This document shows positions 1 through 64,000 of a stretch of DNA of 64,000 nucleotides, piece by piece. Positions within the stretch are counted from its first letter, which is position 1. Each line of letters opens with the position of its first letter. The translations under genes and the position numbers were made by a program. Source of the DNA: a virus; the IMG/VR virus record IMGVR_UViG_3300046532_001046, positions 36,419 through 100,418 of that record; one strand, 5' to 3'. Below the pieces are notes generated by a model. It had not been told where the DNA came from and searched no databases. It saw nothing but the letters and a program-made list of their open reading frames with translations.

Positions 1-691
1 GGGCACGCTCCACCGTGTTCCCCAGACCGTTGGAGGTGTTCTCCACGAGGGCGTCGGGCACGTTGGCGAGGGTCGTCACGAGGAACGACTTGGCCTCGGT
101 GCGGAGGACCTCACGGGCCGCAGACTTCTCAGCGGAGTGAGCATTGCGCTCGGCCACCTCGGCCCGGTGGACGAGTTGCTCGGCAGCCTTCTCGGTCTCG
201 TCAAAGGGACCCTCCACCCCGGACAGCGGGACGGTGCCGACGTGGTCGCCAAGGCTGACGAGGGAGGGACGGCCAGTCGTGTCCCAGTAGTACTCGGTGC
301 CCCACTCAGCGATCAGGGCGTCACGCTCGCCGTCCAGCCACCGCTCGTCGGAGAACGGGTTGGAGTACGTCAGCAGGTGCTGACTGTGCTGCTGGAAGGG
401 CTGGGGCTGGAAGGTGAGGTCCAGAGTCTGGTCACCGTGGTGGACGACGCTGCCACGAGCGTTGTCGATCCAGCGGAGGACCTCCACATGGTCGATCCAC
501 CTCGTCCCCACGGTGATGTCCCAACCCTCACTGGTCTGGACGAGCAGGTGGTTGTTGGGGGCCTTGTCGGACTCCGACCGGGGGGACTGCACAGCGGTCA
601 CCGTGTCACCGGTTCGGAACCAGAACGCATCACGCTTGGTGTTTCCTGCGTAGCGGTAGATCGTGTTCGGATGGATGTCTTTGATCTTCAT
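1..691 (-). CDS. Hypothetical protein, C-terminus beyond window edge
   Basis: The frame is open from an ATG at 691 to the window edge, giving at least 230 residues. The start has an AGGAG Shine-Dalgarno about 11 bases upstream (around 703-707). The protein is hydrophilic, begins MKIKDIHPNTIYRY, is rich in W, H and D in its first half, and becomes an Ala/Glu-rich probable helix near the edge. I recognise no family and see no signal peptide or membrane segment. It is the last gene seen of the short operon that starts at the promoter 1818-1847, 49 bases after the DUF6011 gene. Its third-position GC bias is strong, which makes the opposite strand look open too. Confidence 0.75.
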   Translation of the reverse strand, partial: MKIKDIHPNTIYRYAGNTKRDAFWFRTGDTVTAVQSPRSESDKAPNNHLLVQTSEGWDITVGTRWIDHVEVLRWIDNARGSVVHHGDQTLDLTFQPQPFQQHSQHLLTYSNPFSDERWLDGERDALIAEWGTEYYWDTTGRPSLVSLGDHVGTVPLSGVEGPFDETEKAAEQLVHRAEVAERNAHSAEKSAAREVLRTEAKSFLVTTLANVPDALVENTSNGLGNTVERA

Positions 692-740
692 ATTGGTGTG
701 GTCTCCTTGTGTGGTTTATTGGTCGTTGGTTGGTCGTTGA

Positions 741-1502
741 TTAGTTGAACTTTGCCCAGCAGATTGGTCCGATTCCTCGGGCCACCGACTGCTCGTCTTC
801 CAGTGCCCGGAAGCAGCAGCCGCAGGTGGACGTGATCTGGCCGTAGGCCGCTGCACTGGCCTGCACGTCGGCCAGCATCCGGGCGAGGGTGGTGGCGGCG
901 TCGCCCACGTACTCCGCACCGGGGCGCTGGGAGCCGTACTGGGTGCCGTGGCCGTAGGCGGCGTCATCGCTCACGTTGACCCAGCCGGTGGTCTGGTTGT
1001 ACGACACCTTGACCTTCAGGCGGGTCTCACCGGAGACCTGCCCATCGACGTGGACAGGGTCGGCCAGCCGGAGGGTGTACGAGTCCTTGCCGTTCCAGTT
1101 GGAGTGCCGACCGAAGGTCTCACAGGCCACCCGGAAGTCGATGCCAGAGGTCTGGACCTCGCCCTCCGGGCACTCCCCGGCGAAGTGGTACGAGGACCAG
1201 ACCTTGGCGACCACAGAGGCGTGGGCCTGACCGGCGAAGGTCGGGTGGGCGCACAGGGCGCACTTGGCATGGCGCTTGCTGACCATGACGTGGTCGGCCT
1301 CCGGGCCTTGGTAGGCGTCCGGGGTCGGAGCCGGGAGGGCCAGCAGGTGGTCGATGAGTTCGCTGGCCGACTTGGTCGTCAGGGTCGGGATAACTGCCCC
1401 ATACTGGGCAACCTCGGCAAGGTCGGTGACACGCTCGGCAATGAGTTTGCCGAGGAATGCCAACTGCTTGTCGCTGGCTGGGTTGGCGGTGGTCTGGGTC
1501 AT
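741..1502 (-). CDS. DUF6011-like zinc-finger protein
   Basis: This 253-residue protein ends in a compact Cys motif, C-G-C-C-F-R-x-L followed by SVARGIGPICWAKF. That matches the DUF6011 signature of actinobacterial and phage proteins, a short zinc-binding tail ending in GIGPxC. The N-terminus (SDKQLAFLGKLIAER) is a helix of the kind often found in the same proteins. A further Cys/His group (CALCAHPTF, then H and C residues around 90-115) may bind a second metal. The ATG at 1502 overlaps the TGA of the upstream gene as ATGA, so translation is probably coupled. The molecular role is unknown; nucleic-acid binding is an inference from the zinc motif. Confidence 0.75.
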   Translation of the reverse strand: MTQTTANPASDKQLAFLGKLIAERVTDLAEVAQYGAVIPTLTTKSASELIDHLLALPAPTPDAYQGPEADHVMVSKRHAKCALCAHPTFAGQAHASVVAKVWSSYHFAGECPEGEVQTSGIDFRVACETFGRHSNWNGKDSYTLRLADPVHVDGQVSGETRLKVKVSYNQTTGWVNVSDDAAYGHGTQYGSQRPGAEYVGDAATTLARMLADVQASAAAYGQITSTCGCCFRALEDEQSVARGIGPICWAKFN

Positions 1503-1756
1503 GCCGTCACCGACAGGCCACAGCGGAGGAGGAACAGGTCACGGGAGAACGAGGGCGAGTCTGCGAAGAACTCGTCAGCGATCAACTCCATCACCCACCG
1601 GGGGACATCAGCCGACGGGCGGTCACCAGTACCCCAGAGCGCATCGGACAGGCGCAGGGCGATCAGGGGGGACACCGTCAGGTGCTCCCAAGAGTGGCAA
1701 TCGCTCCGGGTCTCCATCGTGCAGTGCTGGCAAGGTGTGTGTACTGGCTGGGTCAT
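1499..1756 (-). CDS. Small Cys/His protein, unknown function
   Basis: The 85-residue product is the first gene after the promoter at 1818-1847. Its ATG at 1756 is preceded by AGGAG at the right distance. Near the N-terminus are H-T-P-C-Q-H-C and then C and H about ten residues later, a spacing that could bind one zinc ion. The rest is mixed and has no membrane segment. It overlaps the DUF6011 gene by four bases (ATGA). I do not recognise a family. Confidence 0.6.
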   Translation of the reverse strand: MTQPVHTPCQHCTMETRSDCHSWEHLTVSPLIALRLSDALWGTGDRPSADVPRWVMELIADEFFADSPSFSRDLFLLRCGLSVTA

Positions 1757-1785
1757 GTGTGGCGCTCCTGTGTGGGGGGCTGGGG

Positions 1786-1809
1786 GCGGGGGGGAGGGTT
1801 CCCCCCCGC
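1786..1809 (-). other. G/C hairpin in the 5' leader after promoter P1
   Basis: On the minus strand a GCGGGGGGG arm pairs perfectly with CCCCCCCGC around a six-base loop, about 10 bases after the -10 box. The leader of promoter P2 (2642-2664) can form an equivalent hairpin with a different stem sequence. Such a 5' hairpin could protect the mRNA; that role is inferred. Confidence 0.45.
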
Positions 1810-1817
1810 TGTGCTCA

Positions 1818-1847
1818 ATACTACAACCAGTGCAGGGAGATTAGCAA
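1818..1847 (-). promoter_or_regulatory. Promoter P1 of the conserved early family
   Basis: On the minus strand the -35 is TTGCTA (1842-1847), the spacer is 18 bases and the -10 is TAGTAT (1818-1823). The spacer begins ATCTCCCTGCACTGG. The 43 bases 1827-1869 are repeated exactly at 2682-2724 in front of P2, so the conservation reaches about 20 bases upstream of the -35. It would drive the 85-residue gene, the DUF6011 gene and the gene at the window edge. It directly abuts the stop codon of the preceding operon. Confidence 0.75.
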
Positions 1848-1872
1848 TGGCTGGGGCAAGATTCCTGTATTG

Positions 1873-2214
1873 TCATCCGTAGACCGGCACACCGAAGAGG
1901 GCGAACTGGACGACCATGTCTGCCGTGTCGGCGTCCTGCACGTCCTCCCACGCCTCGGTGTCCTTGCCACCGGAGTACAGGAGGCTGCGGGCTGCGGACC
2001 TGACCTCGGCCAGTACTTCTCCACAGCCGCTGTCGGCCAGCCGTCGGAAGCCCCGCCTGATCGTGTCCTCGGTGATCCGGTGCTGGTCGCCTTCGATGTC
2101 TTCGATGACAGCGAACCAGTCGGCCCGGTCCCAGTCGTACTGGATGACCTCGGACCAGTATCCGATGCCACCTTCGATGGCCGTCACGAACTCGTCGTGG
2201 TAGGTGGGGGTCAT
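1873..2214 (-). CDS. Hypothetical acidic protein
   Basis: I start this 113-residue protein at the ATG at 2214, which overlaps the TGA of the preceding gene as ATGA. The longer open frame upstream is only the shadow of that gene. The product is acidic and starts MTPTYHDEFVTAIEGGIGYW. It ends in a hydrophobic stretch (VVQFALFGVPVYG) reminiscent of small hypothetical proteins widespread in actinophages. No catalytic motif is visible. It is the last gene of the P2 operon, and its stop lies just upstream of promoter P1. Confidence 0.7.
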   Translation of the reverse strand: MTPTYHDEFVTAIEGGIGYWSEVIQYDWDRADWFAVIEDIEGDQHRITEDTIRRGFRRLADSGCGEVLAEVRSAARSLLYSGGKDTEAWEDVQDADTADMVVQFALFGVPVYG

Positions 2215-2615
2215 GCCGTCACCTCTGCGCCCGTGAGGTTCACCACGGTCTCCTCGGTGCCAGCGTCGGCCTGACGCTTCTGCTCGGTAAGGGCAGCCAG
2301 CAGGGCGTCCAGCACACGATGCTCGTGGCCCTCTGGGAGGTCGACCGACACGTCGCCAATGTCGATGCTGACGATGCCGTCGACCACGTTGCCGTGGATG
2401 CCGAAGGCGTGGTCGGCAAAGGGCTGGTTCTCCGGCGGGAGAGCCCACTCACCACGAGGGTGGATGGTCAGGTTGATCCGGTTGCATGGCTCGCCAAGGT
2501 CACCGAACTCGGTGGCGTGGGCCCTGTACGTCCGACCCGCCACGTCTGTGTGTCGGGACCAGTGGGAGCCGGGGAACTCGGTCGTCACGGTGGCGGTGAT
2601 GGTGGGGGTTCGCAT
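2211..2615 (-). CDS. Hypothetical protein of the P2 operon
   Basis: This 134-residue protein is the first gene after promoter P2. Its ATG at 2615 has AGGAG upstream in the leader. The sequence looks like a small beta-rich domain (ITATVTTEF, INLTIHPRGEW, VDGIVSIDIGDVSVDL) followed by a helical tail (VLDALLAALTEQKRQ). It has no Cys cluster, signal peptide or membrane segment, and I recognise no family. Confidence 0.65.
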   Translation of the reverse strand: MRTPTITATVTTEFPGSHWSRHTDVAGRTYRAHATEFGDLGEPCNRINLTIHPRGEWALPPENQPFADHAFGIHGNVVDGIVSIDIGDVSVDLPEGHEHRVLDALLAALTEQKRQADAGTEETVVNLTGAEVTA

Positions 2616-2641
2616 GTTGGGTGGGGCTCCTGTGTGGTTGG

Positions 2642-2664
2642 GCGGGGGGAGGGTTCCCTCCCGC
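2642..2664 (-). other. G/C hairpin in the 5' leader after promoter P2
   Basis: The transcript can fold GCGGG with CCCGC and AGG with CCT around a GAAC loop, with a two-base bulge. It occupies the same place relative to the -10 as the hairpin at 1786-1809. The two stems differ in sequence but keep the pairing. Confidence 0.4.
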
Positions 2665-2672
2665 TGTGCTCC

Positions 2673-2702
2673 ACCTTACGCCCAGTGCAGGGAGATTAGC
2701 AA
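2673..2702 (-). promoter_or_regulatory. Promoter P2 of the conserved early family
   Basis: The minus strand reads -35 TTGCTA (2697-2702), an 18-base spacer starting ATCTCCCTGCACTGG, and -10 TAAGGT (2673-2678). It shares an exact 43-base block (2682-2724) with P1. It precedes the operon of the 134- and 113-residue proteins. Confidence 0.72.
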
Positions 2703-2783
2703 TGGCTGGGGCAAGATTCCTGTACTGCCACTGTCGGCGGTCGACCTCGGCGGACGTGTCTGTCCGTTGACCACCCGCCGTGG

Positions 2784-2918
2784 TCAGCGTGTGCGCCCGC
2801 CGTAGGGGAGGTGCCCGTCGACCACGGCCCGGAGGGTGTCGGAGTCCGGAGTCATCGGTCCCGGCGGAGAGGTGGGGGCAGGTCCCGGTCCCTGCTTCGG
2901 TGTGTCTGGTGTACCCAT
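2784..2918 (-). CDS. Small proline-rich peptide, 44 aa
   Basis: A short frame starts at ATG 2918 and ends with TGA at 2784-2786. It gives a Pro/Gly-rich N-terminal half (MGTPDTPKQGPGPAP) and a more ordinary C-terminal half ending RAVVDGHLPYGGRTR. It lies between the 12-bp repeat array and promoter P2. No strong Shine-Dalgarno is visible, only a purine run (AGAGAAAG) about 15 bases upstream, so expression is uncertain. It is kept because it fills an otherwise empty 390-base interval. Confidence 0.4.
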   Translation of the reverse strand: MGTPDTPKQGPGPAPTSPPGPMTPDSDTLRAVVDGHLPYGGRTR

Positions 2919-2937
2919 GTGCGTATGTAATCTTTCT

Positions 2938-2983
2938 CTTAAAGCGACCCTTAAAGCGACCCTTAAAGAGACCCTTAAAGAAG
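2938..2983 (-). repeat. Tandem array of a 12-bp unit (TTAAAGCGACCC)
   Basis: Four consecutive units are visible on the plus strand: TTAAAGCGACCC twice, TTAAAGAGACCC once and a partial TTAAAGAAG. The minus strand therefore reads GGGTCGCTTTAA repeats. The array sits in a non-coding gap between the 120-residue gene (stop at 3011) and the small frame at 2918. A palindrome ACTGTACAGT lies a few bases further right. The core CTTAAAGCG recurs elsewhere in the window. Operator, origin iteron and mRNA element are all possible; the sequence alone does not decide. Confidence 0.8.
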
Positions 2984-3010
2984 TCGACTGTACAGTGTGT
3001 TCCTGTACTG

Positions 3011-3373
3011 CTACTTGCGACTAACTTTGATCTGCCGGTAGGGGACAGTCTTGGAGACCGATGCAGCGAGGTCCACGTTGATTATTCCAGCGGTGATTCC
3101 TGCACGCCACAGAGAGAGGTCGACTTTTAAGGCACGGACTTTCTCTGCGGTTTCTGGATCGGACTCCTCCAGAGCCCCATAGTCAACGTCCAGACGCTCG
3201 CCGTTGATGAGAGTAATGGTGGCCTTGCCAGACGAGGTGGGGACCTTCACTACGTCGGCCTCATCCATTGCCGCCATCATCTTCTCCTTGGCCTCGTCCA
3301 GCCTGTCCTTGGCTGTCTTGGCTGTCCGATCCAAGCGGGCTAGTTCCTGTGCTAGTTCATCCAATGATGACAT
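3011..3373 (-). CDS. Coiled-coil hypothetical protein
   Basis: The 120-residue protein opens with about 40 residues of heptad-like helix (LDELAQELARLDRTAKTAKD) and continues with a mixed domain containing GKATITLINGERLDVDYG. It resembles the small coiled-coil accessory proteins common in phage early operons, but I cannot assign a family. The start at 3373 overlaps the upstream 67-residue gene by 17 bases, so the two are probably co-translated. It is the last sizeable gene of the operon that begins at promoter P3. Confidence 0.65.
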   Translation of the reverse strand: MSSLDELAQELARLDRTAKTAKDRLDEAKEKMMAAMDEADVVKVPTSSGKATITLINGERLDVDYGALEESDPETAEKVRALKVDLSLWRAGITAGIINVDLAASVSKTVPYRQIKVSRK

Positions 3374-3560
3374 TGCTGGTGACCTTCTCTCCGTCGATTG
3401 GCGTCCGTCGTGCGTACTCCAGCGCCTCCTTGTGGCGACGCTTCTTATCCTCGGCAGCGATGGCCCACTGGACCCTCAGTCGCTGCGCTTCAGTCTCTCG
3501 GAGCGCCATGACCCTCTGCCTCGTGCCCGTGGTGTCCGTGTGTTGTCCGATGTTAGCCAT
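3357..3560 (-). CDS. Small basic hypothetical protein
   Basis: This 67-residue protein starts at ATG 3560 behind a strong GAGGAGGGGG Shine-Dalgarno. The middle is a highly charged, probably helical stretch rich in R, E and Q (RQRVMALRETEAQRLR). No domain is recognised. It overlaps the following coiled-coil gene by 17 bases. Confidence 0.6.
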   Translation of the reverse strand: MANIGQHTDTTGTRQRVMALRETEAQRLRVQWAIAAEDKKRRHKEALEYARRTPIDGEKVTSNVIIG

Positions 3561-3561
3561 G

Positions 3562-3747
3562 TCAGTTCCCCCTCCTCAATGACAGTTCACTCAGGGCGTG
3601 GCGGTACTCGCTCCGCAGTTCCGTGATGAAGGCGATGGCGGCAGTACGCTCGTCGTCGTCGTCGGCGTCGCCCACCAAGCCACGGCCCAGCAGAAAGTCA
3701 CAGTGGTAGATGCGGTCGTGGAGGGTGGCCCGGTAGCGCTCGGTCAC
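3562..3747 (-). CDS. Small hypothetical protein
   Basis: The 61-residue product starts with GTG at 3747, and GTGA overlaps the stop of the upstream gene. It carries an acidic run DADDDDER in its middle and is otherwise predicted helical. There is no recognisable motif. The tight coupling on both sides supports expression. Confidence 0.55.
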   Translation of the reverse strand: MTERYRATLHDRIYHCDFLLGRGLVGDADDDDERTAAIAFITELRSEYRHALSELSLRRGN

Positions 3748-4337
3748 GACGGGTCCTCAATCTGGAGCATGTCGTCTTCGGACAGGCGGAAGGGTGACTC
3801 GTACCGTTCAGTCACCGGCCACTGGTCACGCTGGGTCACACCAGAGCCGTACTCATCCCACGCCTCGTCCTCTCCACAGTCAGAGCAGACGTAGACAGGA
3901 ATATCGGTAGCCTCACGAGTCGTGCGGCTCAGGGCGTTGTGGGTCACTGGCACCACGAGGCTCTGGGACTCGCACCGGGGACACAGGCCACCGTCCCCAG
4001 CGTACTCGTTGTTGATGATGGAGAGGCCCACGTCGATCTCATCGACCTGAGCCCAGCCCATACGGAGGATCGTCCAGTAGGTGTTGTCGGGAAGCCCGAC
4101 CACGTCACCCACTGAGAGGGAGCGCTTGCCCTTCTGGACGTTGATCTCAGTACCGTCAACAGCGTTGTTGTCGCGGTACACGTCGGACAGGAAGGGGAGG
4201 GGGTCGACGCCGTCGGCCTCCTCGTCCCATTCTTCGTCAACGTATGCGTAGGCAGTCTCCAGCGTGTCTCCGGCTGAGAACTCGTCCCAGCCAATGCCTT
4301 CGTCGGCCACCCGATGGTAGATAGAGATGATGTTCAA
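3744..4337 (-). CDS. Hypothetical protein with a C-terminal zinc ribbon
   Basis: This 197-residue acidic protein is the first gene after promoter P3. I use a TTG start at 4337, which follows an AAGGGAA purine run. Residues roughly 118-121 (CPRC) and 151-154 (CSDC) form a classic two-knuckle zinc ribbon. The N-terminal 90 residues contain an SH3-like stretch (GKRSLSVGDVVGLPDNTYW) of the kind that sits in small phage regulatory proteins. The function is not known. The zinc ribbon suggests nucleic-acid or protein binding. Confidence 0.6.
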   Translation of the reverse strand: MNIISIYHRVADEGIGWDEFSAGDTLETAYAYVDEEWDEEADGVDPLPFLSDVYRDNNAVDGTEINVQKGKRSLSVGDVVGLPDNTYWTILRMGWAQVDEIDVGLSIINNEYAGDGGLCPRCESQSLVVPVTHNALSRTTREATDIPVYVCSDCGEDEAWDEYGSGVTQRDQWPVTERYESPFRLSEDDMLQIEDPS

Positions 4338-4376
4338 GGTATTCCCTTCCCTTGTTAGTTGTTCCCTCTGCGCTCC

Positions 4377-4406
4377 ACCTTACGTCCAGTGCAGGGAGAT
4401 TGTCAA
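4377..4406 (-). promoter_or_regulatory. Promoter P3 of the conserved early family
   Basis: The minus strand has a consensus -35 TTGACA (4401-4406), an 18-base spacer starting ATCTCCCTGCACTGG and -10 TAAGGT (4377-4382). The -35 overlaps the stop codon of the upstream 121-residue gene. Upstream of the -35 it differs from P1 and P2, which shows that the conserved part is the promoter and spacer rather than the whole block. It drives the 197-, 61-, 67- and 120-residue genes. Confidence 0.78.
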
Positions 4407-4768
4407 GACCCAGTACCAGAATCTTTGTCTTGGTCATACGGGTGCGGACGCTGCTTGAACGGATTGCGGTACGGCTCACGGTACTTGTCCTCTGCCCACC
4501 CAGCCCACCTGTCGTCCTCGTGGCCTCGCTGTGTCCTGTGCTTAAAGGGGTCGTACATCCCGTAGGACGAACGACGGTGCTCGCCCCCCCGGCGCTTCTC
4601 CTCGTCCTCAATCCACTTCAGTATGGTGTCGATGAGAAAGCCAAGGCTGTTGTTCACCTTCTTCAACTCGTCCTCTACACGAGAGAGTCCACGGCCCTCA
4701 GTCTGGTAGTACTCTTGGAGTCGCTTCTGCTTCTCGTTGAACTCCTGAGCCCCTTGGTCTAACCCCAT
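4403..4768 (-). CDS. Charged hypothetical protein
   Basis: The 121-residue protein starts at ATG 4768 behind AAGGAGTGAGG. The first 60 residues look like a coiled coil (FNEKQKRLQEYYQTEG and DELKKVNNSLGFLIDTILKW). The rest is rich in R, H, Y and P and probably disordered. No family is recognised. Its stop codon overlaps the -35 of promoter P3, so this operon ends exactly where the next begins. Confidence 0.65.
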   Translation of the reverse strand: MGLDQGAQEFNEKQKRLQEYYQTEGRGLSRVEDELKKVNNSLGFLIDTILKWIEDEEKRRGGEHRRSSYGMYDPFKHRTQRGHEDDRWAGWAEDKYREPYRNPFKQRPHPYDQDKDSGTGS

Positions 4769-4772
4769 GTCC

Positions 4773-6296
4773 TCACTCCTTCTGTACTGTTGGTTTGCGA
4801 ACCCGAAGCACCTTGTGCTTCACGACCAACTCACCGTCGTCGGGTCCCTTCATGTATGCCTTCACCCTAACTCGTTTGACCACCGTCCCGTTCCCGTCTC
4901 GGAGCCGCCTCCAATGTGAAGCAACTGGGAACCGGTAGGTGAGCACCCCCTTGAACTCGGGATCACTCTCGGCGGTTGGCCTGTATGCCTTGGGCAGGTC
5001 AACAACGATGACGTTGGAGACAGTCCGTTCCTTGCCAGACTTGTTCCTCTTCTTGCCGTACACCGGGACGGTCTCCACTACTGCGATCTCCTGCATGATC
5101 GACCACAGGGCATGGAACGCTTGGGTGAGAAACAGGAAGCCGTCTCCATGACGACGCAGCACCTCCTCCTCGCTAACGTCAAGGAAGGTGAGCACGTCCC
5201 AGACGAGGTTTGCCTCACCCTGTGCGCTGAAGTCCGACCACCCCAACTGATTGACAGGGTCAGTGAGGACGGACAAGTTTCGTAGGGCTAAACGAACACT
5301 GTCCAAGAAAGGGAAGTGGAAGTCGTAGGCGCTGCCCTCGTCCCAGTCGCCAAGAGTCTCCACGCCGTCAGTAATCTCGTCGGGGAGTACACCGATCAGC
5401 CCGGTCTCCCGTGGGTCTGAGTACAACGATAGAACGACGGCCAGCGGCTCGGCATGGTCAGGACGTTCAACGTCCCTAACAATCATCCCCGGATCGTCCA
5501 CGCCTTTACCGGAGATCGTGTGCCACGACATCGCTCGGATGGGTCGGTGGCTGAACCCGGCCCTCGCTTGGTTCATGTCGGGATCGCAGGGTAGTACCAG
5601 AGGCTTCTCCAGATACATCCAGCCACTCTGCGTCGGCAAGTCGTCAAACGTCAGAGGTACTATGGGAATGTCCGCCCACTCATTCGCCAGCAACTCAACC
5701 ATGTCCGTGGTACACGACCCAGCGGTGGTGTTCTTCCACTCGTGTTCCAGTGCTTCGGTAATCGTAGCGGGGAAGGGGCTCTGACCGGGGTGAGCAGAGG
5801 TGTGTTCAACCAGTCGTCGGTAGTTGCTGCGAGACGAAGGATGGATGGATCGAACGTAGGACTGCTTGGCGTTCACCAAGTCCTTTGACGACAGGTGTCG
5901 GTTGGGGTAGTTGGACGTGCCAGTAAGTGTGGCGTACAGCGAGGTAAACAATGGAAGTGTCTTGTCGGAGGACAGATAATCTCGGACCATGTTCCGGTGG
6001 TCCCTGTGGAACACATCCCGATCACCAAGGTCCTCTCGGAGAGTGATGTTGGAGTTCTCGTCATCGCCCAGCCGTGTGCCATCCAGTTCCATGTCCAGTT
6101 CCATGTCCAGTTCCATGTCACGTTCCAAAGCCCACACGTCGTCCTCGTCAGCGAGGCGCTCCATAATCTCTGTGGCAAACGTGTGGGGGTTCCACTCGTC
6201 GCTGAACACGTTGATGTTGCGTCCCTCTCGGAGCACCATGTCGTACAGCACCAGTACGGTGCAGCGCACCAGAAAGTCTGAACCGTGTTTAGCCAT
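4773..6296 (-). CDS. Large hypothetical protein with an internal DMEL repeat
   Basis: I start this 507-residue protein at ATG 6296, because GAGG lies eight bases upstream. A TTG at 6386 would add 30 residues but its purine run abuts the codon. Residues about 60-72 are the repeat DMELDMELDMELD, produced by three exact 12-bp repeats in the DNA. The C-terminal 100 residues are basic and beta-rich (YRFPVASHWRRLRDGNG, VKRVRVKAYMKGPDDGE). I recognise no family or active site. It is separated from the DUF932 gene by a G/C-rich terminator hairpin. Confidence 0.7.
   Translation of the reverse strand: MAKHGSDFLVRCTVLVLYDMVLREGRNINVFSDEWNPHTFATEIMERLADEDDVWALERDMELDMELDMELDGTRLGDDENSNITLREDLGDRDVFHRDHRNMVRDYLSSDKTLPLFTSLYATLTGTSNYPNRHLSSKDLVNAKQSYVRSIHPSSRSNYRRLVEHTSAHPGQSPFPATITEALEHEWKNTTAGSCTTDMVELLANEWADIPIVPLTFDDLPTQSGWMYLEKPLVLPCDPDMNQARAGFSHRPIRAMSWHTISGKGVDDPGMIVRDVERPDHAEPLAVVLSLYSDPRETGLIGVLPDEITDGVETLGDWDEGSAYDFHFPFLDSVRLALRNLSVLTDPVNQLGWSDFSAQGEANLVWDVLTFLDVSEEEVLRRHGDGFLFLTQAFHALWSIMQEIAVVETVPVYGKKRNKSGKERTVSNVIVVDLPKAYRPTAESDPEFKGVLTYRFPVASHWRRLRDGNGTVVKRVRVKAYMKGPDDGELVVKHKVLRVRKPTVQKE
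6083..6118 (-). repeat. Three perfect 12-bp tandem repeats inside a gene
   Basis: The plus strand carries CCAGTTCCATGT three times without a mismatch. On the coding strand each unit adds Asp-Met-Glu-Leu, so the array changes length in frame. The perfect identity suggests recent expansion or a slippage-prone site. Confidence 0.85.
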
Positions 6297-6432
6297 CGTT
6301 CGTCCCTCGTTGTCGTCTGGGAGCAGTTTCAAGTCATGCTCAGGACTGACGCGACAGTCTTCGACCGTGAAGTCTCTAACTGCCAACTCCCCTGTTATTT
6401 AGTTGTGTTGGTACCAATGGCACCGGGAAGGA

Positions 6433-6457
6433 CTGGGGCGGCTTACGGACGCCCCAG
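6433..6457 (-). terminator. Candidate terminator after the DUF932 gene
   Basis: Transcribed leftward, CTGGGGCG pairs with CGCCCCAG across a nine-base loop, 15 bases after the DUF932 stop codon. The tail is TCCTTCCC rather than a clean U-run, so termination may be partial. A 10-base palindrome TTGGTACCAA follows about 15 bases later. Confidence 0.55.
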
Positions 6458-6472
6458 CCCAACCCGCTGGCA

Positions 6473-7537
6473 TCAGACCCCGACGGTCTCCAGCACAGCG
6501 TCAAGGACGAACTTGTCGGCCTTGGAGGTGGACCCATTGAGGGCGTTCACCATGTTGCGCTCGGCACGCTTCTCAGCCTTGCCGGTGTAGTGGTGGCTGT
6601 AGGTGTTCCACGCCTGCACCACACCAAGCGCCGTGCCCTTCCAAGGGGCCACACGGGGGTCTGAGGTCCAGAGGGACCGGAGACGCTCCGTCTTGTTTTC
6701 GGCTCGGGTCACCCCAGCCTGATTGCTGGACTCCAGCGTGGGGACCGGGACCAGACGCTGGATGATCCGGTCGAACTGGAAGTTGTCCACCTTGATGTTG
6801 GACAGCCTCTCAATCTCGGCCATCATCTCGTCACCGGCCACATGGACGATGTCCAATGCCTCCCGTACTGACTGGAGACGGAACCCGGAGTTGGTGGTGT
6901 GTCGGGTACGACTCACCTGCCCCTGATCCTGAAGGCCCCACGACAGGGTGTTGTCACACACGACCGCTGTGGCCGTCTGCTTGAACGTCGTGGCGAGGGT
7001 CCCGTTGTGGCTCGTGGTAGCGAGCAACTGGGGACGGATGGTGAACCCCTGTGGGGTCTCAAGGTTCTCGGGGAGTTCGACACTCACCCAAGCAACTCCA
7101 CCGTTCTGGAGGAGGCCAGCGCTGGCGACGGCGAGTTCATCGTCGTCAATCAGGTTGGCAACCGTGTTCAAGAGCCATTCACGGTACTGGTGGATGGCGT
7201 AGGAGGTCTTGAACATGCGGAACACCTCGTTGGTGTCCGACCGTCCAATGGCCTTGTAGTCACCGACCGGGACGTGCTTGTAGGCAGCCCCCGTGAGGGC
7301 GTCCAGACCAGCGATGTCCACATCCGACGTGGAAGTCGGAACGGTGATGGTGACGGGGAACTCTTTGGCCTCCCAGAAGAAGAGGCGACGTTCCACGTCT
7401 TCAACCGGGATGGCGAGTTCGTAGTGGTTGGGCTCGTCGCCCTGATCGCTGGCACGGTAGTGCCATGCGTTACCACGCTTGGAAGTGAAACCGACCAGAA
7501 CATTCTGGTTCAGCCACTCGCTGGATTCTTGACTCAT
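6473..7537 (-). CDS. DUF932-family phage protein
   Basis: This 354-residue protein fits the DUF932 family (phage/plasmid-like proteins, TIGR03299 type) in length and layout. It has an N-terminal beta-rich part (WLNQNVLVGFTSKRGNAWHY), a central Y-x-A-I-G type segment (VPVGDYKAIGRSDTNEVFRM) and the internal CDNTLSWGL and SVREALDIV stretches typical of the family. The biochemical role of DUF932 proteins is not established, though they are frequent in early or accessory regions of phages and mobile elements. It is the only gene between promoter P4 and the terminator at 6433-6457, so it is probably a monocistronic early gene. The Shine-Dalgarno is GGAGGGG. Confidence 0.8.
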   Translation of the reverse strand: MSQESSEWLNQNVLVGFTSKRGNAWHYRASDQGDEPNHYELAIPVEDVERRLFFWEAKEFPVTITVPTSTSDVDIAGLDALTGAAYKHVPVGDYKAIGRSDTNEVFRMFKTSYAIHQYREWLLNTVANLIDDDELAVASAGLLQNGGVAWVSVELPENLETPQGFTIRPQLLATTSHNGTLATTFKQTATAVVCDNTLSWGLQDQGQVSRTRHTTNSGFRLQSVREALDIVHVAGDEMMAEIERLSNIKVDNFQFDRIIQRLVPVPTLESSNQAGVTRAENKTERLRSLWTSDPRVAPWKGTALGVVQAWNTYSHHYTGKAEKRAERNMVNALNGSTSKADKFVLDAVLETVGV

Positions 7538-7576
7538 TATTCCCCTCCTTGTGGGGTAGGTGTTTCGCTAATGAAG

Positions 7577-7606
7577 ATACTACTGGCAGTGCAGGGAGAT
7601 TAGCAA
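7577..7606 (-). promoter_or_regulatory. Promoter P4 of the conserved early family
   Basis: The minus strand reads -35 TTGCTA (7601-7606), an 18-base spacer starting ATCTCCCTGCACTG, and -10 TAGTAT (7577-7582). The upstream block with CTTGCCCCAGCCC is also shared with P1 and P2. It lies about 40 bases before the DUF932 start codon. Confidence 0.76.
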
Positions 7607-7625
7607 GGGCTGGGGCAAGATTCTT

Positions 7626-7994
7626 TTACCACCGGTTCTGGGAGAGCAGCGGACCACGCCCATCACGAACGTCTGGCTCCATCTCGTTCATAGTCATCGT
7701 CTGGATTGGAGCGGTGGCATTCTGTACTCCGACGGCCATCATACTGTGGCGCTTCACCAACGTGCGGACGAGCGACATGATGCCCTCAGCCTTCCGGTCG
7801 TAGACACCCATGTCCACTAGGTTGGTAATGAGAGACAGACTGGGGTACGTGGGTTTGACCGGGGCGGGCATGTCGGCCTCCACCCTATCCAGTACACGGG
7901 TCGCTGCTACCTTGGCAGCGTCGACCTCCTTCTTGGTGTGGAACTTCCCAAGGTGGTACTCCTTACCCTTGCGCTCCACTCGTGCTCGGATCAT
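7626..7994 (-). CDS. AP2-like DNA-binding protein
   Basis: I start at ATG 7994, where GAGGAAGC gives a good Shine-Dalgarno, yielding 122 residues. A longer frame upstream is Pro/Thr-rich and probably untranslated. Residues 1-35 (RARVERKGKEYHLGKFHTKKE) match the short AP2-type DNA-binding fold found in phage homing endonucleases and integrases, where a three-stranded sheet is followed by a helix. I see no nuclease (HNH) motif downstream. The remaining 85 residues are Met-rich near the end and unrecognised. A regulatory or DNA-binding role is inferred from the AP2-like part only. Confidence 0.6.
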   Translation of the reverse strand: MIRARVERKGKEYHLGKFHTKKEVDAAKVAATRVLDRVEADMPAPVKPTYPSLSLITNLVDMGVYDRKAEGIMSLVRTLVKRHSMMAVGVQNATAPIQTMTMNEMEPDVRDGRGPLLSQNRW

Positions 7995-8043
7995 GCTTCC
8001 TCGTTTCGTAGTCGTTGGTTTCGTAGTGTGGGGGGCCGGGGAT

Positions 8044-8073
8044 GGGGATGCTGTGGGAAGTAGCAACATCCCC
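8044..8073 (-). other. Weak hairpin between the AP2-like gene and its upstream neighbour
   Basis: On the minus strand GGGGATG pairs with CATCCCC across a 16-base loop in the 95-base gap 7995-8089. The tail is C-rich rather than U-rich, so it is not a convincing terminator. It could be an attenuator or processing site. Confidence 0.3.
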
Positions 8074-8089
8074 GACCCTCCACGGTCTG

Positions 8090-8428
8090 TTAGAACGGTT
8101 CGTCCTGCGGGGTGTACCTCTCTGCGAGGGTGACAGCCCGAACGTCGTTCACGATCACTCGTCCCTTGCGGAGGGCCAGCCCGAAGCCATCGCTGTCGAT
8201 GAACGACTGAGTCAGGAAGCCTTCCATGATCTGCTGTGCGATGAATGCCACCTCATCCATGAATGGGCGTTGCTCATCGAACTGATGCTGATGGATCTGG
8301 CGGATGTACTCATCGTGTTCTCGTGCGAGGTCCACGTCGAAGGCGATGGTCAGGTTGTGACCACCTCCCTCTCGGGGTGCCTCAGGCACCATCCTGATGA
8401 TTGGTCGTTCGGCTTGTGCTTCGTTCAT
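8090..8428 (-). CDS. Hypothetical protein of the P5 operon
   Basis: The 112-residue protein starts at ATG 8428. A copy of the CGCTTTAAG motif lies immediately upstream, between the start and the previous gene. It contains an acidic central segment (AFDVDLAREHDEYIRQIHQH) and a second half predicted to mix helix and strand. No Cys cluster, membrane segment or known motif is seen. Confidence 0.6.
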   Translation of the reverse strand: MNEAQAERPIIRMVPEAPREGGGHNLTIAFDVDLAREHDEYIRQIHQHQFDEQRPFMDEVAFIAQQIMEGFLTQSFIDSDGFGLALRKGRVIVNDVRAVTLAERYTPQDEPF

Positions 8429-8476
8429 ACTCTTAAAGCGTCCCTTCGTGTTGTGTTACGTGTTTGGTCAAGATGC

Positions 8477-8650
8477 TCAGCGGTGCTTCTTCTTCAACTT
8501 CATGGGGCGAGGTGGCGGGTCCTTATACACCATCTTGGTGGTGCCAGCCTTGTGTCCCGCAGCCCCCGGCTCGTCCTTGGTGTAGACGGTGACCAGCCCC
8601 ATGGCTGTCTCGTAGGTCTTGTACCCGATGGTATCTTCATCTTCGTTCAT
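8477..8650 (-). CDS. Small hypothetical protein, first gene of the P5 operon
   Basis: I use the ATG at 8650, which follows GGGAGAACC and lies about 20 bases after the -10 of promoter P5. An upstream ATG at 8683 would lie inside the promoter. The 57-residue product has an acidic N-terminus (MNEDEDTIGYKTYE) and a very basic C-terminus (PPPRPMKLKKKHR), which suggests nucleic-acid or membrane contact. No family is recognised. Confidence 0.6.
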   Translation of the reverse strand: MNEDEDTIGYKTYETAMGLVTVYTKDEPGAAGHKAGTTKMVYKDPPPRPMKLKKKHR

Positions 8651-8670
8651 GGTTCTCCCTTCCACTGGGA

Positions 8671-8700
8671 ACCGTACTACCAACGCAGGGAGAATAGCAA
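8671..8700 (-). promoter_or_regulatory. Promoter P5 of the conserved early family
   Basis: The minus strand has -35 TTGCTA (8695-8700), an 18-base spacer starting TTCTCCCTGCGTTGG, and -10 TACGGT (8671-8676). This is the most diverged copy and lacks the upstream GCCCCAGCC block. The CTCCCTGC core and spacing are intact. Confidence 0.68.
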
Positions 8701-8720
8701 GGGATATTAGAAGAAAGTTA

Positions 8721-9110
8721 CTATCGGGGTGGAGGATTACCCGGAGTCTGCATCAGTCCCTTGACAAACCGTACTGGATTGAGCGCTTGCTTGACCGACA
8801 TTCGATCTGGATTAGCCCGCATAGAAGCGAGGTGCTCCGCACCTTGACGAGCGAACGGCAGGATGGGAGAACTGGCCGCAATCATCAGACCAGTGTCTGC
8901 GGGCAACGCTCCAGTAGCGGCTCCAATAACTCCAGCGGAGTACGTAGCCAGCGTGGCTGCCTGAGTGCTCCTACTGGCTGAGTCAAAGCCCTTCCTTGCT
9001 ATGGTCGCACCCGTCTGTGCAGCCCCCTTGACACCCTCACGCACACCTACAGGGATCTGGTCCTCCATAGGGCTGAAGTCAGACCATTGAGGTCCAGTGG
9101 GCGTGGGCAC
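8721..9110 (-). CDS. Ala-rich hypothetical protein with a hydrophobic centre
   Basis: This 129-residue protein has a long Ala/Gly/Thr-rich central stretch (TLATYSAGVIGAATGALP, then GLMIAASSPILPF) flanked by basic segments (REGVKGAAQTGATIARKG). It could associate with membranes but lacks a clear signal peptide. It sits directly downstream of the small membrane protein and the secreted lysozyme-like gene, so a role in the envelope or in the virion is possible. No family is recognised. Confidence 0.55.
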   Translation of the reverse strand: MPTPTGPQWSDFSPMEDQIPVGVREGVKGAAQTGATIARKGFDSASRSTQAATLATYSAGVIGAATGALPADTGLMIAASSPILPFARQGAEHLASMRANPDRMSVKQALNPVRFVKGLMQTPGNPPPR

Positions 9111-9128
9111 ACCACAATAATACCACGA

Positions 9129-9320
9129 TCACCCTGACACCTTAGTGTACAGGATCAAGTATCCCATAAAGATACTTAAAGCGAGGATGATTGACAATGG
9201 AATGAGTGTCACGTACCAGTTTCTTAGAAACTTAAGCAACCGAACCTTCCCAACATTTCTTTGACGGATTCCAGTGATGTACGCCACTGCTGTAGTATAG
9301 CCATGCGGCGGTGGCGACAT
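9129..9320 (-). CDS. Small single-span membrane protein, holin or anchor candidate
   Basis: The C-terminal part has a basic cluster (RLLKFLRNW) followed by one strong membrane segment (IPLSIILALSIFMGYLIL) and the short tail YTKVSG. The start is uncertain. ATG 9320 gives 63 residues and overlaps the lysozyme-like gene by 89 bases. A TTG at 9239 behind GGGAAGG would give 36 residues with only an eight-base overlap. Its position immediately after a secreted cell-wall hydrolase suggests a holin, spanin-like or regulatory membrane partner, but this is inference from context. Confidence 0.55.
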   Translation of the reverse strand: MSPPPHGYTTAVAYITGIRQRNVGKVRLLKFLRNWYVTLIPLSIILALSIFMGYLILYTKVSG

Positions 9321-10023
9321 TGGCTCGCCCGTGGAACGGGGGGTAGTCCTTAAAGCCCGCCTTACCGGAACGCTCAACCCAGTACTTCGCCAAGTGTTGA
9401 AACCAGCCGATGGCTAGAGCCGATGACACCGAGGTAGACCCTATGTCCCAACTCCGTCCACTGGACTCACAGAAGGCGATCCTCTGAGCGAGTGCCCTGT
9501 CCTCGGGCAGGAAGTATTCGTTTATCAGTTCTCCCAGAGTCGGAAGTTCATAGTGCTCGTCACCCGACAAGCACCCGTGTGAACAGGGCGTCGGTGATTG
9601 CATGACCTCAGGGTAGAAGTACAGGATGGCAGACATGGGATTACCGAACGATTTGATGTGTGCCTTGCGGGTCTGTGGTCCGTAGACGCCATCGACGTAG
9701 TCCATCCCCAGTTCCTCTTGGAGGGCCACAATCTGTGGGCCTTTGTCGTAGTAGTTATAGCGCTCAGTAAGCGGACTACGAGTATTGCTGGGTGACGATG
9801 AAGTGGTGGTAGACGACGGGGAGGTGGTTGAGGTGGTGGGGGGATCAACAACGACCCCGCCGTCTACCGGGTGGAGGTGCGGGGAATCGAACCCCGGTGC
9901 AGCAATCGTCCGCGTGCGGGTTTCCTTGCTATCGAAGCCATCCTCACCCCCTAGGTCACTAGCATACCACCCTAGTTGCATGACTGTGAGTATTCCTAAG
10001 GTTAGTACTCGTGCCAGAAACAT
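9232..10023 (-). CDS. Secreted or anchored lysozyme-like hydrolase with a peptidoglycan-binding domain
   Basis: The 263-residue protein starts at ATG 10023 behind GGGGGAAC. It has a hydrophobic N-terminus (residues about 2-19, FLARVLTLGILTVMQLGW), then a Ser/Thr/Pro-rich linker near 60-85 of the kind common in actinobacterial exported proteins. A PG_binding_1-like repeat (about 88-130, with GPQIVALQEELG and DGVYGPQTRKA) follows. The C-terminal lysozyme/transglycosylase-like domain contains the probable catalytic Glu in FCESSGRSW, then ALAIGWFQHLAKYW. It should cut host peptidoglycan glycan strands from outside or in the periplasm-like space. A tRNA/tmRNA-like fold overlaps its early codons. 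Confidence 0.75.
   Translation of the reverse strand: MFLARVLTLGILTVMQLGWYASDLGGEDGFDSKETRTRTIAAPGFDSPHLHPVDGGVVVDPPTTSTTSPSSTTTSSSPSNTRSPLTERYNYYDKGPQIVALQEELGMDYVDGVYGPQTRKAHIKSFGNPMSAILYFYPEVMQSPTPCSHGCLSGDEHYELPTLGELINEYFLPEDRALAQRIAFCESSGRSWDIGSTSVSSALAIGWFQHLAKYWVERSGKAGFKDYPPFHGRANVATAAWLYYSSGVHHWNPSKKCWEGSVA
9872..9951 (-). ncRNA. Candidate tmRNA/tRNA-like structure inside the lysozyme gene
   Basis: Read on the minus strand, GGGGGTG (9951-9945) pairs with CACCTCC (9879-9873) in a seven-base acceptor-like stem with one G-U. The unpaired A and CC that follow resemble an ACC end. Just before lies a perfect T-arm, CGGGG, loop TTCGATT, CCCCG. The 5' side carries GGCTTCGA, similar to the GGNTTCGAC after the acceptor of tmRNA, and AGCAA/TTGCT could form a P2-like helix. 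It has no anticodon arm and no room for a tag frame. It lies wholly within codons of the hydrolase, so chance, an ssrA-derived attachment remnant or a real RNA are all open. Confidence 0.3.
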
Positions 10024-10046
10024 AGTTCCCCCTACACTGTTGGTGG

Positions 10047-10433
10047 CTACAGAATGTCAAAGAGCATCCTGCTTGGTTCATCATACTCGGGGTCACCTTG
10101 GTTTGGCAAGAGGTCCGGGTCGATTGGTTCCGAAAGCATACGTTCCTCGTGTGCTAACCAACACTTACCACACCGGCAGCCACGTCTGTAGTCCTCCCAC
10201 TTTCCATGAGCCGTGGATGACTTCTTACGCTCCTTGGGAGTCAGCCCACCGAACATTCCCCACTTCTCGTCCTGTCCCACCTTTAAGCATGTCTCCCACA
10301 CGGGACAGGTTGAGCACACGACTCGGCCCATCTCGTACCACTGGTTAGGGTCCTTGGCCTCCATCGGGGGGTACCACATAAACTGGGCTTTCCCCCGGCA
10401 GGGGGCCTCTTTTATCCAATCGGGTGTTTCCAT
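10047..10433 (-). CDS. WhiB-family iron-sulfur regulator with a second Cys cluster
   Basis: This 128-residue protein has the four WhiB cysteines at 12, 40, 43 and 49 (the last three as C-x2-C-x5-C) and the following WGMFGG turn at 58-63, a variant of the G-[VI]-W-G-G motif. WhiB proteins hold a 4Fe-4S cluster and bind the primary sigma factor to alter transcription. After the WhiB core comes a separate patch near residues 76-95 (HGKWEDY, then C-R-C-G-K-C) that resembles short Cys motifs in actinobacterial and phage proteins. It probably reprograms host or phage transcription. It lies among unrelated small genes with no promoter of the P family directly upstream. Confidence 0.85.
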   Translation of the reverse strand: METPDWIKEAPCRGKAQFMWYPPMEAKDPNQWYEMGRVVCSTCPVWETCLKVGQDEKWGMFGGLTPKERKKSSTAHGKWEDYRRGCRCGKCWLAHEERMLSEPIDPDLLPNQGDPEYDEPSRMLFDIL

Positions 10434-10456
10434 CCAACCATCCCATGTTGTCCCGG

Positions 10457-10630
10457 CTAGTCATCATCGCATATCTCACACTTTCTGCACACACCATCCC
10501 ACGTAAGGTCAGAGAGTGGTACTGCTGTCTGTCCTTTGATGCAGTACCCATACTCAACTCCTGAGGAGTCAACCAACGTAGGATCGTCGTCGCTGTCGTC
10601 GCTGTCGTAGTATTCGATTACAGGGCTCAC
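10457..10630 (-). CDS. Small acidic Cys-cluster protein with a GTG start
   Basis: A 57-residue frame begins with GTG at 10630, seven bases beyond the preceding stop, and ends with TAG at 10457-10459. The N-terminus holds an acidic run (YYDSDDSDDDPT). The C-terminal half has C at about 30 and C-x2-C-x2-C near 48-54, enough for one metal. It fills the gap between the 476-residue gene and the WhiB gene exactly. The start codon is weakly supported, but composition and fit favour a real gene. Confidence 0.55.
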   Translation of the reverse strand: MSPVIEYYDSDDSDDDPTLVDSSGVEYGYCIKGQTAVPLSDLTWDGVCRKCEICDDD

Positions 10631-10634
10631 CTTA

Positions 10635-12065
10635 TCAGTCCACTACCTCGGCGTCATGGATCTCTTCTAACAGCCGATTACTCTGCTCTGCGTTAAAGCC
10701 ACCGCCGGGGAGGGTTTGTGCAGCCCTCCCTGCCTCGGCTCCAAACAGGCGGGACAGCACCCCGCTAGTTCCTCTGGTCTCCATTGAGATGGACAGCATC
10801 TCACGAGATTCGTTCACGGTCTTCATCTTGTCGATGAGTGTGAACAGCCGATCCATCTCGGCAGAGAGGGCCGGGTCCAACCCCTGCCCCTCCAGTTCTT
10901 CGGCAAAGCGAGCGAACAACACACGACTCGCCTGAATCTCAATCATCACCCGCATGGCTGCATTCAGTTGGTCCTTGGTGCGTATCTCCACGGGCAACTT
11001 AAAGCCACACTCGGAATGTTCCTTGAATGCCGGACACCTCGCCGCCAGATAGCAACTATCGCACTGTCTCAGGAGGGTGTCGCCGGTAACTAAAGTGTTT
11101 ACGACGTTGGGAGCGATTTCGGTGTATTGTCCCTGCTCATCAGTGGTTTGTTCCCCCAATGACGTGATGGCCTCAATACCGATACCCGGTAACAACACCT
11201 TCTCATCTTCGTGCCGCTTTAACACAACACCGATAGCAAGATCAGATGTGTGTGAAACCCCAGCATGTCCATCAGGGTCTCCTCCCCCGATAGCAACTAT
11301 CTGGGGGTCATCTGTACCCCCATCACCGTCTGCGTTGTAGTCACGGGAAGGGTCATAGCCCGACGAACCCGACCATGCTTGCCACGACCGGATCGCCAAT
11401 AGTCCCATCGCTGACACTGAGTCTTCCATGACCTCCCCGAAGTCCACACCCAGCCTCAGGATGTCAGCCCGGTGGCGCTTGCGTGCGCTCTCCTTCTGCT
11501 GGGCAGGGTACCGACGCAGACCATGCCCGTCCCACACCTGTGTCTCTCCGTACCGTATTACTGAGGTCCATGACCCAACCACCACTGAGTCCCACGGTCC
11601 AGCGTCGATGGAGTCCACCTTGGACGTGAGGGCAATCATCTTGGTGCCCCACCTCTGGTGGAGTTGGTTGATGCGGGGCAGGGTCTTACCAGTAATGGCT
11701 TTGTCACTTAAAGCGACCCTTCCATGCTTCTGGCACAGCCACGCCAGACGCTCTAGGTCCTCTTTATCGTTCCAGATCGGTACGTACTTTTCGCCCAGCC
11801 AGTCCCCCTCATAGTTGGGTGGACAGATGACTACGTCTAGGTCCTCCTCATGCTGGCGAATGAACGAGTCAAACCTATGGAGATCCTCGTCGGTTTCTGA
11901 GGTGTACACGAGGATGTCTCCACCCTCAAACTTATCGCTGAGGATGAGTTCCTTACGTTTGGGGATGGACAACTGAGTGAGGTTGACACCGAACGACGTG
12001 ACTCCAGCGGACAGGAGAATGGATAGATAAGAACCCTTCTCAGCGCCACCAAAGTAGACCTTCAA
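10635..12065 (-). CDS. Hypothetical protein with a Cys cluster, 476 aa
   Basis: The protein starts with TTG at 12065, overlapping the upstream stop as TTGA. The first 220 residues alternate short strands and helices (VYFGGAEKGSYLSILL, DVVICPPNYEGDWLG, KMIALTSKVDSI), the pattern of an alpha/beta or TIM-barrel domain. Residues about 335-355 hold C-x2-C, then C and C (CDSCYLAARCPAF), probably binding zinc or an iron-sulfur cluster. The last 110 residues are helical (VRI..QASRVLFARFAEELEG). The C-terminal arrangement looks like a protein shared by actinophages, but I cannot name a family or reaction. Confidence 0.7.
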   Translation of the reverse strand: MKVYFGGAEKGSYLSILLSAGVTSFGVNLTQLSIPKRKELILSDKFEGGDILVYTSETDEDLHRFDSFIRQHEEDLDVVICPPNYEGDWLGEKYVPIWNDKEDLERLAWLCQKHGRVALSDKAITGKTLPRINQLHQRWGTKMIALTSKVDSIDAGPWDSVVVGSWTSVIRYGETQVWDGHGLRRYPAQQKESARKRHRADILRLGVDFGEVMEDSVSAMGLLAIRSWQAWSGSSGYDPSRDYNADGDGGTDDPQIVAIGGGDPDGHAGVSHTSDLAIGVVLKRHEDEKVLLPGIGIEAITSLGEQTTDEQGQYTEIAPNVVNTLVTGDTLLRQCDSCYLAARCPAFKEHSECGFKLPVEIRTKDQLNAAMRVMIEIQASRVLFARFAEELEGQGLDPALSAEMDRLFTLIDKMKTVNESREMLSISMETRGTSGVLSRLFGAEAGRAAQTLPGGGFNAEQSNRLLEEIHDAEVVD

Positions 12066-12544
12066 TCCCTCTCTCCCCAGTTAGCCTCAGCCCGCATGAT
12101 CCTCTGTCGGTCAATCTCTGCCACCAGATCGTCCCACGGCTTGTTCCCACCAACCAGATCGCTCCGCCACTCAACACGAGGAACAGAAGGAGCAACGGCT
12201 ATTAACGTGGGTAGTCCGTCCTCCAGCGCCAACTGTGCTGTGTACGGGTCAATGTCCACGAACCAGCGGACATTACCGAAGGCATTACGCAACTGTGTGG
12301 CCCGGCGGACCTTCTCTTTCGGGGTGCTGTCCTTGGAGAAGTCAATCATGCTGGGCTTATAGCCCTCGGCCTTCAACCAGTGCTCTAAGTGGTCCTTGTC
12401 GTCCCTAATATCAGCAATGAGGACAATACTGCCGTTGTACTGCTGAAACAGCATGTTCCAGAGTCCACGACCTTCCACGCTGGGCTTCCGGGTACCGACC
12501 GTCTCGGAGGGTAGAGCCAAGGTATCCATCGTGATGAGGATCAT
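12062..12544 (-). CDS. HAD-like or related alpha/beta protein
   Basis: The 160-residue protein starts ILITMDTLALPSETV, then has a hydrophobic strand ending in acidic residues (GSIVLIADIRDDKDHL) and a later VRWFVDIDPYTAQLALEDG segment. This order is reminiscent of small HAD-superfamily phosphatases, with a candidate Asp early and DxD-like residues late, but the canonical DxDxT is not intact. I therefore give the fold as likely and the activity as uncertain. It is embedded in a coupled run of genes with the Cys-rich protein upstream and the 476-residue protein downstream. Confidence 0.55.
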   Translation of the reverse strand: MILITMDTLALPSETVGTRKPSVEGRGLWNMLFQQYNGSIVLIADIRDDKDHLEHWLKAEGYKPSMIDFSKDSTPKEKVRRATQLRNAFGNVRWFVDIDPYTAQLALEDGLPTLIAVAPSVPRVEWRSDLVGGNKPWDDLVAEIDRQRIMRAEANWGERD

Positions 12545-13081
12545 TTAGGACCCCGGTGTCCACAACTTCTTACCACCGACTCCATCGTTCGTGACTGTCC
12601 TATTGCGATTCACCGTGTCACCCTTTGTGCTATAAAGGCCCTTAGCACTACGGATCTTATACTGGTAGTACTCCTGCACCGGACAGAACATGCAGAGATA
12701 CATACGCTTATCCTTGGGTACCCCCATCTTTCGCCCGACAGTCTTTTCCTCACTGCAATAGTCCAAGCAGTCGGCCTTGGGTCGACCATGATTGGAGAAG
12801 CACTTGAGAGCGTCCTCTTTGAGGTCGTTACGCATCTCCCGCACTTCAACTTCATTCTTCATCAACTCCTTCTTGACCTCTGTCTCCATGTCAAGTTTGG
12901 AGGCTGTGTCGTCATCACAGCGGAAGATTTGAGACATATGGGACTCAGGGCGGGGGTCGTTGGCCTGATGCAGATGCTTCTTGATGATCTCCTGTAGTTC
13001 CATGTCGTACTCAGGAGGACCATCGTAGTCCAGCATGTTGTAGAGGGTGCCGCAAGGCTTACACACCAGTAGGCGTGGCAT
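12545..13081 (-). CDS. Cys-rich hypothetical protein
   Basis: This 178-residue protein has C-x2-C at the very N-terminus (LVCKPCGTLYNML), a highly charged helical middle and a second group of cysteines between about 94 and 133 (KCFSNHG, DCLDYC, CMFCPV). Two metal sites are likely. It ends in a disordered Asn/Arg/Thr stretch. No family is recognised. It ends one base before the start of the next gene. Confidence 0.65.
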   Translation of the reverse strand: MPRLLVCKPCGTLYNMLDYDGPPEYDMELQEIIKKHLHQANDPRPESHMSQIFRCDDDTASKLDMETEVKKELMKNEVEVREMRNDLKEDALKCFSNHGRPKADCLDYCSEEKTVGRKMGVPKDKRMYLCMFCPVQEYYQYKIRSAKGLYSTKGDTVNRNRTVTNDGVGGKKLWTPGS

Positions 13082-13121
13082 ATGTTGTACTCCGGGTTGT
13101 GGTTACTTGTTTAGAAACCTA

Positions 13122-13307
13122 TCAAACGATCTTAACAGGAAACCCATCTGGGTCTAGGCCATAGTGCCACGGTAGTTCACGGGCACGAGTGGAGACGTTA
13201 GTCATGTCCACCTCACCACCACGATCAGGGGCGAGGTACTTACGTACACCATCGTTCTTCCCCTGAGCCATGTCCTGATTCATTGAGCGAGATTCGTTAA
13301 CTGCCAT
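13122..13307 (-). CDS. Small hydrophilic protein
   Basis: The 61-residue product begins MAVNESRSMNQDMAQGKNDG and ends WHYGLDPDGFPVKIV. It is polar, without Cys or membrane segments. It is the first gene of a block of hydrophilic, low-complexity proteins that continues to about 17292. No function can be assigned. Confidence 0.5.
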   Translation of the reverse strand: MAVNESRSMNQDMAQGKNDGVRKYLAPDRGGEVDMTNVSTRARELPWHYGLDPDGFPVKIV

Positions 13308-13319
13308 GTCTATATCCTA

Positions 13320-14051
13320 TCAGAAGTTGAGGGAGCGATTTGTACTATTAGGCATGTTGGGGAACGGAGTAGACTGCTGTGTAGCAGACTGCTGTACCCC
13401 AGACTGGCGGGTATGCGAACGTGATGAGGCTATTGACTGCACTGGTCCATGCTGTGGCTTCTGCCCAGTACCCAACCCCTGCTGGGGTCTGGTGCCCTGA
13501 CCTGCTCCCCCGTAAGGGGCACCGGGAATCATGGAACCCAGACCCTGTGCTCCGGGGTTTAGGGCCTTTGGAGCGGGGTTGAGGGCCTTAGGAGAACTGC
13601 CAGTGGTGATCTCCTTAGAATCTGCGTCAACCGTGTTACCACGGGATGATGGGGTATAACGTGGTGGGGGCTTTCCCTGTTCACCACCGGCCCATCCGCC
13701 TTGACCGCCTGCTCCCGGTGACGGGATTGGTCCGCCTTGGTTCCCAGTACCGCCTTGACCGCCTTGGTTCCCAGTGTTGTCAACGAAGACATTGGCCGTG
13801 AACCGGTCGTCCTCCTTCTTCTTCTTTCCAAGGATGGACTCACCCTTGTCTGGGTATCCCGTGATGGACTGTTGTGCAGCATCGCTACCTGTACGGTCAG
13901 CAGATACTCCTGCGCTCCCACCGGAGCCCTTGCCCATGACGTTGGTGCCCCCGCCACCGCCGCCCTTCTCGTAGGAGCCGGGCTGGAGGCCAGTATAGAA
14001 AGACTGGCCCTGAGCGGCCACATTCTCTGGGTTTACATAACGTGCTGCCAT
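13320..14051 (-). CDS. Gly/Pro/Gln-rich low-complexity protein
   Basis: I start at ATG 14051 (MAARYVNPENVAAQGQ), just after the upstream stop, giving 243 residues. The sequence is dominated by Gly, Gln, Pro, Ser and Asn with repeated elements such as GNQGGQGG and PKALNPAPKALNPG. Such composition is usual in virion linkers or disordered scaffolds rather than in enzymes. No folded domain is visible apart from a short mixed N-terminus. A virion or assembly role is an inference from composition and from the neighbouring block. Confidence 0.6.
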   Translation of the reverse strand: MAARYVNPENVAAQGQSFYTGLQPGSYEKGGGGGGTNVMGKGSGGSAGVSADRTGSDAAQQSITGYPDKGESILGKKKKEDDRFTANVFVDNTGNQGGQGGTGNQGGPIPSPGAGGQGGWAGGEQGKPPPRYTPSSRGNTVDADSKEITTGSSPKALNPAPKALNPGAQGLGSMIPGAPYGGAGQGTRPQQGLGTGQKPQHGPVQSIASSRSHTRQSGVQQSATQQSTPFPNMPNSTNRSLNF

Positions 14052-14055
14052 CGCT

Positions 14056-14427
14056 CTACGCCCACATCGGTTGCATTGTGTACCGGTCGGAACCGGAGAA
14101 TGTATCGTCAACTAGAGAACCATTGTGAAGCATTACTGGTGCTCCAGACACCCACGAGCGGTAAGCCGGTACCTCTCGTGATGTGTTTAGTACACTCATT
14201 ATGCCATGTTCCATCTTGACGAAGCCTCGTACCTCAGGAAACAACTCCATGGGAACGACGGGACGTGTATTCCTGATGGTCTCGGGGTCGGAGATTGCCG
14301 ACTCCAGAGCGATGTCAACCAAGAACTCTTGACGGGTCTGCCAAGGCCGCTTCGTCTGCCGATACTGCTGCATCGGGAAGGACTGGGCAACGGGGCTCCC
14401 ACCGGGAGTGATCTGTTCGTTACTCAT
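14056..14427 (-). CDS. Hypothetical protein of the low-complexity block
   Basis: The 123-residue protein is Gln/Pro/Arg-rich at the start (GGSPVAQSFPMQQYRQTKRP) and then has a more regular domain (FLVDIALESAISDPETI, EVRGFVKMEHGIMSVL). It starts at ATG 14427, overlapping the upstream stop by four bases. No motif is recognised. Confidence 0.6.
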   Translation of the reverse strand: MSNEQITPGGSPVAQSFPMQQYRQTKRPWQTRQEFLVDIALESAISDPETIRNTRPVVPMELFPEVRGFVKMEHGIMSVLNTSREVPAYRSWVSGAPVMLHNGSLVDDTFSGSDRYTMQPMWA

Positions 14428-14957
14428 GTAGCCCGCCGTATCTGCCGTCTCTGTGCGAAAGCCGCTGTGATGACTCTGGTACTATGTTCCCCAGCCAGTC
14501 TGGTGCCCTCGGCACGCTGTTGGCGGTCCTTTCGCATGTCTTCGTCAGTCTCGCCTGCGTCCCACTGATCACGCACGGGCTCATGCTCACCGCCGACATA
14601 CTCGGGGTGATTCATCCACGTAAACTGGTCGGGGGATACGTTGTAGTACGCCCGTGTGTGCGTTGCGGTTATGTAGTTGCCTCCGACGTTGGAGGTCGCA
14701 TGGGTGCTCAGATCAGCACGGACGTTGGTTTCTAACTTGCCCTGCTTGACTAGGGCCTGTAGGTCTGTCCGTCGGGGGTGCTTCTCACCGTGACCGGGCG
14801 GGATAGGGCTAGGGGCAGGAGCACGTTGTGGCCGGAGTTCTACCTCACTGACTGCCTGACTACGACCCTTGGCGGCGCGGTGTTGACCAATCATGGCTAC
14901 CCGATTGAGGATGTCTCCCTGATCCTGCTCTATGGTTTCTGGAGACCTACGTGCCAT
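14424..14957 (-). CDS. Hydrophilic hypothetical protein
   Basis: This 177-residue, Arg/Gln/Glu-rich protein contains no hydrophobic segment and no Cys. The middle has a possible beta stretch (NVGGNYITATHTRAYYNVSP) and the end is strongly helical and basic. It is coupled to both neighbours (ATGA at its end, and a one-base overlap at its start). The function is unknown. The tight coupling and shared composition suggest it acts with the rest of the 13122-17292 block. Confidence 0.6.
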   Translation of the reverse strand: MARRSPETIEQDQGDILNRVAMIGQHRAAKGRSQAVSEVELRPQRAPAPSPIPPGHGEKHPRRTDLQALVKQGKLETNVRADLSTHATSNVGGNYITATHTRAYYNVSPDQFTWMNHPEYVGGEHEPVRDQWDAGETDEDMRKDRQQRAEGTRLAGEHSTRVITAAFAQRRQIRRAT

Positions 14958-15436
14958 TAGGCGATCCAGTCGTCGTTCTCGTCCAGCCCAAGATGCTGGT
15001 CCACCTCATCATTAGATCCGGGCTGCATCAGCCTTGAGATACGATCAAACTTGATCTCTTTAATCACCTCTGGGTGATCCGGTGGCAGGGGCGTGGCCTT
15101 ATAGGGATCTAAAGCCCTAGCGATAGTGTCGGGGTGCTCACCCTCCTGCCCACGCCCACGCCCAAGAATCTCTTGAGCGTGTAGGGAGATGGCCTGCGTA
15201 GCACGTCCTCTGCCACGGCTGCTGTCGGTTATTCCTTGCTGCCTTGCAGCAGTACGGCCACCGTGTACCTCGTGCTCCTGCCCCTTGTGGTGGGAGAGGG
15301 AGTTCTTGCGACCGTGTGACTTAGGCCGTTGTTGTGCGGCCCAACCCTCGGTGTCACCCTTGCCACCGGGACGATAGGCCCCCTCTGCGGCACGGGCACG
15401 AGCGTCATCTTCAGAGAAGTTGGACTGGGAACTCAT
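14957..15436 (-). CDS. Hydrophilic hypothetical protein
   Basis: The 159-residue protein has a disordered, basic first two thirds (GKGDTEGWAAQQRPKSHGRK, RTAARQQG, RGRGRATQ) and an acidic C-terminus ending DEVDQHLGLDENDDWIA. The segment PLPPDHPEVIKEIKFDRISR is the best-ordered part. No motif is recognised. Confidence 0.6.
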   Translation of the reverse strand: MSSQSNFSEDDARARAAEGAYRPGGKGDTEGWAAQQRPKSHGRKNSLSHHKGQEHEVHGGRTAARQQGITDSSRGRGRATQAISLHAQEILGRGRGQEGEHPDTIARALDPYKATPLPPDHPEVIKEIKFDRISRLMQPGSNDEVDQHLGLDENDDWIA

Positions 15437-15438
15437 GG

Positions 15439-15672
15439 CTATCGTTCCCTCTGCCAGCGACCTGTCGGGCCTGTGTCAGGGCCTGTCAAGGCTGCGAACT
15501 CAATGTCCCCCAAGGCACCCTGATCCTCTCTTTCACCGTAGATGCCCTGCATGTACAGGTACTGCCGAAGTCGGGCAGCCTGAACTGGGTCCTTCTCACG
15601 AATGTTCTTAGGCCGACGTGGAGTGTCTGCCTTAGTACTATCGTCTGGTTGCTGTCCTCGGTGTGTTTGCAT
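15439..15672 (-). CDS. Small basic hypothetical protein
   Basis: A 77-residue protein, strongly charged (MQTHRGQQPDDSTKADTPRR), with one likely helix (DPVQAARLRQYLYMQGIYG). The LRQYLYxQGIYG helix may mediate a protein contact. It starts at ATG 15672, one base inside the upstream stop codon. Confidence 0.55.
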   Translation of the reverse strand: MQTHRGQQPDDSTKADTPRRPKNIREKDPVQAARLRQYLYMQGIYGEREDQGALGDIEFAALTGPDTGPTGRWQRER

Positions 15673-16184
15673 TATCGGTAAAGCGGCATCAGGTGACGGA
15701 GGCGAGACTGCCTCTCGGGGTTAATCGGTGTCTGTTCTGATCCCGGCTGATTCCTCCTCAACGCTTCGGCTCCACTTATTTTACCATCATTTGTGAGTCT
15801 CTTCGCTTCCGTCCCCACCGGAGCGAACCTCAAACCCTGTGACTCCAACTGGAGACTGGTGAACTTGTTGAACTCGTTGGGCCAGATGTAGTCAGTAGGG
15901 TTAATACGTTCACCCTTGTGAACACCACGGCTGTACTGCCGCAGGTTCATGCGTTCGATGTGGCCCAGTATCTTGTCGGCCCGCCTGTTGCCCTCCATGT
16001 TCCCCAGATAGCCATCTGGGAACTGGGTCTCTACGCCTGTGCGGTAGCCGGAGAGCAGGTAGTCCTTGGAACTACGGAAGTTCGGGGCCGGTCCTAGGGA
16101 CGCAGTGGTAGCAGCCCCCGGTGGTTCGTTGGGGCTATTCCAGTTAGCGAATACTGCTGCGTTAGCAGAGGTGCCCTCAGACAC
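15672..16184 (-). CDS. Hypothetical protein of the low-complexity block
   Basis: The 170-residue product is Asn/Pro/Arg-rich (NWNSPNEPPGAATTASLGP) with a better-ordered centre (RRADKILGHIERMNLRQYSR, NPTDYIWPNEFNKF). It has no Cys and no membrane segment. It is coupled to the small leader-containing gene upstream by a one-base overlap. Confidence 0.6.
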   Translation of the reverse strand: MSEGTSANAAVFANWNSPNEPPGAATTASLGPAPNFRSSKDYLLSGYRTGVETQFPDGYLGNMEGNRRADKILGHIERMNLRQYSRGVHKGERINPTDYIWPNEFNKFTSLQLESQGLRFAPVGTEAKRLTNDGKISGAEALRRNQPGSEQTPINPERQSRLRHLMPLYR

Positions 16185-16384
16185 TACTTACCTCCGTCAC
16201 TGCTCAGTTTGGCGTCCGGCGCTTCATAGGTGCCCTTCCAAATGTTCTTCAGGTCACGGCCTGTCTGGACCATCCCTCCATTGGGTCCGTCGAACTGGGG
16301 GTCCTTCTCTAGTTCTGCGAAGAATCCTTTAAACCGGGAAGCACGGGGTGATCCCTGTCGGTCGGTGTCTCGTCCTAGTGGCAT
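16184..16384 (-). CDS. Leader-family protein C (N-terminal MPLGRDTDRQG)
   Basis: I start at ATG 16384, which overlaps the upstream TAA as TAATG, giving 66 residues. The longer frame is only the shadow of the gene upstream. Its first 11 residues match those of the next two genes (MP-[IL]-G-x-DTDRQG) and then the sequences diverge. The body (SRFKGFFAELEKDPQFDG) is short and unrecognised. The common leader suggests a targeting, packaging or processing signal. Confidence 0.65.
   Translation of the reverse strand: MPLGRDTDRQGSPRASRFKGFFAELEKDPQFDGPNGGMVQTGRDLKNIWKGTYEAPDAKLSSDGGK
16353..16384 (-). repeat. Copy 1 of a 32-bp repeat encoding the shared leader
   Basis: The block CCCTGTCGGTCGGT...GGCAT on the plus strand is repeated at 16718-16749 and 17020-17051. 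This copy has four visible differences (GTGTCTC for ATCAGG-type positions, and AGTGG for ATTGG), so it is the most diverged. Each copy ends exactly at a start codon. Confidence 0.8.
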
Positions 16385-16749
16385 TAGTACCCCGTACTCC
16401 CGCCAGTTGCCTTGTCGGCTAGATTGGAACCGGCTTTCATACCGAAGGACGTGGCCGCAGCCCCAGCCATCTTGCCCAGCAGGGGGCGGGCTGCGGCGGC
16501 GAGCAGTGGGAGGCCGTGAGTGCCCTCTTCCTCGTAAGTGTCGTTCTGAGGATCTACGAGGTCCCCCAAGTCGTCCCGGAGCCAACCGTGGGCAGGGTCG
16601 TGTTCCTGTATTGACCCATCATCGTAAATGATAGGGGCCGGGTTGCCTGCTTCAGCGGCCTGCTCCTCGGCCCAAGCGTATTGGACCGGGTCAAAGTCAC
16701 GGTGGGCTCGGCCACTGCCCTGTCGGTCGGTATCTGGTCCTATTGGCAT
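16384..16749 (-). CDS. Leader-family protein B (N-terminal MPIGPDTDRQG)
   Basis: The ATG at 16749 overlaps the upstream TAA as TAATG, and starting there gives 121 residues. After the 11-residue leader come an acidic, Ala-rich region and a C-terminal stretch that may contact membranes or pack as helices (GLPLLAAAARPLLGKMAGAA, then GGSTGY). Apart from the leader it does not resemble its two neighbours. No enzyme motif is visible. Confidence 0.65.
   Translation of the reverse strand: MPIGPDTDRQGSGRAHRDFDPVQYAWAEEQAAEAGNPAPIIYDDGSIQEHDPAHGWLRDDLGDLVDPQNDTYEEEGTHGLPLLAAAARPLLGKMAGAAATSFGMKAGSNLADKATGGSTGY
16718..16749 (-). repeat. Copy 2 of the 32-bp leader repeat
   Basis: It differs from the copy at 17020-17051 by a single base (TCTGG against TCAGG), although the coding regions downstream are unrelated. 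Confidence 0.85.
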
Positions 16750-17051
16750 TAGAGAGGGTTGTCCTGCTTCCACTGCTCATGGCCGGGGAAGTGCTGTTCG
16801 TGATCGGGGTCGGCAGCCTGCTTGGTGTATGTGTTGGAGTGCATGTACCGGTGTACATCGGCCTTTCCCGCTTCCCAATCCTCATGGCCCTTATCACCGG
16901 GCTTGGGGCCTCCGGCTTTGGAGAAGTAGTTGTGCATACGGGCCCAGTTCGGCGTCATTTCTATGGCCTCACCGGAGTGTAAGTCATCCTCCAACTGTTG
17001 ACGGTCGGAGCGGGACACGCCCTGTCGGTCGGTATCAGGTCCTATTGGCAT
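16749..17051 (-). CDS. Leader-family protein A (N-terminal MPIGPDTDRQG)
   Basis: This 100-residue protein starts at ATG 17051 and carries the leader in its most complete form, followed by a charged, His/Asp-rich body (DRQQLEDDLHSGEAIEMTP, HRYMHSNTYTKQ, DHEQHFPGHEQW). It is soluble and unrecognised. It is first in the set of three leader-bearing genes and probably the donor copy, since the TAATG couplings all follow it. Confidence 0.65.
   Translation of the reverse strand: MPIGPDTDRQGVSRSDRQQLEDDLHSGEAIEMTPNWARMHNYFSKAGGPKPGDKGHEDWEAGKADVHRYMHSNTYTKQAADPDHEQHFPGHEQWKQDNPL
17020..17051 (-). repeat. Copy 3 of the 32-bp leader repeat
   Basis: This copy covers the first 10-11 codons of leader-family protein A and ends at its start codon, as the other two copies do. 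Confidence 0.85.
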
Positions 17052-17079
17052 ATTAGTTACGCTCTCTCATCGCTTGGCA

Positions 17080-17292
17080 TTACGTACCTGCTACTTGGCT
17101 GCCAGTGCCGCCAAAGTCTGGACTCGTCGGAGGACTGCTGACGTGACCAGCAATCGTAATATGGCGTGGGCGACCAGTGCCAGCCTTGATCTTTCCACCC
17201 GGACCAGAGCGCTCGGGCAGTAGTCGGTTAGGCCCACGGTACCCGTGGGGCTTGAGTTCCTCTAGGGCCTGCTTCTGATTCGGTATTATCAT
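17080..17292 (-). CDS. Small basic hypothetical protein
   Basis: The 70-residue product begins MIIPNQKQALEELKPHGYRG and is Gly/Pro/Arg-rich afterwards (ERSGPGGKIKAGTGRPRH). It lacks a membrane segment and the DTDRQG leader of the three genes downstream. It starts four bases after the stop of the SpoVS-like gene. Confidence 0.55.
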   Translation of the reverse strand: MIIPNQKQALEELKPHGYRGPNRLLPERSGPGGKIKAGTGRPRHITIAGHVSSPPTSPDFGGTGSQVAGT

Positions 17293-17296
17293 ACTA

Positions 17297-17599
17297 CTAT
17301 CTTACCACGGGCTTGAAGAACATGGCTGAGATTTGGTCCCCGTTGTCCCCTATAATGTCATCAAACCCAATAATATAGGAGACATCCAGACCTCTCGGGG
17401 CTACGAATCCTCGGGCGATGGCGCACGCCTTCACCGCCTGATTCACGGCACTTGCCCCGATGGCACGCATCTTGGGGATATGCCCAGCGGTGATCGCTCG
17501 GGCGAGAATGGAACCGACACTCTGTGGGTTGCTGGAACCAGAAACCTTGATTATCGAATCGGTATTGACGCTGCTTGTAGACCTCACTTCATCAGCCAT
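17297..17599 (-). CDS. SpoVS-like (Alba-fold) protein
   Basis: I start at ATG 17599, eight bases after GGAG, giving 100 residues. The core matches the stage V sporulation protein S family closely: I-K-V-S-G-S-S-N-P near residue 20, then RAIGASAVNQAVKACAIARG and FVAPRGLDVS. SpoVS proteins adopt an Alba-like fold and are thought to bind nucleic acid. In bacteria they affect sporulation or cell division. A phage copy might package or bridge DNA or RNA, or interfere with host division. It lies between the low-complexity block and the nuclease genes. Confidence 0.85.
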   Translation of the reverse strand: MADEVRSTSSVNTDSIIKVSGSSNPQSVGSILARAITAGHIPKMRAIGASAVNQAVKACAIARGFVAPRGLDVSYIIGFDDIIGDNGDQISAMFFKPVVR

Positions 17600-17642
17600 T
17601 TGACTACTCCAATAATGTAGAACGATTGTTACTGTTCTAAGT

Positions 17643-18008
17643 TTAGAGGTAGTCGGCCTCTTGAAGTAGACAGACCAGATCACACAACCGCATCATGGCG
17701 TAGGTGTCATCTAGGGAGTGCGCTCCCTTTCCGGGGCGCTTGACCACGAGTAGTGGTACCGCATTATCCAGCCTCTCAGCCTGCTCCACAGTGGCGTCCA
17801 GCCAGCCACTGAAGTTAAACTTCTTCTGGTTCTTACACTGGACAGCAACTTCCCGACCTGTCTCAGTGTTAGCAATACCGTTGATGTCTCCAGTGTCATA
17901 TGCACCAGACAGGGCGGTACGTTTGGCGGAAGTGAATCCTTTGGAGACCAAGTACTCTCGTATCAGCGTCTCAAAGGCCGTACCCTTCTGCTTAGACGGG
18001 TTGCTCAT
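17643..18008 (-). CDS. PD-(D/E)XK Holliday-junction-resolvase-like nuclease (first copy)
   Basis: Starting at ATG 18008 (ATGA overlap with the upstream gene) gives 121 residues. The order KGTAFETLIREYL (Glu on helix 1), SGAYDTGDINGI (Asp) and VAVQCKNQKKF (Gln-x-Lys in place of Glu-x-Lys) follows the PD-(D/E)XK fold of small phage and archaeal-type resolvases. The final catalytic pair reads Q-C-K, a known variation in the superfamily. It should resolve branched DNA before packaging or during recombination. A second, different nuclease of the same fold is encoded at 19981-20286. Confidence 0.7.
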   Translation of the reverse strand: MSNPSKQKGTAFETLIREYLVSKGFTSAKRTALSGAYDTGDINGIANTETGREVAVQCKNQKKFNFSGWLDATVEQAERLDNAVPLLVVKRPGKGAHSLDDTYAMMRLCDLVCLLQEADYL

Positions 18009-18283
18009 GCAAGGTAACCATGCGACAAACTGAAGCCCGGACACTTGTTTACGTCACTCGGTTCGACAGTCTCAACCACCTTAAACATATCGGCTCCGAC
18101 GAGGAGGGCTTGGAGGTCCGCTTTGGAGTCAAGCATTCCGGGGGTGATCTTGTTACCATCAGTTGGAAGGGCGTTGGCGATGTTCTCCATCGCTACCTGT
18201 GTTTCCTTTTCTCTGCTTCTGTCGGTAATGCCCTGAGGGGAGTTTCGCAGTATGGCATCACAAATAACTGGTCTGGTGTCCAT
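18005..18283 (-). CDS. Hypothetical protein of the recombination operon
   Basis: The 92-residue product starts at ATG 18283, overlapping the preceding TGA as TGATG. A GTG three bases earlier is an alternative. It is a mixed-charge, probably helical protein (DRSREKETQVAMENIANAL, SKADLQALLVGADMF) with a lone Cys. No family is recognised. Its place between a zinc-ribbon gene and a resolvase suggests DNA metabolism. Confidence 0.6.
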   Translation of the reverse strand: MDTRPVICDAILRNSPQGITDRSREKETQVAMENIANALPTDGNKITPGMLDSKADLQALLVGADMFKVVETVEPSDVNKCPGFSLSHGYLA

Positions 18284-18429
18284 CACTTCACCCTATCCTC
18301 GTCAGAACTGATTTCAGAGTCACACTTGTTACAACGGCCATCATAGCGACCCAACGCCAAGCCTCCAATGAAGTGGCGGGGGCAGTATGGGCACTTGTAC
18401 AGGGAGTCCTTGGGGTACTTCAGCATCAT
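18283..18429 (-). CDS. Zinc-ribbon microprotein, 48 aa
   Basis: A 48-residue frame runs from ATG 18429 (or the adjacent ATG 18426) to TGA at 18283-18285. It contains CPYC near residue 14 and CNKC near residue 34, a compact treble-clef or ribbon metal site, and an acidic tail. It overlaps the gene before and the gene after by a few bases, so it belongs to the operon. Confidence 0.7.
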   Translation of the reverse strand: MMLKYPKDSLYKCPYCPRHFIGGLALGRYDGRCNKCDSEISSDEDRVK

Positions 18430-18647
18430 GCTGGCCTGTCCATGAACAGATCCCGACTGCTTGGATACGTCCCGGTGGGCTTCTGCTTAACCTCGTCCTC
18501 GTACCCACAGTGCGGGCACGACAGCGTGCTTAAAGCGTCGGGCACCTTTAGGGAATACTTCACCTGAGCGTGTGCGTAGGACCACCAGTTTTCGCACTGA
18601 CCACAGGTGAAGTGGTAGATGGTCTCTGCTGTGAAGGCGTGACTCAT
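18426..18647 (-). CDS. Zinc-ribbon small protein, 73 aa
   Basis: Starting at ATG 18647 gives an ATGA overlap with the preceding gene. Residues near 14-17 (CGQC) and 43-46 (CPHC) form a zinc ribbon, with aromatic residues between them (NWWSYAHAQVKYSL). It stands next to another zinc-ribbon microprotein. Neither has a recognised family. Nucleic-acid binding is likely from the fold. Confidence 0.65.
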   Translation of the reverse strand: MSHAFTAETIYHFTCGQCENWWSYAHAQVKYSLKVPDALSTLSCPHCGYEDEVKQKPTGTYPSSRDLFMDRPA

Positions 18648-19117
18648 GCACCTGTCCACTGTAGTTTGCGCTCGTTGGGGGTGAGACTGATACGACGGCT
18701 CAGTTCACGAGACAGCACTGTGGCGTTACGCTCTCCACGGTCAAACACTGTGTCCACCAACTTACGGTAGGCCCGTGACTCGTGGTGACGTTGATGGTAC
18801 TCCCTCACCGTTGGGTCGACATCTCGTCGGGCCTTAGCCATCGTCACGGTGTCCCCCTTGCTATCCGCCTCCCACTGCTCCAGCAGTGCCAGCGCCTCGC
18901 CATGCCTTAAAGCGCTCAAGGCGTTCTCTTCAATGATCTCTGCGTGAACCAACTCGGACTTGGCGTAGTTGACCCACGACACCATCTCGGCGTACTGGCT
19001 CATCAAATCACCGTCGGACAACACGTCCAGTTCCTCCGGCAGGGTCGGCATAGCGTCCCCCGGCTTCCTCGGACTGTCGAACTTCAGATTGAACTTCGCT
19101 TGGGCCTTTGCCATCAT
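18644..19117 (-). CDS. Coiled-coil hypothetical protein beside the Cas4-like nuclease
   Basis: The 157-residue protein begins at ATG 19117 (or 19114), five to eight bases after GGAG. A basic N-terminus precedes a long helical region (LSDGDLMSQYAEMVSWVNYA, KSELVHAEIIEENALSALRH) and an Arg-rich C-terminus. The first 110 bases overlap the end of the Cas4-like gene in another frame. Co-operonic with recombination genes, it may be an accessory factor, but there is no motif to prove it. Confidence 0.6.
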   Translation of the reverse strand: MMAKAQAKFNLKFDSPRKPGDAMPTLPEELDVLSDGDLMSQYAEMVSWVNYAKSELVHAEIIEENALSALRHGEALALLEQWEADSKGDTVTMAKARRDVDPTVREYHQRHHESRAYRKLVDTVFDRGERNATVLSRELSRRISLTPNERKLQWTGA

Positions 19118-19988
19118 CGTTACTCCAGCATGTCTTCTTGTACGTGCAGTACTTACACGCTTGGTGGTCCTTAGTGTCTATCCATTCTGGTCGTGGTGCT
19201 ATCCTACCCTCACATATGGAGTGTAGTCCAGCACTACAGTTGACTAGAATATCGCTGATAACCTCAGGCTGGTAGGACACCACGAACTCCTTGATGTCCT
19301 GAGAGGCTTTCCACTCATAAATGAATATCATCTTCTTAATGCCAGTGCAGTGCATGTAGAGGGTGCCCTGCTTCAGATGTGACAGGAACGGGCGGTTCAC
19401 CTCACCCCACATCTGATCAGCCGTGATGTCCCTCTTTGCGTACCTATTGAACAGGGGAAAGTTCTCGTACCGGAAAGTACCAATACCTACACTCTTAATC
19501 TCAATCAGGTAGTCCTCTCCGTGCAGGTTCACATGGCCGTCAGCGTGCCCGATGATGTGGTGGTCTTCATCATAGAGTGGAACCTCTTGGTAGTCCACCT
19601 GTTTGGAGTGGCACTCCTCACACACTGGCTTTCCGTACCAGACGTGGGAGCACTCCCTACAGTACCACTGCCCTTGAAGAAGCCCGATGTCTTGAAGCCA
19701 CCCCTGCCACTTCCGGTGTATTCGGTTGCCCTCTTCAAAGATGTTGAGGGTCTTAAACTGCTTGGGCTTCTCCGGGTTGGACTCCTCATACCCCATCATC
19801 CGGTAAGACGACTGACGTACACACCAGTCACGCTTGCAGACTTCACTGGGATGGAAGTGTTCGGTGTCCCGAAGTAGATTCTTAGCGGTGTAGTCCTCCA
19901 GCAAATGGGGATGTATCAGAGACACCAACTTGGCCTTATTCTTCATTGACGCCTTCATGGCCTCAATCTTCCAAGCATCATCAGTCAT
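19008..19988 (-). CDS. Cas4-like PD-(D/E)XK exonuclease
   Basis: This 326-residue protein has the Cas4/RecB-type order of motifs: HFHPSEVCKRDWC (Cys near 51), GHADGH (catalytic Asp near 150), YLIEIKS (Glu-x-Lys near 163-165), QGTLYMHC, and a C-terminal C-x2-C-x5-C at 278, 281 and 287. Together with the early Cys this gives the four-Cys iron-sulfur site of the family. A separate zinc ribbon is inserted at 110-126 (CREC and CEEC). In phages such enzymes resect DNA ends for recombination or host DNA breakdown. No CRISPR array or Cas gene is present here. Confidence 0.8.
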   Translation of the reverse strand: MTDDAWKIEAMKASMKNKAKLVSLIHPHLLEDYTAKNLLRDTEHFHPSEVCKRDWCVRQSSYRMMGYEESNPEKPKQFKTLNIFEEGNRIHRKWQGWLQDIGLLQGQWYCRECSHVWYGKPVCEECHSKQVDYQEVPLYDEDHHIIGHADGHVNLHGEDYLIEIKSVGIGTFRYENFPLFNRYAKRDITADQMWGEVNRPFLSHLKQGTLYMHCTGIKKMIFIYEWKASQDIKEFVVSYQPEVISDILVNCSAGLHSICEGRIAPRPEWIDTKDHQACKYCTYKKTCWSNDDGKGPSEVQSEVRQSEEAGGRYADPAGGTGRVVRR

Positions 19989-20286
19989 CGTGTATCATCT
20001 CCAAGAAGTCGTTTTCCAGTAGTACTACATAGGACCGTCCGCCAAGATCAACCTGTAACACAGGAATACGATCCTCCAAAATGGCTGTCCTTGACAGTTT
20101 AACCATCTCCTGTGACACTATGGAATATGACTTCTTATCCGTAAACTTGTTCTCTACGAGAAGATCAATAGTGCGAACATCATTCTTACGCACCCAACCA
20201 GCGCCAGACATGACGTTTCTACTGCCATTGTACTTCTCCGCAGTACGCTCCTCCTGCTTCTTAGAGCGCCTGTGGATGTCAGTCAC
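19981..20286 (-). CDS. PD-(D/E)XK Holliday-junction-resolvase-like nuclease (second copy)
   Basis: The 101-residue protein starts with GTG at 20286, overlapping the RecA-like stop. The motif order is KKQEERTAEKYNG (Glu), SGAGWVRKNDVRTIDLLVENKFTDK given here only in part as NDVRTIDLLVENKF (Asp, then Glu-x-Lys), and a downstream strand (IPVLQVDLGGRSYVVLL). This matches small phage resolvase-type nucleases. It is unlike the first copy at 17643-18008 in sequence. It is coupled to both the recombinase upstream and the Cas4-like gene downstream. Confidence 0.65.
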   Translation of the reverse strand: MTDIHRRSKKQEERTAEKYNGSRNVMSGAGWVRKNDVRTIDLLVENKFTDKKSYSIVSQEMVKLSRTAILEDRIPVLQVDLGGRSYVVLLENDFLEMIHDD

Positions 20287-21301
20287 TGAGAGTACCCATT
20301 AGTTCTACTCGGAGGGCCTCCTGAGCCCCCAGATCGGCTCTGAGAGCCTCTAGGACTTTCTCCTTGCCCTGCCATTTCTCACCCTTGTAGGAGTAGAACG
20401 CACCGGCTCTGGTAATCACCTCGTAAGCGATGGCAATGTTGACCATGTCCTTAACTGTATCGAAGTCTCCTACGTGGAATCCTCCAGAGTCAGCGAAATA
20501 GAAGTCCACCACGGCTTGCTGCTGAGGTCGGTACGTCTTATTCTTAATAGTACGTCCCTTGATGGTCTGGCCGACGGCGACCTTCCCGTCCTTGAGCCAC
20601 TCATCCTTCTTCACTTCTACACGGGTGAAGTAGGAGAAGTTCTTAGCCAACCCGCCGGGGGTGGTGCGTGGGTCTCCCCACATCACCCCGATCTTCTGTC
20701 GCCACTGGTTGATGATGAGCCCGGTACAGCCTCGGTCCTCAGAAACCAGAGAACGCCTCTGAGCCTTAGCAGACTTCCTAAAGAACTTACCAGTGAGGCG
20801 AGCACCCAGACCAACGGTGAACTCATCCATACTCTTCTCGTACTCGGTCTCCGGCACTAATGCAGGCAGGGAGTCCAGCACAACACAGTCCACGGCTCGG
20901 TTGTCCATAGCCCTGACGATTAGGTCGTATGCCTGTTCCATGAGGTTGGTCTCAACCACCCACAGGCGGTCTAGGTCCACACCAATTGACTCGGCGTACT
21001 CTGGCACGTACTCCTCTGCTGCCACCCACATGGCAGTCCAGTTGGGGTCCAGTGCTTGGTTTGCAGCAATGGTCTTGTAGGCAACAGCGGTCTTGCCGGA
21101 TGACTCATCCCCTACGATCTCTGACCACTGGTTGACAGGCCAGCCGCCACCCAACATCAGATCAAAGGCCAGCATACCAGTCGTGATGCGTGGGAGAGCC
21201 TCCTGTATCCGGCTCCCCTGTACTATTACTTCGCTACCTAACTTCTTGTTAACCTCTCGTGCAATCTCTTCTAACGTCTCGTATCTCGTAGTACCCGTCA
21301 C
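20279..21301 (-). CDS. RecA/UvsX-like recombinase
   Basis: The 340-residue protein uses a GTG start at 21301. Walker A is GDESSGKT at 64-71, preceded by the RecA-like ITTGMLAFDLMLGGGWP, and the Walker B strand is VDCVVLDSLPALVPE. A Gln-bearing switch segment (LIINQWRQKIGVMWG) follows. It should form filaments on single-stranded DNA and promote strand exchange, acting with the Cas4-like and resolvase-like nucleases encoded directly downstream. The C-terminal region is shorter than that of bacterial RecA, as is usual in phage versions. Confidence 0.85.
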   Translation of the reverse strand: MTGTTRYETLEEIAREVNKKLGSEVIVQGSRIQEALPRITTGMLAFDLMLGGGWPVNQWSEIVGDESSGKTAVAYKTIAANQALDPNWTAMWVAAEEYVPEYAESIGVDLDRLWVVETNLMEQAYDLIVRAMDNRAVDCVVLDSLPALVPETEYEKSMDEFTVGLGARLTGKFFRKSAKAQRRSLVSEDRGCTGLIINQWRQKIGVMWGDPRTTPGGLAKNFSYFTRVEVKKDEWLKDGKVAVGQTIKGRTIKNKTYRPQQQAVVDFYFADSGGFHVGDFDTVKDMVNIAIAYEVITRAGAFYSYKGEKWQGKEKVLEALRADLGAQEALRVELMGTLSD

Positions 21302-21319
21302 CTAGTACCCTTCTTGTTG

Positions 21320-21742
21320 TTACGCTATCCAGTTTGCTTCCGACCCCTGATTGTATATGCCGTTCCAACCGCACTCATAGCAGCGTGGAGCGGGGGCATT
21401 ACCGTTGATACCAGCACCTGCCCCCTTAGCCATACGAGAGAACACGTTACCACTCCCACACTCCGGGCAGGTGTTATTCCCTTCCTTGCGAGCCGCTTCC
21501 CCACCCTGCCAGTTGCGTATTGCTTCACCAATAGTCGTCTGACCGGTGGGGTCTGACCTCTGTTCAGTATTAACCGCCGCCGCCTGAGCCATGTACTGAG
21601 CCTGCGGCGTGGGCTGGGTCGTCAGAGGGACGCCCAGCACCCCCGGAGGGGTAAAACGCAAAGTAGGGGTGCTGCCCTCACGGGCAGGGGCTTTAGGGGC
21701 TACTGCCTTACCAGCCAGCCGATCTGACCACCAATCGCTCAT
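21320..21742 (-). CDS. Zinc-ribbon protein with a disordered N-terminus
   Basis: The 140-residue product has about 80 residues of Pro/Ala/Thr-rich sequence, then CPEC near 93 and CYEC near 121, with GSGNVFSRM between. That gives one zinc ribbon at the C-terminus. The layout suggests an adaptor bound to DNA or to a replication protein. It lies between the recombinase and the 158-residue acidic protein. Confidence 0.65.
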   Translation of the reverse strand: MSDWWSDRLAGKAVAPKAPAREGSTPTLRFTPPGVLGVPLTTQPTPQAQYMAQAAAVNTEQRSDPTGQTTIGEAIRNWQGGEAARKEGNNTCPECGSGNVFSRMAKGAGAGINGNAPAPRCYECGWNGIYNQGSEANWIA

Positions 21743-21752
21743 GTACTACTCC

Positions 21753-22229
21753 TCAGTCAACTTGTAGGTTAGACAATGTGATCAAGTCTTCATCCAACAA
21801 CTTAGAAACCGAGGCTACCAGACAACCGAGTACGGTGTTATAGGTTGAATCCTTGATATGGCGGTGCATCTTGCGAAGTTCCCCTAGTGGTACGTAGTTC
21901 AAAGCCATAAAGTCGTCTTCATCCTCGGTGTTACTAGGGTCGAACCCAACACCAACCATCTCGTCATCGTCCAACCCATCAGGCAGCATGTTGTCGTCCA
22001 CCATGATGTCTGACATCCAATCAGCAGTGTCTGACAAAGATTCAACGATTCCCGCCATGGTCAAGTACGACCAACTGCGGAGGATGTCTCTCTCCTCCTC
22101 CTCAAACACGTCATCAGACGAAGGAAGAATACCAGCGTTAGACGCTATGTCCTGCTTGTCAGGGGGCGACAGCATGTTGTAGAAGTTACGCTTCGCTGAG
22201 TCCGTTACTTGGCTGTACACGTCGCTCAT
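21753..22229 (-). CDS. Acidic hypothetical protein next to DNA polymerase
   Basis: This 158-residue protein is strongly acidic (VFEEEERDILRSW, DDNMLPDGLDDDEM, DPSNTEDEDDF) and largely helical. Acidic proteins encoded next to replication genes can mimic DNA, but there is no direct evidence here. Its start shares one base with the stop of the polymerase gene. Confidence 0.6.
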   Translation of the reverse strand: MSDVYSQVTDSAKRNFYNMLSPPDKQDIASNAGILPSSDDVFEEEERDILRSWSYLTMAGIVESLSDTADWMSDIMVDDNMLPDGLDDDEMVGVGFDPSNTEDEDDFMALNYVPLGELRKMHRHIKDSTYNTVLGCLVASVSKLLDEDLITLSNLQVD

Positions 22230-24349
22230 TAGCCCTTAGCCTCATACCAAGTCACACCAGAATGGGAGGAAACTATCAACGGAACGTCCTTTATGGACTT
22301 GCAGTGGCCCATCGCTTCTCTCAGAGCCTCTGCCTTTAAGTCTACATCACCAGTATCGGGTACGTTGACAACTAACTCATCGTGCACCTGAACGAGCAAC
22401 TTACCACCGAAGGCAGTCACCACTGGGAACGCCTTTATCATGGCTTTCTTGCAGATATCGGAGGCACTTCCCTGTACTACAGCGTTGACTGCCTGTCTTT
22501 CCGCCCTAGCACGTAACTCCTCCTTTGAAGAGTTTATGTCGGGCAATCTACGGCGGCGCCCGGAGATCGTAGTCACAAACCCATCTCGCTGGGCTTGGGC
22601 AACAATCTTACGCTTCCACTTGGTCAATCCAGAGAACTGTGCGTAGTACTGGTTGATAACGAACTTAGCCCGTGTCTGGGTAATACCTGCCGTAGCCGCT
22701 AGTTTCGCAGAGCCACCCCCGTAGGCAGTGAGGAAGTTGGCAGCCTTTCCCAGTTGTCTTTCCTCAGGGGTAACGTCCTCTACAGCCTTATCGAAGACCA
22801 ATGCCGCAGCACCTGAGTGGATGTCAATACCTTTGAGGAAAATGTCCATCATGTTGGGGTCCCGGCTGAACATCGCCATGACCCTGAGTTCAATCTGATC
22901 GTAGTCAGCCACGATTAGAGTACAGTCAGGGTCTGCCTTGAACAGCCCACGGATGCTGGAGTCACGGGGAATGTTCTGAAGGTTAGGATTGGAGGAAGAA
23001 AGCCGCCCTGTGGCAGTCCGGTGGAGGTGAAAGTTGGGGTGCAGCCTCTCCTTGTTGATCTTCTCCAAAAGACCATCCACGTAGGTGCTTTTCAGTTTCT
23101 TGTATTCCGACCACGCTAAGAACAACGGTATTACTGGGTGCTTGGATTCTAGGGCCTTCAGGGACTCATGGTCTACTGATGCCTGACCTTTCTCGGTCTC
23201 CTTGTTAGGCTTTAGTCCCAATCCACCGTCGGCCTTCTTATCAAACAGAAACAAGCGCTTGTCTTTAACAGAGTCAGGGTTGAATCCGGGGTAGGTCAGG
23301 GCAGTGATCTCTAAGTGAGTTTCCTGCATCTTCCCATCCAGTTCCTTACCCAGTGCCGCCATACCGGAGCGGTTGACGCACATACCATTGTGCTCCATAG
23401 CCATGAGCACCTCTAATACCTCTGAGTCCTGTGTGAACACATCCATCAGTTTGTCGATGCCCTTTACAGAGCGGACCAGCCGCTGGTACAACAGCCATGT
23501 CCAACGGGCGTCAAGGTGAACGTAATCACAGGCTATTGAGAACGGGGTACGTCCAATAACTGCTCCCACCTTCCCATGTCTTGCATAGGGATCATGTCCG
23601 TGGAAGTTGTTGGATAGCAGAGAGGTCAGCCGGAAGGACGGTAGGTTTTCGTCCAGAGTGTGCTGTAGCAGCATGGTGTCATGGAACGGTCCCACCGGTA
23701 GTTCTCCGTAGTACTTCGCTATGGTGCGAGCATCGAACTTGACGTTGTGTCCCACCTTGATAATGGCCGGATCAAAGAACAAAGGTTTCAATGCTGCAAA
23801 GACCTCTGTACGGGACAACTGCTCCGGGGGGTCGGAGTACACGGCAGGCTTCAGGTACCTAGCCTTAGCCATAGACCCAGTGCCGTCCTTTAGTATCTTT
23901 CGGTAGTTCGCTGGAGGTACCGTCTTACCATCCCCCCGCTCCTCCTCCTCTATGATTTCCCCCTTAGGGTGACCCATAGGTATGGCCCAAGAGTGACCAT
24001 GCGTAGCAATACCCATCCAGATAACCTCATTCCGATGAGGGTCCAGAGCGATGCTCTTGGTGGTGGCATCCACTTTGGTTGTCCTAGTCCGCGCAATGAC
24101 GGACTCAGAGGTGGTCTTAAGCCCCAGTACATGACTACGTACCTGTTGCTCTACGAACTCCCCCAGATCCGGGTGGTGCTCAAGAACCCCTAGAGTCTCC
24201 ACATCGAAAGCAAATGCTCCCGCCTGAGTAACGGTAGCAACTACCTCGTGGATTTCCGAGAGGGTTAGTAAATAGCGGGGGCCGGGCAGCAAGGAAGGGG
24301 AACTACTCCGACCCCCGCTAAACTTGTTAGACGAGTCCAACGTCTTCAT
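22229..24349 (-). CDS. Family A DNA polymerase with 3'-5' exonuclease domain
   Basis: I start at ATG 24349 (706 residues). The longer frame upstream mostly shadows the SSB gene, which this start overlaps by 23 bases. The exonuclease has FDVET near residue 49. The polymerase domain has motif A DYDQIELRV, motif B RQLGKAANFLTAYGG with the nucleotide-selecting Phe and Tyr in place, and motif C VHDEL near residue 655. No 5'-3' exonuclease domain precedes them. This is the replicative polymerase of the phage, clustered with SSB, helicase, primase and loader. Confidence 0.92.
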   Translation of the reverse strand: MKTLDSSNKFSGGRSSSPSLLPGPRYLLTLSEIHEVVATVTQAGAFAFDVETLGVLEHHPDLGEFVEQQVRSHVLGLKTTSESVIARTRTTKVDATTKSIALDPHRNEVIWMGIATHGHSWAIPMGHPKGEIIEEEERGDGKTVPPANYRKILKDGTGSMAKARYLKPAVYSDPPEQLSRTEVFAALKPLFFDPAIIKVGHNVKFDARTIAKYYGELPVGPFHDTMLLQHTLDENLPSFRLTSLLSNNFHGHDPYARHGKVGAVIGRTPFSIACDYVHLDARWTWLLYQRLVRSVKGIDKLMDVFTQDSEVLEVLMAMEHNGMCVNRSGMAALGKELDGKMQETHLEITALTYPGFNPDSVKDKRLFLFDKKADGGLGLKPNKETEKGQASVDHESLKALESKHPVIPLFLAWSEYKKLKSTYVDGLLEKINKERLHPNFHLHRTATGRLSSSNPNLQNIPRDSSIRGLFKADPDCTLIVADYDQIELRVMAMFSRDPNMMDIFLKGIDIHSGAAALVFDKAVEDVTPEERQLGKAANFLTAYGGGSAKLAATAGITQTRAKFVINQYYAQFSGLTKWKRKIVAQAQRDGFVTTISGRRRRLPDINSSKEELRARAERQAVNAVVQGSASDICKKAMIKAFPVVTAFGGKLLVQVHDELVVNVPDTGDVDLKAEALREAMGHCKSIKDVPLIVSSHSGVTWYEAKG

Positions 24350-24977
24350 TGACGATGGTGACCATCTCAGCGTGAGTAGAGATACGCATGATGTCAGCGT
24401 CATACGCCTTTTCTGTGGCCTGTGTCAGAGCCTCTGCGGACAAGGGCTCTACGTTCCACTCTTCCTTCAAGTCCCGCTCCTTGATGAGCAGGTGGTTGTA
24501 CTGGGTCTGTGGGCCAGTGCCGTTGCGGCTAACCGCCCAGTAGTGCTTGGACAAGGGTCCCTGACGCTCATCCTCACTGAAGTTGCGAAGGGTGGCAATC
24601 ACACGAGTGCCTGCCTCATAGGAGCGCAATGATGGCTCCTCGCCACGAGCCAACACCAGCACGTTAAAGCCGAACAAGGGGCGGGGGCGGTTTCCGGCGT
24701 CGCACAGGGGACAGCCATTGCTGTCCATGCCGTCCCTACACACAAAGGACTTCTGACCGGTCCTGCTGACCCAGTGCTGCTTCCACGCGGCGTAGGGCTC
24801 GTCCTGTATGAACTTGATCAGCACAGCGTCTGGTCCAGTCTTTAAGCGAACGGCATAGTTGGCGTCGTCCTGCTTCATACTGTCCACGGCAGCCCAGCCC
24901 GAGCGGATCACCTTTCGGACATTCTCAGTTTCAGTTGGTGTGGCAGAATCCTCTGTCACGGCATATTCAATAGGCAT
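24327..24977 (-). CDS. Single-stranded DNA-binding protein, zinc-containing
   Basis: The 216-residue protein has a central region VLIKFIQDEPYAAWKQHWV followed by a Cys group (FVCRDGMDSNGCPLCDAG) and RPLFGFNVLVLARG. This resembles the zinc-bearing OB-fold SSBs of T4-like phages (gp32 type). The C-terminus is less acidic than in gp32. Its position directly upstream of the polymerase fits an SSB. The assignment rests on motif layout and context, not on an alignment. Confidence 0.65.
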   Translation of the reverse strand: MPIEYAVTEDSATPTETENVRKVIRSGWAAVDSMKQDDANYAVRLKTGPDAVLIKFIQDEPYAAWKQHWVSRTGQKSFVCRDGMDSNGCPLCDAGNRPRPLFGFNVLVLARGEEPSLRSYEAGTRVIATLRNFSEDERQGPLSKHYWAVSRNGTGPQTQYNHLLIKERDLKEEWNVEPLSAEALTQATEKAYDADIMRISTHAEMVTIVNEDVGLV

Positions 24978-24998
24978 AATCGTCTCTCGTTTCTGTCG

Positions 24999-25484
24999 TT
25001 ACACCGGCCACTGCGTGGAGGTGTGTTTCTTAAAGCCAGTCCAATCGGCTTTCTTGTGTTCGTTAAGGCGATAAGCCTCAACGGCGGTAAGCAGAAAGAC
25101 TACCTGCTCCCGACTGTAGAGACGGCGACCCTTAGGTTCACCGCCCTGAACCCCTACACCCCTCGGGGCTGGGGTGCGATAGTTGGCGTGTGGAATCCAC
25201 CCGCTGCTTTCCCACTTGCGAATAGTCACAGCCTTGCGGTGCAGCAACTTCGCTAACTCACCGATGGAATAGAACTCCCTCAGTTCTCCTCCCACCTTGT
25301 ATCTTGTGAACTTGGCTGCGTCTAACACCTCATCCATAATCGTCTTTGATTTAGGGCTATCTTCTCGATTTCGTGGGGGGGTACTACCCGGATAGTCACT
25401 TTCCTCAGAATCTACATCTTCCATAAGATCAGAATGATCACGCTTCATCAAGTGCTGGAAGTACGTGTTGGACTTGGTGCTCAT
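24999..25484 (-). CDS. MerR-like helix-turn-helix protein
   Basis: Starting at ATG 25484 (ATGA overlap) gives 161 residues. Residues about 70-130 form a MerR/excisionase-type winged helix: FYSIGELAKLLHRKAVTIRK, then WESSGWIP and a GRRLYSREQVVFLL strand-helix. The first 60 residues are charged and probably disordered. There is no effector-binding domain. It could regulate replication genes or bind the origin. It sits between the SSB and the SNF2-type genes. Confidence 0.7.
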   Translation of the reverse strand: MSTKSNTYFQHLMKRDHSDLMEDVDSEESDYPGSTPPRNREDSPKSKTIMDEVLDAAKFTRYKVGGELREFYSIGELAKLLHRKAVTIRKWESSGWIPHANYRTPAPRGVGVQGGEPKGRRLYSREQVVFLLTAVEAYRLNEHKKADWTGFKKHTSTQWPV

Positions 25485-25885
25485 AGTTTGAAAGCCCACG
25501 TCTCACGCTCTACATAGAAAGCCTCAATCTCTGATCTGATAGCAGGATCATCCCACGCTAAGGCGAGGACCTTGTCCTCACTCAGCCTCTCAATCACTTC
25601 ACTAACAGCATCCCACAGACCAGTTGCCTTGGCCCACTCCGCACATGCCGCTGCGTCAAACGACTTACTGACTCGGCGCTCGCGCTTGAGTTTGTGCTCC
25701 CCCACCTCAAACCAGCGGTGCCCATTCTCCCCTTCGTACCCACGTTCGTCCACTAGTTCTATCAGTTTGACCTTTAGTCCGTCGGCTCGCTTCTTTGATG
25801 TATCCGCCATATCCTTGGCAGCCTTGTACTCCTGCACGAGCCTCAGATTGAAGACAGCGTCGTCATAATCGTCATAATCGTCCAT
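25481..25885 (-). CDS. Hypothetical replication-operon protein
   Basis: The 134-residue protein starts at ATG 25885 (TGATG with the SNF2-type gene). Its acidic N-terminus (MDDYDDYDDAVFNLRL) leads into a long helix (VQEYKAAKDMADTSKKRADG) and a compact domain with KRERRVSKSFDAAACAEW. It resembles small helical phage proteins found beside helicases, but I cannot name it. Confidence 0.6.
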   Translation of the reverse strand: MDDYDDYDDAVFNLRLVQEYKAAKDMADTSKKRADGLKVKLIELVDERGYEGENGHRWFEVGEHKLKRERRVSKSFDAAACAEWAKATGLWDAVSEVIERLSEDKVLALAWDDPAIRSEIEAFYVERETWAFKL

Positions 25886-27423
25886 CACACCTCCGATGAT
25901 GATAGGAAGTCGGACAACGAGCCCAGTGTTATCTCGTACCGACCTTGGGAATCATAGCCCTTGTCAATGAAGGCCCTGTTAATCAGGCGCTTCTCTTGTA
26001 GCATCTCGTACTGTCGCTCCTCAATGCTCCCACGCATGACAAACGAGGTCACAGTGACGTGCGGAAACTCTGAGGACAACCTGATGATACGTGACTCACG
26101 TTGATCCAACTTCCCTGCCGACCACGGTAGGTCGTAACTTATCAGATGGTTAGCCATCGGGAGGTCAACTCCGTAGCCCCCCGCATCCGACGACAGGAAC
26201 AAGCGGGTGTCGGGGTCGTTGGCGAACTTCTGCTTGGCAGCATCCTTCTCTTGCGAAGACATACCCCCCATGAACACGACACTCCCAACCTTTCCGTGAA
26301 AGGCCAGTCGCAGAAGTTCAAGGTTCATCCTAAAGAACGAGAAGAGCACGACCTTGTTGTTGGCATCTTCGTCCAGAATGTTGGTCACGTACTCAACAAC
26401 AGCATCCAACTTAGGTGAACGGGTAGCAGCCTTAACCCAACCCGCCTTGACTATTGCACTGGCATAAGCACTACCCTTACCTGAGGATTCGTCATACTGT
26501 CTGGCCGAAGTACGAACCAACTCCGGGTTGTCGCAGAGCATCCTAAGGACGGTGAGGCGGGCCATGATTTCCCCTTGGGCCTCCCCTCCAGCAGAGTTGT
26601 AATGCCTCCAAAGATCGAAACCTCTACCTGACTTACCTATGGCCTCGTGTATCTTCTTGAGCAGATCATTGGCAATGTTCTTGTATGCCTTAGCCCCGGA
26701 GACATCAAAGGGGACCGGCACTACTGTGCTGATGACCTCAGGCAACTGGTCCTGAATGTCCTCACGGGTCTTGCGAATCATTATGTCGGACAGGCTGTCG
26801 TGGAGAGTGTTCAGGTTCCTGTACTTCACCGCTTTCCCCCATGAGTCCCTGACGATGAAGGTCCGATCAAACAGAGCGAAGCCTCCAAGGACTGACGGGT
26901 CAACGAACTCCATGATGGAGAACAGTTCCTCGGGTCGGTTCTCAATGGGCTGGCCGGTGAGGGCGTAGCGATATGGCACTGTCTTGCCCAGCCGCTTGAG
27001 GAAGCGTGAGCGCTTCGCAGACGGGGATTTGATCATCGTGGCCTCGTCTATGACCATAGCGTCAATACGAATACGGTCAAGGTAATACAGGTCTCGTTGC
27101 AGCATCTCCACGTTCACGATCACGTACTTGCATGAGATGGCTGCACGCCACAGAGTCTCACGGGCCTTGGGGGCTCCGTCTATGACGATGGCACGGGAGG
27201 TGGAGAAGCGGTTGATTTCAGACAACCACTGGTACTTCAACGATGATGGTACAACTATCAACGCCCTAGAGATGTCGTCCCGCTCAAACATGGTCTCTAA
27301 GGTGGCTATGGTGGTAGGAGTCTTACCGGCTCCCATGACCATGCAGAGCATCATCTGCCCACGATCACACATGGTCTCGTAGGCTTCTTCTTGGAAGGGG
27401 TACAGGGTACCTGTGAAGGGCAT
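25885..27423 (-). CDS. SNF2-type DNA helicase/translocase
   Basis: The 512-residue protein starts at ATG 27423, overlapping the primase stop as TGATG. Motif I is MGAGKTPTTIA, and motif II reads DEAT after IDAMVI. The C-terminal RecA lobe has VVLFSFFRMNLELL, LFLSSDAGGYGVDL (motif V) and QRESRIIRLS (motif VI). This is the SF2/SNF2 fold of phage helicases that remodel or unwind branched DNA. It probably works with the recombinase or helps restart of replication forks. Confidence 0.85.
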   Translation of the reverse strand: MPFTGTLYPFQEEAYETMCDRGQMMLCMVMGAGKTPTTIATLETMFERDDISRALIVVPSSLKYQWLSEINRFSTSRAIVIDGAPKARETLWRAAISCKYVIVNVEMLQRDLYYLDRIRIDAMVIDEATMIKSPSAKRSRFLKRLGKTVPYRYALTGQPIENRPEELFSIMEFVDPSVLGGFALFDRTFIVRDSWGKAVKYRNLNTLHDSLSDIMIRKTREDIQDQLPEVISTVVPVPFDVSGAKAYKNIANDLLKKIHEAIGKSGRGFDLWRHYNSAGGEAQGEIMARLTVLRMLCDNPELVRTSARQYDESSGKGSAYASAIVKAGWVKAATRSPKLDAVVEYVTNILDEDANNKVVLFSFFRMNLELLRLAFHGKVGSVVFMGGMSSQEKDAAKQKFANDPDTRLFLSSDAGGYGVDLPMANHLISYDLPWSAGKLDQRESRIIRLSSEFPHVTVTSFVMRGSIEERQYEMLQEKRLINRAFIDKGYDSQGRYEITLGSLSDFLSSSEV

Positions 27424-28343
27424 CACAACCACCAAGGGAGGGCTGACGCACCGGTCAGTGCCTCTTCTAGTTCATCATTCGTCATGTCGCCAATATCTTT
27501 TGCGTTCGTATGTTCATAGCGCAGGAAGTTGATGCCACCCCGTGGCCTCGGGCAATCCCGAGCAACCCTCTCGGCAGCACAGATCCCTGCTTCGTCGTTA
27601 TCAAGCGCTATCACTATTGTATCAGCCCAGCGTGACAACAGATTGAGTTGGCAGGTGCTCACATGGGCACCAAACGTACCCAGTCCGTGGGTCAGTGTGC
27701 CGGAACGTAGGGACGCCAGCCGTACTACATCTAGGGGAGACTCCACCAGAACTGCTACCTGTGCCTTGAACCTCTCAATGCCAAATAGGGTGCGTGACTT
27801 AGGCACACCTGTAGGAACATTACGAAAGTAGTTCTTGCCCTTGGCTTGCCACCCCCAGAGGTCCCCAGATGGAGAGATGATGGGGACGATCCAATGACGA
27901 GGTTGTGGGTCCCACCGAATACCGAACCTCTGGGCAACCTCAGGATCTATGCGACGGTACTCCAGTAACTGCTCAGGTACCGACACGAACTTGCGAAAGG
28001 CTGAGAGGTCCACAGATGGCAGGGTCTCCACTGGTTTGGATGTCCCAGTCTTTAAGCGCTCCAACCCACTACTGATTATGTATTCGTTGACTAGCATAGC
28101 CTCGTCACTGCTGCCCGTGAGTTGTAGCACCAGTTGAGGTAGGTTGCCCTTGGCTCCGCACGAGTAACAGATCCATAACCCTGAATGCAGGTTCATGGAC
28201 CAAGAGGGGCTGCGATCTTCCTTGCCTACAGTCAGATGATGTACGGGACAGCGTCCACCCACCTCGGTGTCCCCTACTGTTGTTATGGTAACCCCCAGTC
28301 GCTCCAGTACAGCGACTAGTTGTTCACCAGTCGCTGTATCCAT
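27423..28343 (-). CDS. DnaG-like DNA primase
   Basis: I start at ATG 28343 (306 residues), 20 bases inside the helicase gene. The N-terminal zinc-binding domain has CPVHH near 32 and CYSCG near 59. The TOPRIM domain shows VLVESPLDVVRL (Glu) and IALDNDEAG (D-x-D). It is short, and no helicase domain is fused. It should make RNA primers and pair with the separate DnaB-like helicase encoded just upstream. Confidence 0.85.
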   Translation of the reverse strand: MDTATGEQLVAVLERLGVTITTVGDTEVGGRCPVHHLTVGKEDRSPSWSMNLHSGLWICYSCGAKGNLPQLVLQLTGSSDEAMLVNEYIISSGLERLKTGTSKPVETLPSVDLSAFRKFVSVPEQLLEYRRIDPEVAQRFGIRWDPQPRHWIVPIISPSGDLWGWQAKGKNYFRNVPTGVPKSRTLFGIERFKAQVAVLVESPLDVVRLASLRSGTLTHGLGTFGAHVSTCQLNLLSRWADTIVIALDNDEAGICAAERVARDCPRPRGGINFLRYEHTNAKDIGDMTNDELEEALTGASALPWWL

Positions 28344-29616
28344 CTGCCTGCTCCGAGTCGTCGTTATCGTTATCATCATCTGCGTCTGTCACTTCTGTGA
28401 AGTCCATGTTGTCCCAGTCCCACTTGATGGTGACCTCCCCATGTGGAGAGGTACGGGAGAGTAGGACTCTCACAATGGACCGGTCCTCGTAGTCGGGGTC
28501 TCTCTCCACGGACATGACCGTATCTGAGTCCTGCACAAACGAGGACGAGTACCCAATGGCGTCGGCTGTCACCCGTCGTGAGGTGCGACTGCTCAACTTG
28601 GATGACAATACCTGTGTTGTTACAACAATGGGTATCTTAAACTGCTGTGCCACTCTCTTGAGAGAGCGGGTGATGTTGGTCAATGCTTGTGGGCTGCCCT
28701 TAGTCTCCCCGTTCTCATCATCCATCATGTAGACACCATCCACGAACACTATGCCGGGGTTGTGCTGCTTGATCTTGGCAGCAAGACTGGAGACTGTTGT
28801 CGCTGACGCTATGTCCTCAACCAGTATGAACGGACTACTATTCTTGCGAGTCCTGAGAGCCCGGTCCAGCCTAGATACCTCAGCGGTGGTAGACATACCA
28901 CGAAGCAACCCGGTGTGGGAAACCTTTGCCACGTAGGCGTCGTACCTCGCAGACTGCTCCTCCACACTCATCTCAAAGGAAACCAGCAGAGGTAGCACCC
29001 CTTCAGAGTTTGCCCTCTCGGCCATGACCATAAGCAGCATGGACTTTCCCCGTTTGGCCTCACCAACAAAGGTGATCAACTGCTGTGGTCGTATCCCTGA
29101 TGTGAGCCTATCTAGTCCGGGGAACCCAGTGGAGATACCGATCAGACCATCAGGCCGGTCCCGCATCTCTGCGTACTTAGCCAGACGCTCCTCCCACTGG
29201 TCAATGATGTTCACATCTCTGGAGTACGTCGTGTCCCCTGAAACCTCTTGGAGGCCGGAGTTCAGCAGGGAAAGGGCATCAGAGACCTTGCCATCCGTCA
29301 AGAGGGGCAAGGCTAGGGTGAGGGTCTCCGTGATGGCCTCCCGACGGTAGCCATCAATAACCTCCTTCACCAAGCGGCTCAGGGACTCGTCACTAGCGTC
29401 CCCCATCGTGACCGACGGGTATTCTGTTAGCAGAGCCCTCTCGGTGGGTATCTCGTTGTGGGTGTGCCAGAACTCCAGCAACCAACTCCAAATGGGTGCG
29501 TAAGATCGGGAGAAATGCTTGGACTTGACGCCCAAGTCAATGACATCCACCAAACTCCCGTCTGACAGAACCTTACTGATCAGGAGTTGCTCTGCACTTG
29601 CCACTACAGGACCCAC
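28324..29616 (-). CDS. DnaB-like replicative helicase
   Basis: The 430-residue protein uses GTG at 29616. An N-terminal helical domain (AEQLLISKVLSDG) precedes a linker and the RecA-like core: ISTGFPGLDRLTSGIRPQQL, Walker A GEAKRGKS at 185-192, Walker B strand GIVFVDGVYMM, and a Gln sensor in IPIVVTTQVLSS. The acidic tail (TDADDDNDNDDSEQADGYSDW, quoted only to show composition as D/N-rich) is unusual and may contact the loader or SSB. It is coupled to primase downstream and lies near the DnaC-like loader. Confidence 0.85.
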   Translation of the reverse strand: MGPVVASAEQLLISKVLSDGSLVDVIDLGVKSKHFSRSYAPIWSWLLEFWHTHNEIPTERALLTEYPSVTMGDASDESLSRLVKEVIDGYRREAITETLTLALPLLTDGKVSDALSLLNSGLQEVSGDTTYSRDVNIIDQWEERLAKYAEMRDRPDGLIGISTGFPGLDRLTSGIRPQQLITFVGEAKRGKSMLLMVMAERANSEGVLPLLVSFEMSVEEQSARYDAYVAKVSHTGLLRGMSTTAEVSRLDRALRTRKNSSPFILVEDIASATTVSSLAAKIKQHNPGIVFVDGVYMMDDENGETKGSPQALTNITRSLKRVAQQFKIPIVVTTQVLSSKLSSRTSRRVTADAIGYSSSFVQDSDTVMSVERDPDYEDRSIVRVLLSRTSPHGEVTIKWDWDNMDFTEVTDADDDNDNDDSEQADGYSDW

Positions 29617-30056
29617 TCATTGTGGGGTGAGGCGACCCTCGCCCTGAGGCCCAGCAACTGTGCCTGCGCCTCGGTGGCGACATGGATCTTCATGGAGGGA
29701 CTGTGGTACTTCATCTCTGCCTGAAGATCATAGATATTCTCAAACTGGTAGACCGGAACTGACACACCCTTGCGGGCCAACCAGCGTTCGATTGCGTCTT
29801 CCACCCCGTAGGTCAAGCATGTGTATACCTCTACCCCTACACCACGACGGTTGACACTGTCCACCAGTGACTTGATTGGCAGTTCGTAGGGTGACCACAT
29901 ACCAATGTACCTGTGCCACTCGTGCTGCCTGACGGCCTTGGACGCCCTCAACTTCTGGATGTTCTTGGAGGGGGGTCCAGCCAGCACTCCCTCAAACAGG
30001 CACGCCTGCTTGATCGGAGCGTCGGACTGTATGTCGTTACGTTCCACTGGCAGCAC
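29604..30056 (-). CDS. Hypothetical alpha/beta protein in the replisome operon
   Basis: This 150-residue protein has a basic first half (NIQKLRASKAVRQHEWHRY) and an alpha/beta second half (GVGVEVYTCLTYGVEDAIER, MKIHVATEAQAQLLG). The second half resembles the Rossmann-like repeats of HAD-type proteins without a complete active site. It overlaps helicase and loader genes on either side. A replisome accessory role is inferred from position only. Confidence 0.6.
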   Translation of the reverse strand: MLPVERNDIQSDAPIKQACLFEGVLAGPPSKNIQKLRASKAVRQHEWHRYIGMWSPYELPIKSLVDSVNRRGVGVEVYTCLTYGVEDAIERWLARKGVSVPVYQFENIYDLQAEMKYHSPSMKIHVATEAQAQLLGLRARVASPHNEWVL

Positions 30057-30660
30057 TTCTATAATCTTCGGTGTGCAGGGTCACGGGAATGCACGCCGCC
30101 CGCACTTCTGAATGGAACTTGAGGGTCACATGCTGCTTGAGGTTTTCAATGGTGTCGTGGCACACCACGATGGTGACTAACTTACGACTGGTTCTGCTAG
30201 TGAACAGGTCAGAGATTTCACGCTTTGCAAAGCCCGTCTGGCGAATAGTGTCCACATCATCCAGTACCACTACATCGTACACGGAACGTAGATAGGGGAT
30301 CAAGTTACCCTCTTCGTACCCATCTGGCAGTACACCATCGTTCTTTCGCTCGTCATCCATTGCCCGCACGTAATCGTTGGCAGTGATGTACCTACCAGTC
30401 TGTCGGTACGCCCTGATAGCAACCCGGAGGGCAGCGACCGCCAGATGAGACTTGCCAGAACCGTGCTTACCTGAGAACAGTAGCCCCGTCCCTGATTCCC
30501 TGTGCTTGTCGAAGTCCTCCAACCACGAAACCACCCCTGAAGTATCACCAGAGTAGTTGTGGACACGAGCGTGCTCCATGCTGGAAGGAATCCCAGCCAG
30601 ACGAGTCCTCTCGTCTTTCGGCTGGTTCCTCCAGTACTTGGGACCGTGCCACTCAGTCAC
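30037..30660 (-). CDS. DnaC-like AAA+ helicase loader
   Basis: I choose GTG at 30660, which overlaps the upstream stop as GTGA, giving 207 residues. A TTG five codons earlier is possible. Walker A is GKHGSGKS near 64-71 and Walker B is VVVLDDVD. Sensor-type residues follow in KLVTIVVCHDTIENL. The size and single AAA+ core fit DnaC/IstB-type loaders, which deliver the replicative helicase. The N-terminal 30 residues hold Trp-rich sequence (EWHGPKYWRN). Confidence 0.8.
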   Translation of the reverse strand: MTEWHGPKYWRNQPKDERTRLAGIPSSMEHARVHNYSGDTSGVVSWLEDFDKHRESGTGLLFSGKHGSGKSHLAVAALRVAIRAYRQTGRYITANDYVRAMDDERKNDGVLPDGYEEGNLIPYLRSVYDVVVLDDVDTIRQTGFAKREISDLFTSRTSRKLVTIVVCHDTIENLKQHVTLKFHSEVRAACIPVTLHTEDYRSAASGT

Positions 30661-30890
30661 GGGCGCTCGCTCCAAACGTCACGCCATTTCGATGGTGGGT
30701 GGTTCTCCTCAACGGCTGCCCTGTGTCCGGGGCCGGTGTACGGACGGATCACAGGGATGCACGGGTCGTACTCATCCCATTCGAGATCCTCCTCCTCAGA
30801 GGTGGGAATCCCGTCGTGTGTGCTACAGACCGGAGGACCACAGAACCCCTGTTCAATCCCGTATGTCAGCCAGTGGTCGAAGTTCATCAT
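30657..30890 (-). CDS. Small hypothetical protein upstream of the loader
   Basis: A 77-residue protein begins at ATG 30890, with TGATG coupling to the winged-helix gene. It is acidic and Pro-rich (IPTSEEEDLEWDEYDPCIPV) with a C-terminal WRDVWSERP. Two cysteines near 17 and 22 are too few for a convincing metal site. No family is recognised. Confidence 0.55.
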   Translation of the reverse strand: MMNFDHWLTYGIEQGFCGPPVCSTHDGIPTSEEEDLEWDEYDPCIPVIRPYTGPGHRAAVEENHPPSKWRDVWSERP

Positions 30891-31564
30891 CACTCAGCCG
30901 GAGGCATCACGTCAACGTACACGATGTCCTCTGACCCTTCCTTCACACGCTTGAGAAGGGTCTGGCGGTCAGCCAAGAACATCTGCCAAGGTGGCACGTC
31001 CTCCACGGAACGGTCCCCACGCTCAAGATCCACAGCAAACAACGTCATCATCTTCTTTAGTTGGAACTCTGTCACGCCCTGCTTGTCCAGCATGTCCTTA
31101 AAGTTCTTGCCCAGCGCCTTCGCATTAACCGTGGACTGTATGGACATGGGGATGTGCATCTCCACTTCAGTGGCGAAGAAGCGGATTAACCGTGGAATAC
31201 GACCCTTGACCACTGCTTCTTCCTTAGCCTCCGGGTCTTCCCCCAAGGTTGCGAAGTCATCCCAATCCACCGTATCTCCTCCAAACAGTACTGTGTATGT
31301 GTTGCTTGTTCTAGCACCACTGTCGCGGGTAAGCACCCCTTCCGAAAGCAGTACCTTGATGGCCCTCTGTGCCGTACTAGCCGAACACCCCATCCTCTGT
31401 CCCAGTCGTTCGTACCCTATCCTCACAGTATTCTTCGTGTTGTCCATCAAGCATACCAACTCTACTAACGCTGCCACCGCTGCAAACTGGCCCCGCAGGC
31501 GAGAGCACACCCACGTAGGGTACCTTCCAAAGGTGTTCACCGCCAATCGTCCCATCTGGTACAC
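30890..31564 (-). CDS. Winged-helix replication-initiator-like protein
   Basis: I use GTG at 31564 because GAGGTGG lies nine bases upstream. ATG at 31555 would be 18 bases away. The 224-residue protein has an N-terminal winged helix of replication-initiator or MarR type (FAAVAALVELVCLMDNTKN, then GQRMGCSASTAQRAIKVLL and TSNTYTVLF), followed by helical segments and an acidic C-terminus. It is the first gene of the loader, helicase and primase operon, so it may bind the origin or regulate the operon. The Shine-Dalgarno is inside a hairpin at 31573-31589. Confidence 0.7.
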   Translation of the reverse strand: MYQMGRLAVNTFGRYPTWVCSRLRGQFAAVAALVELVCLMDNTKNTVRIGYERLGQRMGCSASTAQRAIKVLLSEGVLTRDSGARTSNTYTVLFGGDTVDWDDFATLGEDPEAKEEAVVKGRIPRLIRFFATEVEMHIPMSIQSTVNAKALGKNFKDMLDKQGVTEFQLKKMMTLFAVDLERGDRSVEDVPPWQMFLADRQTLLKRVKEGSEDIVYVDVMPPAE

Positions 31565-31572
31565 TTACAAGT

Positions 31573-31589
31573 ACCACCTCGTTGGTGGT
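31573..31589 (-). promoter_or_regulatory. Hairpin sequestering the Shine-Dalgarno of the winged-helix gene
   Basis: On the minus strand ACCACC pairs with GGTGGT across the loop AACGA. The 3' arm includes GAGGTGG, the best ribosome-binding site for the GTG at 31564. Folding would hide it. This allows control of translation, possibly by the protein itself. That control is inferred. Confidence 0.4.
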
Positions 31590-31668
31590 GCTCATGTGTA
31601 ACACGGCTATGCAAGGGCCGGAGGCTGGACATAAGATCGTTCCCCACAGCCTTCGGTCCTTCGCCTTA

Positions 31669-32457
31669 TTATTCTTTCCACGCCGTGGCCTGTAGTAAGT
31701 CCCACACGTTCAGAATGGGTACCGACGTGGTGAAGGACCTACCCGTGGGTAGAACACACACCAATGTGGCAAACTGAGACTCGTCCGCCTCCTCGTCCTT
31801 CTGTACAAACTGTAAAATCCTAGCCTCAGCATCTTCGTTAGACACATCCTCTGTAACAATGTCCTGCTGAGTATCCTCGGCCAACTCAGCGGCTGGACTA
31901 TCCCCCAAAGAGCGCTCCAACTGCTTGTGTACTCCGTCTGGCATAGACTTTAAGTCCTCACCCGTTAGAGGTGGGATTTCATCTTTCTGGGTGGGGCTAT
32001 CAGCCCCGTGCGCTGGGGGGGTAGTACTCGCATCTGCAACCTGTATGGGGATCATCCCATTGGTCAGGTCCAGCAGTGTGTGTCCTCGGTCGAAGTACTC
32101 ACACACCAACCCCTCGCTGTGCTCCGGGTCTTCCTCCGACCAGAGGATTAACGCCGTGGCGTCGGGAGGTATGGCATCAAAGTGAAGTTCGGGAGAGGAA
32201 CTTCCACTCTCCATAATCTCGTCTGCTGCCTCGGCTATGCCCGGATGTACCGACGCCTTGTCCTTAGCAAGCAGGGTGAAGTCGTAACCCTCGTCTACGA
32301 GGTAGTCATAGACCTTCCTCATACCCTCCGTGGGGCGAGTGTTCTCGCTGCCGATCCATGGCACGAAGAACATGCTTGGGTGGGGCAGGTCTCCCAGACC
32401 AGCCGCCAGAACTTCTGGGGAAACATCCCCCTTACCTGCAATAACATACGTTCCCAC
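31669..32457 (-). CDS. Hypothetical protein between replication and tail modules
   Basis: The 262-residue protein starts with GTG at 32457 and ends in a double stop (TAATAA). The first 130 residues look like an alpha/beta domain (MFFVPWIGSENTRPTEG, DATALILWSEEDPEHSEGLV) with a YFDRGHTLLDL strand-helix. The centre is acidic and Pro-rich, and the C-terminus has FATLVCVLPTGRSFTTSVPI. No catalytic motif is recognised. It stands at the border between the late and the replication genes. Confidence 0.6.
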   Translation of the reverse strand: MGTYVIAGKGDVSPEVLAAGLGDLPHPSMFFVPWIGSENTRPTEGMRKVYDYLVDEGYDFTLLAKDKASVHPGIAEAADEIMESGSSSPELHFDAIPPDATALILWSEEDPEHSEGLVCEYFDRGHTLLDLTNGMIPIQVADASTTPPAHGADSPTQKDEIPPLTGEDLKSMPDGVHKQLERSLGDSPAAELAEDTQQDIVTEDVSNEDAEARILQFVQKDEEADESQFATLVCVLPTGRSFTTSVPILNVWDLLQATAWKE

Positions 32458-32469
32458 TGGCTACCTTCC

Positions 32470-32724
32470 CTACTTGATTGTGCGCCTCATAACCAGATCG
32501 CCGGTCAGAGTGAGCAACCTTAGCACACTGTGTACCCCCGCTGCAAGCGTCGCAATGGCGAGACCCGAGAGGGGGAGTGGATCAGCCCCGGTGAGGAGGG
32601 CTGCGGCGTAGGACAGGGACACTGCCGCAGCAACCTTGACCCAAGGCATGACGGGACGGGGGAGAGCGATCTCAATAAGTTGGACGGCCTTGCAAACCGC
32701 CAGTGCCCCGATGATGTACGCCAT
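32470..32724 (-). CDS. Small multi-span membrane protein, holin candidate
   Basis: The 84-residue protein has hydrophobic segments near residues 2-20 (AYIIGALAVCKAVQLIEIAL), 28-46 (WVKVAAAVSLSYAAALLTG) and 50-70 (LPLSGLAIATLAAGVHSVL), with a basic C-terminus (MRRTIK). Three segments and a positive tail are holin-like. It is the last gene of the tail operon, about 4 kb from the M15 endolysin. The r1t-like protein at 56656 is the better-supported holin, so this may be a second holin or an antiholin. Confidence 0.6.
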   Translation of the reverse strand: MAYIIGALAVCKAVQLIEIALPRPVMPWVKVAAAVSLSYAAALLTGADPLPLSGLAIATLAAGVHSVLRLLTLTGDLVMRRTIK

Positions 32725-32736
32725 GTGCTGCTCCGA

Positions 32737-34917
32737 CTATCCGCTGATCGAACTGATTATCCCCTCAGTATACACGTTGGCCGTCCACGAGTGGGGATCG
32801 AACGCACGTTCGTCTCCGGGCTTGGAATCGAAGGTCACCAAGTGCCCGTGCCCAGCGGTGGTGTGGTAGTTGGATGACGTGAGTTCGGTCGAAATGGTCA
32901 ACGGAATGTTGTTGACAATCATCTTGCGAATCGCAGCCTTGTTCTTGTACCTAAACGGGGTGTACAGTGAGACGCTGTTGTTGACGGTGCCTGACCAGTA
33001 ATGATCGCTAACCACACTGCTCCCCGATATGTATGAGTGTCCGTCCAATGTGGAGCCATCAAAGTAAGCCTCATTTGCGAACGGTTGAAAGATCCATTTA
33101 TCCAGCGAAACTGTGGCACCATTCGCCAACGTAATCACGATAACTGGATAGAGTTCTTCCACCCCAGTGTTGATAAATGGATAGGTTGAGGTGTCATCCG
33201 ACGGTAGTTCCGTGGTAGTGGCATACGCAATGGTGGGCACGTTATCCACCAACAACGTGTAGGTAACGCCACCCGTTGTGTTGGTCAGTTTAGTGACAAC
33301 GCTGCTGTCATCTTCGTCGATCAACTGACCAGCGGTATTAACGGTTAGGTTGTTGGCGGTCAGCACATCTGACGACCCGTCGTTCACAGCCAAGTCGAAC
33401 CGGTCGAACCTGCTACCACTGGACGGGTTGAGATCAACCCTAGTTAGTTTCAGACTACAGTCTGATAGTTGTATATTGGTACTAGAATACAGTCTAGCCC
33501 TGAACAGCACACCGTTGGTGCTGCCAGTTATGTATACTGCGTTAGCCTCAGCAGCACCTGAACCTAGGTCGAACCCAGACCGCTCCACAAACGCAGTAGT
33601 GAGGTAGGTGTCACCCGCAGAACTTAACGACAGTGTCTTGTAGTAGTTGCTACCAGATACAGCATCATTGCTGTAGTACTTGGCCTCATCTGGCAGGGAG
33701 CCCGCACTGGTAGGCTTCTCCCTGTAGAGCCTCACCTGTGCTGTGGCGTTGGTCAGGGTGGCTGCTATCCCGGCGAAGTACGGTATGGCCCGCTTGATCT
33801 GAACGGCGTCTCCGGGGAAGATGTAGGCAGTGCCTGCGCCAGAACCATTGGTGCTCAGGGTCACCCCATTGGTGCCAGCCCCTGTACCAGCAACCGTAAT
33901 ACTTCCAGCAGATGCGCTGGTCAGGTGGTTCCACGTTGCGGAGGCCCCCGGAGCCCCATTGAACCTTGGGTCCTTGATCAGATTCAACCTACGAGCGGCA
34001 GTGACAAACTTAATACGATCATACGGAGCCGCCGTGGAAGCCCCTGTGGTCTTGAACTGTCGGTAACTAACGTCTGAGTCAGTAATGATGCTGAGTAGCC
34101 TCAAGAGGGTGTCAGCCCTGCCTCGTTGACTGTTATACGTCTGAGAATCAGTTAACAGAGCCCTAATCTGATGGGGCCGCAACTCTTGGGTAGTGAAGAG
34201 GCTCCCGAAGGTGGACCCTAGCCTGTCAAGAGAGTCATAATGCACCCGCTGGGCATCCTTGAGGTGCATTATCTCCTCAATCAGCGTTCTATTCTGATCA
34301 GCCTCCCACCCAAACACGGCTAGAAACTTCTCCAAGTGACCAGTGGTGTCCAACGAACGATAGTACGAGGGTACACGGTTCATCATGCTCGCAGAAAGAT
34401 TGTGGTACGTGGGGATCAGAACGGAGACAACAGCCACTCGTTCTCTGTACACATTGCTTGAAGAGTCCATGTTCTCAGTAAACAAACTAAGGTACAGCCA
34501 GTTACTAAGTTGTCCTATCGTGGTCAAGCCCCCCAAAGTACTAGGGTCGTCTGGCTTACGAGCCAGTGTTTGTGTGTCACCACCACTGTCGGCCACCCAG
34601 TTAACGTCAGTGGTGTCTCCATCGTTCCAGAACTCTGGGTACCCTGTCCACGAGTACATGACTCGTACCTCACGAATGCTTACTGCCCCTGACGCCGGGA
34701 CAGACACCGTGGGCAGGGACTTGATCCTCCACCCGACAGTCACCTCCCACTTTGCTGTCTCCGAGTTGTAACCCGTGACCAGAGCGCTCAATCTGGAAGT
34801 GGAGTCCAGAGACTGTGCTACGTCTCCGGGTACATTACGAAGTGCCCCCTCACCACTGGTTGCCCGTAGGCCGGGATCACCAGCGGGATCTCTAAGGCGT
34901 AGGGATTCGTCAGCCAT
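32737..34917 (-). CDS. Baseplate/tail protein I-like with a fibre-like C-terminus
   Basis: The 726-residue protein has a tail-protein-I-type region near 200-290: YYRSLDTTGHLEKFLAVFGW, LIEEIMHLKDAQRVH, LDRLGSTFG and RADTLLRLLSIITDSDV. This family follows gpJ in P2-like baseplates and links the wedge to the fibres. The C-terminal half is beta-rich and Ser/Thr/Gly-rich like a fibre or carbohydrate-binding part. It starts one base inside the J-like stop codon. The order gp25/W, J, I is preserved. Confidence 0.75.
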   Translation of the reverse strand: MADESLRLRDPAGDPGLRATSGEGALRNVPGDVAQSLDSTSRLSALVTGYNSETAKWEVTVGWRIKSLPTVSVPASGAVSIREVRVMYSWTGYPEFWNDGDTTDVNWVADSGGDTQTLARKPDDPSTLGGLTTIGQLSNWLYLSLFTENMDSSSNVYRERVAVVSVLIPTYHNLSASMMNRVPSYYRSLDTTGHLEKFLAVFGWEADQNRTLIEEIMHLKDAQRVHYDSLDRLGSTFGSLFTTQELRPHQIRALLTDSQTYNSQRGRADTLLRLLSIITDSDVSYRQFKTTGASTAAPYDRIKFVTAARRLNLIKDPRFNGAPGASATWNHLTSASAGSITVAGTGAGTNGVTLSTNGSGAGTAYIFPGDAVQIKRAIPYFAGIAATLTNATAQVRLYREKPTSAGSLPDEAKYYSNDAVSGSNYYKTLSLSSAGDTYLTTAFVERSGFDLGSGAAEANAVYITGSTNGVLFRARLYSSTNIQLSDCSLKLTRVDLNPSSGSRFDRFDLAVNDGSSDVLTANNLTVNTAGQLIDEDDSSVVTKLTNTTGGVTYTLLVDNVPTIAYATTTELPSDDTSTYPFINTGVEELYPVIVITLANGATVSLDKWIFQPFANEAYFDGSTLDGHSYISGSSVVSDHYWSGTVNNSVSLYTPFRYKNKAAIRKMIVNNIPLTISTELTSSNYHTTAGHGHLVTFDSKPGDERAFDPHSWTANVYTEGIISSISG

Positions 34918-36416
34918 TAGGCAATACCACCGCTAACCCCAGCGAACGTGATGGTACGGAGCACGGGTAGGGAGATGGCAGAGGAGGTTGTAGCAGTGGG
35001 AGTGTGGTCCGCCACAGAGGTACCACCGGATGAAGCACCTAGGTTGCTGATGAACACGCTCTGTACACCTTCCACACTTTGTGCAGCAGACAAGATAGTG
35101 CTAAGTCTAATGATCATATTGAAATCTATGTTGTTCCAAGAGAACAGCGCCCTAACGGCGGCGTCTATGTTTGACTTCACAACCTCCTGATAATGGCCGT
35201 CTTTAACGATGACACTACTGAAGGCTACGTATACGTCCGTAAGACTGATAGTCGTACTGATGTTAGCAACAGTAACTCCAATCATGGACCTACTTTGCAG
35301 ATAGTTAGTCAGATTATTATGGATGTCAGTCCCAGCAGGACCAAAGTTAGGAGACCCTGCGGCCTCAGTCAAGTACAGAGTAGAAGTACCACTAGGAATG
35401 TTCTGATAGTTAGAATAGGTTGGCAGGGCTGCGTAGTTAACAGTCACTGCGCCTGAGGAAACTGTGGACAAGGCAACAGCCTTACTCGCACCAGAGAACC
35501 CCAGCATCATGGTCTTGTAATCGTTAAGTGTGACCGCCCTGTCCTGAATACGCCTGAGAGCGGGGGCGTTGACCTTAATGGATGCAAGATTCTCTGGGTC
35601 TGTCCCCCCTGAAGACAGCGCAGAAGAAGCAATCGAAATAGAAACCACCGGACTGCTCATCGTTGTGATTGCATTAGCAGCAACATTGCCACCTGACCCC
35701 TGCCCCACACGGTAGGTAGCAACCATAGTACTACCAGCGTCAGGCACCTTCCCGTTCACGCCATTCCCTAGTACAACCCGAGTCGTGTCGGTGCTGTCGG
35801 TTACAGAAGTGAACACAGGGGCAGTAGACCCCACCTCGCTTATCCTTGCAGTATGCGTATACGTAGTGGTCCCCACAGTCAGGGTCAATGAGTTAGGAAC
35901 TATCTTCAGTTCGGCCAGAGGAAAGGAGGTCCCTCTGTCCCCAGTGAAGTTAGAAGTCAAGGTTTCAGACACCGCTCTGCCCTCGGCTACCGGCACGGTG
36001 GCCGTGGAGTTTGCTGCTGCGGTAACAGCACCCGTAGAAGTGAAGTAGACCACCACCTTGGCCCCGGAAGCCGGAACCAGAAACACTGTGCCCTTGGGAA
36101 GGGTTATGGACGCTCCTGAAGAGTTGGACACGGTAACGGTAGTAGTGGCAGACGTGCGGGAGTTAGGTAGATAGCCCATCAGGCGAGCGATAGCCCGAAC
36201 AGAGGACGCTTGGGTGGCGGTGTCCAAGTAAGCCTCAGTGTACGCACGATCAATGTAATAGTTCTGTACGTCTGCCACGTAGGACCAGAGGTCAATAAGC
36301 ATCATGGTGAAGTCAGGTGAAGACGTGGAAGTCCACTCGGGAATGGTGGCTCTCGCACGCGCCACCAAGTCGGACTTGACTGAAGCGAAGTCCCTACTGG
36401 TGTAGTCGATGGGCAT
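34917..36416 (-). CDS. Baseplate J-like wedge protein
   Basis: This 499-residue protein shows the gpJ family features: PIDYTSRDFASVKSDLVARA at the start, WTSTSSPDFTMMLIDLWSYV, then AYLDTATQASSVRAIARLMG and the NSRTSATTTVTVSNSSG beta region. It forms the baseplate wedge together with gp25/W. It sits between the gp25-like gene and protein I, in canonical order. Confidence 0.88.
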   Translation of the reverse strand: MPIDYTSRDFASVKSDLVARARATIPEWTSTSSPDFTMMLIDLWSYVADVQNYYIDRAYTEAYLDTATQASSVRAIARLMGYLPNSRTSATTTVTVSNSSGASITLPKGTVFLVPASGAKVVVYFTSTGAVTAAANSTATVPVAEGRAVSETLTSNFTGDRGTSFPLAELKIVPNSLTLTVGTTTYTHTARISEVGSTAPVFTSVTDSTDTTRVVLGNGVNGKVPDAGSTMVATYRVGQGSGGNVAANAITTMSSPVVSISIASSALSSGGTDPENLASIKVNAPALRRIQDRAVTLNDYKTMMLGFSGASKAVALSTVSSGAVTVNYAALPTYSNYQNIPSGTSTLYLTEAAGSPNFGPAGTDIHNNLTNYLQSRSMIGVTVANISTTISLTDVYVAFSSVIVKDGHYQEVVKSNIDAAVRALFSWNNIDFNMIIRLSTILSAAQSVEGVQSVFISNLGASSGGTSVADHTPTATTSSAISLPVLRTITFAGVSGGIA

Positions 36417-36426
36417 TATTTATTCC

Positions 36427-36855
36427 TTAAACTAGAGAGAGGCTGTTAATGGACAGGGAGTTAACAACCCCGATGGACACGGAGGCTGGGGTGTTGGGGT
36501 CGCTATTCAACTGGTAATCCACGTTGACATACAACGTAGCGTCCATTTCACCGGGACCACTCCATGACCCGTCGGGAGGGCGGGCAGTCACCGTCAGGGA
36601 CATTGCACGACTGTTGGACAGATTTCGATTCAGCATGTCCATAGTCTCTTCCTTGTAGTCAGCCACCACCAGAGAATCCAACTGCTGGAACAGCAAACGT
36701 CTAGTCGACGCCCCATAGTACGGCATCATCACACGCTCATAAGTGTTCGTCATAATCACATCAAGGATTTCTTGACGAGCAGTAGCATGGGGGTCGTCAG
36801 TAGTCTGGATGGCCCCTCCAGAGAACGTGAATGGTACAGCGATAGTGGTACTCAA
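36427..36855 (-). CDS. gp25/W-like baseplate wedge protein
   Basis: The 142-residue protein fits the GPW/gp25 family in size and layout: VPFTFSGGAIQTTDDPHATA, an early helix (RQEILDVIMTNTYERVMMP), a conserved YYGASTRRLLFQ segment, then beta strands (SLTVTARPPDG). It initiates sheath polymerisation in contractile tails. The neighbours J and endolysin fit that role. Confidence 0.8.
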   Translation of the reverse strand: MSTTIAVPFTFSGGAIQTTDDPHATARQEILDVIMTNTYERVMMPYYGASTRRLLFQQLDSLVVADYKEETMDMLNRNLSNSRAMSLTVTARPPDGSWSGPGEMDATLYVNVDYQLNSDPNTPASVSIGVVNSLSINSLSLV

Positions 36856-36856
36856 C

Positions 36857-37588
36857 TTAACCCCTCATCAATCTGGCCCATGTTGCTGGGCCTACGATTC
36901 CGTCTACTGTCAAGTTGTGCAACCGTTGGTACCGTCTAACTGCCCTAGTAGTCATTCTACCAAAGATCCCGTCGGGTGTCCCGGCATCTAACCCCAGTTC
37001 CCCCAGTTTCCTCTGTAGGACACGCACCGCCTCGTTCCTGCTACCCCTTCGTAGGGGTCGGTCACTGACCGTGGCAGCCAGCCCAGCGATGTACTCAAGG
37101 ACAGCGTGCCAGTCGATCTGGGGTTCCTTGACCTCCTCTTTGATCACTCGGGCCTTCAGAGCGGGGGCCTCAAACCATTCCGTTGACTTGCGGGGCTGGT
37201 GATGCCACCACTCCCCGTCAACGGTAGGGTGCATCCCGTACTCCTTGGCAATGGAGTTGATCTCCCATGTATGTAGGTCGTTATTAATACGGTGGAAGTC
37301 ACATGCGTAGCACCAACCATCCAGTTGCTGTTGATGCCAACTTCCTAGCCATATGCCCTGTCCATCAAAGCCGATAGGTCCAAAGCGGCGGTCAGGATTG
37401 GCAGCCAAGTTTCCCTTGCCAGAGAGGTATTTCTTATAGAAGTACGTCTGCTTTGCGTAGGACCGGCAGCCTGAGGAGACGGAGACACGTCCACGGATGC
37501 GGGGGTCATCGAAGAACGCTTCCAGACGCTTCTTAAAGCGCGGGTGTAGGAGAGAGAGGTCTACGTTACTCTTGGTGGTCGGTATCAT
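36857..37588 (-). CDS. M15-type peptidase endolysin with PG-binding domain
   Basis: The 243-residue protein has an M15/VanY-type D,D-peptidase domain: SSGCRSYAKQTYFY, then WHQQQLDGWCYACDF with metal ligands His 85 and Asp 97, and DGEWWHHQ with the catalytic Glu and third ligand near 126-130. A PG_binding_1 domain (about 175-242, EAVRVLQRKLGELGLDAGT and DGIFGRMTTRAVRRYQ) follows. It should cut peptide cross-links of the host wall at lysis. It is encoded inside the baseplate operon, and its start overlaps the preceding gene by four bases. Confidence 0.82.
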   Translation of the reverse strand: MIPTTKSNVDLSLLHPRFKKRLEAFFDDPRIRGRVSVSSGCRSYAKQTYFYKKYLSGKGNLAANPDRRFGPIGFDGQGIWLGSWHQQQLDGWCYACDFHRINNDLHTWEINSIAKEYGMHPTVDGEWWHHQPRKSTEWFEAPALKARVIKEEVKEPQIDWHAVLEYIAGLAATVSDRPLRRGSRNEAVRVLQRKLGELGLDAGTPDGIFGRMTTRAVRRYQRLHNLTVDGIVGPATWARLMRG

Positions 37589-38790
37589 GCTGACTCCAGT
37601 GCTGTTAGCCGTGTGGTTAGTTCCTGTATTGCCTTAATCATAGGCGATATTAGTTCGTCATACCTCAGGCCCTGCTTCTCATGTTCCTCCACGGCAGGCA
37701 GTCCGGGCAGACCTTCGTCTGCTGGTACCTCCGGCGAGGCTTCAATGGTTTCCTTGGTCCAGATGGCTGTGTCGGAAGCGTCAGCACCCAGCACTGATTC
37801 AACCTCTTGGGCGATCAGCCCGTAGTGTGTCCTGACCCCCTCCCTGCCGTCCGTGTGAGTCAACTTGAAAGACACGGGACGCAAGTCGTTGACGAAGTCC
37901 AGCCCCAAGTTGGAATCAACTATGTCAGTCTTGTAGTTCTGATCGGAGGAAACAATGGGGTTATTGACCAGATATATCTGGCTCCATTCCAGACCGGCAG
38001 AACCCAGATTGTAGTTAGCACTAGACCACGGATGACATCCCAACGGACGAAGCGTCCCGTTGAGTAGCAGGCTCGCTTGGGCATTGTCTAAGTGCAGATA
38101 ACCGAACTCATTTGAACCAGACATATAGGCTGGCATGAGTTGTAGGTACCGCTCAGACAGACCAGTGGACCTGATCGTGAGGCCACCATTGGCTACATTG
38201 GAGTGGCCGGAGTGGTACAGGTTGTACTTGGTAGCGGTCTCGTCATAGATGTACCAATCCCCTAAAGTAGAGGTTGTACCGCCGGTACCCATTCGTAGGC
38301 TACTCCCCAACTGGATAGCAGCACGATTTGTTGTTGCGTTGTTACTGGGGTTCACGTACAAACCAGTACCGGCTGTCCCCCACGGCTGTACTACTAAAGC
38401 AGCACCCCCCACGTTAGTACTTGTGTTAACACGAACCTGCCCTAAGTTTCCGGTCTCAACCTGTAGCATGGTTCCAAAGTGTGTGGTCTTGTCCCCGTCA
38501 ACACCGGGGGTGTCCACGAAGGTGTAGGGAGGGTCAGGTGGGACCGTGGTGTTGATCCAGAAGACGTTGGTGTAGTCCTCGTCCTCCCGACACACCACGA
38601 GGGTGTCACCTACAGCAGGCACCAGCCACTTGCTGTTGGCAGCATGGCTCTTCCTACCCCATAGGGTTATTGGTACTGTCCCTGTCGTAGAGGTTACCGA
38701 GGGGATGATTACCTGAATCTCTCCCGTGGCAGAGTTGGAGTACTGGACCTTGGCCCTATGGATCATGGAATCAGTGGGAGGAGTAGACAT
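37585..38790 (-). CDS. Baseplate spike-like protein with OB fold and S74 chaperone domain
   Basis: The first 100 residues (RAKVQYSNSATGEIQVIIPS, then DTLVVCREDEDYTNVFWI) resemble the OB-fold of gpV/gp5-type spikes. The middle is beta-rich and fibre-like. The C-terminal 120 residues are an intramolecular chaperone of the S74 type: SSDQNYKTDIVDSNLG, a conserved HYGLIAQEVESVLG, and a terminal helix (LISPMIKAIQELTTRLTALE). S74 domains trimerise fibres and cut themselves off at a Ser-based site just before SDQNYK. The combination of spike and S74 in one chain is notable. It starts at ATG 38790, 20 bases inside the hub gene. Confidence 0.75.
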   Translation of the reverse strand: MSTPPTDSMIHRAKVQYSNSATGEIQVIIPSVTSTTGTVPITLWGRKSHAANSKWLVPAVGDTLVVCREDEDYTNVFWINTTVPPDPPYTFVDTPGVDGDKTTHFGTMLQVETGNLGQVRVNTSTNVGGAALVVQPWGTAGTGLYVNPSNNATTNRAAIQLGSSLRMGTGGTTSTLGDWYIYDETATKYNLYHSGHSNVANGGLTIRSTGLSERYLQLMPAYMSGSNEFGYLHLDNAQASLLLNGTLRPLGCHPWSSANYNLGSAGLEWSQIYLVNNPIVSSDQNYKTDIVDSNLGLDFVNDLRPVSFKLTHTDGREGVRTHYGLIAQEVESVLGADASDTAIWTKETIEASPEVPADEGLPGLPAVEEHEKQGLRYDELISPMIKAIQELTTRLTALESA

Positions 38791-39943
38791 GCTCTCTCCT
38801 CGTAGACGCTCGCCATGCCCCGGACTCCAACTTGGGGTGCGGGGCTGGACTGTACGTGTTTAGTATTACTGGGTTGTTGTAGGTGGCTCCCTTGGTAGTG
38901 CGACTGAGTTCCCATTCAGAGAGGAAGTGTCCTCGGTTGGTCTTCATCTCCATGCCCCGGACCAACCACAGGCCATCAAACTCCCCGTTAAAGCCCTCTA
39001 CCCCCAGAGCACTCCCCGGTACAGGACCAGCCACTCCAGTGGTGATCACCTTGGCGACGTAAGCATTATCGTAAGCACGAGAAGCCTTCAGTTGTCGTTG
39101 AGCGGCGAACACAGACTGGGCGTCGGCCCCATAGGAGTCATTCAGAGGAGACGTGATGGTGTTACCCGCTGGGGGGGAGGCGTTCAGGAGATCAGAGGAT
39201 GACACGGAAAGCAACTGTCCATCTGAATCTAGTACTGAAATACTCTTGGCAGTCATGTCCCCGAAGGCATGGGATGTACCAAACTCTCCGTTAAACTCTA
39301 TGATTCGTCCGGGGCCACCAGAGAAACTAGCAGTACCCACTGTCTGGATTACCCCAGAAGGTGCCCCGTGCTTCAATGCACTCATGGGGTCCCACACATG
39401 GATTTCAGTGCCGTGTATGTTCACGGCCAGTCCTGACATCTTGCACGCCTTCGTCAGGGCTTCCCAGTCAGACGTACCTCGTTGAGACATGCTTGCAATG
39501 GTGGAAGTGTTGTCAGGACAAGAGTAAGAAAACTGATAGGCAATAGCAAGTTCTGACACCATGTCCTTGACTGAGAAGTCCTGCCATACACGGGTTCGCT
39601 TCCCACGCATAGACGCACTAGCCCCGAGGCAGGACAGTGTCGCCTCCTGTAACAGGCTCCCGTTAGCCCTACCATCCCTAACCTTGTGCGTTGGCGTGAC
39701 ACTTACAATGGAACCAGCAAACGTATGGGAAGACCCGTCAGGCAAAATAATCTGGATACGGATAAGACGATCTACATAAGAGGTCACCGATGCAGCACCA
39801 ATGCCCGCCAGAATGACAGTGGCATGATCGTGCTCGTTCTCACGTAGACTGATGTCAACCCGTTCTACAGAACTGAGGACGGCGGCGTTGACTCCATCAA
39901 TCTCCACGACCCTCGTATGCGGAGAGGCTTCCGGCTGAAACAC
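38771..39943 (-). CDS. gpD-like baseplate hub protein
   Basis: The 390-residue protein uses GTG at 39943. It matches late-control D/gp27-type hubs: two similar beta modules, the swapped segment with FSVKDMVSELAIAYQFSY, and SDWEALTKACKMSGLAVNIH, which is characteristic of the family. It caps the tail tube and holds the spike. The gene order LysM, hub, spike is as in P2-like phages. Confidence 0.8.
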   Translation of the reverse strand: MFQPEASPHTRVVEIDGVNAAVLSSVERVDISLRENEHDHATVILAGIGAASVTSYVDRLIRIQIILPDGSSHTFAGSIVSVTPTHKVRDGRANGSLLQEATLSCLGASASMRGKRTRVWQDFSVKDMVSELAIAYQFSYSCPDNTSTIASMSQRGTSDWEALTKACKMSGLAVNIHGTEIHVWDPMSALKHGAPSGVIQTVGTASFSGGPGRIIEFNGEFGTSHAFGDMTAKSISVLDSDGQLLSVSSSDLLNASPPAGNTITSPLNDSYGADAQSVFAAQRQLKASRAYDNAYVAKVITTGVAGPVPGSALGVEGFNGEFDGLWLVRGMEMKTNRGHFLSEWELSRTTKGATYNNPVILNTYSPAPHPKLESGAWRASTRREHVYSSH

Positions 39944-39946
39944 GGA

Positions 39947-40198
39947 TCACCCCTGTGGTATTCGTAAACGAGTTCCGGCTGGGATTTCATCAGGGTAGGG
40001 AACCTGAGGATTCAACTCAGCGATACGCCAGTACAGTTGTGGATCACTCAAGTGCATGGACGCCAGTTCCTCAAAGGTCTGACCCTCCATAGTCACCACT
40101 ACACTATAGCGGGAGGAGACACGAGGCTTCCTCTGAGTCACCGCCCTGCCCTTACTGTTCGTAGTATGGGTGTACCGAGAAGATGGGGAGAGGGCCAT
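39947..40198 (-). CDS. LysM-like tail protein (gpX type)
   Basis: The 83-residue protein has a basic N-terminus and a LysM-like core (QTFEELASMHLSDPQLYWRI, then NPQVPYPDEIPAGTRLRIP). In P2-like phages, LysM-type gpX lies between tape measure and hub and attaches the baseplate hub to the tube. The start overlaps the preceding stop (TAATG). Confidence 0.75.
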   Translation of the reverse strand: MALSPSSRYTHTTNSKGRAVTQRKPRVSSRYSVVVTMEGQTFEELASMHLSDPQLYWRIAELNPQVPYPDEIPAGTRLRIPQG

Positions 40199-42675
40199 TA
40201 TTCTTTGAACTCCGCTGGCGTGGCGCCTATTCTGAGGCCGGTACTACTAATCATCAAGCCACCCAGAGAAGGGTGGTCGGGGTTTGTCCTATCATACGCA
40301 GCGCCATACTGCTTCATGTTATCTTCAAACCCGTTATTCCCCGGATGTTTATACAGGCCATCGTAGAAACAGTCACTACCTATTCCCTGAGCCGCCCCGC
40401 CGTGAGCCTCCATCCATTTACCATCCTCCATAACAGCAGTGATACCATCACTGCCATCGTCATAGCCCCGTAGGTCCCCTTTAAGGTCCTGTCCAGAAGT
40501 GACACCCCACTTGGTAATCCCGCCCGTATCAACGTCCTCTATTATCCCAGTCCCCTCTTGCCTAGGGGCTATAATCAGTATGCCTGTATCCGAAATGGGC
40601 AGCCAACCGTTGGATTTACTTGCCGCTGAATCAGTGTCCTGCACCGACACCCGCACTCGCAGGGTTAGGTTCTGCTGGTACTGTATTGTGTACGTCTCGT
40701 CAGCAGTACTTCCGATGCCGGTTAACACCAACTCATCTGGGAAGGGGACGCCGCTGGCATCATAGAACCCCTTGGCAAGGTCACATTTCCACTCCTCCGC
40801 CAGAATCTCCTCAGGGTCAGCGGCTGAGTTACTCCAGATCCACCCCTCATCCGGATCATCGCCAATGTCGAAGTTTATGTTCTCGGAACCGTATGTAAAC
40901 TGGTGCTTATAGAAGTCATCACCGTAGTAACCCTCCCCGCCATCGCCCCCCACCTCCATGATGGGGAACGACCGGGTGAACCACCCGGTGGCTTGATTCT
41001 CTGTCTGGCGTGCCGCTTCGTTTCGTACATTCGTATTACCGGCAGCGGAGAAGTCATGTTGGAAGGTATCTATACCAGCAGCGAACAGCAGTCTCCTCTG
41101 CTCGGTAGACCAACTATCGAAGAAGTGATCATCAGGGGTGGTGAACGCCTCCCATTCTTCAGTGGTCGCATTGTAGGACTGAACCGCCTTGCGGTAGTTT
41201 TCAAACCCAGCCTCATTGGGCACCCCGTCTTGCCACAACAGATTCAAGGAGGCTTGGGAGGTGGCCTTTAAGCGTGCCCGTAGTTGTAGTCCTACGTACC
41301 CCTGTACCTGAAGACTAGGCAGAATGTTAGTAAACCATTCCTTTGCGTTATCCGCACCACCGTTATTTCGGATGAACGAACCGAGGGAGGAATCATTCAA
41401 GTTACTCACAATGCCGAACGAGATAGCGGTGCTACCAGTATCTCTGTTTTGTATCTTCAGGGACGCTCCACCCCGAGGGGCCTGCTTCTCGTCGTCACCT
41501 CGGGCGGGAAGGCTGGCTGTGTAGTCTATTCCTCCACTAACCTTCCACTCATTCATCTTCGTGTTACCTTCATCTGAAAACTTGCTAGTCTTGCTGGGGC
41601 TGTGATCAAACCCTGCAAATGCAGGCGCTCCAGTTAGCCCCGCTGTCTGCAATGTATACTCGGTGGAGCCCACCACGGTTGCCTCAGCGTTAGCGGCCTC
41701 GTCTTCCCACATTCCAGACCCCGCCGTACCGCCCTCATCTGTCTCTATGCCTGCCAGTGTCGTAAACACAGTGCTCCGACGAGCAAACCCCTGATAAAGG
41801 GCGTGCATTGAGATGTCAACCACACACACAGTGGGAACCATGTCTGGGGAGAACTTCTGGAGAGACACAGACACCGTGTTGACATACCCGTCAACCATGA
41901 AGTTCTCAGAGAAGAGCACACGAATAGGATTGGGAATCAAGAACGCCGAGTTGGTCAGGTTTGCATCTAGCAGGGAGTCACGACGCTCCACAGAGATCGG
42001 CTCTTCGGGGCTGACATTCCCGTCTTCATCCTTAGTCAATGCCCATTTCTCTGAAAACTTAACAGCCGCTTCTGTGAGACGCTGTCCAGTGATTTGATCC
42101 AGCACCATGATGTCTGCCAGAACACCAATGCGCTCCGCTACCATTGGTTCGGAGGGGTTGTTGTTAAGCAGAGCGTCCAGTGATTGAGAGTTGCCACCTT
42201 CTGAGTGATTTCCCCACATCGAAGAACTATCCCAACGTCCCTTAGCATTAGCGTACCGTTGTACTTCTTCTTCACGATTGAATAGCATCTGCCAAGCGAA
42301 GGACATATCACCCAAGCCCGGAGTAAGCAACTCGCTAGGGGACTGGTTGATCCACAACTGTGTATCAGTACGAGCAGTTACCGAACGGACCAACTGGTTG
42401 GGGTTGAACTGGAAGTCCAACTTGGCACCCAACTGGCTAAGAGCCTGTAGGGCCTCATCGCCCTTAAACCCCGAGTCAACTACACCTAGATTTGATCTCA
42501 GCACCTGTCCCAGCAGACGTATGTACCCACGCTGGATATGAGAGTCAGTGGGGACAACGTGTGTGGTGTGTGAACTAAAGGGGGGGTTGGTCACCTTAGG
42601 GTCAGTAAACATCCCCGCAGAGCCCCCGGCGGTTCCCATCACCGCTTGAGTTATCGCCATCTCTCCCTGTGTCAT
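40198..42675 (-). CDS. Large tail/baseplate-associated protein, 825 aa
   Basis: This protein lies between the tape measure and the LysM gene. The first 300 residues contain a repeatable beta-type element (LDFQFNPNQLVRSVTARTDT, VCVVDISMHALYQGFARR) like the LysM-adjacent proteins of contractile systems. It then becomes very Gly/Asp/Ser-rich with Trp/Tyr-bearing strands (WSTEQRRLLFAAGIDTFQHD). I recognise no enzyme motif. It is probably a hub-proximal structural protein, but its long C-terminal part has no analogue that I can name. Confidence 0.6.
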   Translation of the reverse strand: MTQGEMAITQAVMGTAGGSAGMFTDPKVTNPPFSSHTTHVVPTDSHIQRGYIRLLGQVLRSNLGVVDSGFKGDEALQALSQLGAKLDFQFNPNQLVRSVTARTDTQLWINQSPSELLTPGLGDMSFAWQMLFNREEEVQRYANAKGRWDSSSMWGNHSEGGNSQSLDALLNNNPSEPMVAERIGVLADIMVLDQITGQRLTEAAVKFSEKWALTKDEDGNVSPEEPISVERRDSLLDANLTNSAFLIPNPIRVLFSENFMVDGYVNTVSVSLQKFSPDMVPTVCVVDISMHALYQGFARRSTVFTTLAGIETDEGGTAGSGMWEDEAANAEATVVGSTEYTLQTAGLTGAPAFAGFDHSPSKTSKFSDEGNTKMNEWKVSGGIDYTASLPARGDDEKQAPRGGASLKIQNRDTGSTAISFGIVSNLNDSSLGSFIRNNGGADNAKEWFTNILPSLQVQGYVGLQLRARLKATSQASLNLLWQDGVPNEAGFENYRKAVQSYNATTEEWEAFTTPDDHFFDSWSTEQRRLLFAAGIDTFQHDFSAAGNTNVRNEAARQTENQATGWFTRSFPIMEVGGDGGEGYYGDDFYKHQFTYGSENINFDIGDDPDEGWIWSNSAADPEEILAEEWKCDLAKGFYDASGVPFPDELVLTGIGSTADETYTIQYQQNLTLRVRVSVQDTDSAASKSNGWLPISDTGILIIAPRQEGTGIIEDVDTGGITKWGVTSGQDLKGDLRGYDDGSDGITAVMEDGKWMEAHGGAAQGIGSDCFYDGLYKHPGNNGFEDNMKQYGAAYDRTNPDHPSLGGLMISSTGLRIGATPAEFKE

Positions 42676-42677
42676 AC

Positions 42678-44723
42678 CTATGACCTCCTCAAGGTACGCA
42701 CGGCCTCAGATGTCTCAATCATACGAATAATCCTGTTCGCTAGCATGTCCGCATCAGCAGCAGTATTGCCTGACCCGTTCAAGTTGATAGTGGGAGATAT
42801 GACCACAGAACTTCCTTGACCGCCGTCCCCCATACCTCTAGTTGCAGGATCGACAGCCTGTATTGCCCCACTGCTGCGGTAAGATGTGTACGGAGTACTA
42901 CCAGTGGACATACCTCTAGTTGCAGGATCTCGTGGCAATCCCAACTTGGTAGCCCACGCACCACGCCCAGCATCAGACAAACTAGCCAAGTGTTGCAGCC
43001 ACGTATTCGACCCAGAAGCCGTAGGTCGTGGGGTAGCCACCGATGTAGCCCGCTTCCCAGTCACCTGAGAGGCACTGGTGATGTTCGCAGGGGCAACATG
43101 CCACGGCTCGCCAAAGGACTTTCCGTGGCGCAGACCAAACTTACCGGCGTTAGCAGTAATCCAATCGTAGGACGAGGGTGGCCCTAGATCAGCGGCGTAG
43201 CCCAGTTCATGGAGGGAACCACCGGGCGGTGCCGCAGGGGAGGCCCCCGGATTCAGCCTCCACGACTGGCCTGCCCACTCAACATCCCCCACCGGACTAT
43301 GGCGAGAGCGGAACAGCATCTCCTGCTTGGCAGAATCCCTAGTCCCACTGGTCAGGCTCAAGGGAACACCAGCACTGTCGGCTGCCGACTTCATCTTCTG
43401 AAGACTTGAAGCGAACCCACTGTTCATGCCTGCGTCCCTGAGGTGCTCAGTGTCCCCTGTTGCCCCGGACAACTTCCCAAGCCCGCCAAAGCCGGGTACC
43501 TTTCCTGCTAGACGCAGCCACCACTTGTTCTTAAGGTCGGCACTCAAACCAATGATGGGGCTGAGAGCCTCATCCAACTGTTGGAACTTCTCAATCAGGC
43601 CCTGTGTGTTCTTTTCCAGTTGGGCGTAGTTGTCAACTTGCTTCCTGTAGAACGACTCACCCCGTTCTACTTCTGACATACGAGTACGCTGTTCTTCCAT
43701 AGCGTAGGCGTCGTTAATCCCCATCAGTTTCCGATGGCTTTCGTTGGATGGGTCGTAGGACCCACTACCACCCATCTCCTTAAACTGCACATTCTGCTGG
43801 GCTAACTGTAGGACCATGTCCTGCATGTCTTCGGGCAATCCCATGCGAGACAGATTGGCGCGAGTCATTGAACCGGACTGTAAAGCCCCAGTAATACGTT
43901 CAGTGCTATCCAAGTTCATACGGTTGATGATGTTGTTGGCTAGTGGCATAACACCACGAGCCTCACCACCCGGACCCCAGAAACCCTTACCCATCATCAT
44001 GGTCATCAGGTTGGAGGACCCCGGCGAGGCCATTGCCGTGATCATCTTTGTGGCGTCCTCAGTGGTGTACCCGAAGCCAGAGGCGACCCTGATGGCCTCA
44101 ACGTCTTTAAGCATGGACGTTGGGTTGATACCCATAGTGGTCTGAAGTTTCATCATCTGCTCAACACCACCTTTGCCGATGAGCCCACCCGTCAAGGGCT
44201 GACGCCACCTACTCTGGTAGTCCAGTTGGGTGCCACCGTACATCTGCCTCATCAGCAGTCCCGTGCGGTCTGCGGTCAGGACGCCCCCAGCGTTCTCCTG
44301 AATCCTGTTACCAGCGTAACCCCACGCTGCCTTCCCTGCTTCATGTACCTTCCCGACGGCTGCGGCTCCAAGAGCCGCTGCACCCATCCCCGAAGCCCCA
44401 AGCACCTTCATAGCCCCGTAGGCCATGCCGGTCTTTAAGAAGTTGCCGTTGCTAGGAACACCCCCAGCAGGAGTCTTACCCCCGCCGCCACCCATGCCCA
44501 ACTCGGGCATCTTAATACCGGAGACGGTGGCGCTAAACTCGCGGGTTGACTGTACCAACCCCTTCATCTGCTTGTTAGTCTTCTCTAGTTCAGAAGAGAA
44601 CCCTGCAAATACCTTCGTGAACTTCTTTAGGGACTCCTCATCGAACTTGAGGCGCTTACCTAAACGAGCGAACGCTTCCTTACCAGCAGATACTGACTGC
44701 TGGTCCTCGTCGTCACTAGCCAT
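42678..44723 (-). CDS. Tape measure protein with M15 peptidase domain
   Basis: The 681-residue protein begins with helical, Lys/Glu-rich sequence (FDEESLKKFTKVFAGFSS), then Gly/Ala-rich tail-measure-like segments (GAMKVLGASGMGAAALGAAA). A peptidase domain lies near 455-555: SLTSGTRDSAKQEMLFRSR, SLHELGYAADLG (His and Asp ligands) and GEPWHVAP (Glu-x-x-His). This is the M15/VanY-type zinc site. The tail would therefore carry its own wall-cutting enzyme. A 21-bp repeat near the 3' end duplicates DPATRGM. At 681 residues it is short for a tape measure, so the tail should be short. Confidence 0.75.
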   Translation of the reverse strand: MASDDEDQQSVSAGKEAFARLGKRLKFDEESLKKFTKVFAGFSSELEKTNKQMKGLVQSTREFSATVSGIKMPELGMGGGGGKTPAGGVPSNGNFLKTGMAYGAMKVLGASGMGAAALGAAAVGKVHEAGKAAWGYAGNRIQENAGGVLTADRTGLLMRQMYGGTQLDYQSRWRQPLTGGLIGKGGVEQMMKLQTTMGINPTSMLKDVEAIRVASGFGYTTEDATKMITAMASPGSSNLMTMMMGKGFWGPGGEARGVMPLANNIINRMNLDSTERITGALQSGSMTRANLSRMGLPEDMQDMVLQLAQQNVQFKEMGGSGSYDPSNESHRKLMGINDAYAMEEQRTRMSEVERGESFYRKQVDNYAQLEKNTQGLIEKFQQLDEALSPIIGLSADLKNKWWLRLAGKVPGFGGLGKLSGATGDTEHLRDAGMNSGFASSLQKMKSAADSAGVPLSLTSGTRDSAKQEMLFRSRHSPVGDVEWAGQSWRLNPGASPAAPPGGSLHELGYAADLGPPSSYDWITANAGKFGLRHGKSFGEPWHVAPANITSASQVTGKRATSVATPRPTASGSNTWLQHLASLSDAGRGAWATKLGLPRDPATRGMSTGSTPYTSYRSSGAIQAVDPATRGMGDGGQGSSVVISPTINLNGSGNTAADADMLANRIIRMIETSEAVRTLRRS
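42831..42929 (-). repeat. 21-bp direct repeat in the 3' end of the tape measure gene
   Basis: CATACCTCTAGTTGCAGGATC occurs at 42831-42851 and again at 42909-42929, 78 bases apart. It encodes DPATRGM twice in the Ser/Gly-rich linker downstream of the peptidase domain. Confidence 0.85.
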
Positions 44724-44907
44724 TACTTAGCCTCCACTTAGACATCTCGTTCCAGAAGGACCGCTGTCTCACTGACATATTACGAATGTCGGTTAAGGAA
44801 TAACCGGGGTACCCTTGAGCAATGCTGTCGTATTCCCAGTAGACGTGTGTCAAGTTAACCGAATAAAAGGGAGGCCCAATCCAGTAGCATTGTGATCTTC
44901 TCACCAC
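44716..44907 (-). CDS. Small overlapping tail gene, possible tail-assembly partner
   Basis: The frame overlaps the upstream baseplate-like gene by 53 bases and the tape measure by eight. A GTG at 44907 gives 63 residues. A TTG at 44853, one base after the upstream stop, would give 45. Neither has a good Shine-Dalgarno. The C-terminal part (YPGYSLTDIRNMSVRQRSFW) has the look of the short proteins that follow gp26-like genes in many phages (NMSVRxRxFW). It sits where a tail-assembly chaperone extension is expected, so expression by +1 frameshift is also possible. Confidence 0.6.
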   Translation of the reverse strand: MVRRSQCYWIGPPFYSVNLTHVYWEYDSIAQGYPGYSLTDIRNMSVRQRSFWNEMSKWRLSNG

Positions 44908-45658
44908 AATGCCCGCACGGGGCTTCCACCTCCTCCAAAGTTGGTCCGGGCTGGTCGTCCAGCACGGTGTTGATCACTAACTTGCGATCCGCTAGGGACA
45001 AGCCCTTGGACCACTCGGATTTAATCTTTTCGGACCTGTTGTCATCCCAAATAATGGCACGAGCAACAATGGCTGTGTTCTGCTCGGCTGTATTATCACT
45101 AGCCTCTGCAATAATCTGAGCATCTTTGCCGGTGAGGTACTTAACCTTTACCTCAGTGCCATTCTTAAGGGTTAGCATCCGTGGCTCGGTAAGCGATGAC
45201 TTGGCCTCGGTGATCGGGAAGTCTTCATCCAGATTGACCTGCACCTCATTGCTCTTAGCACAGTGCCCACAGGAGACTGAGAACTCACGGATGTTGCCAT
45301 AGGTGGCTTTGATCACCCCCAGAAACAGGAGGTCTCGGTCACCAATGATCAGATTGTCCAGAACGTCTGGATTGTCTTTAAGTGTCTGTGTGCCTACAGA
45401 CACGACTGACCGACGAAGCAGAGCAGAGGTGTAGGCAGCATAGGTGAGGTCATCTATGTTGCTTAGTCGCGCCAACTCTTCCTCATCCTCCCCTGTCATC
45501 TCCCTGACTGTCGCTGTCTGTTGCCACTCACCAGACTCTGGGTCGATGACCCCACGGAGGAGGGAGACAGTTGTTGGTGCTGCCTCACCTACCTCAGGGG
45601 GTTCGTCGTGAACGGCCTCATTGATGTCATCAGCCTGTGCGGCCAAACTCAAACTCAT
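44855..45658 (-). CDS. T4 gp26-like baseplate/tail assembly protein
   Basis: The 267-residue protein contains VSLLRGVIDPESGEWQQTAT, REMTGEDEEELARLSNIDD, and two CGHC motifs (near residues 143 and 246) that may bind zinc. The layout matches the T4_baseplate family (gp26-like) found between tail tube and tape measure in many contractile phages. In that position it acts as an assembly factor or chaperone of the tape measure. Its stop codon is followed by the overlapping small frame at 44716-44907. Confidence 0.7.
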   Translation of the reverse strand: MSLSLAAQADDINEAVHDEPPEVGEAAPTTVSLLRGVIDPESGEWQQTATVREMTGEDEEELARLSNIDDLTYAAYTSALLRRSVVSVGTQTLKDNPDVLDNLIIGDRDLLFLGVIKATYGNIREFSVSCGHCAKSNEVQVNLDEDFPITEAKSSLTEPRMLTLKNGTEVKVKYLTGKDAQIIAEASDNTAEQNTAIVARAIIWDDNRSEKIKSEWSKGLSLADRKLVINTVLDDQPGPTLEEVEAPCGHCGEKITMLLDWASLLFG

Positions 45659-45689
45659 TGTTAACTCCTAACTAGTACGGTTAATGGTA

Positions 45690-46313
45690 TTAGAGTACAG
45701 GAATCTCGTCACCCCACTTCAGTGAGAAACCCTCGTGATGCAACTGCAACTGCTGAATCAGAATGCCGTTGTCACCAGCATTAAGGTCACTGATGGAGAA
45801 TGAACCGGGCCAAGCGTTGTAGAGTGTGATACTCAGTTTCGGAGGAAGGTTTACTCCACCCTCTCCCGATGACGGGTCCGTGTTGTACTGGTAGTTGCCA
45901 GACGTAACCGGGTGGTCATACACCCACACGTTGACAGTGCAGCGGTACTCTGAGTTGGTAACAGTATCGCCACTTTCAGCAGAATCAGCCCCACCGGTCT
46001 GGCCTCCCTGCCAAGAGTGCATGAACTCCTGCCACTTGCTCAGGGCCTTGCCCCCACTGTCGGGGAACACTCCACGGGCCAAGGACACCGGAGCGAAGTC
46101 CGATTGCCCGACCATCTTGTGTGGGTGGGTGTTCATCCCACCTTCCCGATACGGGATGACCTCGTTGGTCACAGCAATACCGGACATCTGGGCGAACCCT
46201 AGATCACCGATACCTGCTGCCATATGTGCCGTGTTGAGACCGCTGTCGGCCTGTGGAACGATTTGCACACGGAACTTAAAGTTCCGCAAAGGGTCTGTAC
46301 GGATAACTGGCAT
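45690..46313 (-). CDS. Tail tube protein
   Basis: The 207-residue protein begins TDPLRNFKFRVQIVPQADSG and has IGDLGFAQMSGIAVTNEVIP, YREGGMNTHPHKMVGQSDFA, the usual start of gp19-like tail tube proteins. The end (LYNAWPGSFSISDLNAGDNG) is typical too. It forms the inner tube of the contractile tail and follows the sheath gene in the usual order. Confidence 0.88.
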   Translation of the reverse strand: MPVIRTDPLRNFKFRVQIVPQADSGLNTAHMAAGIGDLGFAQMSGIAVTNEVIPYREGGMNTHPHKMVGQSDFAPVSLARGVFPDSGGKALSKWQEFMHSWQGGQTGGADSAESGDTVTNSEYRCTVNVWVYDHPVTSGNYQYNTDPSSGEGGVNLPPKLSITLYNAWPGSFSISDLNAGDNGILIQQLQLHHEGFSLKWGDEIPVL

Positions 46314-46325
46314 TTATTTCTCCTC

Positions 46326-48230
46326 CTAGAGAATATCTACGGCGTTTGCGCCGCCGGTCCATTGACTGACGTTCACAATGATGTACTCAGCCGGGTACTG
46401 GAGGGCCAGTCCGACCTCAACGTGCAACTCCCCGTTAGCAACGGTTGACGTTGTGTTGTTAGTAGCGTTGCAGGTCACATAGAACGCCTGACTCTCAGTG
46501 TTACCCTTCAGTCCACCCTTAGCCCACAAAGACCTGAGTTCCTGCTGTATGACAGTGACCACCTTCTGCCGCAAGTTGGCATCATTAGGCTCAAACACTG
46601 CAAATGCAGAAATAGCCTTGACACGAGCCTTGATGAAGTTCAGGGTCCGACGGATCGGAATGTACTTGGCCGGAGAAGTTACTGCGAGAGTACGGGTACC
46701 ATTAATGATGGCACCCGTGCCCGGAACCAACCGCACTGGGTTGATGTGTGCGTCGTACAGCGTGCTCTCGTCGCTCTCGGTGTAGTTAGCCACCAAGCCA
46801 AAGACATTGGCTAGGTCAAGATTGAAGCCAGCGGGGGCCTTAGCCACCGAGTGCATTCTCTCTGCCTTGCCATAAATAGCCATGACGGCACCACCCAGAG
46901 GGGCAGTGCGTAGGGCGGCTGGGCCTGTCCTAGTAGGGTCTGCAACAGTAGCACCGGGGTAGTACACCGCCCCGTAGCCACTGTTGGAGTACGTGTCCAC
47001 GAGCGTCACCGCCTCGGCTGCTGTCGTCTTAGTGACATCCGGGTCAATGATCACAAACCCAGTACCACGGCCAGACGCATAAGAGATGGCAGCGTTTACC
47101 TCGGACGTACCAGACACCCCCGGCAGGTTGATGAGCAAGTCACCAGTCACCTGATCCAAGAAGGCAACAGACGTGGTGTAATCTGCTGCCGCAACAGCGA
47201 GGCCATTAGAGCCCCCAACGAGGGAGTATACCCCTGCGTTGACCTTCGTATTGGTGTCCTTGGTAGGGGTTACTACGTTGGAAACTCGCACGTAGTCTGA
47301 GTAGTTGTTCAACAGACTCAGCACGTAGCGGTTGTGGGTGGAGTCAAGAGAAATCTCAGTCCACCTCTCCTTCTCAGCCCCATCTAGCCTAACGATCAGC
47401 GTGAAGGTGCCATACGACGTTGCGGAGGCTACCTCCCTACCATCTTCAACCTCTACGGCCAGACCGCTACTCCACGCACCAGAGTTCTCAGCAGTGAGTA
47501 GGAAGTGGTTGGCTGCTACGTTGGCGGTGTTTCCTTGGACAGAGCCAGTGGCCTTGGCAGCCACACCATTGGTAGCGCCACTAGCCAAGGTGTAGGTGAC
47601 ATCTCCGGTAAAGGCGGTGTTGAACTTGGTGCCAGTGACGTTGGAGTCAGTAGACTGTGCCGAGATGGTGATGTACTGAGAACCAGACACAGCGTCGTTG
47701 ACTTTTATTGTAGCCGACGTTGCACCAGTGTCGTTGGAGAAGGTGAGATCGTTGAAGGTCTCTACTGCCGTGCCCTTGTAGTTTACGGTGAGGTTCAAGA
47801 TACCTGAGCCGCCAGTGGTACTGCTGTCCGGGTTACCTGAGGCTTTGGTAACAACAAGGGTGATGTCGTTACCGTCAACCCCCGCCAACTTTGACGTGGC
47901 AGTAAACAGTGACTGGCTGCTGCCGTGAGTAAGAGCAAGGAGTGAGGATGTGTTAGCAACAGCACTCTGGGTGAGCACACGAACTACGTAGCACTCAACT
48001 CCCCCGTTGGAAAAGAACTGGTAAACAGAGTAACCAAGTTCATATGAGGCGTTGATGTCCCCGTAGATACTCACATAGGAGTTCCACGAGTTGATCAACA
48101 CGGGCTTCCCGAGGGGTCCCCGTGTGGTCTGTCCCACGAAGGACGCTGTGGTACGACCGGGACGATTCTCAACGACGGCCTTTAGCGGGGCCTCGTTGAC
48201 GTATACGCCGGGGCGTGTTTGGGTTGGCAT
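46326..48230 (-). CDS. Tail sheath protein
   Basis: The 634-residue protein has the sheath N-terminus (RPGVYVNEAPLKAVVENRPG, then TTASFVGQTTRGPLGKPVLI and NSWNSYVSIYGD) and the conserved C-terminal domain (ALAVTSPAKYIPIRRTLNFI, then KARVKAISAFAVFEPND). The central part is a Ser/Thr-rich insertion that probably decorates the outside of the tail. The gene proves a contractile tail and thus a myovirus type. Confidence 0.92.
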   Translation of the reverse strand: MPTQTRPGVYVNEAPLKAVVENRPGRTTASFVGQTTRGPLGKPVLINSWNSYVSIYGDINASYELGYSVYQFFSNGGVECYVVRVLTQSAVANTSSLLALTHGSSQSLFTATSKLAGVDGNDITLVVTKASGNPDSSTTGGSGILNLTVNYKGTAVETFNDLTFSNDTGATSATIKVNDAVSGSQYITISAQSTDSNVTGTKFNTAFTGDVTYTLASGATNGVAAKATGSVQGNTANVAANHFLLTAENSGAWSSGLAVEVEDGREVASATSYGTFTLIVRLDGAEKERWTEISLDSTHNRYVLSLLNNYSDYVRVSNVVTPTKDTNTKVNAGVYSLVGGSNGLAVAAADYTTSVAFLDQVTGDLLINLPGVSGTSEVNAAISYASGRGTGFVIIDPDVTKTTAAEAVTLVDTYSNSGYGAVYYPGATVADPTRTGPAALRTAPLGGAVMAIYGKAERMHSVAKAPAGFNLDLANVFGLVANYTESDESTLYDAHINPVRLVPGTGAIINGTRTLAVTSPAKYIPIRRTLNFIKARVKAISAFAVFEPNDANLRQKVVTVIQQELRSLWAKGGLKGNTESQAFYVTCNATNNTTSTVANGELHVEVGLALQYPAEYIIVNVSQWTGGANAVDIL

Positions 48231-48261
48231 TACGTATTCTCCTTAACGGTGGGTTACGAGT

Positions 48262-48984
48262 TTAAGACAGCACATCTAGTTCAATCTTGTCCTTGAGACT
48301 GATCTCAGCCTCTGTAGTTACCTGACCAACCCCTGTCAAAGCAGTTGCTGGTATCTCTGACGTTACAGAAAGGGTGTACACCTTTCTGAAGATCCTCTTC
48401 TTAAAGCCTGCTTCTTCGTCAAGCATGTCTGCACTACGCCAGTCCAGCAAGGACATATGGCGCTGGGTGCCGTCGATCCCAATGTCAAGAAAACCCCGCC
48501 TAAACGGAGCAACCTTGGTCAGAATGTGTGATTGCAGAGCGCGGTCATGTAACGCCGAGCGAGTAAACGTGGTGACCTGATACATCAGATCAACAGGAGT
48601 GTGCTCCAAGGCGGTAACAAACGGACTGGTTCCAGCGTTATTACTAGCCAACGTAAGAGTGCTCACGTCAGTGGTGGTGTTGGGCCAATAGGTGAAGGAT
48701 GCTGAACCATTAGTGCTGTAATGTCCAGAAGGCTGACCAGCCGGGGGGCTGTCAGACACATATGAGTAGATGTTCTGGTCGGAGTGCTGACGGACGGTGG
48801 CGTGGGTGATGTCCAGCATCTCCAGTGTGATGAACGGAAACTTCTTCTCAGTCTCCCCCTCGGGATACCGAAAGAACACAGACACATCACGAGTACTGTC
48901 TCGGTCGTCAACCAACTGTATACCAGAGAACTTAGTCTTCAGGGCCTGATCTTCAGCCAGCAGGAACCCGGAACGCTCAGGCAT
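48262..48984 (-). CDS. Tail completion/neck-like protein
   Basis: I start at ATG 48984, giving 240 residues. The upstream frame belongs to the previous gene, which it overlaps by eight bases. It is beta-rich (FPFITLEMLDITHATVRQHS, DLMYQVTTFTRSALHDRALQ), with a C-terminal helix pair. By position before the sheath it should be the tail terminator or neck protein. No motif is decisive. Confidence 0.65.
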   Translation of the reverse strand: MPERSGFLLAEDQALKTKFSGIQLVDDRDSTRDVSVFFRYPEGETEKKFPFITLEMLDITHATVRQHSDQNIYSYVSDSPPAGQPSGHYSTNGSASFTYWPNTTTDVSTLTLASNNAGTSPFVTALEHTPVDLMYQVTTFTRSALHDRALQSHILTKVAPFRRGFLDIGIDGTQRHMSLLDWRSADMLDEEAGFKKRIFRKVYTLSVTSEIPATALTGVGQVTTEAEISLKDKIELDVLS

Positions 48985-49423
48985 AAGCACCCTCCGTACC
49001 AAGAGTAGTGTTCACCGTGGTGCTGATGTCGTTAGCGATGTCATTAAACTTCTTATGAACAGTGCGCCTAACAAAGGCTTGTGGAGGGTGTGTTGCATCC
49101 CCGAACTCCATGCGTGAAACCAAACCCTGCAAGTTGTCAGGAACCCCAAAGAATCCGAACTCAAGTTCTAGTACGTCGTCTACGAACTCCCCTTCAACAT
49201 CGTAGTACTCGGAGAGACCACTGTATTCAGGGTCATGCTTCAAAGACTTACGGGCATCCTTAACGTGGGCCTCTAGGGCTACGTTGGCAGCCAGCACATA
49301 AGTGTCGGGTAAAGTAGCAATCAAGGATTCTGCATACTGGGTGATCGCCAGTGTGCCCTCTACGAGACTGGGGCCATGTGTTGAGCCAGAGGCCGTGGAG
49401 AATGGGGCATTAAACTGAGCCAT
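48977..49423 (-). CDS. HK97 gp10-like head-tail protein
   Basis: The 148-residue protein has the helical and strand arrangement of small neck proteins, with PEYSGLSEYYDVEGEFVDDV and FGFFGVPDNLQGLVSRMEFG. The position between adaptor and tail terminator fits a tail-joining protein. The Shine-Dalgarno is AAGGAG before ATG 49423. Confidence 0.6.
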   Translation of the reverse strand: MAQFNAPFSTASGSTHGPSLVEGTLAITQYAESLIATLPDTYVLAANVALEAHVKDARKSLKHDPEYSGLSEYYDVEGEFVDDVLELEFGFFGVPDNLQGLVSRMEFGDATHPPQAFVRRTVHKKFNDIANDISTTVNTTLGTEGAYA

Positions 49424-49496
49424 GCGTTCTCCTTACGTCCTCTGGGCATCTGAGAGGGCCTAGCGCTCGCTAAGTCCTGTACTAATGATACACCAT

Positions 49497-50033
49497 TTAA
49501 GATGGGAGAGTAGCAGGCCAAGCGTAGGTGTTTTCAACGATTGTGGTAGGTCCGGGGTCGTACACAAACTCTTGATCCACGTACTTTTCCATGCCCTCAA
49601 ACCCGATAATGAGTTCGTCTTTAACCCGTCCACGGGACCGGTAGCCAGTCACTCCGTAGTACCTGCCATCGTAGAAGAACATATCGTTGAGGTGTTTGCG
49701 ATACTCCGCAACGTCACTAATACCAGCATCTCTCATGTCCTTGACTGAAAGGACCCCGATGGCAGTCTGAACAACGAGGCGACCGTCGGCCTGAGCCCTC
49801 TTGGTGTCCTCCGTCTCCTGTATCTGTATTACCGGAAGAATCACTCCGGTTTGATACCGTAGCCCGCCGGTAGCCGACAGGCCCTCATCGTACACATCGT
49901 CGTACAGGCTGTCAGTGGCTGCTGTGGCCCCGAAGGGCTGCAACTCGTACCAGACTAGTGACTCACCCGTCTCTCGGTGGTACCTTCGGTAGGTGTCCCA
50001 AATGTGGTCTGCCTCACGACGCACATTAGTCAT
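49497..50033 (-). CDS. Head-tail connector protein
   Basis: The 178-residue protein contains IWDTYRRYHRETGESLVWYE, TGVILPVIQIQETEDTKRAQ and DMFFYDGRYYGVTGYRSRGR. This is the profile of small neck or stopper proteins with an SH3-like fold. Its start overlaps the adaptor gene by one base. A 73-base non-coding gap follows its stop, holding only the near-palindrome TAGCGAGCGCTA and no clear promoter. Confidence 0.6.
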   Translation of the reverse strand: MTNVRREADHIWDTYRRYHRETGESLVWYELQPFGATAATDSLYDDVYDEGLSATGGLRYQTGVILPVIQIQETEDTKRAQADGRLVVQTAIGVLSVKDMRDAGISDVAEYRKHLNDMFFYDGRYYGVTGYRSRGRVKDELIIGFEGMEKYVDQEFVYDPGPTTIVENTYAWPATLPS

Positions 50034-50830
50034 TAGAGGTACCTAACGCCTGAGACATACCCTTCAGGAGGATCACCGTCGATGAACACGTCGGTGCGGA
50101 GTTCATCCTGCTCCTTCTCAATGACGATCTGGCCGTCATCAATCGGGGAGTAGATGCGTTCAATCGGGCCGTAGTCACCCAACTCACGGGACTTCTGGAC
50201 TGGAACCAGACGGTTGGAGGTGCGGGAGATGCGACGCAGGTTGAAGACCTCAATGCGATCCAGACCAATGTTGAGGGCACGGGCCTTCTTCTCGTACTCT
50301 GCGGTCCAGTACGTCAACAGTTGTTGGATCATACGGAAGCGCTGAGAGGCCGGTATGTGAACAGCCTCAGAGGTAGTAACATCGATGTCCCTGCTGTACT
50401 CAGTCATTAGCCCCCAGAGGGACTCAATCATGGCGTCAATACCTATAACGTCCCTAACCACCAACGACAACTGTTCCTTGTCCATGTCCAGATTGTGCAT
50501 GTGCTGGTTCAGGGCCAGTTTGGCGTAGAAGGTCAGGTCTGCGGGGAGTAGCCACTCATAGTGGTAGCCCTCTACCAGAAGTTTCGTACCCGACGCCTGA
50601 GCAGCGCCCAGACGTAGCAAGCCGTTCCTATCATCAAGGGAATACTGGCTAGTAGTAAGTTCCGTCGTCGCTCCACTAACATAAGTTGCTATCCATAGTT
50701 TTGTTGAATCAATGTTGGGATGACCTAGGTCAAAGGTGCGTCCCGTGGCGTCAAAGTCCAACTGGAAGAACCGAGGGAAGTCCCGCAGGTAGTTCCTCGC
50801 TGTAGTTTCAACGTCAGTCAGCGCAGCCAT
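50033..50830 (-). CDS. Head-tail adaptor protein
   Basis: The 265-residue protein is mainly helical in the centre (LTFYAKLALNQHMHNLDMDK, EQLSLVVRDVIGIDAM) with a beta N-terminus (FFQLDFDATGRTFDLG) and an Arg-rich segment (FNLRRISRTSNRLVPV). By position after capsid and fibre genes it should be the portal-bound adaptor. No specific family is named. Confidence 0.6.
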   Translation of the reverse strand: MAALTDVETTARNYLRDFPRFFQLDFDATGRTFDLGHPNIDSTKLWIATYVSGATTELTTSQYSLDDRNGLLRLGAAQASGTKLLVEGYHYEWLLPADLTFYAKLALNQHMHNLDMDKEQLSLVVRDVIGIDAMIESLWGLMTEYSRDIDVTTSEAVHIPASQRFRMIQQLLTYWTAEYEKKARALNIGLDRIEVFNLRRISRTSNRLVPVQKSRELGDYGPIERIYSPIDDGQIVIEKEQDELRTDVFIDGDPPEGYVSGVRYL

Positions 50831-50845
50831 AGACCCATTGTACTA

Positions 50846-50995
50846 CTAACTGGCCGAGTCTGTTCCGGGTACGGAGTCCTGTCCGGGTTGGTTTACAGCG
50901 GGAAAGTCATCACTAATACGAGCCGGTGTGATGCGACGTACTGATGTTACGTGTACGTTAGAGTAGGTACTATCAGGTTTAGGGAGGTCAGCCAT
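50846..50995 (-). CDS. Small hypothetical protein, 49 aa
   Basis: A frame runs from ATG 50995, overlapping the preceding gene region by one base, to TAG at 50846-50848. It is polar and Pro-rich (MADLPKPDSTYSNVHVTSVR, then a C-terminal VPGTDSAS). The frame fills the 166-base gap between the fibre and adaptor genes almost exactly. I recognise no family. Confidence 0.5.
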   Translation of the reverse strand: MADLPKPDSTYSNVHVTSVRRITPARISDDFPAVNQPGQDSVPGTDSAS

Positions 50996-50996
50996 C

Positions 50997-52430
50997 TCAA
51001 GCATTCTCAAGGGCCGTTACACGGGCCTGTAGGTCTGCGATAGTAGTGTCTCGCGTCTCTACCTGTACTGACAACTCCTGAACGGCTTTGATGACGGGTG
51101 CAAGAAAGTCTATGTAGTTTAGGTTCCTGACGCCATCCTCCCCCACAGTAACCAAACTGTTGGCAATCCCCTGAGTCTCACACAGTTCCTCAACATCCTG
51201 TGCCACTATGCCCCATCGGATGGTTCCGGGGTCATCCTTAAACGTGTAAGACTGGGGCAGCAACCCATTGACAAAGTTGAGGCCGGGAACTGCGCCAAAG
51301 TCTTGCTTTAAGTCTCTATCTGAGAGACCGCTTAATCCCTGATAGTAAACCGTAACGCCGTAGACGCCTGACCATCTGTTATTGTAACTTCCACAAGTCC
51401 ATGCGTTATTAGTGTTAGGCCACATGGACGCAGTGATTAGCGAGGTGTAAATAAACTGATCTAGGGTGAAGGCCCACTCGTAACCCCACGGGTCTGATAC
51501 GAGGTAATGTGCTGGCTTGGTGGCCCCTGACGAGTGGGTCAGTGTCCTGATCTTCGGCCACTGATCGTTAATCGTGATCGTGCCGTTGCTGTGGGACAGA
51601 CTGACCTCAGCATTACTGGATACGTTTATCGCTACCGTATCGGAGCCACTGATGTTCTCGGTACTCCCCGCAACCGTGAGATTCCATTCTGTAGAACCCG
51701 TCAGATCAACTCCACCACCGGTATCATCATAGACGGCTGTGATACCAGAGTGGGAGGCATCGGCGGTGAACATAGCACCAACAATGTCCTGTACTTCTTC
51801 AGTAGTGGTGCCGCCACCACTAGCAGACCCAAGGTTGGTCCACGTCGTGGCGTCCGTCTTTACGTAGATTCTGGTCTGTCCCGTAACCGGGGTCAGGCTA
51901 GAGTCAATGCGGATCTCACCGATACTGCCTACAGCAGAACCGGGGGTCGAAGTTACGACTGTGGGGTTGGCCTGTGGTAGAACAAACACACGCTTGTCAA
52001 CGATGGCAGCAGCGTTTATGCCTGTGTCGCCGGAAGCGTAGTAGACAGCAGCCAGAAGCATGTCGGTGGTGCTGTCGAAGTCAGGGAACCGGGCGTTTGA
52101 AGCGCTCTCCCCGTTGTTGGCAGTGGTGCCCTGTAGGGCGTACACACTGAAAACTCCCCCTGATTTCTGTACATTAATCAGGACGAACTTAGCGTTCCCA
52201 GTAGCCGGGGCAGACATAGAAAGAACAGTGTCTGACGAGACGTTAAAGTACTCACCGTTGAGATAACCGCTCACCGCAGCAGCGGTTACGGTATTAGTAG
52301 CACTGTTTGTTACAGCACCACCACTCAACACTCCCGATTTCTGATAGCCAAGGGACTGGAAGTCGCCCTTGTCTGGTTCTGCCTGATCGGCGTCAGTTGT
52401 ATCTGGCCGGTTAGGAATCGTAAAGGCCAT
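50997..52430 (-). CDS. S74-tipped fibre protein encoded in the head region
   Basis: The 477-residue protein is fibre-like: an N-terminal anchor (FTIPNRPDTTDADQAEPDKG), Ser/Thr/Gly-rich beta segments, and a C-terminal S74 intramolecular chaperone (LSDRDLKQDFGAVPGLNFV, WGIVAQDVEELCETQG, then a coiled end VQVETRDTTIADLQARV). S74 domains self-cleave at the Ser of the SDR-type motif after trimerisation. The gene lies between the capsid and the adaptor, not in the tail cluster, so the fibre may sit on the head or neck. The second S74 protein of this window is at 37585. Confidence 0.78.
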   Translation of the reverse strand: MAFTIPNRPDTTDADQAEPDKGDFQSLGYQKSGVLSGGAVTNSATNTVTAAAVSGYLNGEYFNVSSDTVLSMSAPATGNAKFVLINVQKSGGVFSVYALQGTTANNGESASNARFPDFDSTTDMLLAAVYYASGDTGINAAAIVDKRVFVLPQANPTVVTSTPGSAVGSIGEIRIDSSLTPVTGQTRIYVKTDATTWTNLGSASGGGTTTEEVQDIVGAMFTADASHSGITAVYDDTGGGVDLTGSTEWNLTVAGSTENISGSDTVAINVSSNAEVSLSHSNGTITINDQWPKIRTLTHSSGATKPAHYLVSDPWGYEWAFTLDQFIYTSLITASMWPNTNNAWTCGSYNNRWSGVYGVTVYYQGLSGLSDRDLKQDFGAVPGLNFVNGLLPQSYTFKDDPGTIRWGIVAQDVEELCETQGIANSLVTVGEDGVRNLNYIDFLAPVIKAVQELSVQVETRDTTIADLQARVTALENA

Positions 52431-52438
52431 GTCCTACC

Positions 52439-52780
52439 TCATGCGAGAGTGTCGTAGATGTTTCCGCTTCCACGCAGATAGTTGTACAAGTCTAGCGGGA
52501 GGTCGTGTGACTCCCCATCGGTAAAGTCGTAAACCTGACCAGCGAAGTACATGCGCCAAGTTCCCTTGATGCGGGCACGCTTCGTCTCAGCCTCTACGGT
52601 AACGGTTTCTGCAACCACCTCTGCTATAGGCTCGTCCTCAATAACTGGAGTTACCTGCGTCTTAGCAACTGGAGTTGCCTTCTTGGTGCGAGATGCCTTA
52701 ACCGCGAACTTGTCCATCGTTGTTTTCGGTGGTACCTTTGATGTTACTTCTTCTGCTTCTACTTCGATTTCATCAGCCAT
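52439..52780 (-). CDS. Small head-associated protein
   Basis: The 113-residue protein is Glu/Lys/Thr-rich in the first 70 residues and then has GTWRMYFAGQVYDFTDGESH, DLPLDLYNYLRG. A similar C-terminal element is common in small proteins encoded beside capsid genes. It may be a decoration or head completion protein. Confidence 0.55.
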   Translation of the reverse strand: MADEIEVEAEEVTSKVPPKTTMDKFAVKASRTKKATPVAKTQVTPVIEDEPIAEVVAETVTVEAETKRARIKGTWRMYFAGQVYDFTDGESHDLPLDLYNYLRGSGNIYDTLA

Positions 52781-52815
52781 CTTGTGCTAAACCTTTCCGA
52801 GGGGTATATGTATCA

Positions 52816-52846
52816 GGGGGGCGGGGCTAGTAGACCCCAACCCCCC
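52816..52846 (-). terminator. Strong G/C hairpin after the capsid gene
   Basis: Transcribed leftward, GGGGGG and GGGG pair with CCCC and CCCCCC around a short loop, with a small internal bulge, in the 90-base gap after the major capsid stop. The tail (TGATACATATACC) has no U-run. It may terminate a share of transcripts, so capsid mRNA would be made in excess over downstream genes, or protect the capsid mRNA 3' end. Confidence 0.6.
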
Positions 52847-52870
52847 ACGCAACACTATAACAAATCGCAA

Positions 52871-53980
52871 CTAGGCGATTGCACCACCAAGGGTGTTGAG
52901 TATGACTCGGGACTCGCTGGTGATGACACCAAAGCCCCAGATGGCATACCAAGCGAGGCCGTGCTCACGACCGAAGTCGATCACGCCGCCATCGCGCAAC
53001 TCAACCGGCAAGGCAATAGCCTGACCGAAAGCGTTGTCACCGATCATAACGGCGTTGTAAGCGTTGGCGTTCTCCTGAATACCAGCGGTGCCTGCGTCAG
53101 CATCCAACCCACTGAGGGCTGAGAGCGCCGAACCTGCGGCAGTACCATCAAGGCCCTTGGAGACCTGAGTGGTTTCAATGAAGACCACGTCGTACAGGCG
53201 ACCGATCTCACCGAGCATGAAGTTACCGGGGGCGGCGTACTTCGTTACCTCAATGAACTCGGGCCAGTCACGTAGGGAGCGGCTCTGCGACGGGTGAACG
53301 AAGCAGACGTAGGTGTCGCCCAGTCGCGGAATGTTCTCCGCAGCGAGGGTCTCAACCGCATCCTTGATGGTCGTGGGGGACAGGTAGCCCGGCGAAGCAG
53401 CCGTACCAATGGTGCCGCCATCATATGGCGAAACCGTGGTACGAGCACCAGTAGCCTTGGTACGTCCGAAGGTGATAGACGGAGCAACCGCCGAGCCACC
53501 GCCGAACGGGATACCAGCCTTGTACAGGGTGTTACGTGCTTCAATATCCATCGACTGAGCCATGTGACGGCCAAGGAGACGGGACGACGACGCCATAACG
53601 TCATCGAATGAAGCGTTGAGCAGCAACTCAGTAACTGAAATAGCCTGACCACGCTCAGAAACAACAATCTGGATCTGACTGGCCGAAAGGGCTGAAGGCT
53701 CCATACGAGTACCTTCCGTCAGTGTCGCACCAGTGTTCTGGTCGACTCCGAGGTTGGTGTAACGCATAAAGTTGACGGTGAGACCCGGCATGACGCCAAG
53801 TTCCGTCTTTTTAACAGCGAACTGCTCAAAGCGAAGTACAGGCATAGCCTGAAACAAGATTTCCTTGCTCCAGATAGTCTGAATCGCTGGGGTGAGCGCT
53901 GTGTCTGACGAGTAGCCGGTTAGCGAAGACTGGTCAGCAGCCGTCGTAATCGAACCACCAGAAGGCGCGGGTAGGGCCAT
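52871..53980 (-). CDS. Major capsid protein, N4-gp56 type
   Basis: The 369-residue protein has the N4-gp56 family layout: WSKEILFQAMPVLRFEQFAV, GVMPGLTVNFMRYTNLG, the loop LTEGTRMEPSALSASQIQIV, and VSERGQAISVTELLLNASF. It then has HMAQSMDIEARNTLYKAG and an HPSQSRSLRDWPEFIEVTKY element. This is an HK97-fold capsid. A strong Shine-Dalgarno (CGGAGGAAA) precedes ATG 53980. The gene is bracketed by hairpins at 54026-54047 and 52816-52846. Confidence 0.88.
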   Translation of the reverse strand: MALPAPSGGSITTAADQSSLTGYSSDTALTPAIQTIWSKEILFQAMPVLRFEQFAVKKTELGVMPGLTVNFMRYTNLGVDQNTGATLTEGTRMEPSALSASQIQIVVSERGQAISVTELLLNASFDDVMASSSRLLGRHMAQSMDIEARNTLYKAGIPFGGGSAVAPSITFGRTKATGARTTVSPYDGGTIGTAASPGYLSPTTIKDAVETLAAENIPRLGDTYVCFVHPSQSRSLRDWPEFIEVTKYAAPGNFMLGEIGRLYDVVFIETTQVSKGLDGTAAGSALSALSGLDADAGTAGIQENANAYNAVMIGDNAFGQAIALPVELRDGGVIDFGREHGLAWYAIWGFGVITSESRVILNTLGGAIA

Positions 53981-54019
53981 TGGGGATTTCCTCCGTTAGG
54001 GGACTATGGTTTTATGTTG

Positions 54020-54859
54020 TTAAAAGCGACCCTGCGATGAGGGTCGCGCCTTTAGGAGCCTGTCCCGCATTTGCATGTACTGTTCCATCGGCATATCACG
54101 GATATCCTCCGCTGACAATGTGTGCTGCTCCGTCTGAGTTTCCATTGGCCCAACAGGGGGTGCCGTTATGGGCGACCCCCGCAGACCACGCGGTTGCGCG
54201 GACTGCTGGATTGATTCCAGTATAGCACTACTGCGTTCCCTAAGTACCGCTATAGAGTTATCTATCTCTTCTTCGGTAGCGCCAGCAGCAAGATCACGAA
54301 GTTCAGGAATAATGTATTCCCCTTCTTCGTCTACACGTCGCTGAAGATAAACCTCCAACTCACGGTAACTACGCTCCTTTTCAAGCATCGCAGACTGTGC
54401 GGCACGCTCATCTTCAATCTTGGCGAGACGGCCTTCCCACTCTGACTCCACGCCCTTAAGTTTCTCATCGAACTCAGTCTCACGCTTGGTGATGAGTTCC
54501 TTGGCGCTAAGTTCATCTTCCTCCCGCCTGCGTATGGCGTCAGACTCAGCCTTAGCCAGCCGTGCAGCCTCTGACCTGTTCTCGTCGCTCTCGTGATTAA
54601 GAATGCCCAGTTGGTCTTCAAGTGTCTTGACTCGTCCATCGGAGTCCTCAAGTCGCTTGTACAACTTGTCTTTCTCCTGAGTGCGAATACGCTCTACATC
54701 CTCTTCAGTGAATGTGCGAGAAGAGGCTGACTCTTCAGTACCTACTGAAAAGGCAGTTTCAGAAACTTCAGTATTATCAACAGGTTTCTGACTGGGAGGC
54801 ACCACTACAAGCCCGGCAAGGGCTTCAGGCGTAGGGGGGTTCGTAAGTGTATCGGCCAT
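54020..54859 (-). CDS. Capsid scaffold-like protein
   Basis: This 279-residue protein is dominated by coiled coil between about 50 and 180 (RTFTEEDVERIRTQEKDKLY, AARLAKAESDAIRRREEDEL, then YRELEVYLQRRVDEEGEYII) and has a disordered Pro-rich tail ending RPSSQGRF. A helical, acidic protein directly between portal and capsid is the classic scaffold. No protease active site is seen in it. The last codons form the stem of the hairpin at 54026-54047. Confidence 0.75.
   Translation of the reverse strand: MADTLTNPPTPEALAGLVVVPPSQKPVDNTEVSETAFSVGTEESASSRTFTEEDVERIRTQEKDKLYKRLEDSDGRVKTLEDQLGILNHESDENRSEAARLAKAESDAIRRREEDELSAKELITKRETEFDEKLKGVESEWEGRLAKIEDERAAQSAMLEKERSYRELEVYLQRRVDEEGEYIIPELRDLAAGATEEEIDNSIAVLRERSSAILESIQQSAQPRGLRGSPITAPPVGPMETQTEQHTLSAEDIRDMPMEQYMQMRDRLLKARPSSQGRF
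54026..54047 (-). terminator. Hairpin at the end of the scaffold gene
   Basis: On the minus strand AGGGTCGC pairs with GCGACCCT, eight base pairs with a six-base loop, overlapping the last codons of the scaffold and followed by TTTTAACAAC. This is terminator-like but lies before the capsid gene. It may be a partial terminator or mRNA processing site. The 3' arm, GGGTCGCTTTTAA, resembles the 12-bp repeat unit at 2938-2983. Confidence 0.5.
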
Positions 54860-54914
54860 AACTATTCTCCATATCTGATTTGGCTAGTAATAACTAGAGT
54901 AATGCTACTTATGC

Positions 54915-56582
54915 TTAGTCTTCTGTGGGAATACGGCGCTGGGCGAACCTCGCCCCGTATGCCCGTTGTATCAAGTTGTCTAACAACCCTGCGTCCGCAC
55001 CGGGGGCAGCAACGCCGGGGAGTACCCCACCATCTTCTTCCCCATTGGACGCTCCGCCGGGTGGTGCAGCCCCATCGGGGGGTAGCATTCCAGTGGCGGC
55101 AAAAACGGCCTGCATGATCTGGGCGTTGAACATCTCCAACGTGCCAGCATCCATAGCATCTTCCATCTGCTCCTCAAACACCTCTGCCATCTTCTCGTTC
55201 GGGAACTCTTCCCCGAGAATCTGGAGGGCTCCACGCTTAGACTCAAGGCCCAGAGCAAGTTTGGCTTGGATTTCGTTCAAGGAAATCAGTACGTCAACTG
55301 GCAAGGGATCAGGCCAGTGGACAGTGGTCATATAGGTGAGGGGGTCTGTGGGATCAAGTTCAATAGCGTTATCCTTCTCTGGCATTTCAGAGACAGACGC
55401 ATCGAACACCAGTAACTGAGGCTCAAAGATAGCAGCGGTACGGATAACCAGTTCGTTGACCTTCTGCAATCCCCTAGTGAAGTGTACCTTCTTCATAGTA
55501 TAGCGATTCATCATAGGCTGATACTGAATAGCCAATGCGACGCCGCTGGTATTGGAAATGGGCTGGGTCTGACCAAGTGCAGTTTCAGGCACACCAGTTA
55601 GTTCGTGCATCGTGCGCTTGATGTGCTGAATGTACTCAAGCGCACCTGACATCTCCCCCCGTGATTCAAGGTTGAAGACGTTGCTATCCTTGGGCAACCC
55701 AGCCCAAACCTTCTTAGGACCTCGTTCCAACTGACTCGCCTTGGCTCCGGTGATGATGGTAACCGGGGCAGCGTGGTAGTTGATGATGTCTGACACCTCT
55801 GCCATCTTCTCGTTCAACTCTCGGTTGAGCGGAATGATGTCCCAGATGTCACTCTGTCCCCACGGGGAGGACGAAATGGTGGTATTAGGAATGTGAACGA
55901 CAGGAATATGCCCAATGGCATTGGGGTAGGTGTCCACCAACTCGTCGTTGATGTACTGCTCCACGGTATCGTCAGTGATGATCTCGGTGAACGTGTAGAC
56001 CTGACGAGTACCCTCTGAAGCCGTCCCCCAGAACCGGTACTTCAACTTAAAGCGAAGTAGGCGGGTCCTGTCGTGTGGATGGTATTCTGGGAAGCAGTGG
56101 GCCGGATTAAGGGGGAGAATGCGAATCTTACCCGCAATAGGAATGCCAATGGGGTCCACGTAGGGCTCCTCATAGGCAACCTTGACGAAGCAATCCCCAG
56201 TGACAGATGCCAACTGGCCCATCTCCCACAGGGTGTGTTCCTTGTTGTTGTGCTGTTCCCACACCTTGTTGAGCAGATGGGGGATAATAGCGTTGTTCTG
56301 TTCCGGGGTGCGGAACTGTACGGCCTTACCAAAACAGAAGTTAGTGATGTAGTCCGACAGGGTGCGGACATAGTTCAGATAGAACTGGGACTCACCGAAC
56401 TCTCGGCGGTACGCCCAGTGGTGTCCGAGGTACCACGCCCACGCTGCTGAATAGCGATTCAGGCGTGGGCCGTGGACCTCAAACTCCTCATCGGCCAGTT
56501 CAACTAAGCCGAGCGGTGAGATTGCAACCGTTAGATCACTAGCCGAGGCCCTATAGGACGGAGACCAGAAATCAACAGCCAT
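54915..56582 (-). CDS. Portal protein
   Basis: The 555-residue protein has the SPP1/DUF1073-type portal look: WAWYLGHHWAYRREFGESQF, then FCFGKAVQFRTPEQNNAIIP. A Tyr/Phe-rich central region (TETIITDDTVEQYIN-type strands) and the long helix with LNREKMAEVSDIINYHAAP-like heptads follow. The C-terminus is Gly/Pro-rich (DGAAPPGGASNGEEDGGV). It forms the dodecameric DNA gate of the head. The gene lies upstream of scaffold and capsid in the usual order. Confidence 0.85.
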   Translation of the reverse strand: MAVDFWSPSYRASASDLTVAISPLGLVELADEEFEVHGPRLNRYSAAWAWYLGHHWAYRREFGESQFYLNYVRTLSDYITNFCFGKAVQFRTPEQNNAIIPHLLNKVWEQHNNKEHTLWEMGQLASVTGDCFVKVAYEEPYVDPIGIPIAGKIRILPLNPAHCFPEYHPHDRTRLLRFKLKYRFWGTASEGTRQVYTFTEIITDDTVEQYINDELVDTYPNAIGHIPVVHIPNTTISSSPWGQSDIWDIIPLNRELNEKMAEVSDIINYHAAPVTIITGAKASQLERGPKKVWAGLPKDSNVFNLESRGEMSGALEYIQHIKRTMHELTGVPETALGQTQPISNTSGVALAIQYQPMMNRYTMKKVHFTRGLQKVNELVIRTAAIFEPQLLVFDASVSEMPEKDNAIELDPTDPLTYMTTVHWPDPLPVDVLISLNEIQAKLALGLESKRGALQILGEEFPNEKMAEVFEEQMEDAMDAGTLEMFNAQIMQAVFAATGMLPPDGAAPPGGASNGEEDGGVLPGVAAPGADAGLLDNLIQRAYGARFAQRRIPTED

Positions 56583-56618
56583 AAAGGATCACACCTGAGG
56601 TAAGACTACGTAGCAACT

Positions 56619-56646
56619 ACTCAATACTATACACCATCTGTGGTGT
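56619..56646 (-). promoter_or_regulatory. Hairpin plus candidate -10 upstream of the portal gene
   Basis: The minus strand has ACACCA pairing with TGGTGT across CAGA, directly followed by ATAGTATTGAG. The ten bases TAGTATTGAG are the same as at the -10 of promoter P1, but no good -35 is seen 16-18 bases upstream. It may end the holin message or start the portal message; neither is proven. Confidence 0.3.
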
Positions 56647-56655
56647 CTGAGTAGG

Positions 56656-56862
56656 TCAGTCGGCCAATGAGGCCGTGCCCTTCGTCCCCAACTTGGAGGC
56701 CAAAGCGCCCTTCAATACTGAGATAGCGGCAGCAACACCCGCACCAGCCATCATCTTCCACTGATCAACACCAAGGTCAAACATTGAGTTGGAGGTCATG
56801 GCGCCGAGTGAGGCCTGAACAAATGTGGCTAGAACTCTCTCTACTAGATCCTTCGTAATCAT
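56656..56862 (-). CDS. r1t-like holin
   Basis: I start at ATG 56862 (68 residues). ATG 56871 is possible. The sequence follows the Phage_r1t_holin pattern: a Lys/Glu helix with KDLVERVLATFVQASLGAM, then an Asp-Gln-Trp turn (GVDQWKMMAGAGVAAAISVL) and a basic, Gly/Ser-rich end. Two membrane segments are expected. Such holins open the membrane for the endolysin. Here it is encoded alone in the head gene region, 19 kb from the M15 endolysin. Confidence 0.75.
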   Translation of the reverse strand: MITKDLVERVLATFVQASLGAMTSNSMFDLGVDQWKMMAGAGVAAAISVLKGALASKLGTKGTASLAD

Positions 56863-56891
56863 ATGCAACATTCCTTGATCGGAAATAGGAC

Positions 56892-56921
56892 TTGCTTTCC
56901 CATAGGGTCAGCGGCTACTAT
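56892..56921 (+). promoter_or_regulatory. Candidate plus-strand promoter for the lone rightward gene
   Basis: The plus strand has TTGCTT (56892-56897), an 18-base spacer and TACTAT (56916-56921), the same geometry as the minus-strand early promoters, although the spacer sequence is different. A perfect TATAAT on the minus strand (56920-56925) overlaps it and could serve the holin, so the gap may be a divergent promoter region. Confidence 0.5.
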
Positions 56922-56955
56922 TATACATGAGCCAGATGAACCAAGGAGCGAAACC

Positions 56956-57204
56956 ATGCCCGGAACGGAAAGTACGGTAGTGACTGATCCCCTAGAAACA
57001 TACCCTGATCAGGCACTTATCGCCAAAATATCGACTGACCTTGTCAACAAGTTTCAGTACGGATGGCTGGAACACTACTTTGAGGTGTTCCTCTCCGACA
57101 CGGTGGAGCGGTTGGTCGTTGACCACAACAAGGTCCTAAAGGGGATCGCTGAAGACCTGACTGTGGCTGTGCTGGTCTACCTGACCAACAACAAGTTGAT
57201 CTAG
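56956..57204 (+). CDS. Only rightward gene; small hypothetical protein, 82 aa
   Basis: I start at ATG 56956, eight bases after AGGAG. The longer frame has no ribosome site. The product begins MPGTESTVVTDPLETYPDQA and continues as amphipathic helices (LIAKISTDLVNKFQYGWLEH, then LVVDHNKVLKGIAEDLTVAV). No family is recognised. Orientation, its own promoter, and its insertion between two late operons mark it as a possible moron, control or exclusion gene. Its TAG shares the tetranucleotide CTAG with the stop of the convergent gene. Confidence 0.7.
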   Translation: MPGTESTVVTDPLETYPDQALIAKISTDLVNKFQYGWLEHYFEVFLSDTVERLVVDHNKVLKGIAEDLTVAVLVYLTNNKLI

Positions 57205-57800
57205 GTACCGCCGAACATCCAGCCGCGCTGGTTGTCGGACTCGCGCTCCACAATAGGCTGGTCGGTGTCTAGGGGGTCTCTGCTGCTCTCCCACCGATCA
57301 GCCTCACCTTCTACAAGCACATGCCCCGGAGCAATGTTCTTCGGGTGATTGGGGTTGTACTCAGTGGTGAAGTTTGAGCGTTGGAACGAAGCGATCTGGT
57401 TGTTCTCTTTCGCAAAGGTGCGTGAGTCACTAAACCCATCTGGCGATTCAGGGAACTTACGAGATACATCCAAGTAAGCCTCTCCTTCACTCCAGCCCCC
57501 AACTAGAGAGTCCAATCCAGTTAGAGCGTCCAGATGCTTCGGTGAGTTGATGTACGTGGCTAACTGCTCCTTGCCGAATGACTCAAGGGCGTGCTTCTGC
57601 TCGTGGCCCTCTTTTGAAACAAAGACACCCACCTCAGGACGCTCTCCGGTGCGGGGATCAACCGATAGCCCCCCCTCCTCGTGCATCTCCCGAACGACCT
57701 CGTCTGGGTTGATGCGCTCATAGACTGCTGGACCACTCATGTCCACCGGGTCATTGGTGGATAGGTCAGTGGGGGTATCAGACATACCCAAGTGTACCAT
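57201..57800 (-). CDS. Hypothetical protein convergent to the rightward gene
   Basis: The 199-residue protein starts at ATG 57800 (TAATG overlap). ATG 57785 is an alternative. It is hydrophilic and acidic, with VVREMHEEGGLSVDPRTGER and VGVFVSKEGHEQKHALESFG as the best-ordered parts. No motif is recognised. Its stop codon overlaps that of the rightward gene. Confidence 0.6.
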   Translation of the reverse strand: MVHLGMSDTPTDLSTNDPVDMSGPAVYERINPDEVVREMHEEGGLSVDPRTGERPEVGVFVSKEGHEQKHALESFGKEQLATYINSPKHLDALTGLDSLVGGWSEGEAYLDVSRKFPESPDGFSDSRTFAKENNQIASFQRSNFTTEYNPNHPKNIAPGHVLVEGEADRWESSRDPLDTDQPIVERESDNQRGWMFGGT

Positions 57801-58951
57801 TACTTACAGTACTCTTTATCCCTGTACATGGCCCAACCATCACGAATCGTCACCATCTCAAGGTTGAACCTGCCGTCCCCCTCTTCGTACTGAACCACGC
57901 AGAGGCCCTGTTGCCAGTTCTCGTGTCTCATCAAGGGCCTGCCGTCTAAGTCGGTGCCCCCCCTAGTGGATGGCACCGCTCCGTCGATTCTAGCCAAGCA
58001 GCCGGGTGACGCTGCGACGACAGTCCGAGGACCGTCATAGTCTTCCCGAGTCATCTCTGCCCACTCACGACGATGTATATGTCCATAGAGTACCGATACC
58101 TTCTCACGGTTCAGGTAGGCATGAGCGGTACTACCATTAGACCTGACCATGTCGCCGTGGATGACCTTGATGTGCTCATTGATCCACACACAGGAAGCGG
58201 GGTACCCAGCAAGGTACTCAATGTCGAAGTCGTCCAACCTGCACAGGCCGGGGACACTTAGAACCGGCCAACTTTCTGGGCGAGAACCGACACGGATACC
58301 GAAGGCTGCGGCAGCGTTGTCCAACATGAAGTTGGTCAGCCTCTCCTCGTGATTGCCCGCCAACCACTTGATCTCAGCATGGGGAGCAGCAGCCCTCAAC
58401 TGGGCGCAAATCTCTGTGGCCCGGTCCACCGATGCTTGGGTGGTCTGTTGGAAGGCTGGAGCCAGACGGTATTTACCCAACTCTGGGAGGTCCAGATTGT
58501 CTCCGACCAGCACCAGCAACTCGGGCTTGATGTCGGAGACCATTGCCACAGCCAACGCTATGGCCTCCTCGTCGTGAGTTCCCTCCAGTTCCCCATCCTT
58601 GTTTCGGAAGTACCCGATCTGCATGTCGGGTAGTACGACACAGGTCTTTAACGCCGTCTTCTTTTTGGTGGGGGTAGCACCCTTGGGAAGTTTGATGATG
58701 GGTCCGGGGTGGATGACGGGCCACTCCGGGCCCGCTTCCCACGATGGCGAAATCTGAATACCAACCAGATCATGTATCTGAGCCTCACCATCGGCGTCCT
58801 TCGTTAGAGACTGGTACAGGGACACCTTCTTGATGTCCCCAATCTCCTCTAAGTCTATATTATGCCGATCCAATAGGTCGGCCAGTTTGCCTAGGGCCTG
58901 CTTGGGTGGTCCGTTGCTCAAGCGTTTAGATAGTTCGCTGGCCGTACTCAC
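57800..58951 (-). CDS. Calcineurin-like metallophosphoesterase
   Basis: The 383-residue protein has an N-terminal helical region of about 100 residues and a metallophosphoesterase domain with PDMQIG (Asp 109; the usual His is replaced by Gln), GDNLD at 150-154, GNHEE at 199-203, HGD at 265-267 and GHIH at 290-293. The missing His in motif I may lower the affinity for one metal. Phage enzymes of this type are widespread near terminase and portal genes. Their substrate is unknown; a nuclease or phosphatase role is possible. The first 60 residues may bind DNA. Confidence 0.8.
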   Translation of the reverse strand: MSTASELSKRLSNGPPKQALGKLADLLDRHNIDLEEIGDIKKVSLYQSLTKDADGEAQIHDLVGIQISPSWEAGPEWPVIHPGPIIKLPKGATPTKKKTALKTCVVLPDMQIGYFRNKDGELEGTHDEEAIALAVAMVSDIKPELLVLVGDNLDLPELGKYRLAPAFQQTTQASVDRATEICAQLRAAAPHAEIKWLAGNHEERLTNFMLDNAAAAFGIRVGSRPESWPVLSVPGLCRLDDFDIEYLAGYPASCVWINEHIKVIHGDMVRSNGSTAHAYLNREKVSVLYGHIHRREWAEMTREDYDGPRTVVAASPGCLARIDGAVPSTRGGTDLDGRPLMRHENWQQGLCVVQYEEGDGRFNLEMVTIRDGWAMYRDKEYCK

Positions 58952-59244
58952 TGGAGTTCACCAGCGGCGTAGCAGCCACACGCCTCTCGCAAATGACGTT
59001 GAACCGTCGCTGCCGAGATGCTGTACCCCTGACTGGTAAGCACTGTCGCCAGCCATGCTGTGGAATAGACCTTACGTTGTCCATTGTTAAGATCGGATCT
59101 GATCTTATCCAACGCCTTATTCAGGGCTGTCTGCTCTTCCTCCTCCAGCCCATCGCTGAGACGAGCAAACAGGCAGTCACGGGGTCGGGGACTACGAAGA
59201 GGGGTCTCTAGGGCTTCTACAAGGGTCACGGGCTGGGCGTCCAT
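58948..59244 (-). CDS. Helix-turn-helix protein, small terminase candidate
   Basis: The 98-residue protein begins at ATG 59244, or at TTG 59247, which is better spaced from GGAG. Residues 60-90 (STAWLATVLTSQGYSISAAT, then VQRHLREACGC) form a typical DNA-binding helix-turn-helix, and the first half is helical and acidic. Small, HTH-bearing proteins near the large terminase can be small terminase subunits, but the gene here is 2 kb downstream of the large subunit, so a transcription factor is equally possible. Confidence 0.6.
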   Translation of the reverse strand: MDAQPVTLVEALETPLRSPRPRDCLFARLSDGLEEEEQTALNKALDKIRSDLNNGQRKVYSTAWLATVLTSQGYSISAATVQRHLREACGCYAAGELQ

Positions 59245-59307
59245 CAAGGCAAGTACTCCTTCTGCTACTACTCATGTTACACGACACAACACCTTCAGGT
59301 GAGCACT

Positions 59308-59568
59308 TCACTTCTTGGCGGGTGTCTTCTTCTTTCGGAGGGCCTTGGTAGGCGTCGTATGCCACTCCAAGTGGTTGCTCAACAACTCACCATTCTTATC
59401 CACAGACCCCTTGAGGCCCTCAAGGGCACGAGAGACGACAGAGAGTTTCTTGACGACATCGGCGTGGTCCCGACGGTTCTCACTACGAAGGCTACGTAGC
59501 AGGACTCCCAGTACACCAAAGGTACCAGTGACCAGTGCCGCCACGACGAGTCCCCATGCTTCGGTCAT
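59308..59568 (-). CDS. DUF2746-like small membrane protein
   Basis: The 86-residue protein has one membrane segment near residues 5-24 (WGLVVAALVTGTFGVLGVLL), then a charged coiled coil (RDHADVVKKLSVVSRALEGL) and a Lys-rich tail (RKKKTPAKK). This matches the DUF2746 type of actinophage proteins with one anchor and a cytoplasmic coil. It may aid lysis or virion assembly. Its role is not known. Confidence 0.6.
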   Translation of the reverse strand: MTEAWGLVVAALVTGTFGVLGVLLRSLRSENRRDHADVVKKLSVVSRALEGLKGSVDKNGELLSNHLEWHTTPTKALRKKKTPAKK

Positions 59569-60884
59569 CAGGCCCTCGCAAACCCCGGCAACTGCGGGGT
59601 GCTCTTGCTGTCAGACTCCCCCGCCCTTGCCTCTGATTGTTCAAGGTTAAACGCGCTGTCAGCCCCTGCCTGAACTCGGCCCTCAGTCCACGCCACTTCC
59701 TGAGCCATCACCGCTGGCATAGCGATGTTCTCTCCAAACTGGTTGAACGAAACAGGCCCCATCTTGGCGGCGGCACGTCTGGTAGCCATGTTCTGAATGG
59801 CATGGATCACATCATCAGGTCTGATGTTGTCAGCATGGCCTATGTCCTCCTGAAGAATACCTAGATCGGTCTTATTCAAGCGGGCTGGGTCCTGAGGGGC
59901 TGACTTGTCCACCAAGCGTTTAGCAGGCTTGGCACTCGCCCCTCCTACGTCTGTGTACTTCAGGGGTTGACCAGTACCAATGGCTTGCATCCACGTATCT
60001 TCAGCAGTAGTTCTGTCAGGTGACATCATGGATTCTCGTGGGTAATCCCCCGGTTCAGCCTTGTCAAACATCAACATGCCTTGGTTGGGGTCACCGTGGA
60101 CCATGTGGTGGGAGGCCCCCATATAATCCAAGTGTTCAGGCGTATCAGGTACAGCATCTCTAATACCCAACTGGTACGACTTTGTTTTAGCACCACGATT
60201 CACTTGCTCAGGAGGAACTTCCCCTCGCAACGCACCAATAGCCCTCGCTTGGTTCTGCACGGTGCTACCACCAATGTTGGTTGTAGCCAACTGGTCAGTA
60301 GTGGCGTCAGCCACAGTTAACCTCTGTCCGGGGGTAGTGCCTGCTCGGTCATAGGTCTTGGGTTGAAACTCATCCTTGACCTGTACTACTGTCTGCTCAG
60401 AACCTAGCGCAGAATGAATACTCCTAAGATTGGGAATCTCATCTGCTTTGGGGTCAGATTGGGGACTCAGTCCTGCTGAAGCCGCAGACGCCACGTCAAT
60501 AGATGTTCCGGGGGTTGCATCACGGACATCGCTGTGGTGCCCAAAGTACCAGCCAGCCCCTCGTAGGTTAGCGCCCGCTTCCTGAGCACGTACAACAGCG
60601 GACTTGATCAAGTTCGCCCGATTATTGCTCATCCTCTCAACCGTCCACGGGTTGTCCTTGACAACCGGGGCTATCCGTTTAAGGGTAGCCTCTTGGCGAG
60701 CAGCCTTGAGCCTTCCAGCAGGCGTGGACGACGACAGTTTCCTACGACTTGCTTCTTCGATATTAGGTATTAACCGACTAGTTACAGTCGCCCCATACTC
60801 TTTATGGGAGTCCCGTGCTTTCTTAAGACTCTTTTTGGGGAGATCCTCGGCCATCAGAGGGTACTCGTTGTCCCTCCAGACCAT
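59568..60884 (-). CDS. Large hypothetical protein of the packaging region
   Basis: The 438-residue protein is Ala/Arg/Ser-rich. It has a mixed N-terminus (ARDSHKEYGATVTSRLIPNI), a conserved-looking block (RAQEAGANLRGAGWYFGHHS, the WYF element recurs in actinophage proteins of unknown function), and an acidic central part. It lies between two small genes in the terminase region and may be an internal virion protein. No active site is visible. Confidence 0.6.
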   Translation of the reverse strand: MVWRDNEYPLMAEDLPKKSLKKARDSHKEYGATVTSRLIPNIEEASRRKLSSSTPAGRLKAARQEATLKRIAPVVKDNPWTVERMSNNRANLIKSAVVRAQEAGANLRGAGWYFGHHSDVRDATPGTSIDVASAASAGLSPQSDPKADEIPNLRSIHSALGSEQTVVQVKDEFQPKTYDRAGTTPGQRLTVADATTDQLATTNIGGSTVQNQARAIGALRGEVPPEQVNRGAKTKSYQLGIRDAVPDTPEHLDYMGASHHMVHGDPNQGMLMFDKAEPGDYPRESMMSPDRTTAEDTWMQAIGTGQPLKYTDVGGASAKPAKRLVDKSAPQDPARLNKTDLGILQEDIGHADNIRPDDVIHAIQNMATRRAAAKMGPVSFNQFGENIAMPAVMAQEVAWTEGRVQAGADSAFNLEQSEARAGESDSKSTPQLPGFARA

Positions 60885-60911
60885 GATCTACCTCCCCAGT
60901 GTCAGAGAGGG

Positions 60912-61346
60912 TCAGTCGTTGACGCGAACAGCGCTCGGTCGGTTCATGTGTGCGCCAGAGTTGAAGGAACGCTCAAACTTGGGCATTCCATCTCCAGCCA
61001 CGACACCCTGAACGAACTCTCCAAGGACCGACGGAGCCTCAATCCAAGAGGCAGAGCCGACGTGGGCACGTTCTGCCATCGTCTGCTCGGCGGGCTTGTA
61101 GAACATCGCCGGGTTGTTGTGGTTAGCGCGACCGGGGGCCGAGGAGCCGTCCACCTGAGCGCCAACAGCGAAGTCATTGGGCACGTCAGTATCGGTAGCG
61201 ACACCCTCTTCAAAGCGAAGCGGGCCACGCTGCATCGGGATGTCGGGTCCGAGAACACGCTCAAACCCGTGGCTACCAACCTCGGGTCCGCGTTCAGGGA
61301 ACTGCGCTGCGGGAGCGATTGTTGAGTTTACTGCATTAAGAGCCAT
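60912..61346 (-). CDS. Putative virion-associated protein
   Basis: The 144-residue protein is Gly/Pro/Asn-rich with MALNAVNSTIAPAAQFPERG at the start and segments such as GVATDTDVPNDFAVGAQVDG. It lacks hydrophobic segments and motifs. A strong Shine-Dalgarno (GGAGGA) precedes ATG 61346, so it is probably translated at a high rate, as structural proteins are. Confidence 0.6.
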   Translation of the reverse strand: MALNAVNSTIAPAAQFPERGPEVGSHGFERVLGPDIPMQRGPLRFEEGVATDTDVPNDFAVGAQVDGSSAPGRANHNNPAMFYKPAEQTMAERAHVGSASWIEAPSVLGEFVQGVVAGDGMPKFERSFNSGAHMNRPSAVRVND

Positions 61347-61393
61347 GAAATCCTCCGGGGAATACGGGTAGGTACCTGACCTCTATAATACCA

Positions 61394-62971
61394 CTAAACG
61401 AAGAATGGGTTTTCAGCAACGGATACAGTTGGCATGACATCGTGTACTGTGAGACAGCAGGCCAAGGCTAGGCTGTCTGGGTAGTCATCGAAAGCCCCCC
61501 GTTCCTCAGGGGCTTCAGCAAGCAGATAGGGTCCTCGGTTAATCCGTTCTAGGTCTACCATCTGCTGGTTAAACTTCTTCCAACGCCGGGTTCTCTTAGC
61601 CTTTGAGTGCCCCGGAATGACCAGTTGGTCTCGCTGAATCAACTCGGTTAGGTGTACCCAACGCTCATTCTGTGCTTTTGAGTCTGAAGAAAGCCCCAAC
61701 ACTTCTATGTCTGGCAGAAGCAGGGCCAGACGCTCGGACACGGCTCCCCCCACGCCTTGGGCGTCAATCCCGACACGCAGAACGTCATAGTTACGCACGA
61801 AGTCCACGAGTTTGAAGTACTGAGACTCCCAGTCCGTATCATGTATTTCCAGCCAGTTCAGGACCCGATGCTCAAAGAACCCCAAACCATCGGGGTGATC
61901 CCAGTCAACCCACACAGCCGTGGCGACTGTGGAATCGTTGGACCGAGCCACGTCGATGCCAATGACAATGGGAGTACGCCACCACTCTGGAACCAGTTGC
62001 ATGGAGGTGTCATACAGACGGTCCAGACGCTCCTCAGTGACGAACATCCCCTTCTCAAGCATCCAGTGGTTGAGGTAGGACATGCGAAACTCGTCTGAGT
62101 CCTCCCCAATACGCACCTTCTCCTTTCTAATGAACTTGCCGTAGTTCTCGTTGTACTTAGCCGCTACGGTCCAGTCATACTCAAAGTGAGACGTGCGCTG
62201 CCCACGCTTCTTGTTGATGTCCCGACGTTTATTAAACTGAATCATCTTGTAGAAGTACGACTTGTTACGAGTAGCAGTACCAGTTAGAGCAATGGTGCCA
62301 TTGTTGAACGCCAACATGGGCTTGATTGACTTGGCAATCACAAACTCGTCGGCTCCCTGCGCCTCATCCACAACAGCGAAGTGGTACGTCTTCGACTCAA
62401 TCTTGGCCTTGGGGTTGCAAGTCTGCATCCGACAGAGTGACCCGGAGTTCTTCAGCGAGACAATCTTGCCCTTACCTCGTGCTCCACCTGACGAAGCCTT
62501 GTCGTCAATCTCCGGGTCAAGCAGGAACTCCAAGGCATGATCACTGGTTAGCCGGGAAACAATACGACTAAACACGGTGTCCGCCTGATCTTCAGTGGGA
62601 GCAAACACCCCGCACCAGAAACCCTTGCTGAACTTAGACAGCCACACGGGATAAATCTTGGACAGTTTGGGAAGAATAACCATCATGGAGGCAATGACGT
62701 TGGACAACACCTCTGATTTGCCACTCTGGCGGGTGGCTATGAGGGTCAGTTCTTCACCGTCTCCGACAACAACAGACTCAATGAACCTGTAGGCTATGGG
62801 AATCTGATAAGGGAAGAACTCTACACCACAGAACTCCTCTGTGAACAATACTAACTTCTTAACCAACTCAGAGACAAACTCATTGGATGCTTCATCCAGT
62901 TCAACATCAATGTCCAACTCGGGGATGTCATCAAAGCCCGCCTGTTCCTCAGTTTCGGTAGCGACACTCAT
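61394..62971 (-). CDS. Terminase large subunit
   Basis: The 525-residue protein has a Walker A-like ATRQSGKS at 79-86, Walker B with catalytic Glu in HFAVVDEA at 198-204, and the motif III TALTGTATR. The nuclease has acidic residues in GIDVARSND (Asp 340), GIDAQ (Asp 403) and YPDSLALA (Asp 499). It cuts concatemers and pumps DNA into the head with ATP. The N-terminus is acidic. Gene order terminase, small genes, portal, scaffold, capsid is common. Confidence 0.92.
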   Translation of the reverse strand: MSVATETEEQAGFDDIPELDIDVELDEASNEFVSELVKKLVLFTEEFCGVEFFPYQIPIAYRFIESVVVGDGEELTLIATRQSGKSEVLSNVIASMMVILPKLSKIYPVWLSKFSKGFWCGVFAPTEDQADTVFSRIVSRLTSDHALEFLLDPEIDDKASSGGARGKGKIVSLKNSGSLCRMQTCNPKAKIESKTYHFAVVDEAQGADEFVIAKSIKPMLAFNNGTIALTGTATRNKSYFYKMIQFNKRRDINKKRGQRTSHFEYDWTVAAKYNENYGKFIRKEKVRIGEDSDEFRMSYLNHWMLEKGMFVTEERLDRLYDTSMQLVPEWWRTPIVIGIDVARSNDSTVATAVWVDWDHPDGLGFFEHRVLNWLEIHDTDWESQYFKLVDFVRNYDVLRVGIDAQGVGGAVSERLALLLPDIEVLGLSSDSKAQNERWVHLTELIQRDQLVIPGHSKAKRTRRWKKFNQQMVDLERINRGPYLLAEAPEERGAFDDYPDSLALACCLTVHDVMPTVSVAENPFFV

Positions 62972-63204
62972 TAGTCCCGCTCCACTAGTTCATCCCACAT
63001 AGCGGCAAGCATCTCTACTCGGGCGGTAACATCGTCACCACCATAGGAGTGGTTTCTCCACCTATCAAACGCCTCACCAAGGTGCATGATCTCTAGGTCC
63101 ATCCAGTCCTTTAGATCCGACGTGGTCATCTTGGTAACACGCGCAGGGCGATCAAAGGTAGCGACGGCATGGGTCTTACTGTCACCCCAAAACTTCAGTG
63201 CCAC
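62971..63204 (-). CDS. Small hypothetical protein upstream of terminase
   Basis: The 77-residue protein starts at ATG 63204 and includes TTSDLKDWMDLEIMHLGEAF and GDDVTARVEMLAAMWDELVE, all helical and acidic. It overlaps the terminase start by one base. A terminase-associated role is conceivable but unsupported by motif. Confidence 0.65.
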   Translation of the reverse strand: MALKFWGDSKTHAVATFDRPARVTKMTTSDLKDWMDLEIMHLGEAFDRWRNHSYGGDDVTARVEMLAAMWDELVERD

Positions 63205-63608
63205 TCTCTAATCTCCTTTGGGTTACTGGAAAGTCTCCTACCCACCAACGAGTGGAGTAGTCCCTCTTCCTTTGTGTAGTGCTCAGAAGGCTTGCAGATC
63301 CCGACCTGAAAGGTCCGATACGGGACCACAGCCTGAATCCCACGACCAGTCCTCCACGGGTAGTCGGTTTCCCTCATAAAGGAACTCTGTATCCCGATCT
63401 TCTTTACGTCCGTCTGGCGTGTCAACCAGTACACAGGCCCCACCCCTTGTACTAGGTCCAGTGTGTTTCTCAGTACTAGCCACCAACAGATCATACCAGC
63501 CACACCAGTGCTGAGGAGCCACCACCCTCGCATAAAGGGAAGTGCAGGGAGTAGCAAGGCCCCCAGAGCCAGAGGGGAGTACCCTAGGACCCTACTTCTT
63601 AAGTTCAT
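63195..63608 (-). CDS. Membrane protein with two N-terminal spans
   Basis: The 137-residue protein has hydrophobic segments near 12-30 (PLALGALLLPALPFMRGWWL) and 33-50 (STGVAGMICWWLVLRNTLDL), then a soluble domain with WLTRQTDVKKIGIQ and PYRTFQVGICKP. It may insert in the host membrane. No family is recognised. It overlaps its neighbours by 10 and 17 bases. Confidence 0.6.
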   Translation of the reverse strand: MNLRSRVLGYSPLALGALLLPALPFMRGWWLLSTGVAGMICWWLVLRNTLDLVQGVGPVYWLTRQTDVKKIGIQSSFMRETDYPWRTGRGIQAVVPYRTFQVGICKPSEHYTKEEGLLHSLVGRRLSSNPKEIREWH

Positions 63609-63669
63609 ACCACCCCAACAGCGCTACGATCCCAGCGCAGAACAGGGCTGCCAGACTAAACCAATACAT
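63592..63669 (-). CDS. Single-span membrane microprotein, 25 aa
   Basis: A 25-residue frame starts at ATG 63669 (TGATG coupled to the KTSC-like stop) and ends with TAG at 63592. It consists of one hydrophobic segment (WFSLAALFCAGIVALLGWY) followed by ELKK. It overlaps the start of the two-span membrane protein by 17 bases, as real phage genes often do. Confidence 0.5.
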   Translation of the reverse strand: MYWFSLAALFCAGIVALLGWYELKK

Positions 63670-64000
63670 CAGTTAAAGAACACACCAGCCTCATCGTTAT
63701 TACCTATCTTGGTGTACGGGTAATGGTTCAAGGTGCTGTTAACAAACTTCCCCCTAGACACCCCTTGTCCGGTCATGGATGCGTACACAGCGAAGGGTAT
63801 GCTGTCATAACGGTACTGGTCCCCGCGCTTGATAAAGCGCATGAAGATAGTGCCCAGCCCAGCGTCAGTCATGTCGTTGGGGTCGTTGGGCACGTAGCGA
63901 TACCACGCTACACGGGTACTGTTGAAGTCAACCCCGTTTACCTGTGGTGCGATAAACCCAGTTGGTTGCTCTTCTTCAGGGCCGAGTTCCTGTCGCTCCT
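63669..64000 (-). CDS. KTSC-domain-like protein, N-terminus beyond window edge
   Basis: The frame is open from the right edge (64000) to TGA at 63669. The visible C-terminal region reads as a KTSC-type domain: STRVAWYRYVPND, GTIFMRFIKRGDQYRYDSIP, then VSRGKFVNSTLNHYPYTKI. KTSC is named for its usual Lys-Thr-Ser-Cys tetrad; here the matching segment reads Val-Ser-Arg-Gly, so the match is distant. The Phe-Val-Asn-Ser tail is typical. A GTG at 63893 could be an internal start but the upstream frame looks coding. The function is unknown. Confidence 0.6.
   Translation of the reverse strand, partial: ERQELGPEEEQPTGFIAPQVNGVDFNSTRVAWYRYVPNDPNDMTDAGLGTIFMRFIKRGDQYRYDSIPFAVYASMTGQGVSRGKFVNSTLNHYPYTKIGNNDEAGVFFN

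Follow-up and report, generated by a model that had tools for sequence, protein, structure and literature searches.

In prophage ST64B, STMMW_20121 is a moron or accessory locus that lies antisense to the lytic genes and has its own promoter (PMC7067206). The rightward gene described here, conv82, resembles such morons in being a single small gene placed opposite structural genes, with its own predicted promoter, a patchy presence and a module-like exchange; it differs from them in having no detected terminator and no sign of a prophage state. A second parallel is offered by bidirectional bacterial promoters, in which a symmetrical -10 serves both strands (PMC10268837, PMC12825309). The region upstream of conv82 has the opposite -10 elements, the common A/T core and the offset described for these promoters, but it also contains a rightward -35-like element specific to loci with conv82, which puts a pair of overlapping promoters and a single symmetrical promoter on an equal footing. 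Finally, the conv82 product is small, acidic and helical, as are Ocr-like proteins (PHROG 2568), but its match to them is not significant (sub-threshold in two of ten members of the conv82 family, E values of 0.025 and 0.12, with no match for the window protein), its net charge is only -5 to -11 and the fold search was empty.

The window is a stretch of 64,000 nucleotides, bases 36419–100418 of a virus record that is 100,418 bases long. Long leftward open reading frames (ORFs) served to train a codon-usage scan, which was run over the window and the remaining 36 kb and kept 81 leftward genes in the window and a single rightward one, conv82 (Table 1). The original prediction of a sole rightward gene therefore holds for the window but not for the record, in which the same scan kept three more rightward candidates outside the window, at record positions 29403–31191. 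A promoter-like site, TTGACA-16-TACGCT, lies near these candidates (L013 9403–11191, + strand).

Read in frame, conv82 has a coding potential of 0.33 bits per codon, against negative values for each of the three antisense frames, and the Shine-Dalgarno sequence predicted ahead of it is present. Only the sense frame is uninterrupted in all 11 homologues examined, each alternative frame containing a stop in at least some of them, and on this basis conv82 is coding. It is scarcely credible that conv82 is a chance ORF lying antisense to the head operon: pN/pS is indeed lower for the antisense than for the sense frame in some close pairs, but the open sense frame, the retained Shine-Dalgarno sequence and a 27%-identical homologue that keeps the slot and the start and stop geometry all argue against it. 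An antisense coding frame, hinted at by the positions of substitutions, was ruled out by stops in several homologues.

Table 1. Features at and around conv82 and related elements (window positions unless stated otherwise)
Feature	Position	Strand	Basis or remarks
conv82	56956..57204	+	ATG 56956 to TAG 57204, 82 codons; ORF with Shine-Dalgarno, coding potential, sense frame open in 11 homologues
Shine-Dalgarno AAGGAG of conv82	56943..56948	+	sequence; kept in nearly all close-clade homologues
Putative rightward promoter TTGCTT-18-TACTAT	56892..56921	+	TTGCTT 56892–56897, 18-nt spacer, TACTAT 56916–56921; score tracks gene presence; hexamers as in three early-type promoters
Alternative rightward -10 TATTAT	56919–56924	+	
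Leftward -10 TATAAT of holin/portal operon	56920..56925	-	kept across loci with and without conv82
Hairpin at predicted 5' end of leftward holin transcript	56894..56912	-	differing sequence, same place, most loci
r1t-type holin gene	56656..56862	-	PF16945 above cut-off and PHROG 443; flanks divergent region
g199, 199-aa gene facing conv82	57201..57800	-	block exchange with conv82
CTAG with both stop codons	57201..57204	.	conv82 TAG 57202–57204 (+), g199 TAG 57201–57203 (-); 4-nt stop overlap, 12 of 12 loci checked
Three leftward intergenic promoters TTGCTA-18-TAGTAT	7577–7606, 1818–1847; record 35833–35862	-	identical hexamers
Lone ~60-codon gene	L042 6672–6857, L049 6672–6869, L050 3672–3857, L051 5370–5549	-	also L048, L052

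The setting of conv82 is as originally described: it lies between the holin gene and g199, and its stop codon interlocks with that of g199. The g199 product resembles, at 29% identity, a protein of Synechococcus phage P60 that is annotated as an internal virion protein. The four-base stop overlap, which takes the form CTAG, CTAA or TTAG, persists despite a varying C-terminal tail of g199, and also in a second lineage, where a metallophosphoesterase gene faces the conv82 homologue. Such an overlap is common between compact convergent genes and is therefore weak evidence on its own. No intrinsic terminator was found downstream of conv82 in the window or in five homologous loci.

Protein searches of IMG/VR returned conv82 homologues at 60–100% identity, whereas no relatives were found in 50,697 phage records or in GTDB genomes. 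By portal protein the nearest listed phages are Streptomyces phages BRock and GiJojo, at about 50% identity, and the conv82 profile had no match in either of them or in large freshwater relatives. We surveyed 80 loci on the basis of the portal. Wherever portal identity is 94% or higher and the locus covers the slot, conv82 is present, always reversed and adjoining g199. In the group with 87–91% portal identity, the metallophosphoesterase and holin genes are direct neighbours at most loci; four contigs of this group (L033–L036) carry a reversed 85-aa gene at the slot, without g199. The 85-aa protein is 27% identical to that of conv82 and was matched at an E value of 3.5e-5 by a conv82 profile built without these four contigs, and in a check of that profile 5,000 shuffles scored nowhere near the real protein. 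No opposite-strand gene was found near the portal gene in freshwater relatives (about 77% portal identity). Relatives had been proposed as a check on the original prediction, and the gene is not in all of them: most sister phages are without it. This presence and absence at one site among close relatives, in the close clade and one other lineage, supports an accessory distribution for conv82. Because the close clade looks fixed for it, conv82 may nevertheless be more than a dispensable accessory.

In some sister phages without conv82, a different slot, between homologues of g144 and g86, is occupied by a further small gene of about 60 codons that stands alone on the opposite strand, which fits the accessory reading of conv82. 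In freshwater relatives, a proteasome-subunit-like protein (PF00227) is encoded between the metallophosphoesterase and portal genes (L059 7299–7952, + strand), and similar ORFs occur in L065, L070, L078, L091, L092 and L095. We rejected the reverse-strand gene 60 of GiJojo as a counterpart of conv82, since its placement differs and its protein is hydrophobic.

Among the local genes, conv82 evolves fastest. Its pN/pS ranges from about 0.4 to above 1, compared with 0.04–0.11 for the portal gene, mostly 0.04–0.3 for the holin gene, 0.06–0.14 in most pairs for the metallophosphoesterase gene and about 0.3 for g199. Relaxed constraint could account for part of this, and exchange may be a further cause, through low synonymous divergence; the highest ratios, seen in close pairs, are for that reason no proof of positive selection. 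Divergence along the region is mosaic. Between loci L024 and L029, divergence is 23% in mpe383 and 20% in the holin gene, yet only 4% in g199 and 2.5% in conv82; the L028/L029 pair has the opposite pattern. This indicates that g199 and conv82 are swapped together, as one block, among backbones that are otherwise divergent. The GC content of the gene lies slightly under that of the DNA around it: 0.51 versus 0.55 for the conv82 of the window, 0.37 versus 0.46 in the second lineage, and 2–5 points lower at the other loci.

The gene had been predicted to have its own promoter, and the proposed TTGCTT-18-TACTAT is present, although 149 sites across the record score as highly when it is taken alone. 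For the rightward pair of hexamers, none of the ten loci that carry conv82 scores below 7.5 (mean of 8.4), and the average over twelve loci lacking it is 5.2, the loci being related within each group, so that the counts are not independent; random 93-nt windows gave a mean of 3.1 and a 95th percentile of 7.3. From these scores, a predicted rightward TTGCnn-17/18-TAnnnT promoter is specific to conv82 loci and weaker than the leftward -10. It is weak by consensus, and its -10 is better in the leftward direction, where it overlaps a perfect TATAAT.

This leftward TATAAT, one of only two in 100 kb, is the strongest -10 of the divergent region and points toward the holin and portal genes. At 20 of 21 loci, whether or not conv82 is present, TATAAT, TATACT or TACAAT lies 56–67 nt upstream of the holin ATG. 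Its retention in both situations, together with the hairpin that in most loci follows it near the 5' end predicted for the transcript, makes the holin/portal promoter the simplest reading of the element. Of the own-promoter claim there remains a putative rightward element that scores high at conv82 loci, with the strongest -10 going to the leftward strand; we regard the arrangement as a pair of divergent promoters that overlap. What looks like a promoter on one strand may in fact serve the opposite strand, and a comparison of relatives with and without the gene tells the two apart. The divergent region, at 93 bp, is small enough for a direct test.

Early geometry had also been claimed for the rightward promoter. 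The pattern TTGCTN-17/18-TANTAT occurs four times in the record, at conv82 and at three leftward intergenic sites, with about 0.4 matches expected by chance (our estimate, assuming uniform base frequencies). The three TTGCTA-18-TAGTAT sites have a longer block in common, GCCCCAGCC before the hexamers and ATCTCCCTGCACTG in the spacer, and are likely an early promoter family. The claim is borne out for the hexamers and the 18-nt spacing, which the conv82 promoter has in common with these early-type sites, but the longer block is absent from it; for this reason, and given the number of matches expected by chance, an early assignment is only plausible.

Overlapping promoters invite readings in which conv82 acts on its neighbours. 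It could be a control gene of the late operon, whose transcription or product delays the leftward holin/portal promoter until late, by competition between polymerases at the shared -10, by antisense transcription or through a late factor bound by the helical protein. Consistent with this, the promoters overlap and diverge, the convergent genes have no separating terminator, and conv82 always adjoins the holin gene, in two lineages with different facing genes. We nevertheless regard such a role as rather unlikely: holin/portal control does not need conv82, given that the leftward promoter and the holin gene are retained in most of the sister phages that lack it, and a protein that changes this fast is not what one usually finds in a conserved cis circuit. 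A more elaborate proposal, which we consider distinctly improbable, is an early/late switch built from the overlapping promoters. Early on, rightward sigma-70 firing for conv82 would keep the holin/portal promoter closed and send antisense RNA into g199, a late factor would flip the same -10 to leftward, and the cassette would travel between phages together with its switch.

Alternatively, conv82 could be a late gene that is co-expressed with the divergent holin gene through a symmetrical -10 and has a part in lysis or in the assembly of virions, for example by modulating the holin as an antiholin would or by partnering g199. The leftward TATAAT followed by an A reads as a rightward TATTAT, with the offset seen in bidirectional bacterial promoters (PMC10268837), and conv82 is linked to the holin gene and swapped together with g199. 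The same -10 symmetry, however, also occurs at some loci without conv82, a comparison with the holin profile finds nothing, the protein has no transmembrane span, and the second lineage has a conv82 homologue without g199; we judge this reading unlikely. A proposed paralogy between conv82 and the holin gene, raised by weak hmmsearch hits, was rejected, as hhalign gave a probability of 0.1 and the signal was absent for the second-lineage holin.

The conv82 protein is acidic (pI of 4.3–4.9 among the homologues) and is predicted with low confidence to be all-helical, with three helices. AlphaFold models have a pLDDT of about 60, and with confidence this low their fold matches carry no weight. Searches of Pfam, PHROGs, NCBIfam, PADLOC, PDB sequences and folds gave nothing significant; among the PADLOC defence profiles one homologue matched an unnamed model at an E value of 0.015 and the window protein matched none. 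The earlier suggestion of a defence factor accordingly finds no named defence or anti-defence family to attach to. Its companion, a superinfection factor, is disfavoured in the form of membrane superinfection exclusion, as no membrane-spanning or signal segment was found (GRAVY of -0.43 to 0.12, no long hydrophobic span). The homologues constitute a new small unnamed protein family in phages known mostly from metagenomes.

The reading that fits conv82 best, ahead of late-operon control or a lysis or virion helper, is that of a moron-like accessory gene of a tailed phage, expressed independently and probably serving host takeover or counter-defence; we give it about an even chance. The suggestion that conv82 is a moron or an independent control gene agrees with its accessory distribution, fast evolution, block exchange and promoter score, but classical morons additionally have a terminator, and here no terminator was detected. 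As an accessory gene, conv82 would be part of a small module, open to exchange, that sits between the metallophosphoesterase gene and the holin gene. Host RNA polymerase of the sigma-70 type would use TTGCTT-18-TACTAT to express it rightward, probably early, and separately from the leftward structural genes. The small, soluble product would most likely bind a protein of the host or of a competitor phage, and this would account for how fast it changes and how patchily it occurs. Because the same DNA holds both -10 elements, the conv82 and holin/portal promoters would not be occupied together, and transcripts from either side would be antisense to the other. The sequence itself shows that conv82 is coding, where it is present and absent, that it evolves fast and is exchanged in a block, that the promoter elements overlap and that the stops interlock; the early timing, the promoter use and the target, as well as the counter-defence role, we infer, and the family thereby joins the candidates for counter-defence or host takeover.

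Elsewhere in the window, positions 9869–9951 (- strand) gave an 83-nt Rfam match to tmRNA at 54 bits, above the gathering score. ARAGORN called nothing there. The match lies within a predicted ORF (9232–10023, - strand) and has the acceptor stem and T arm with almost all of the tmRNA body missing; it may be what is left of an attachment site, or else a mini tRNA-like RNA.
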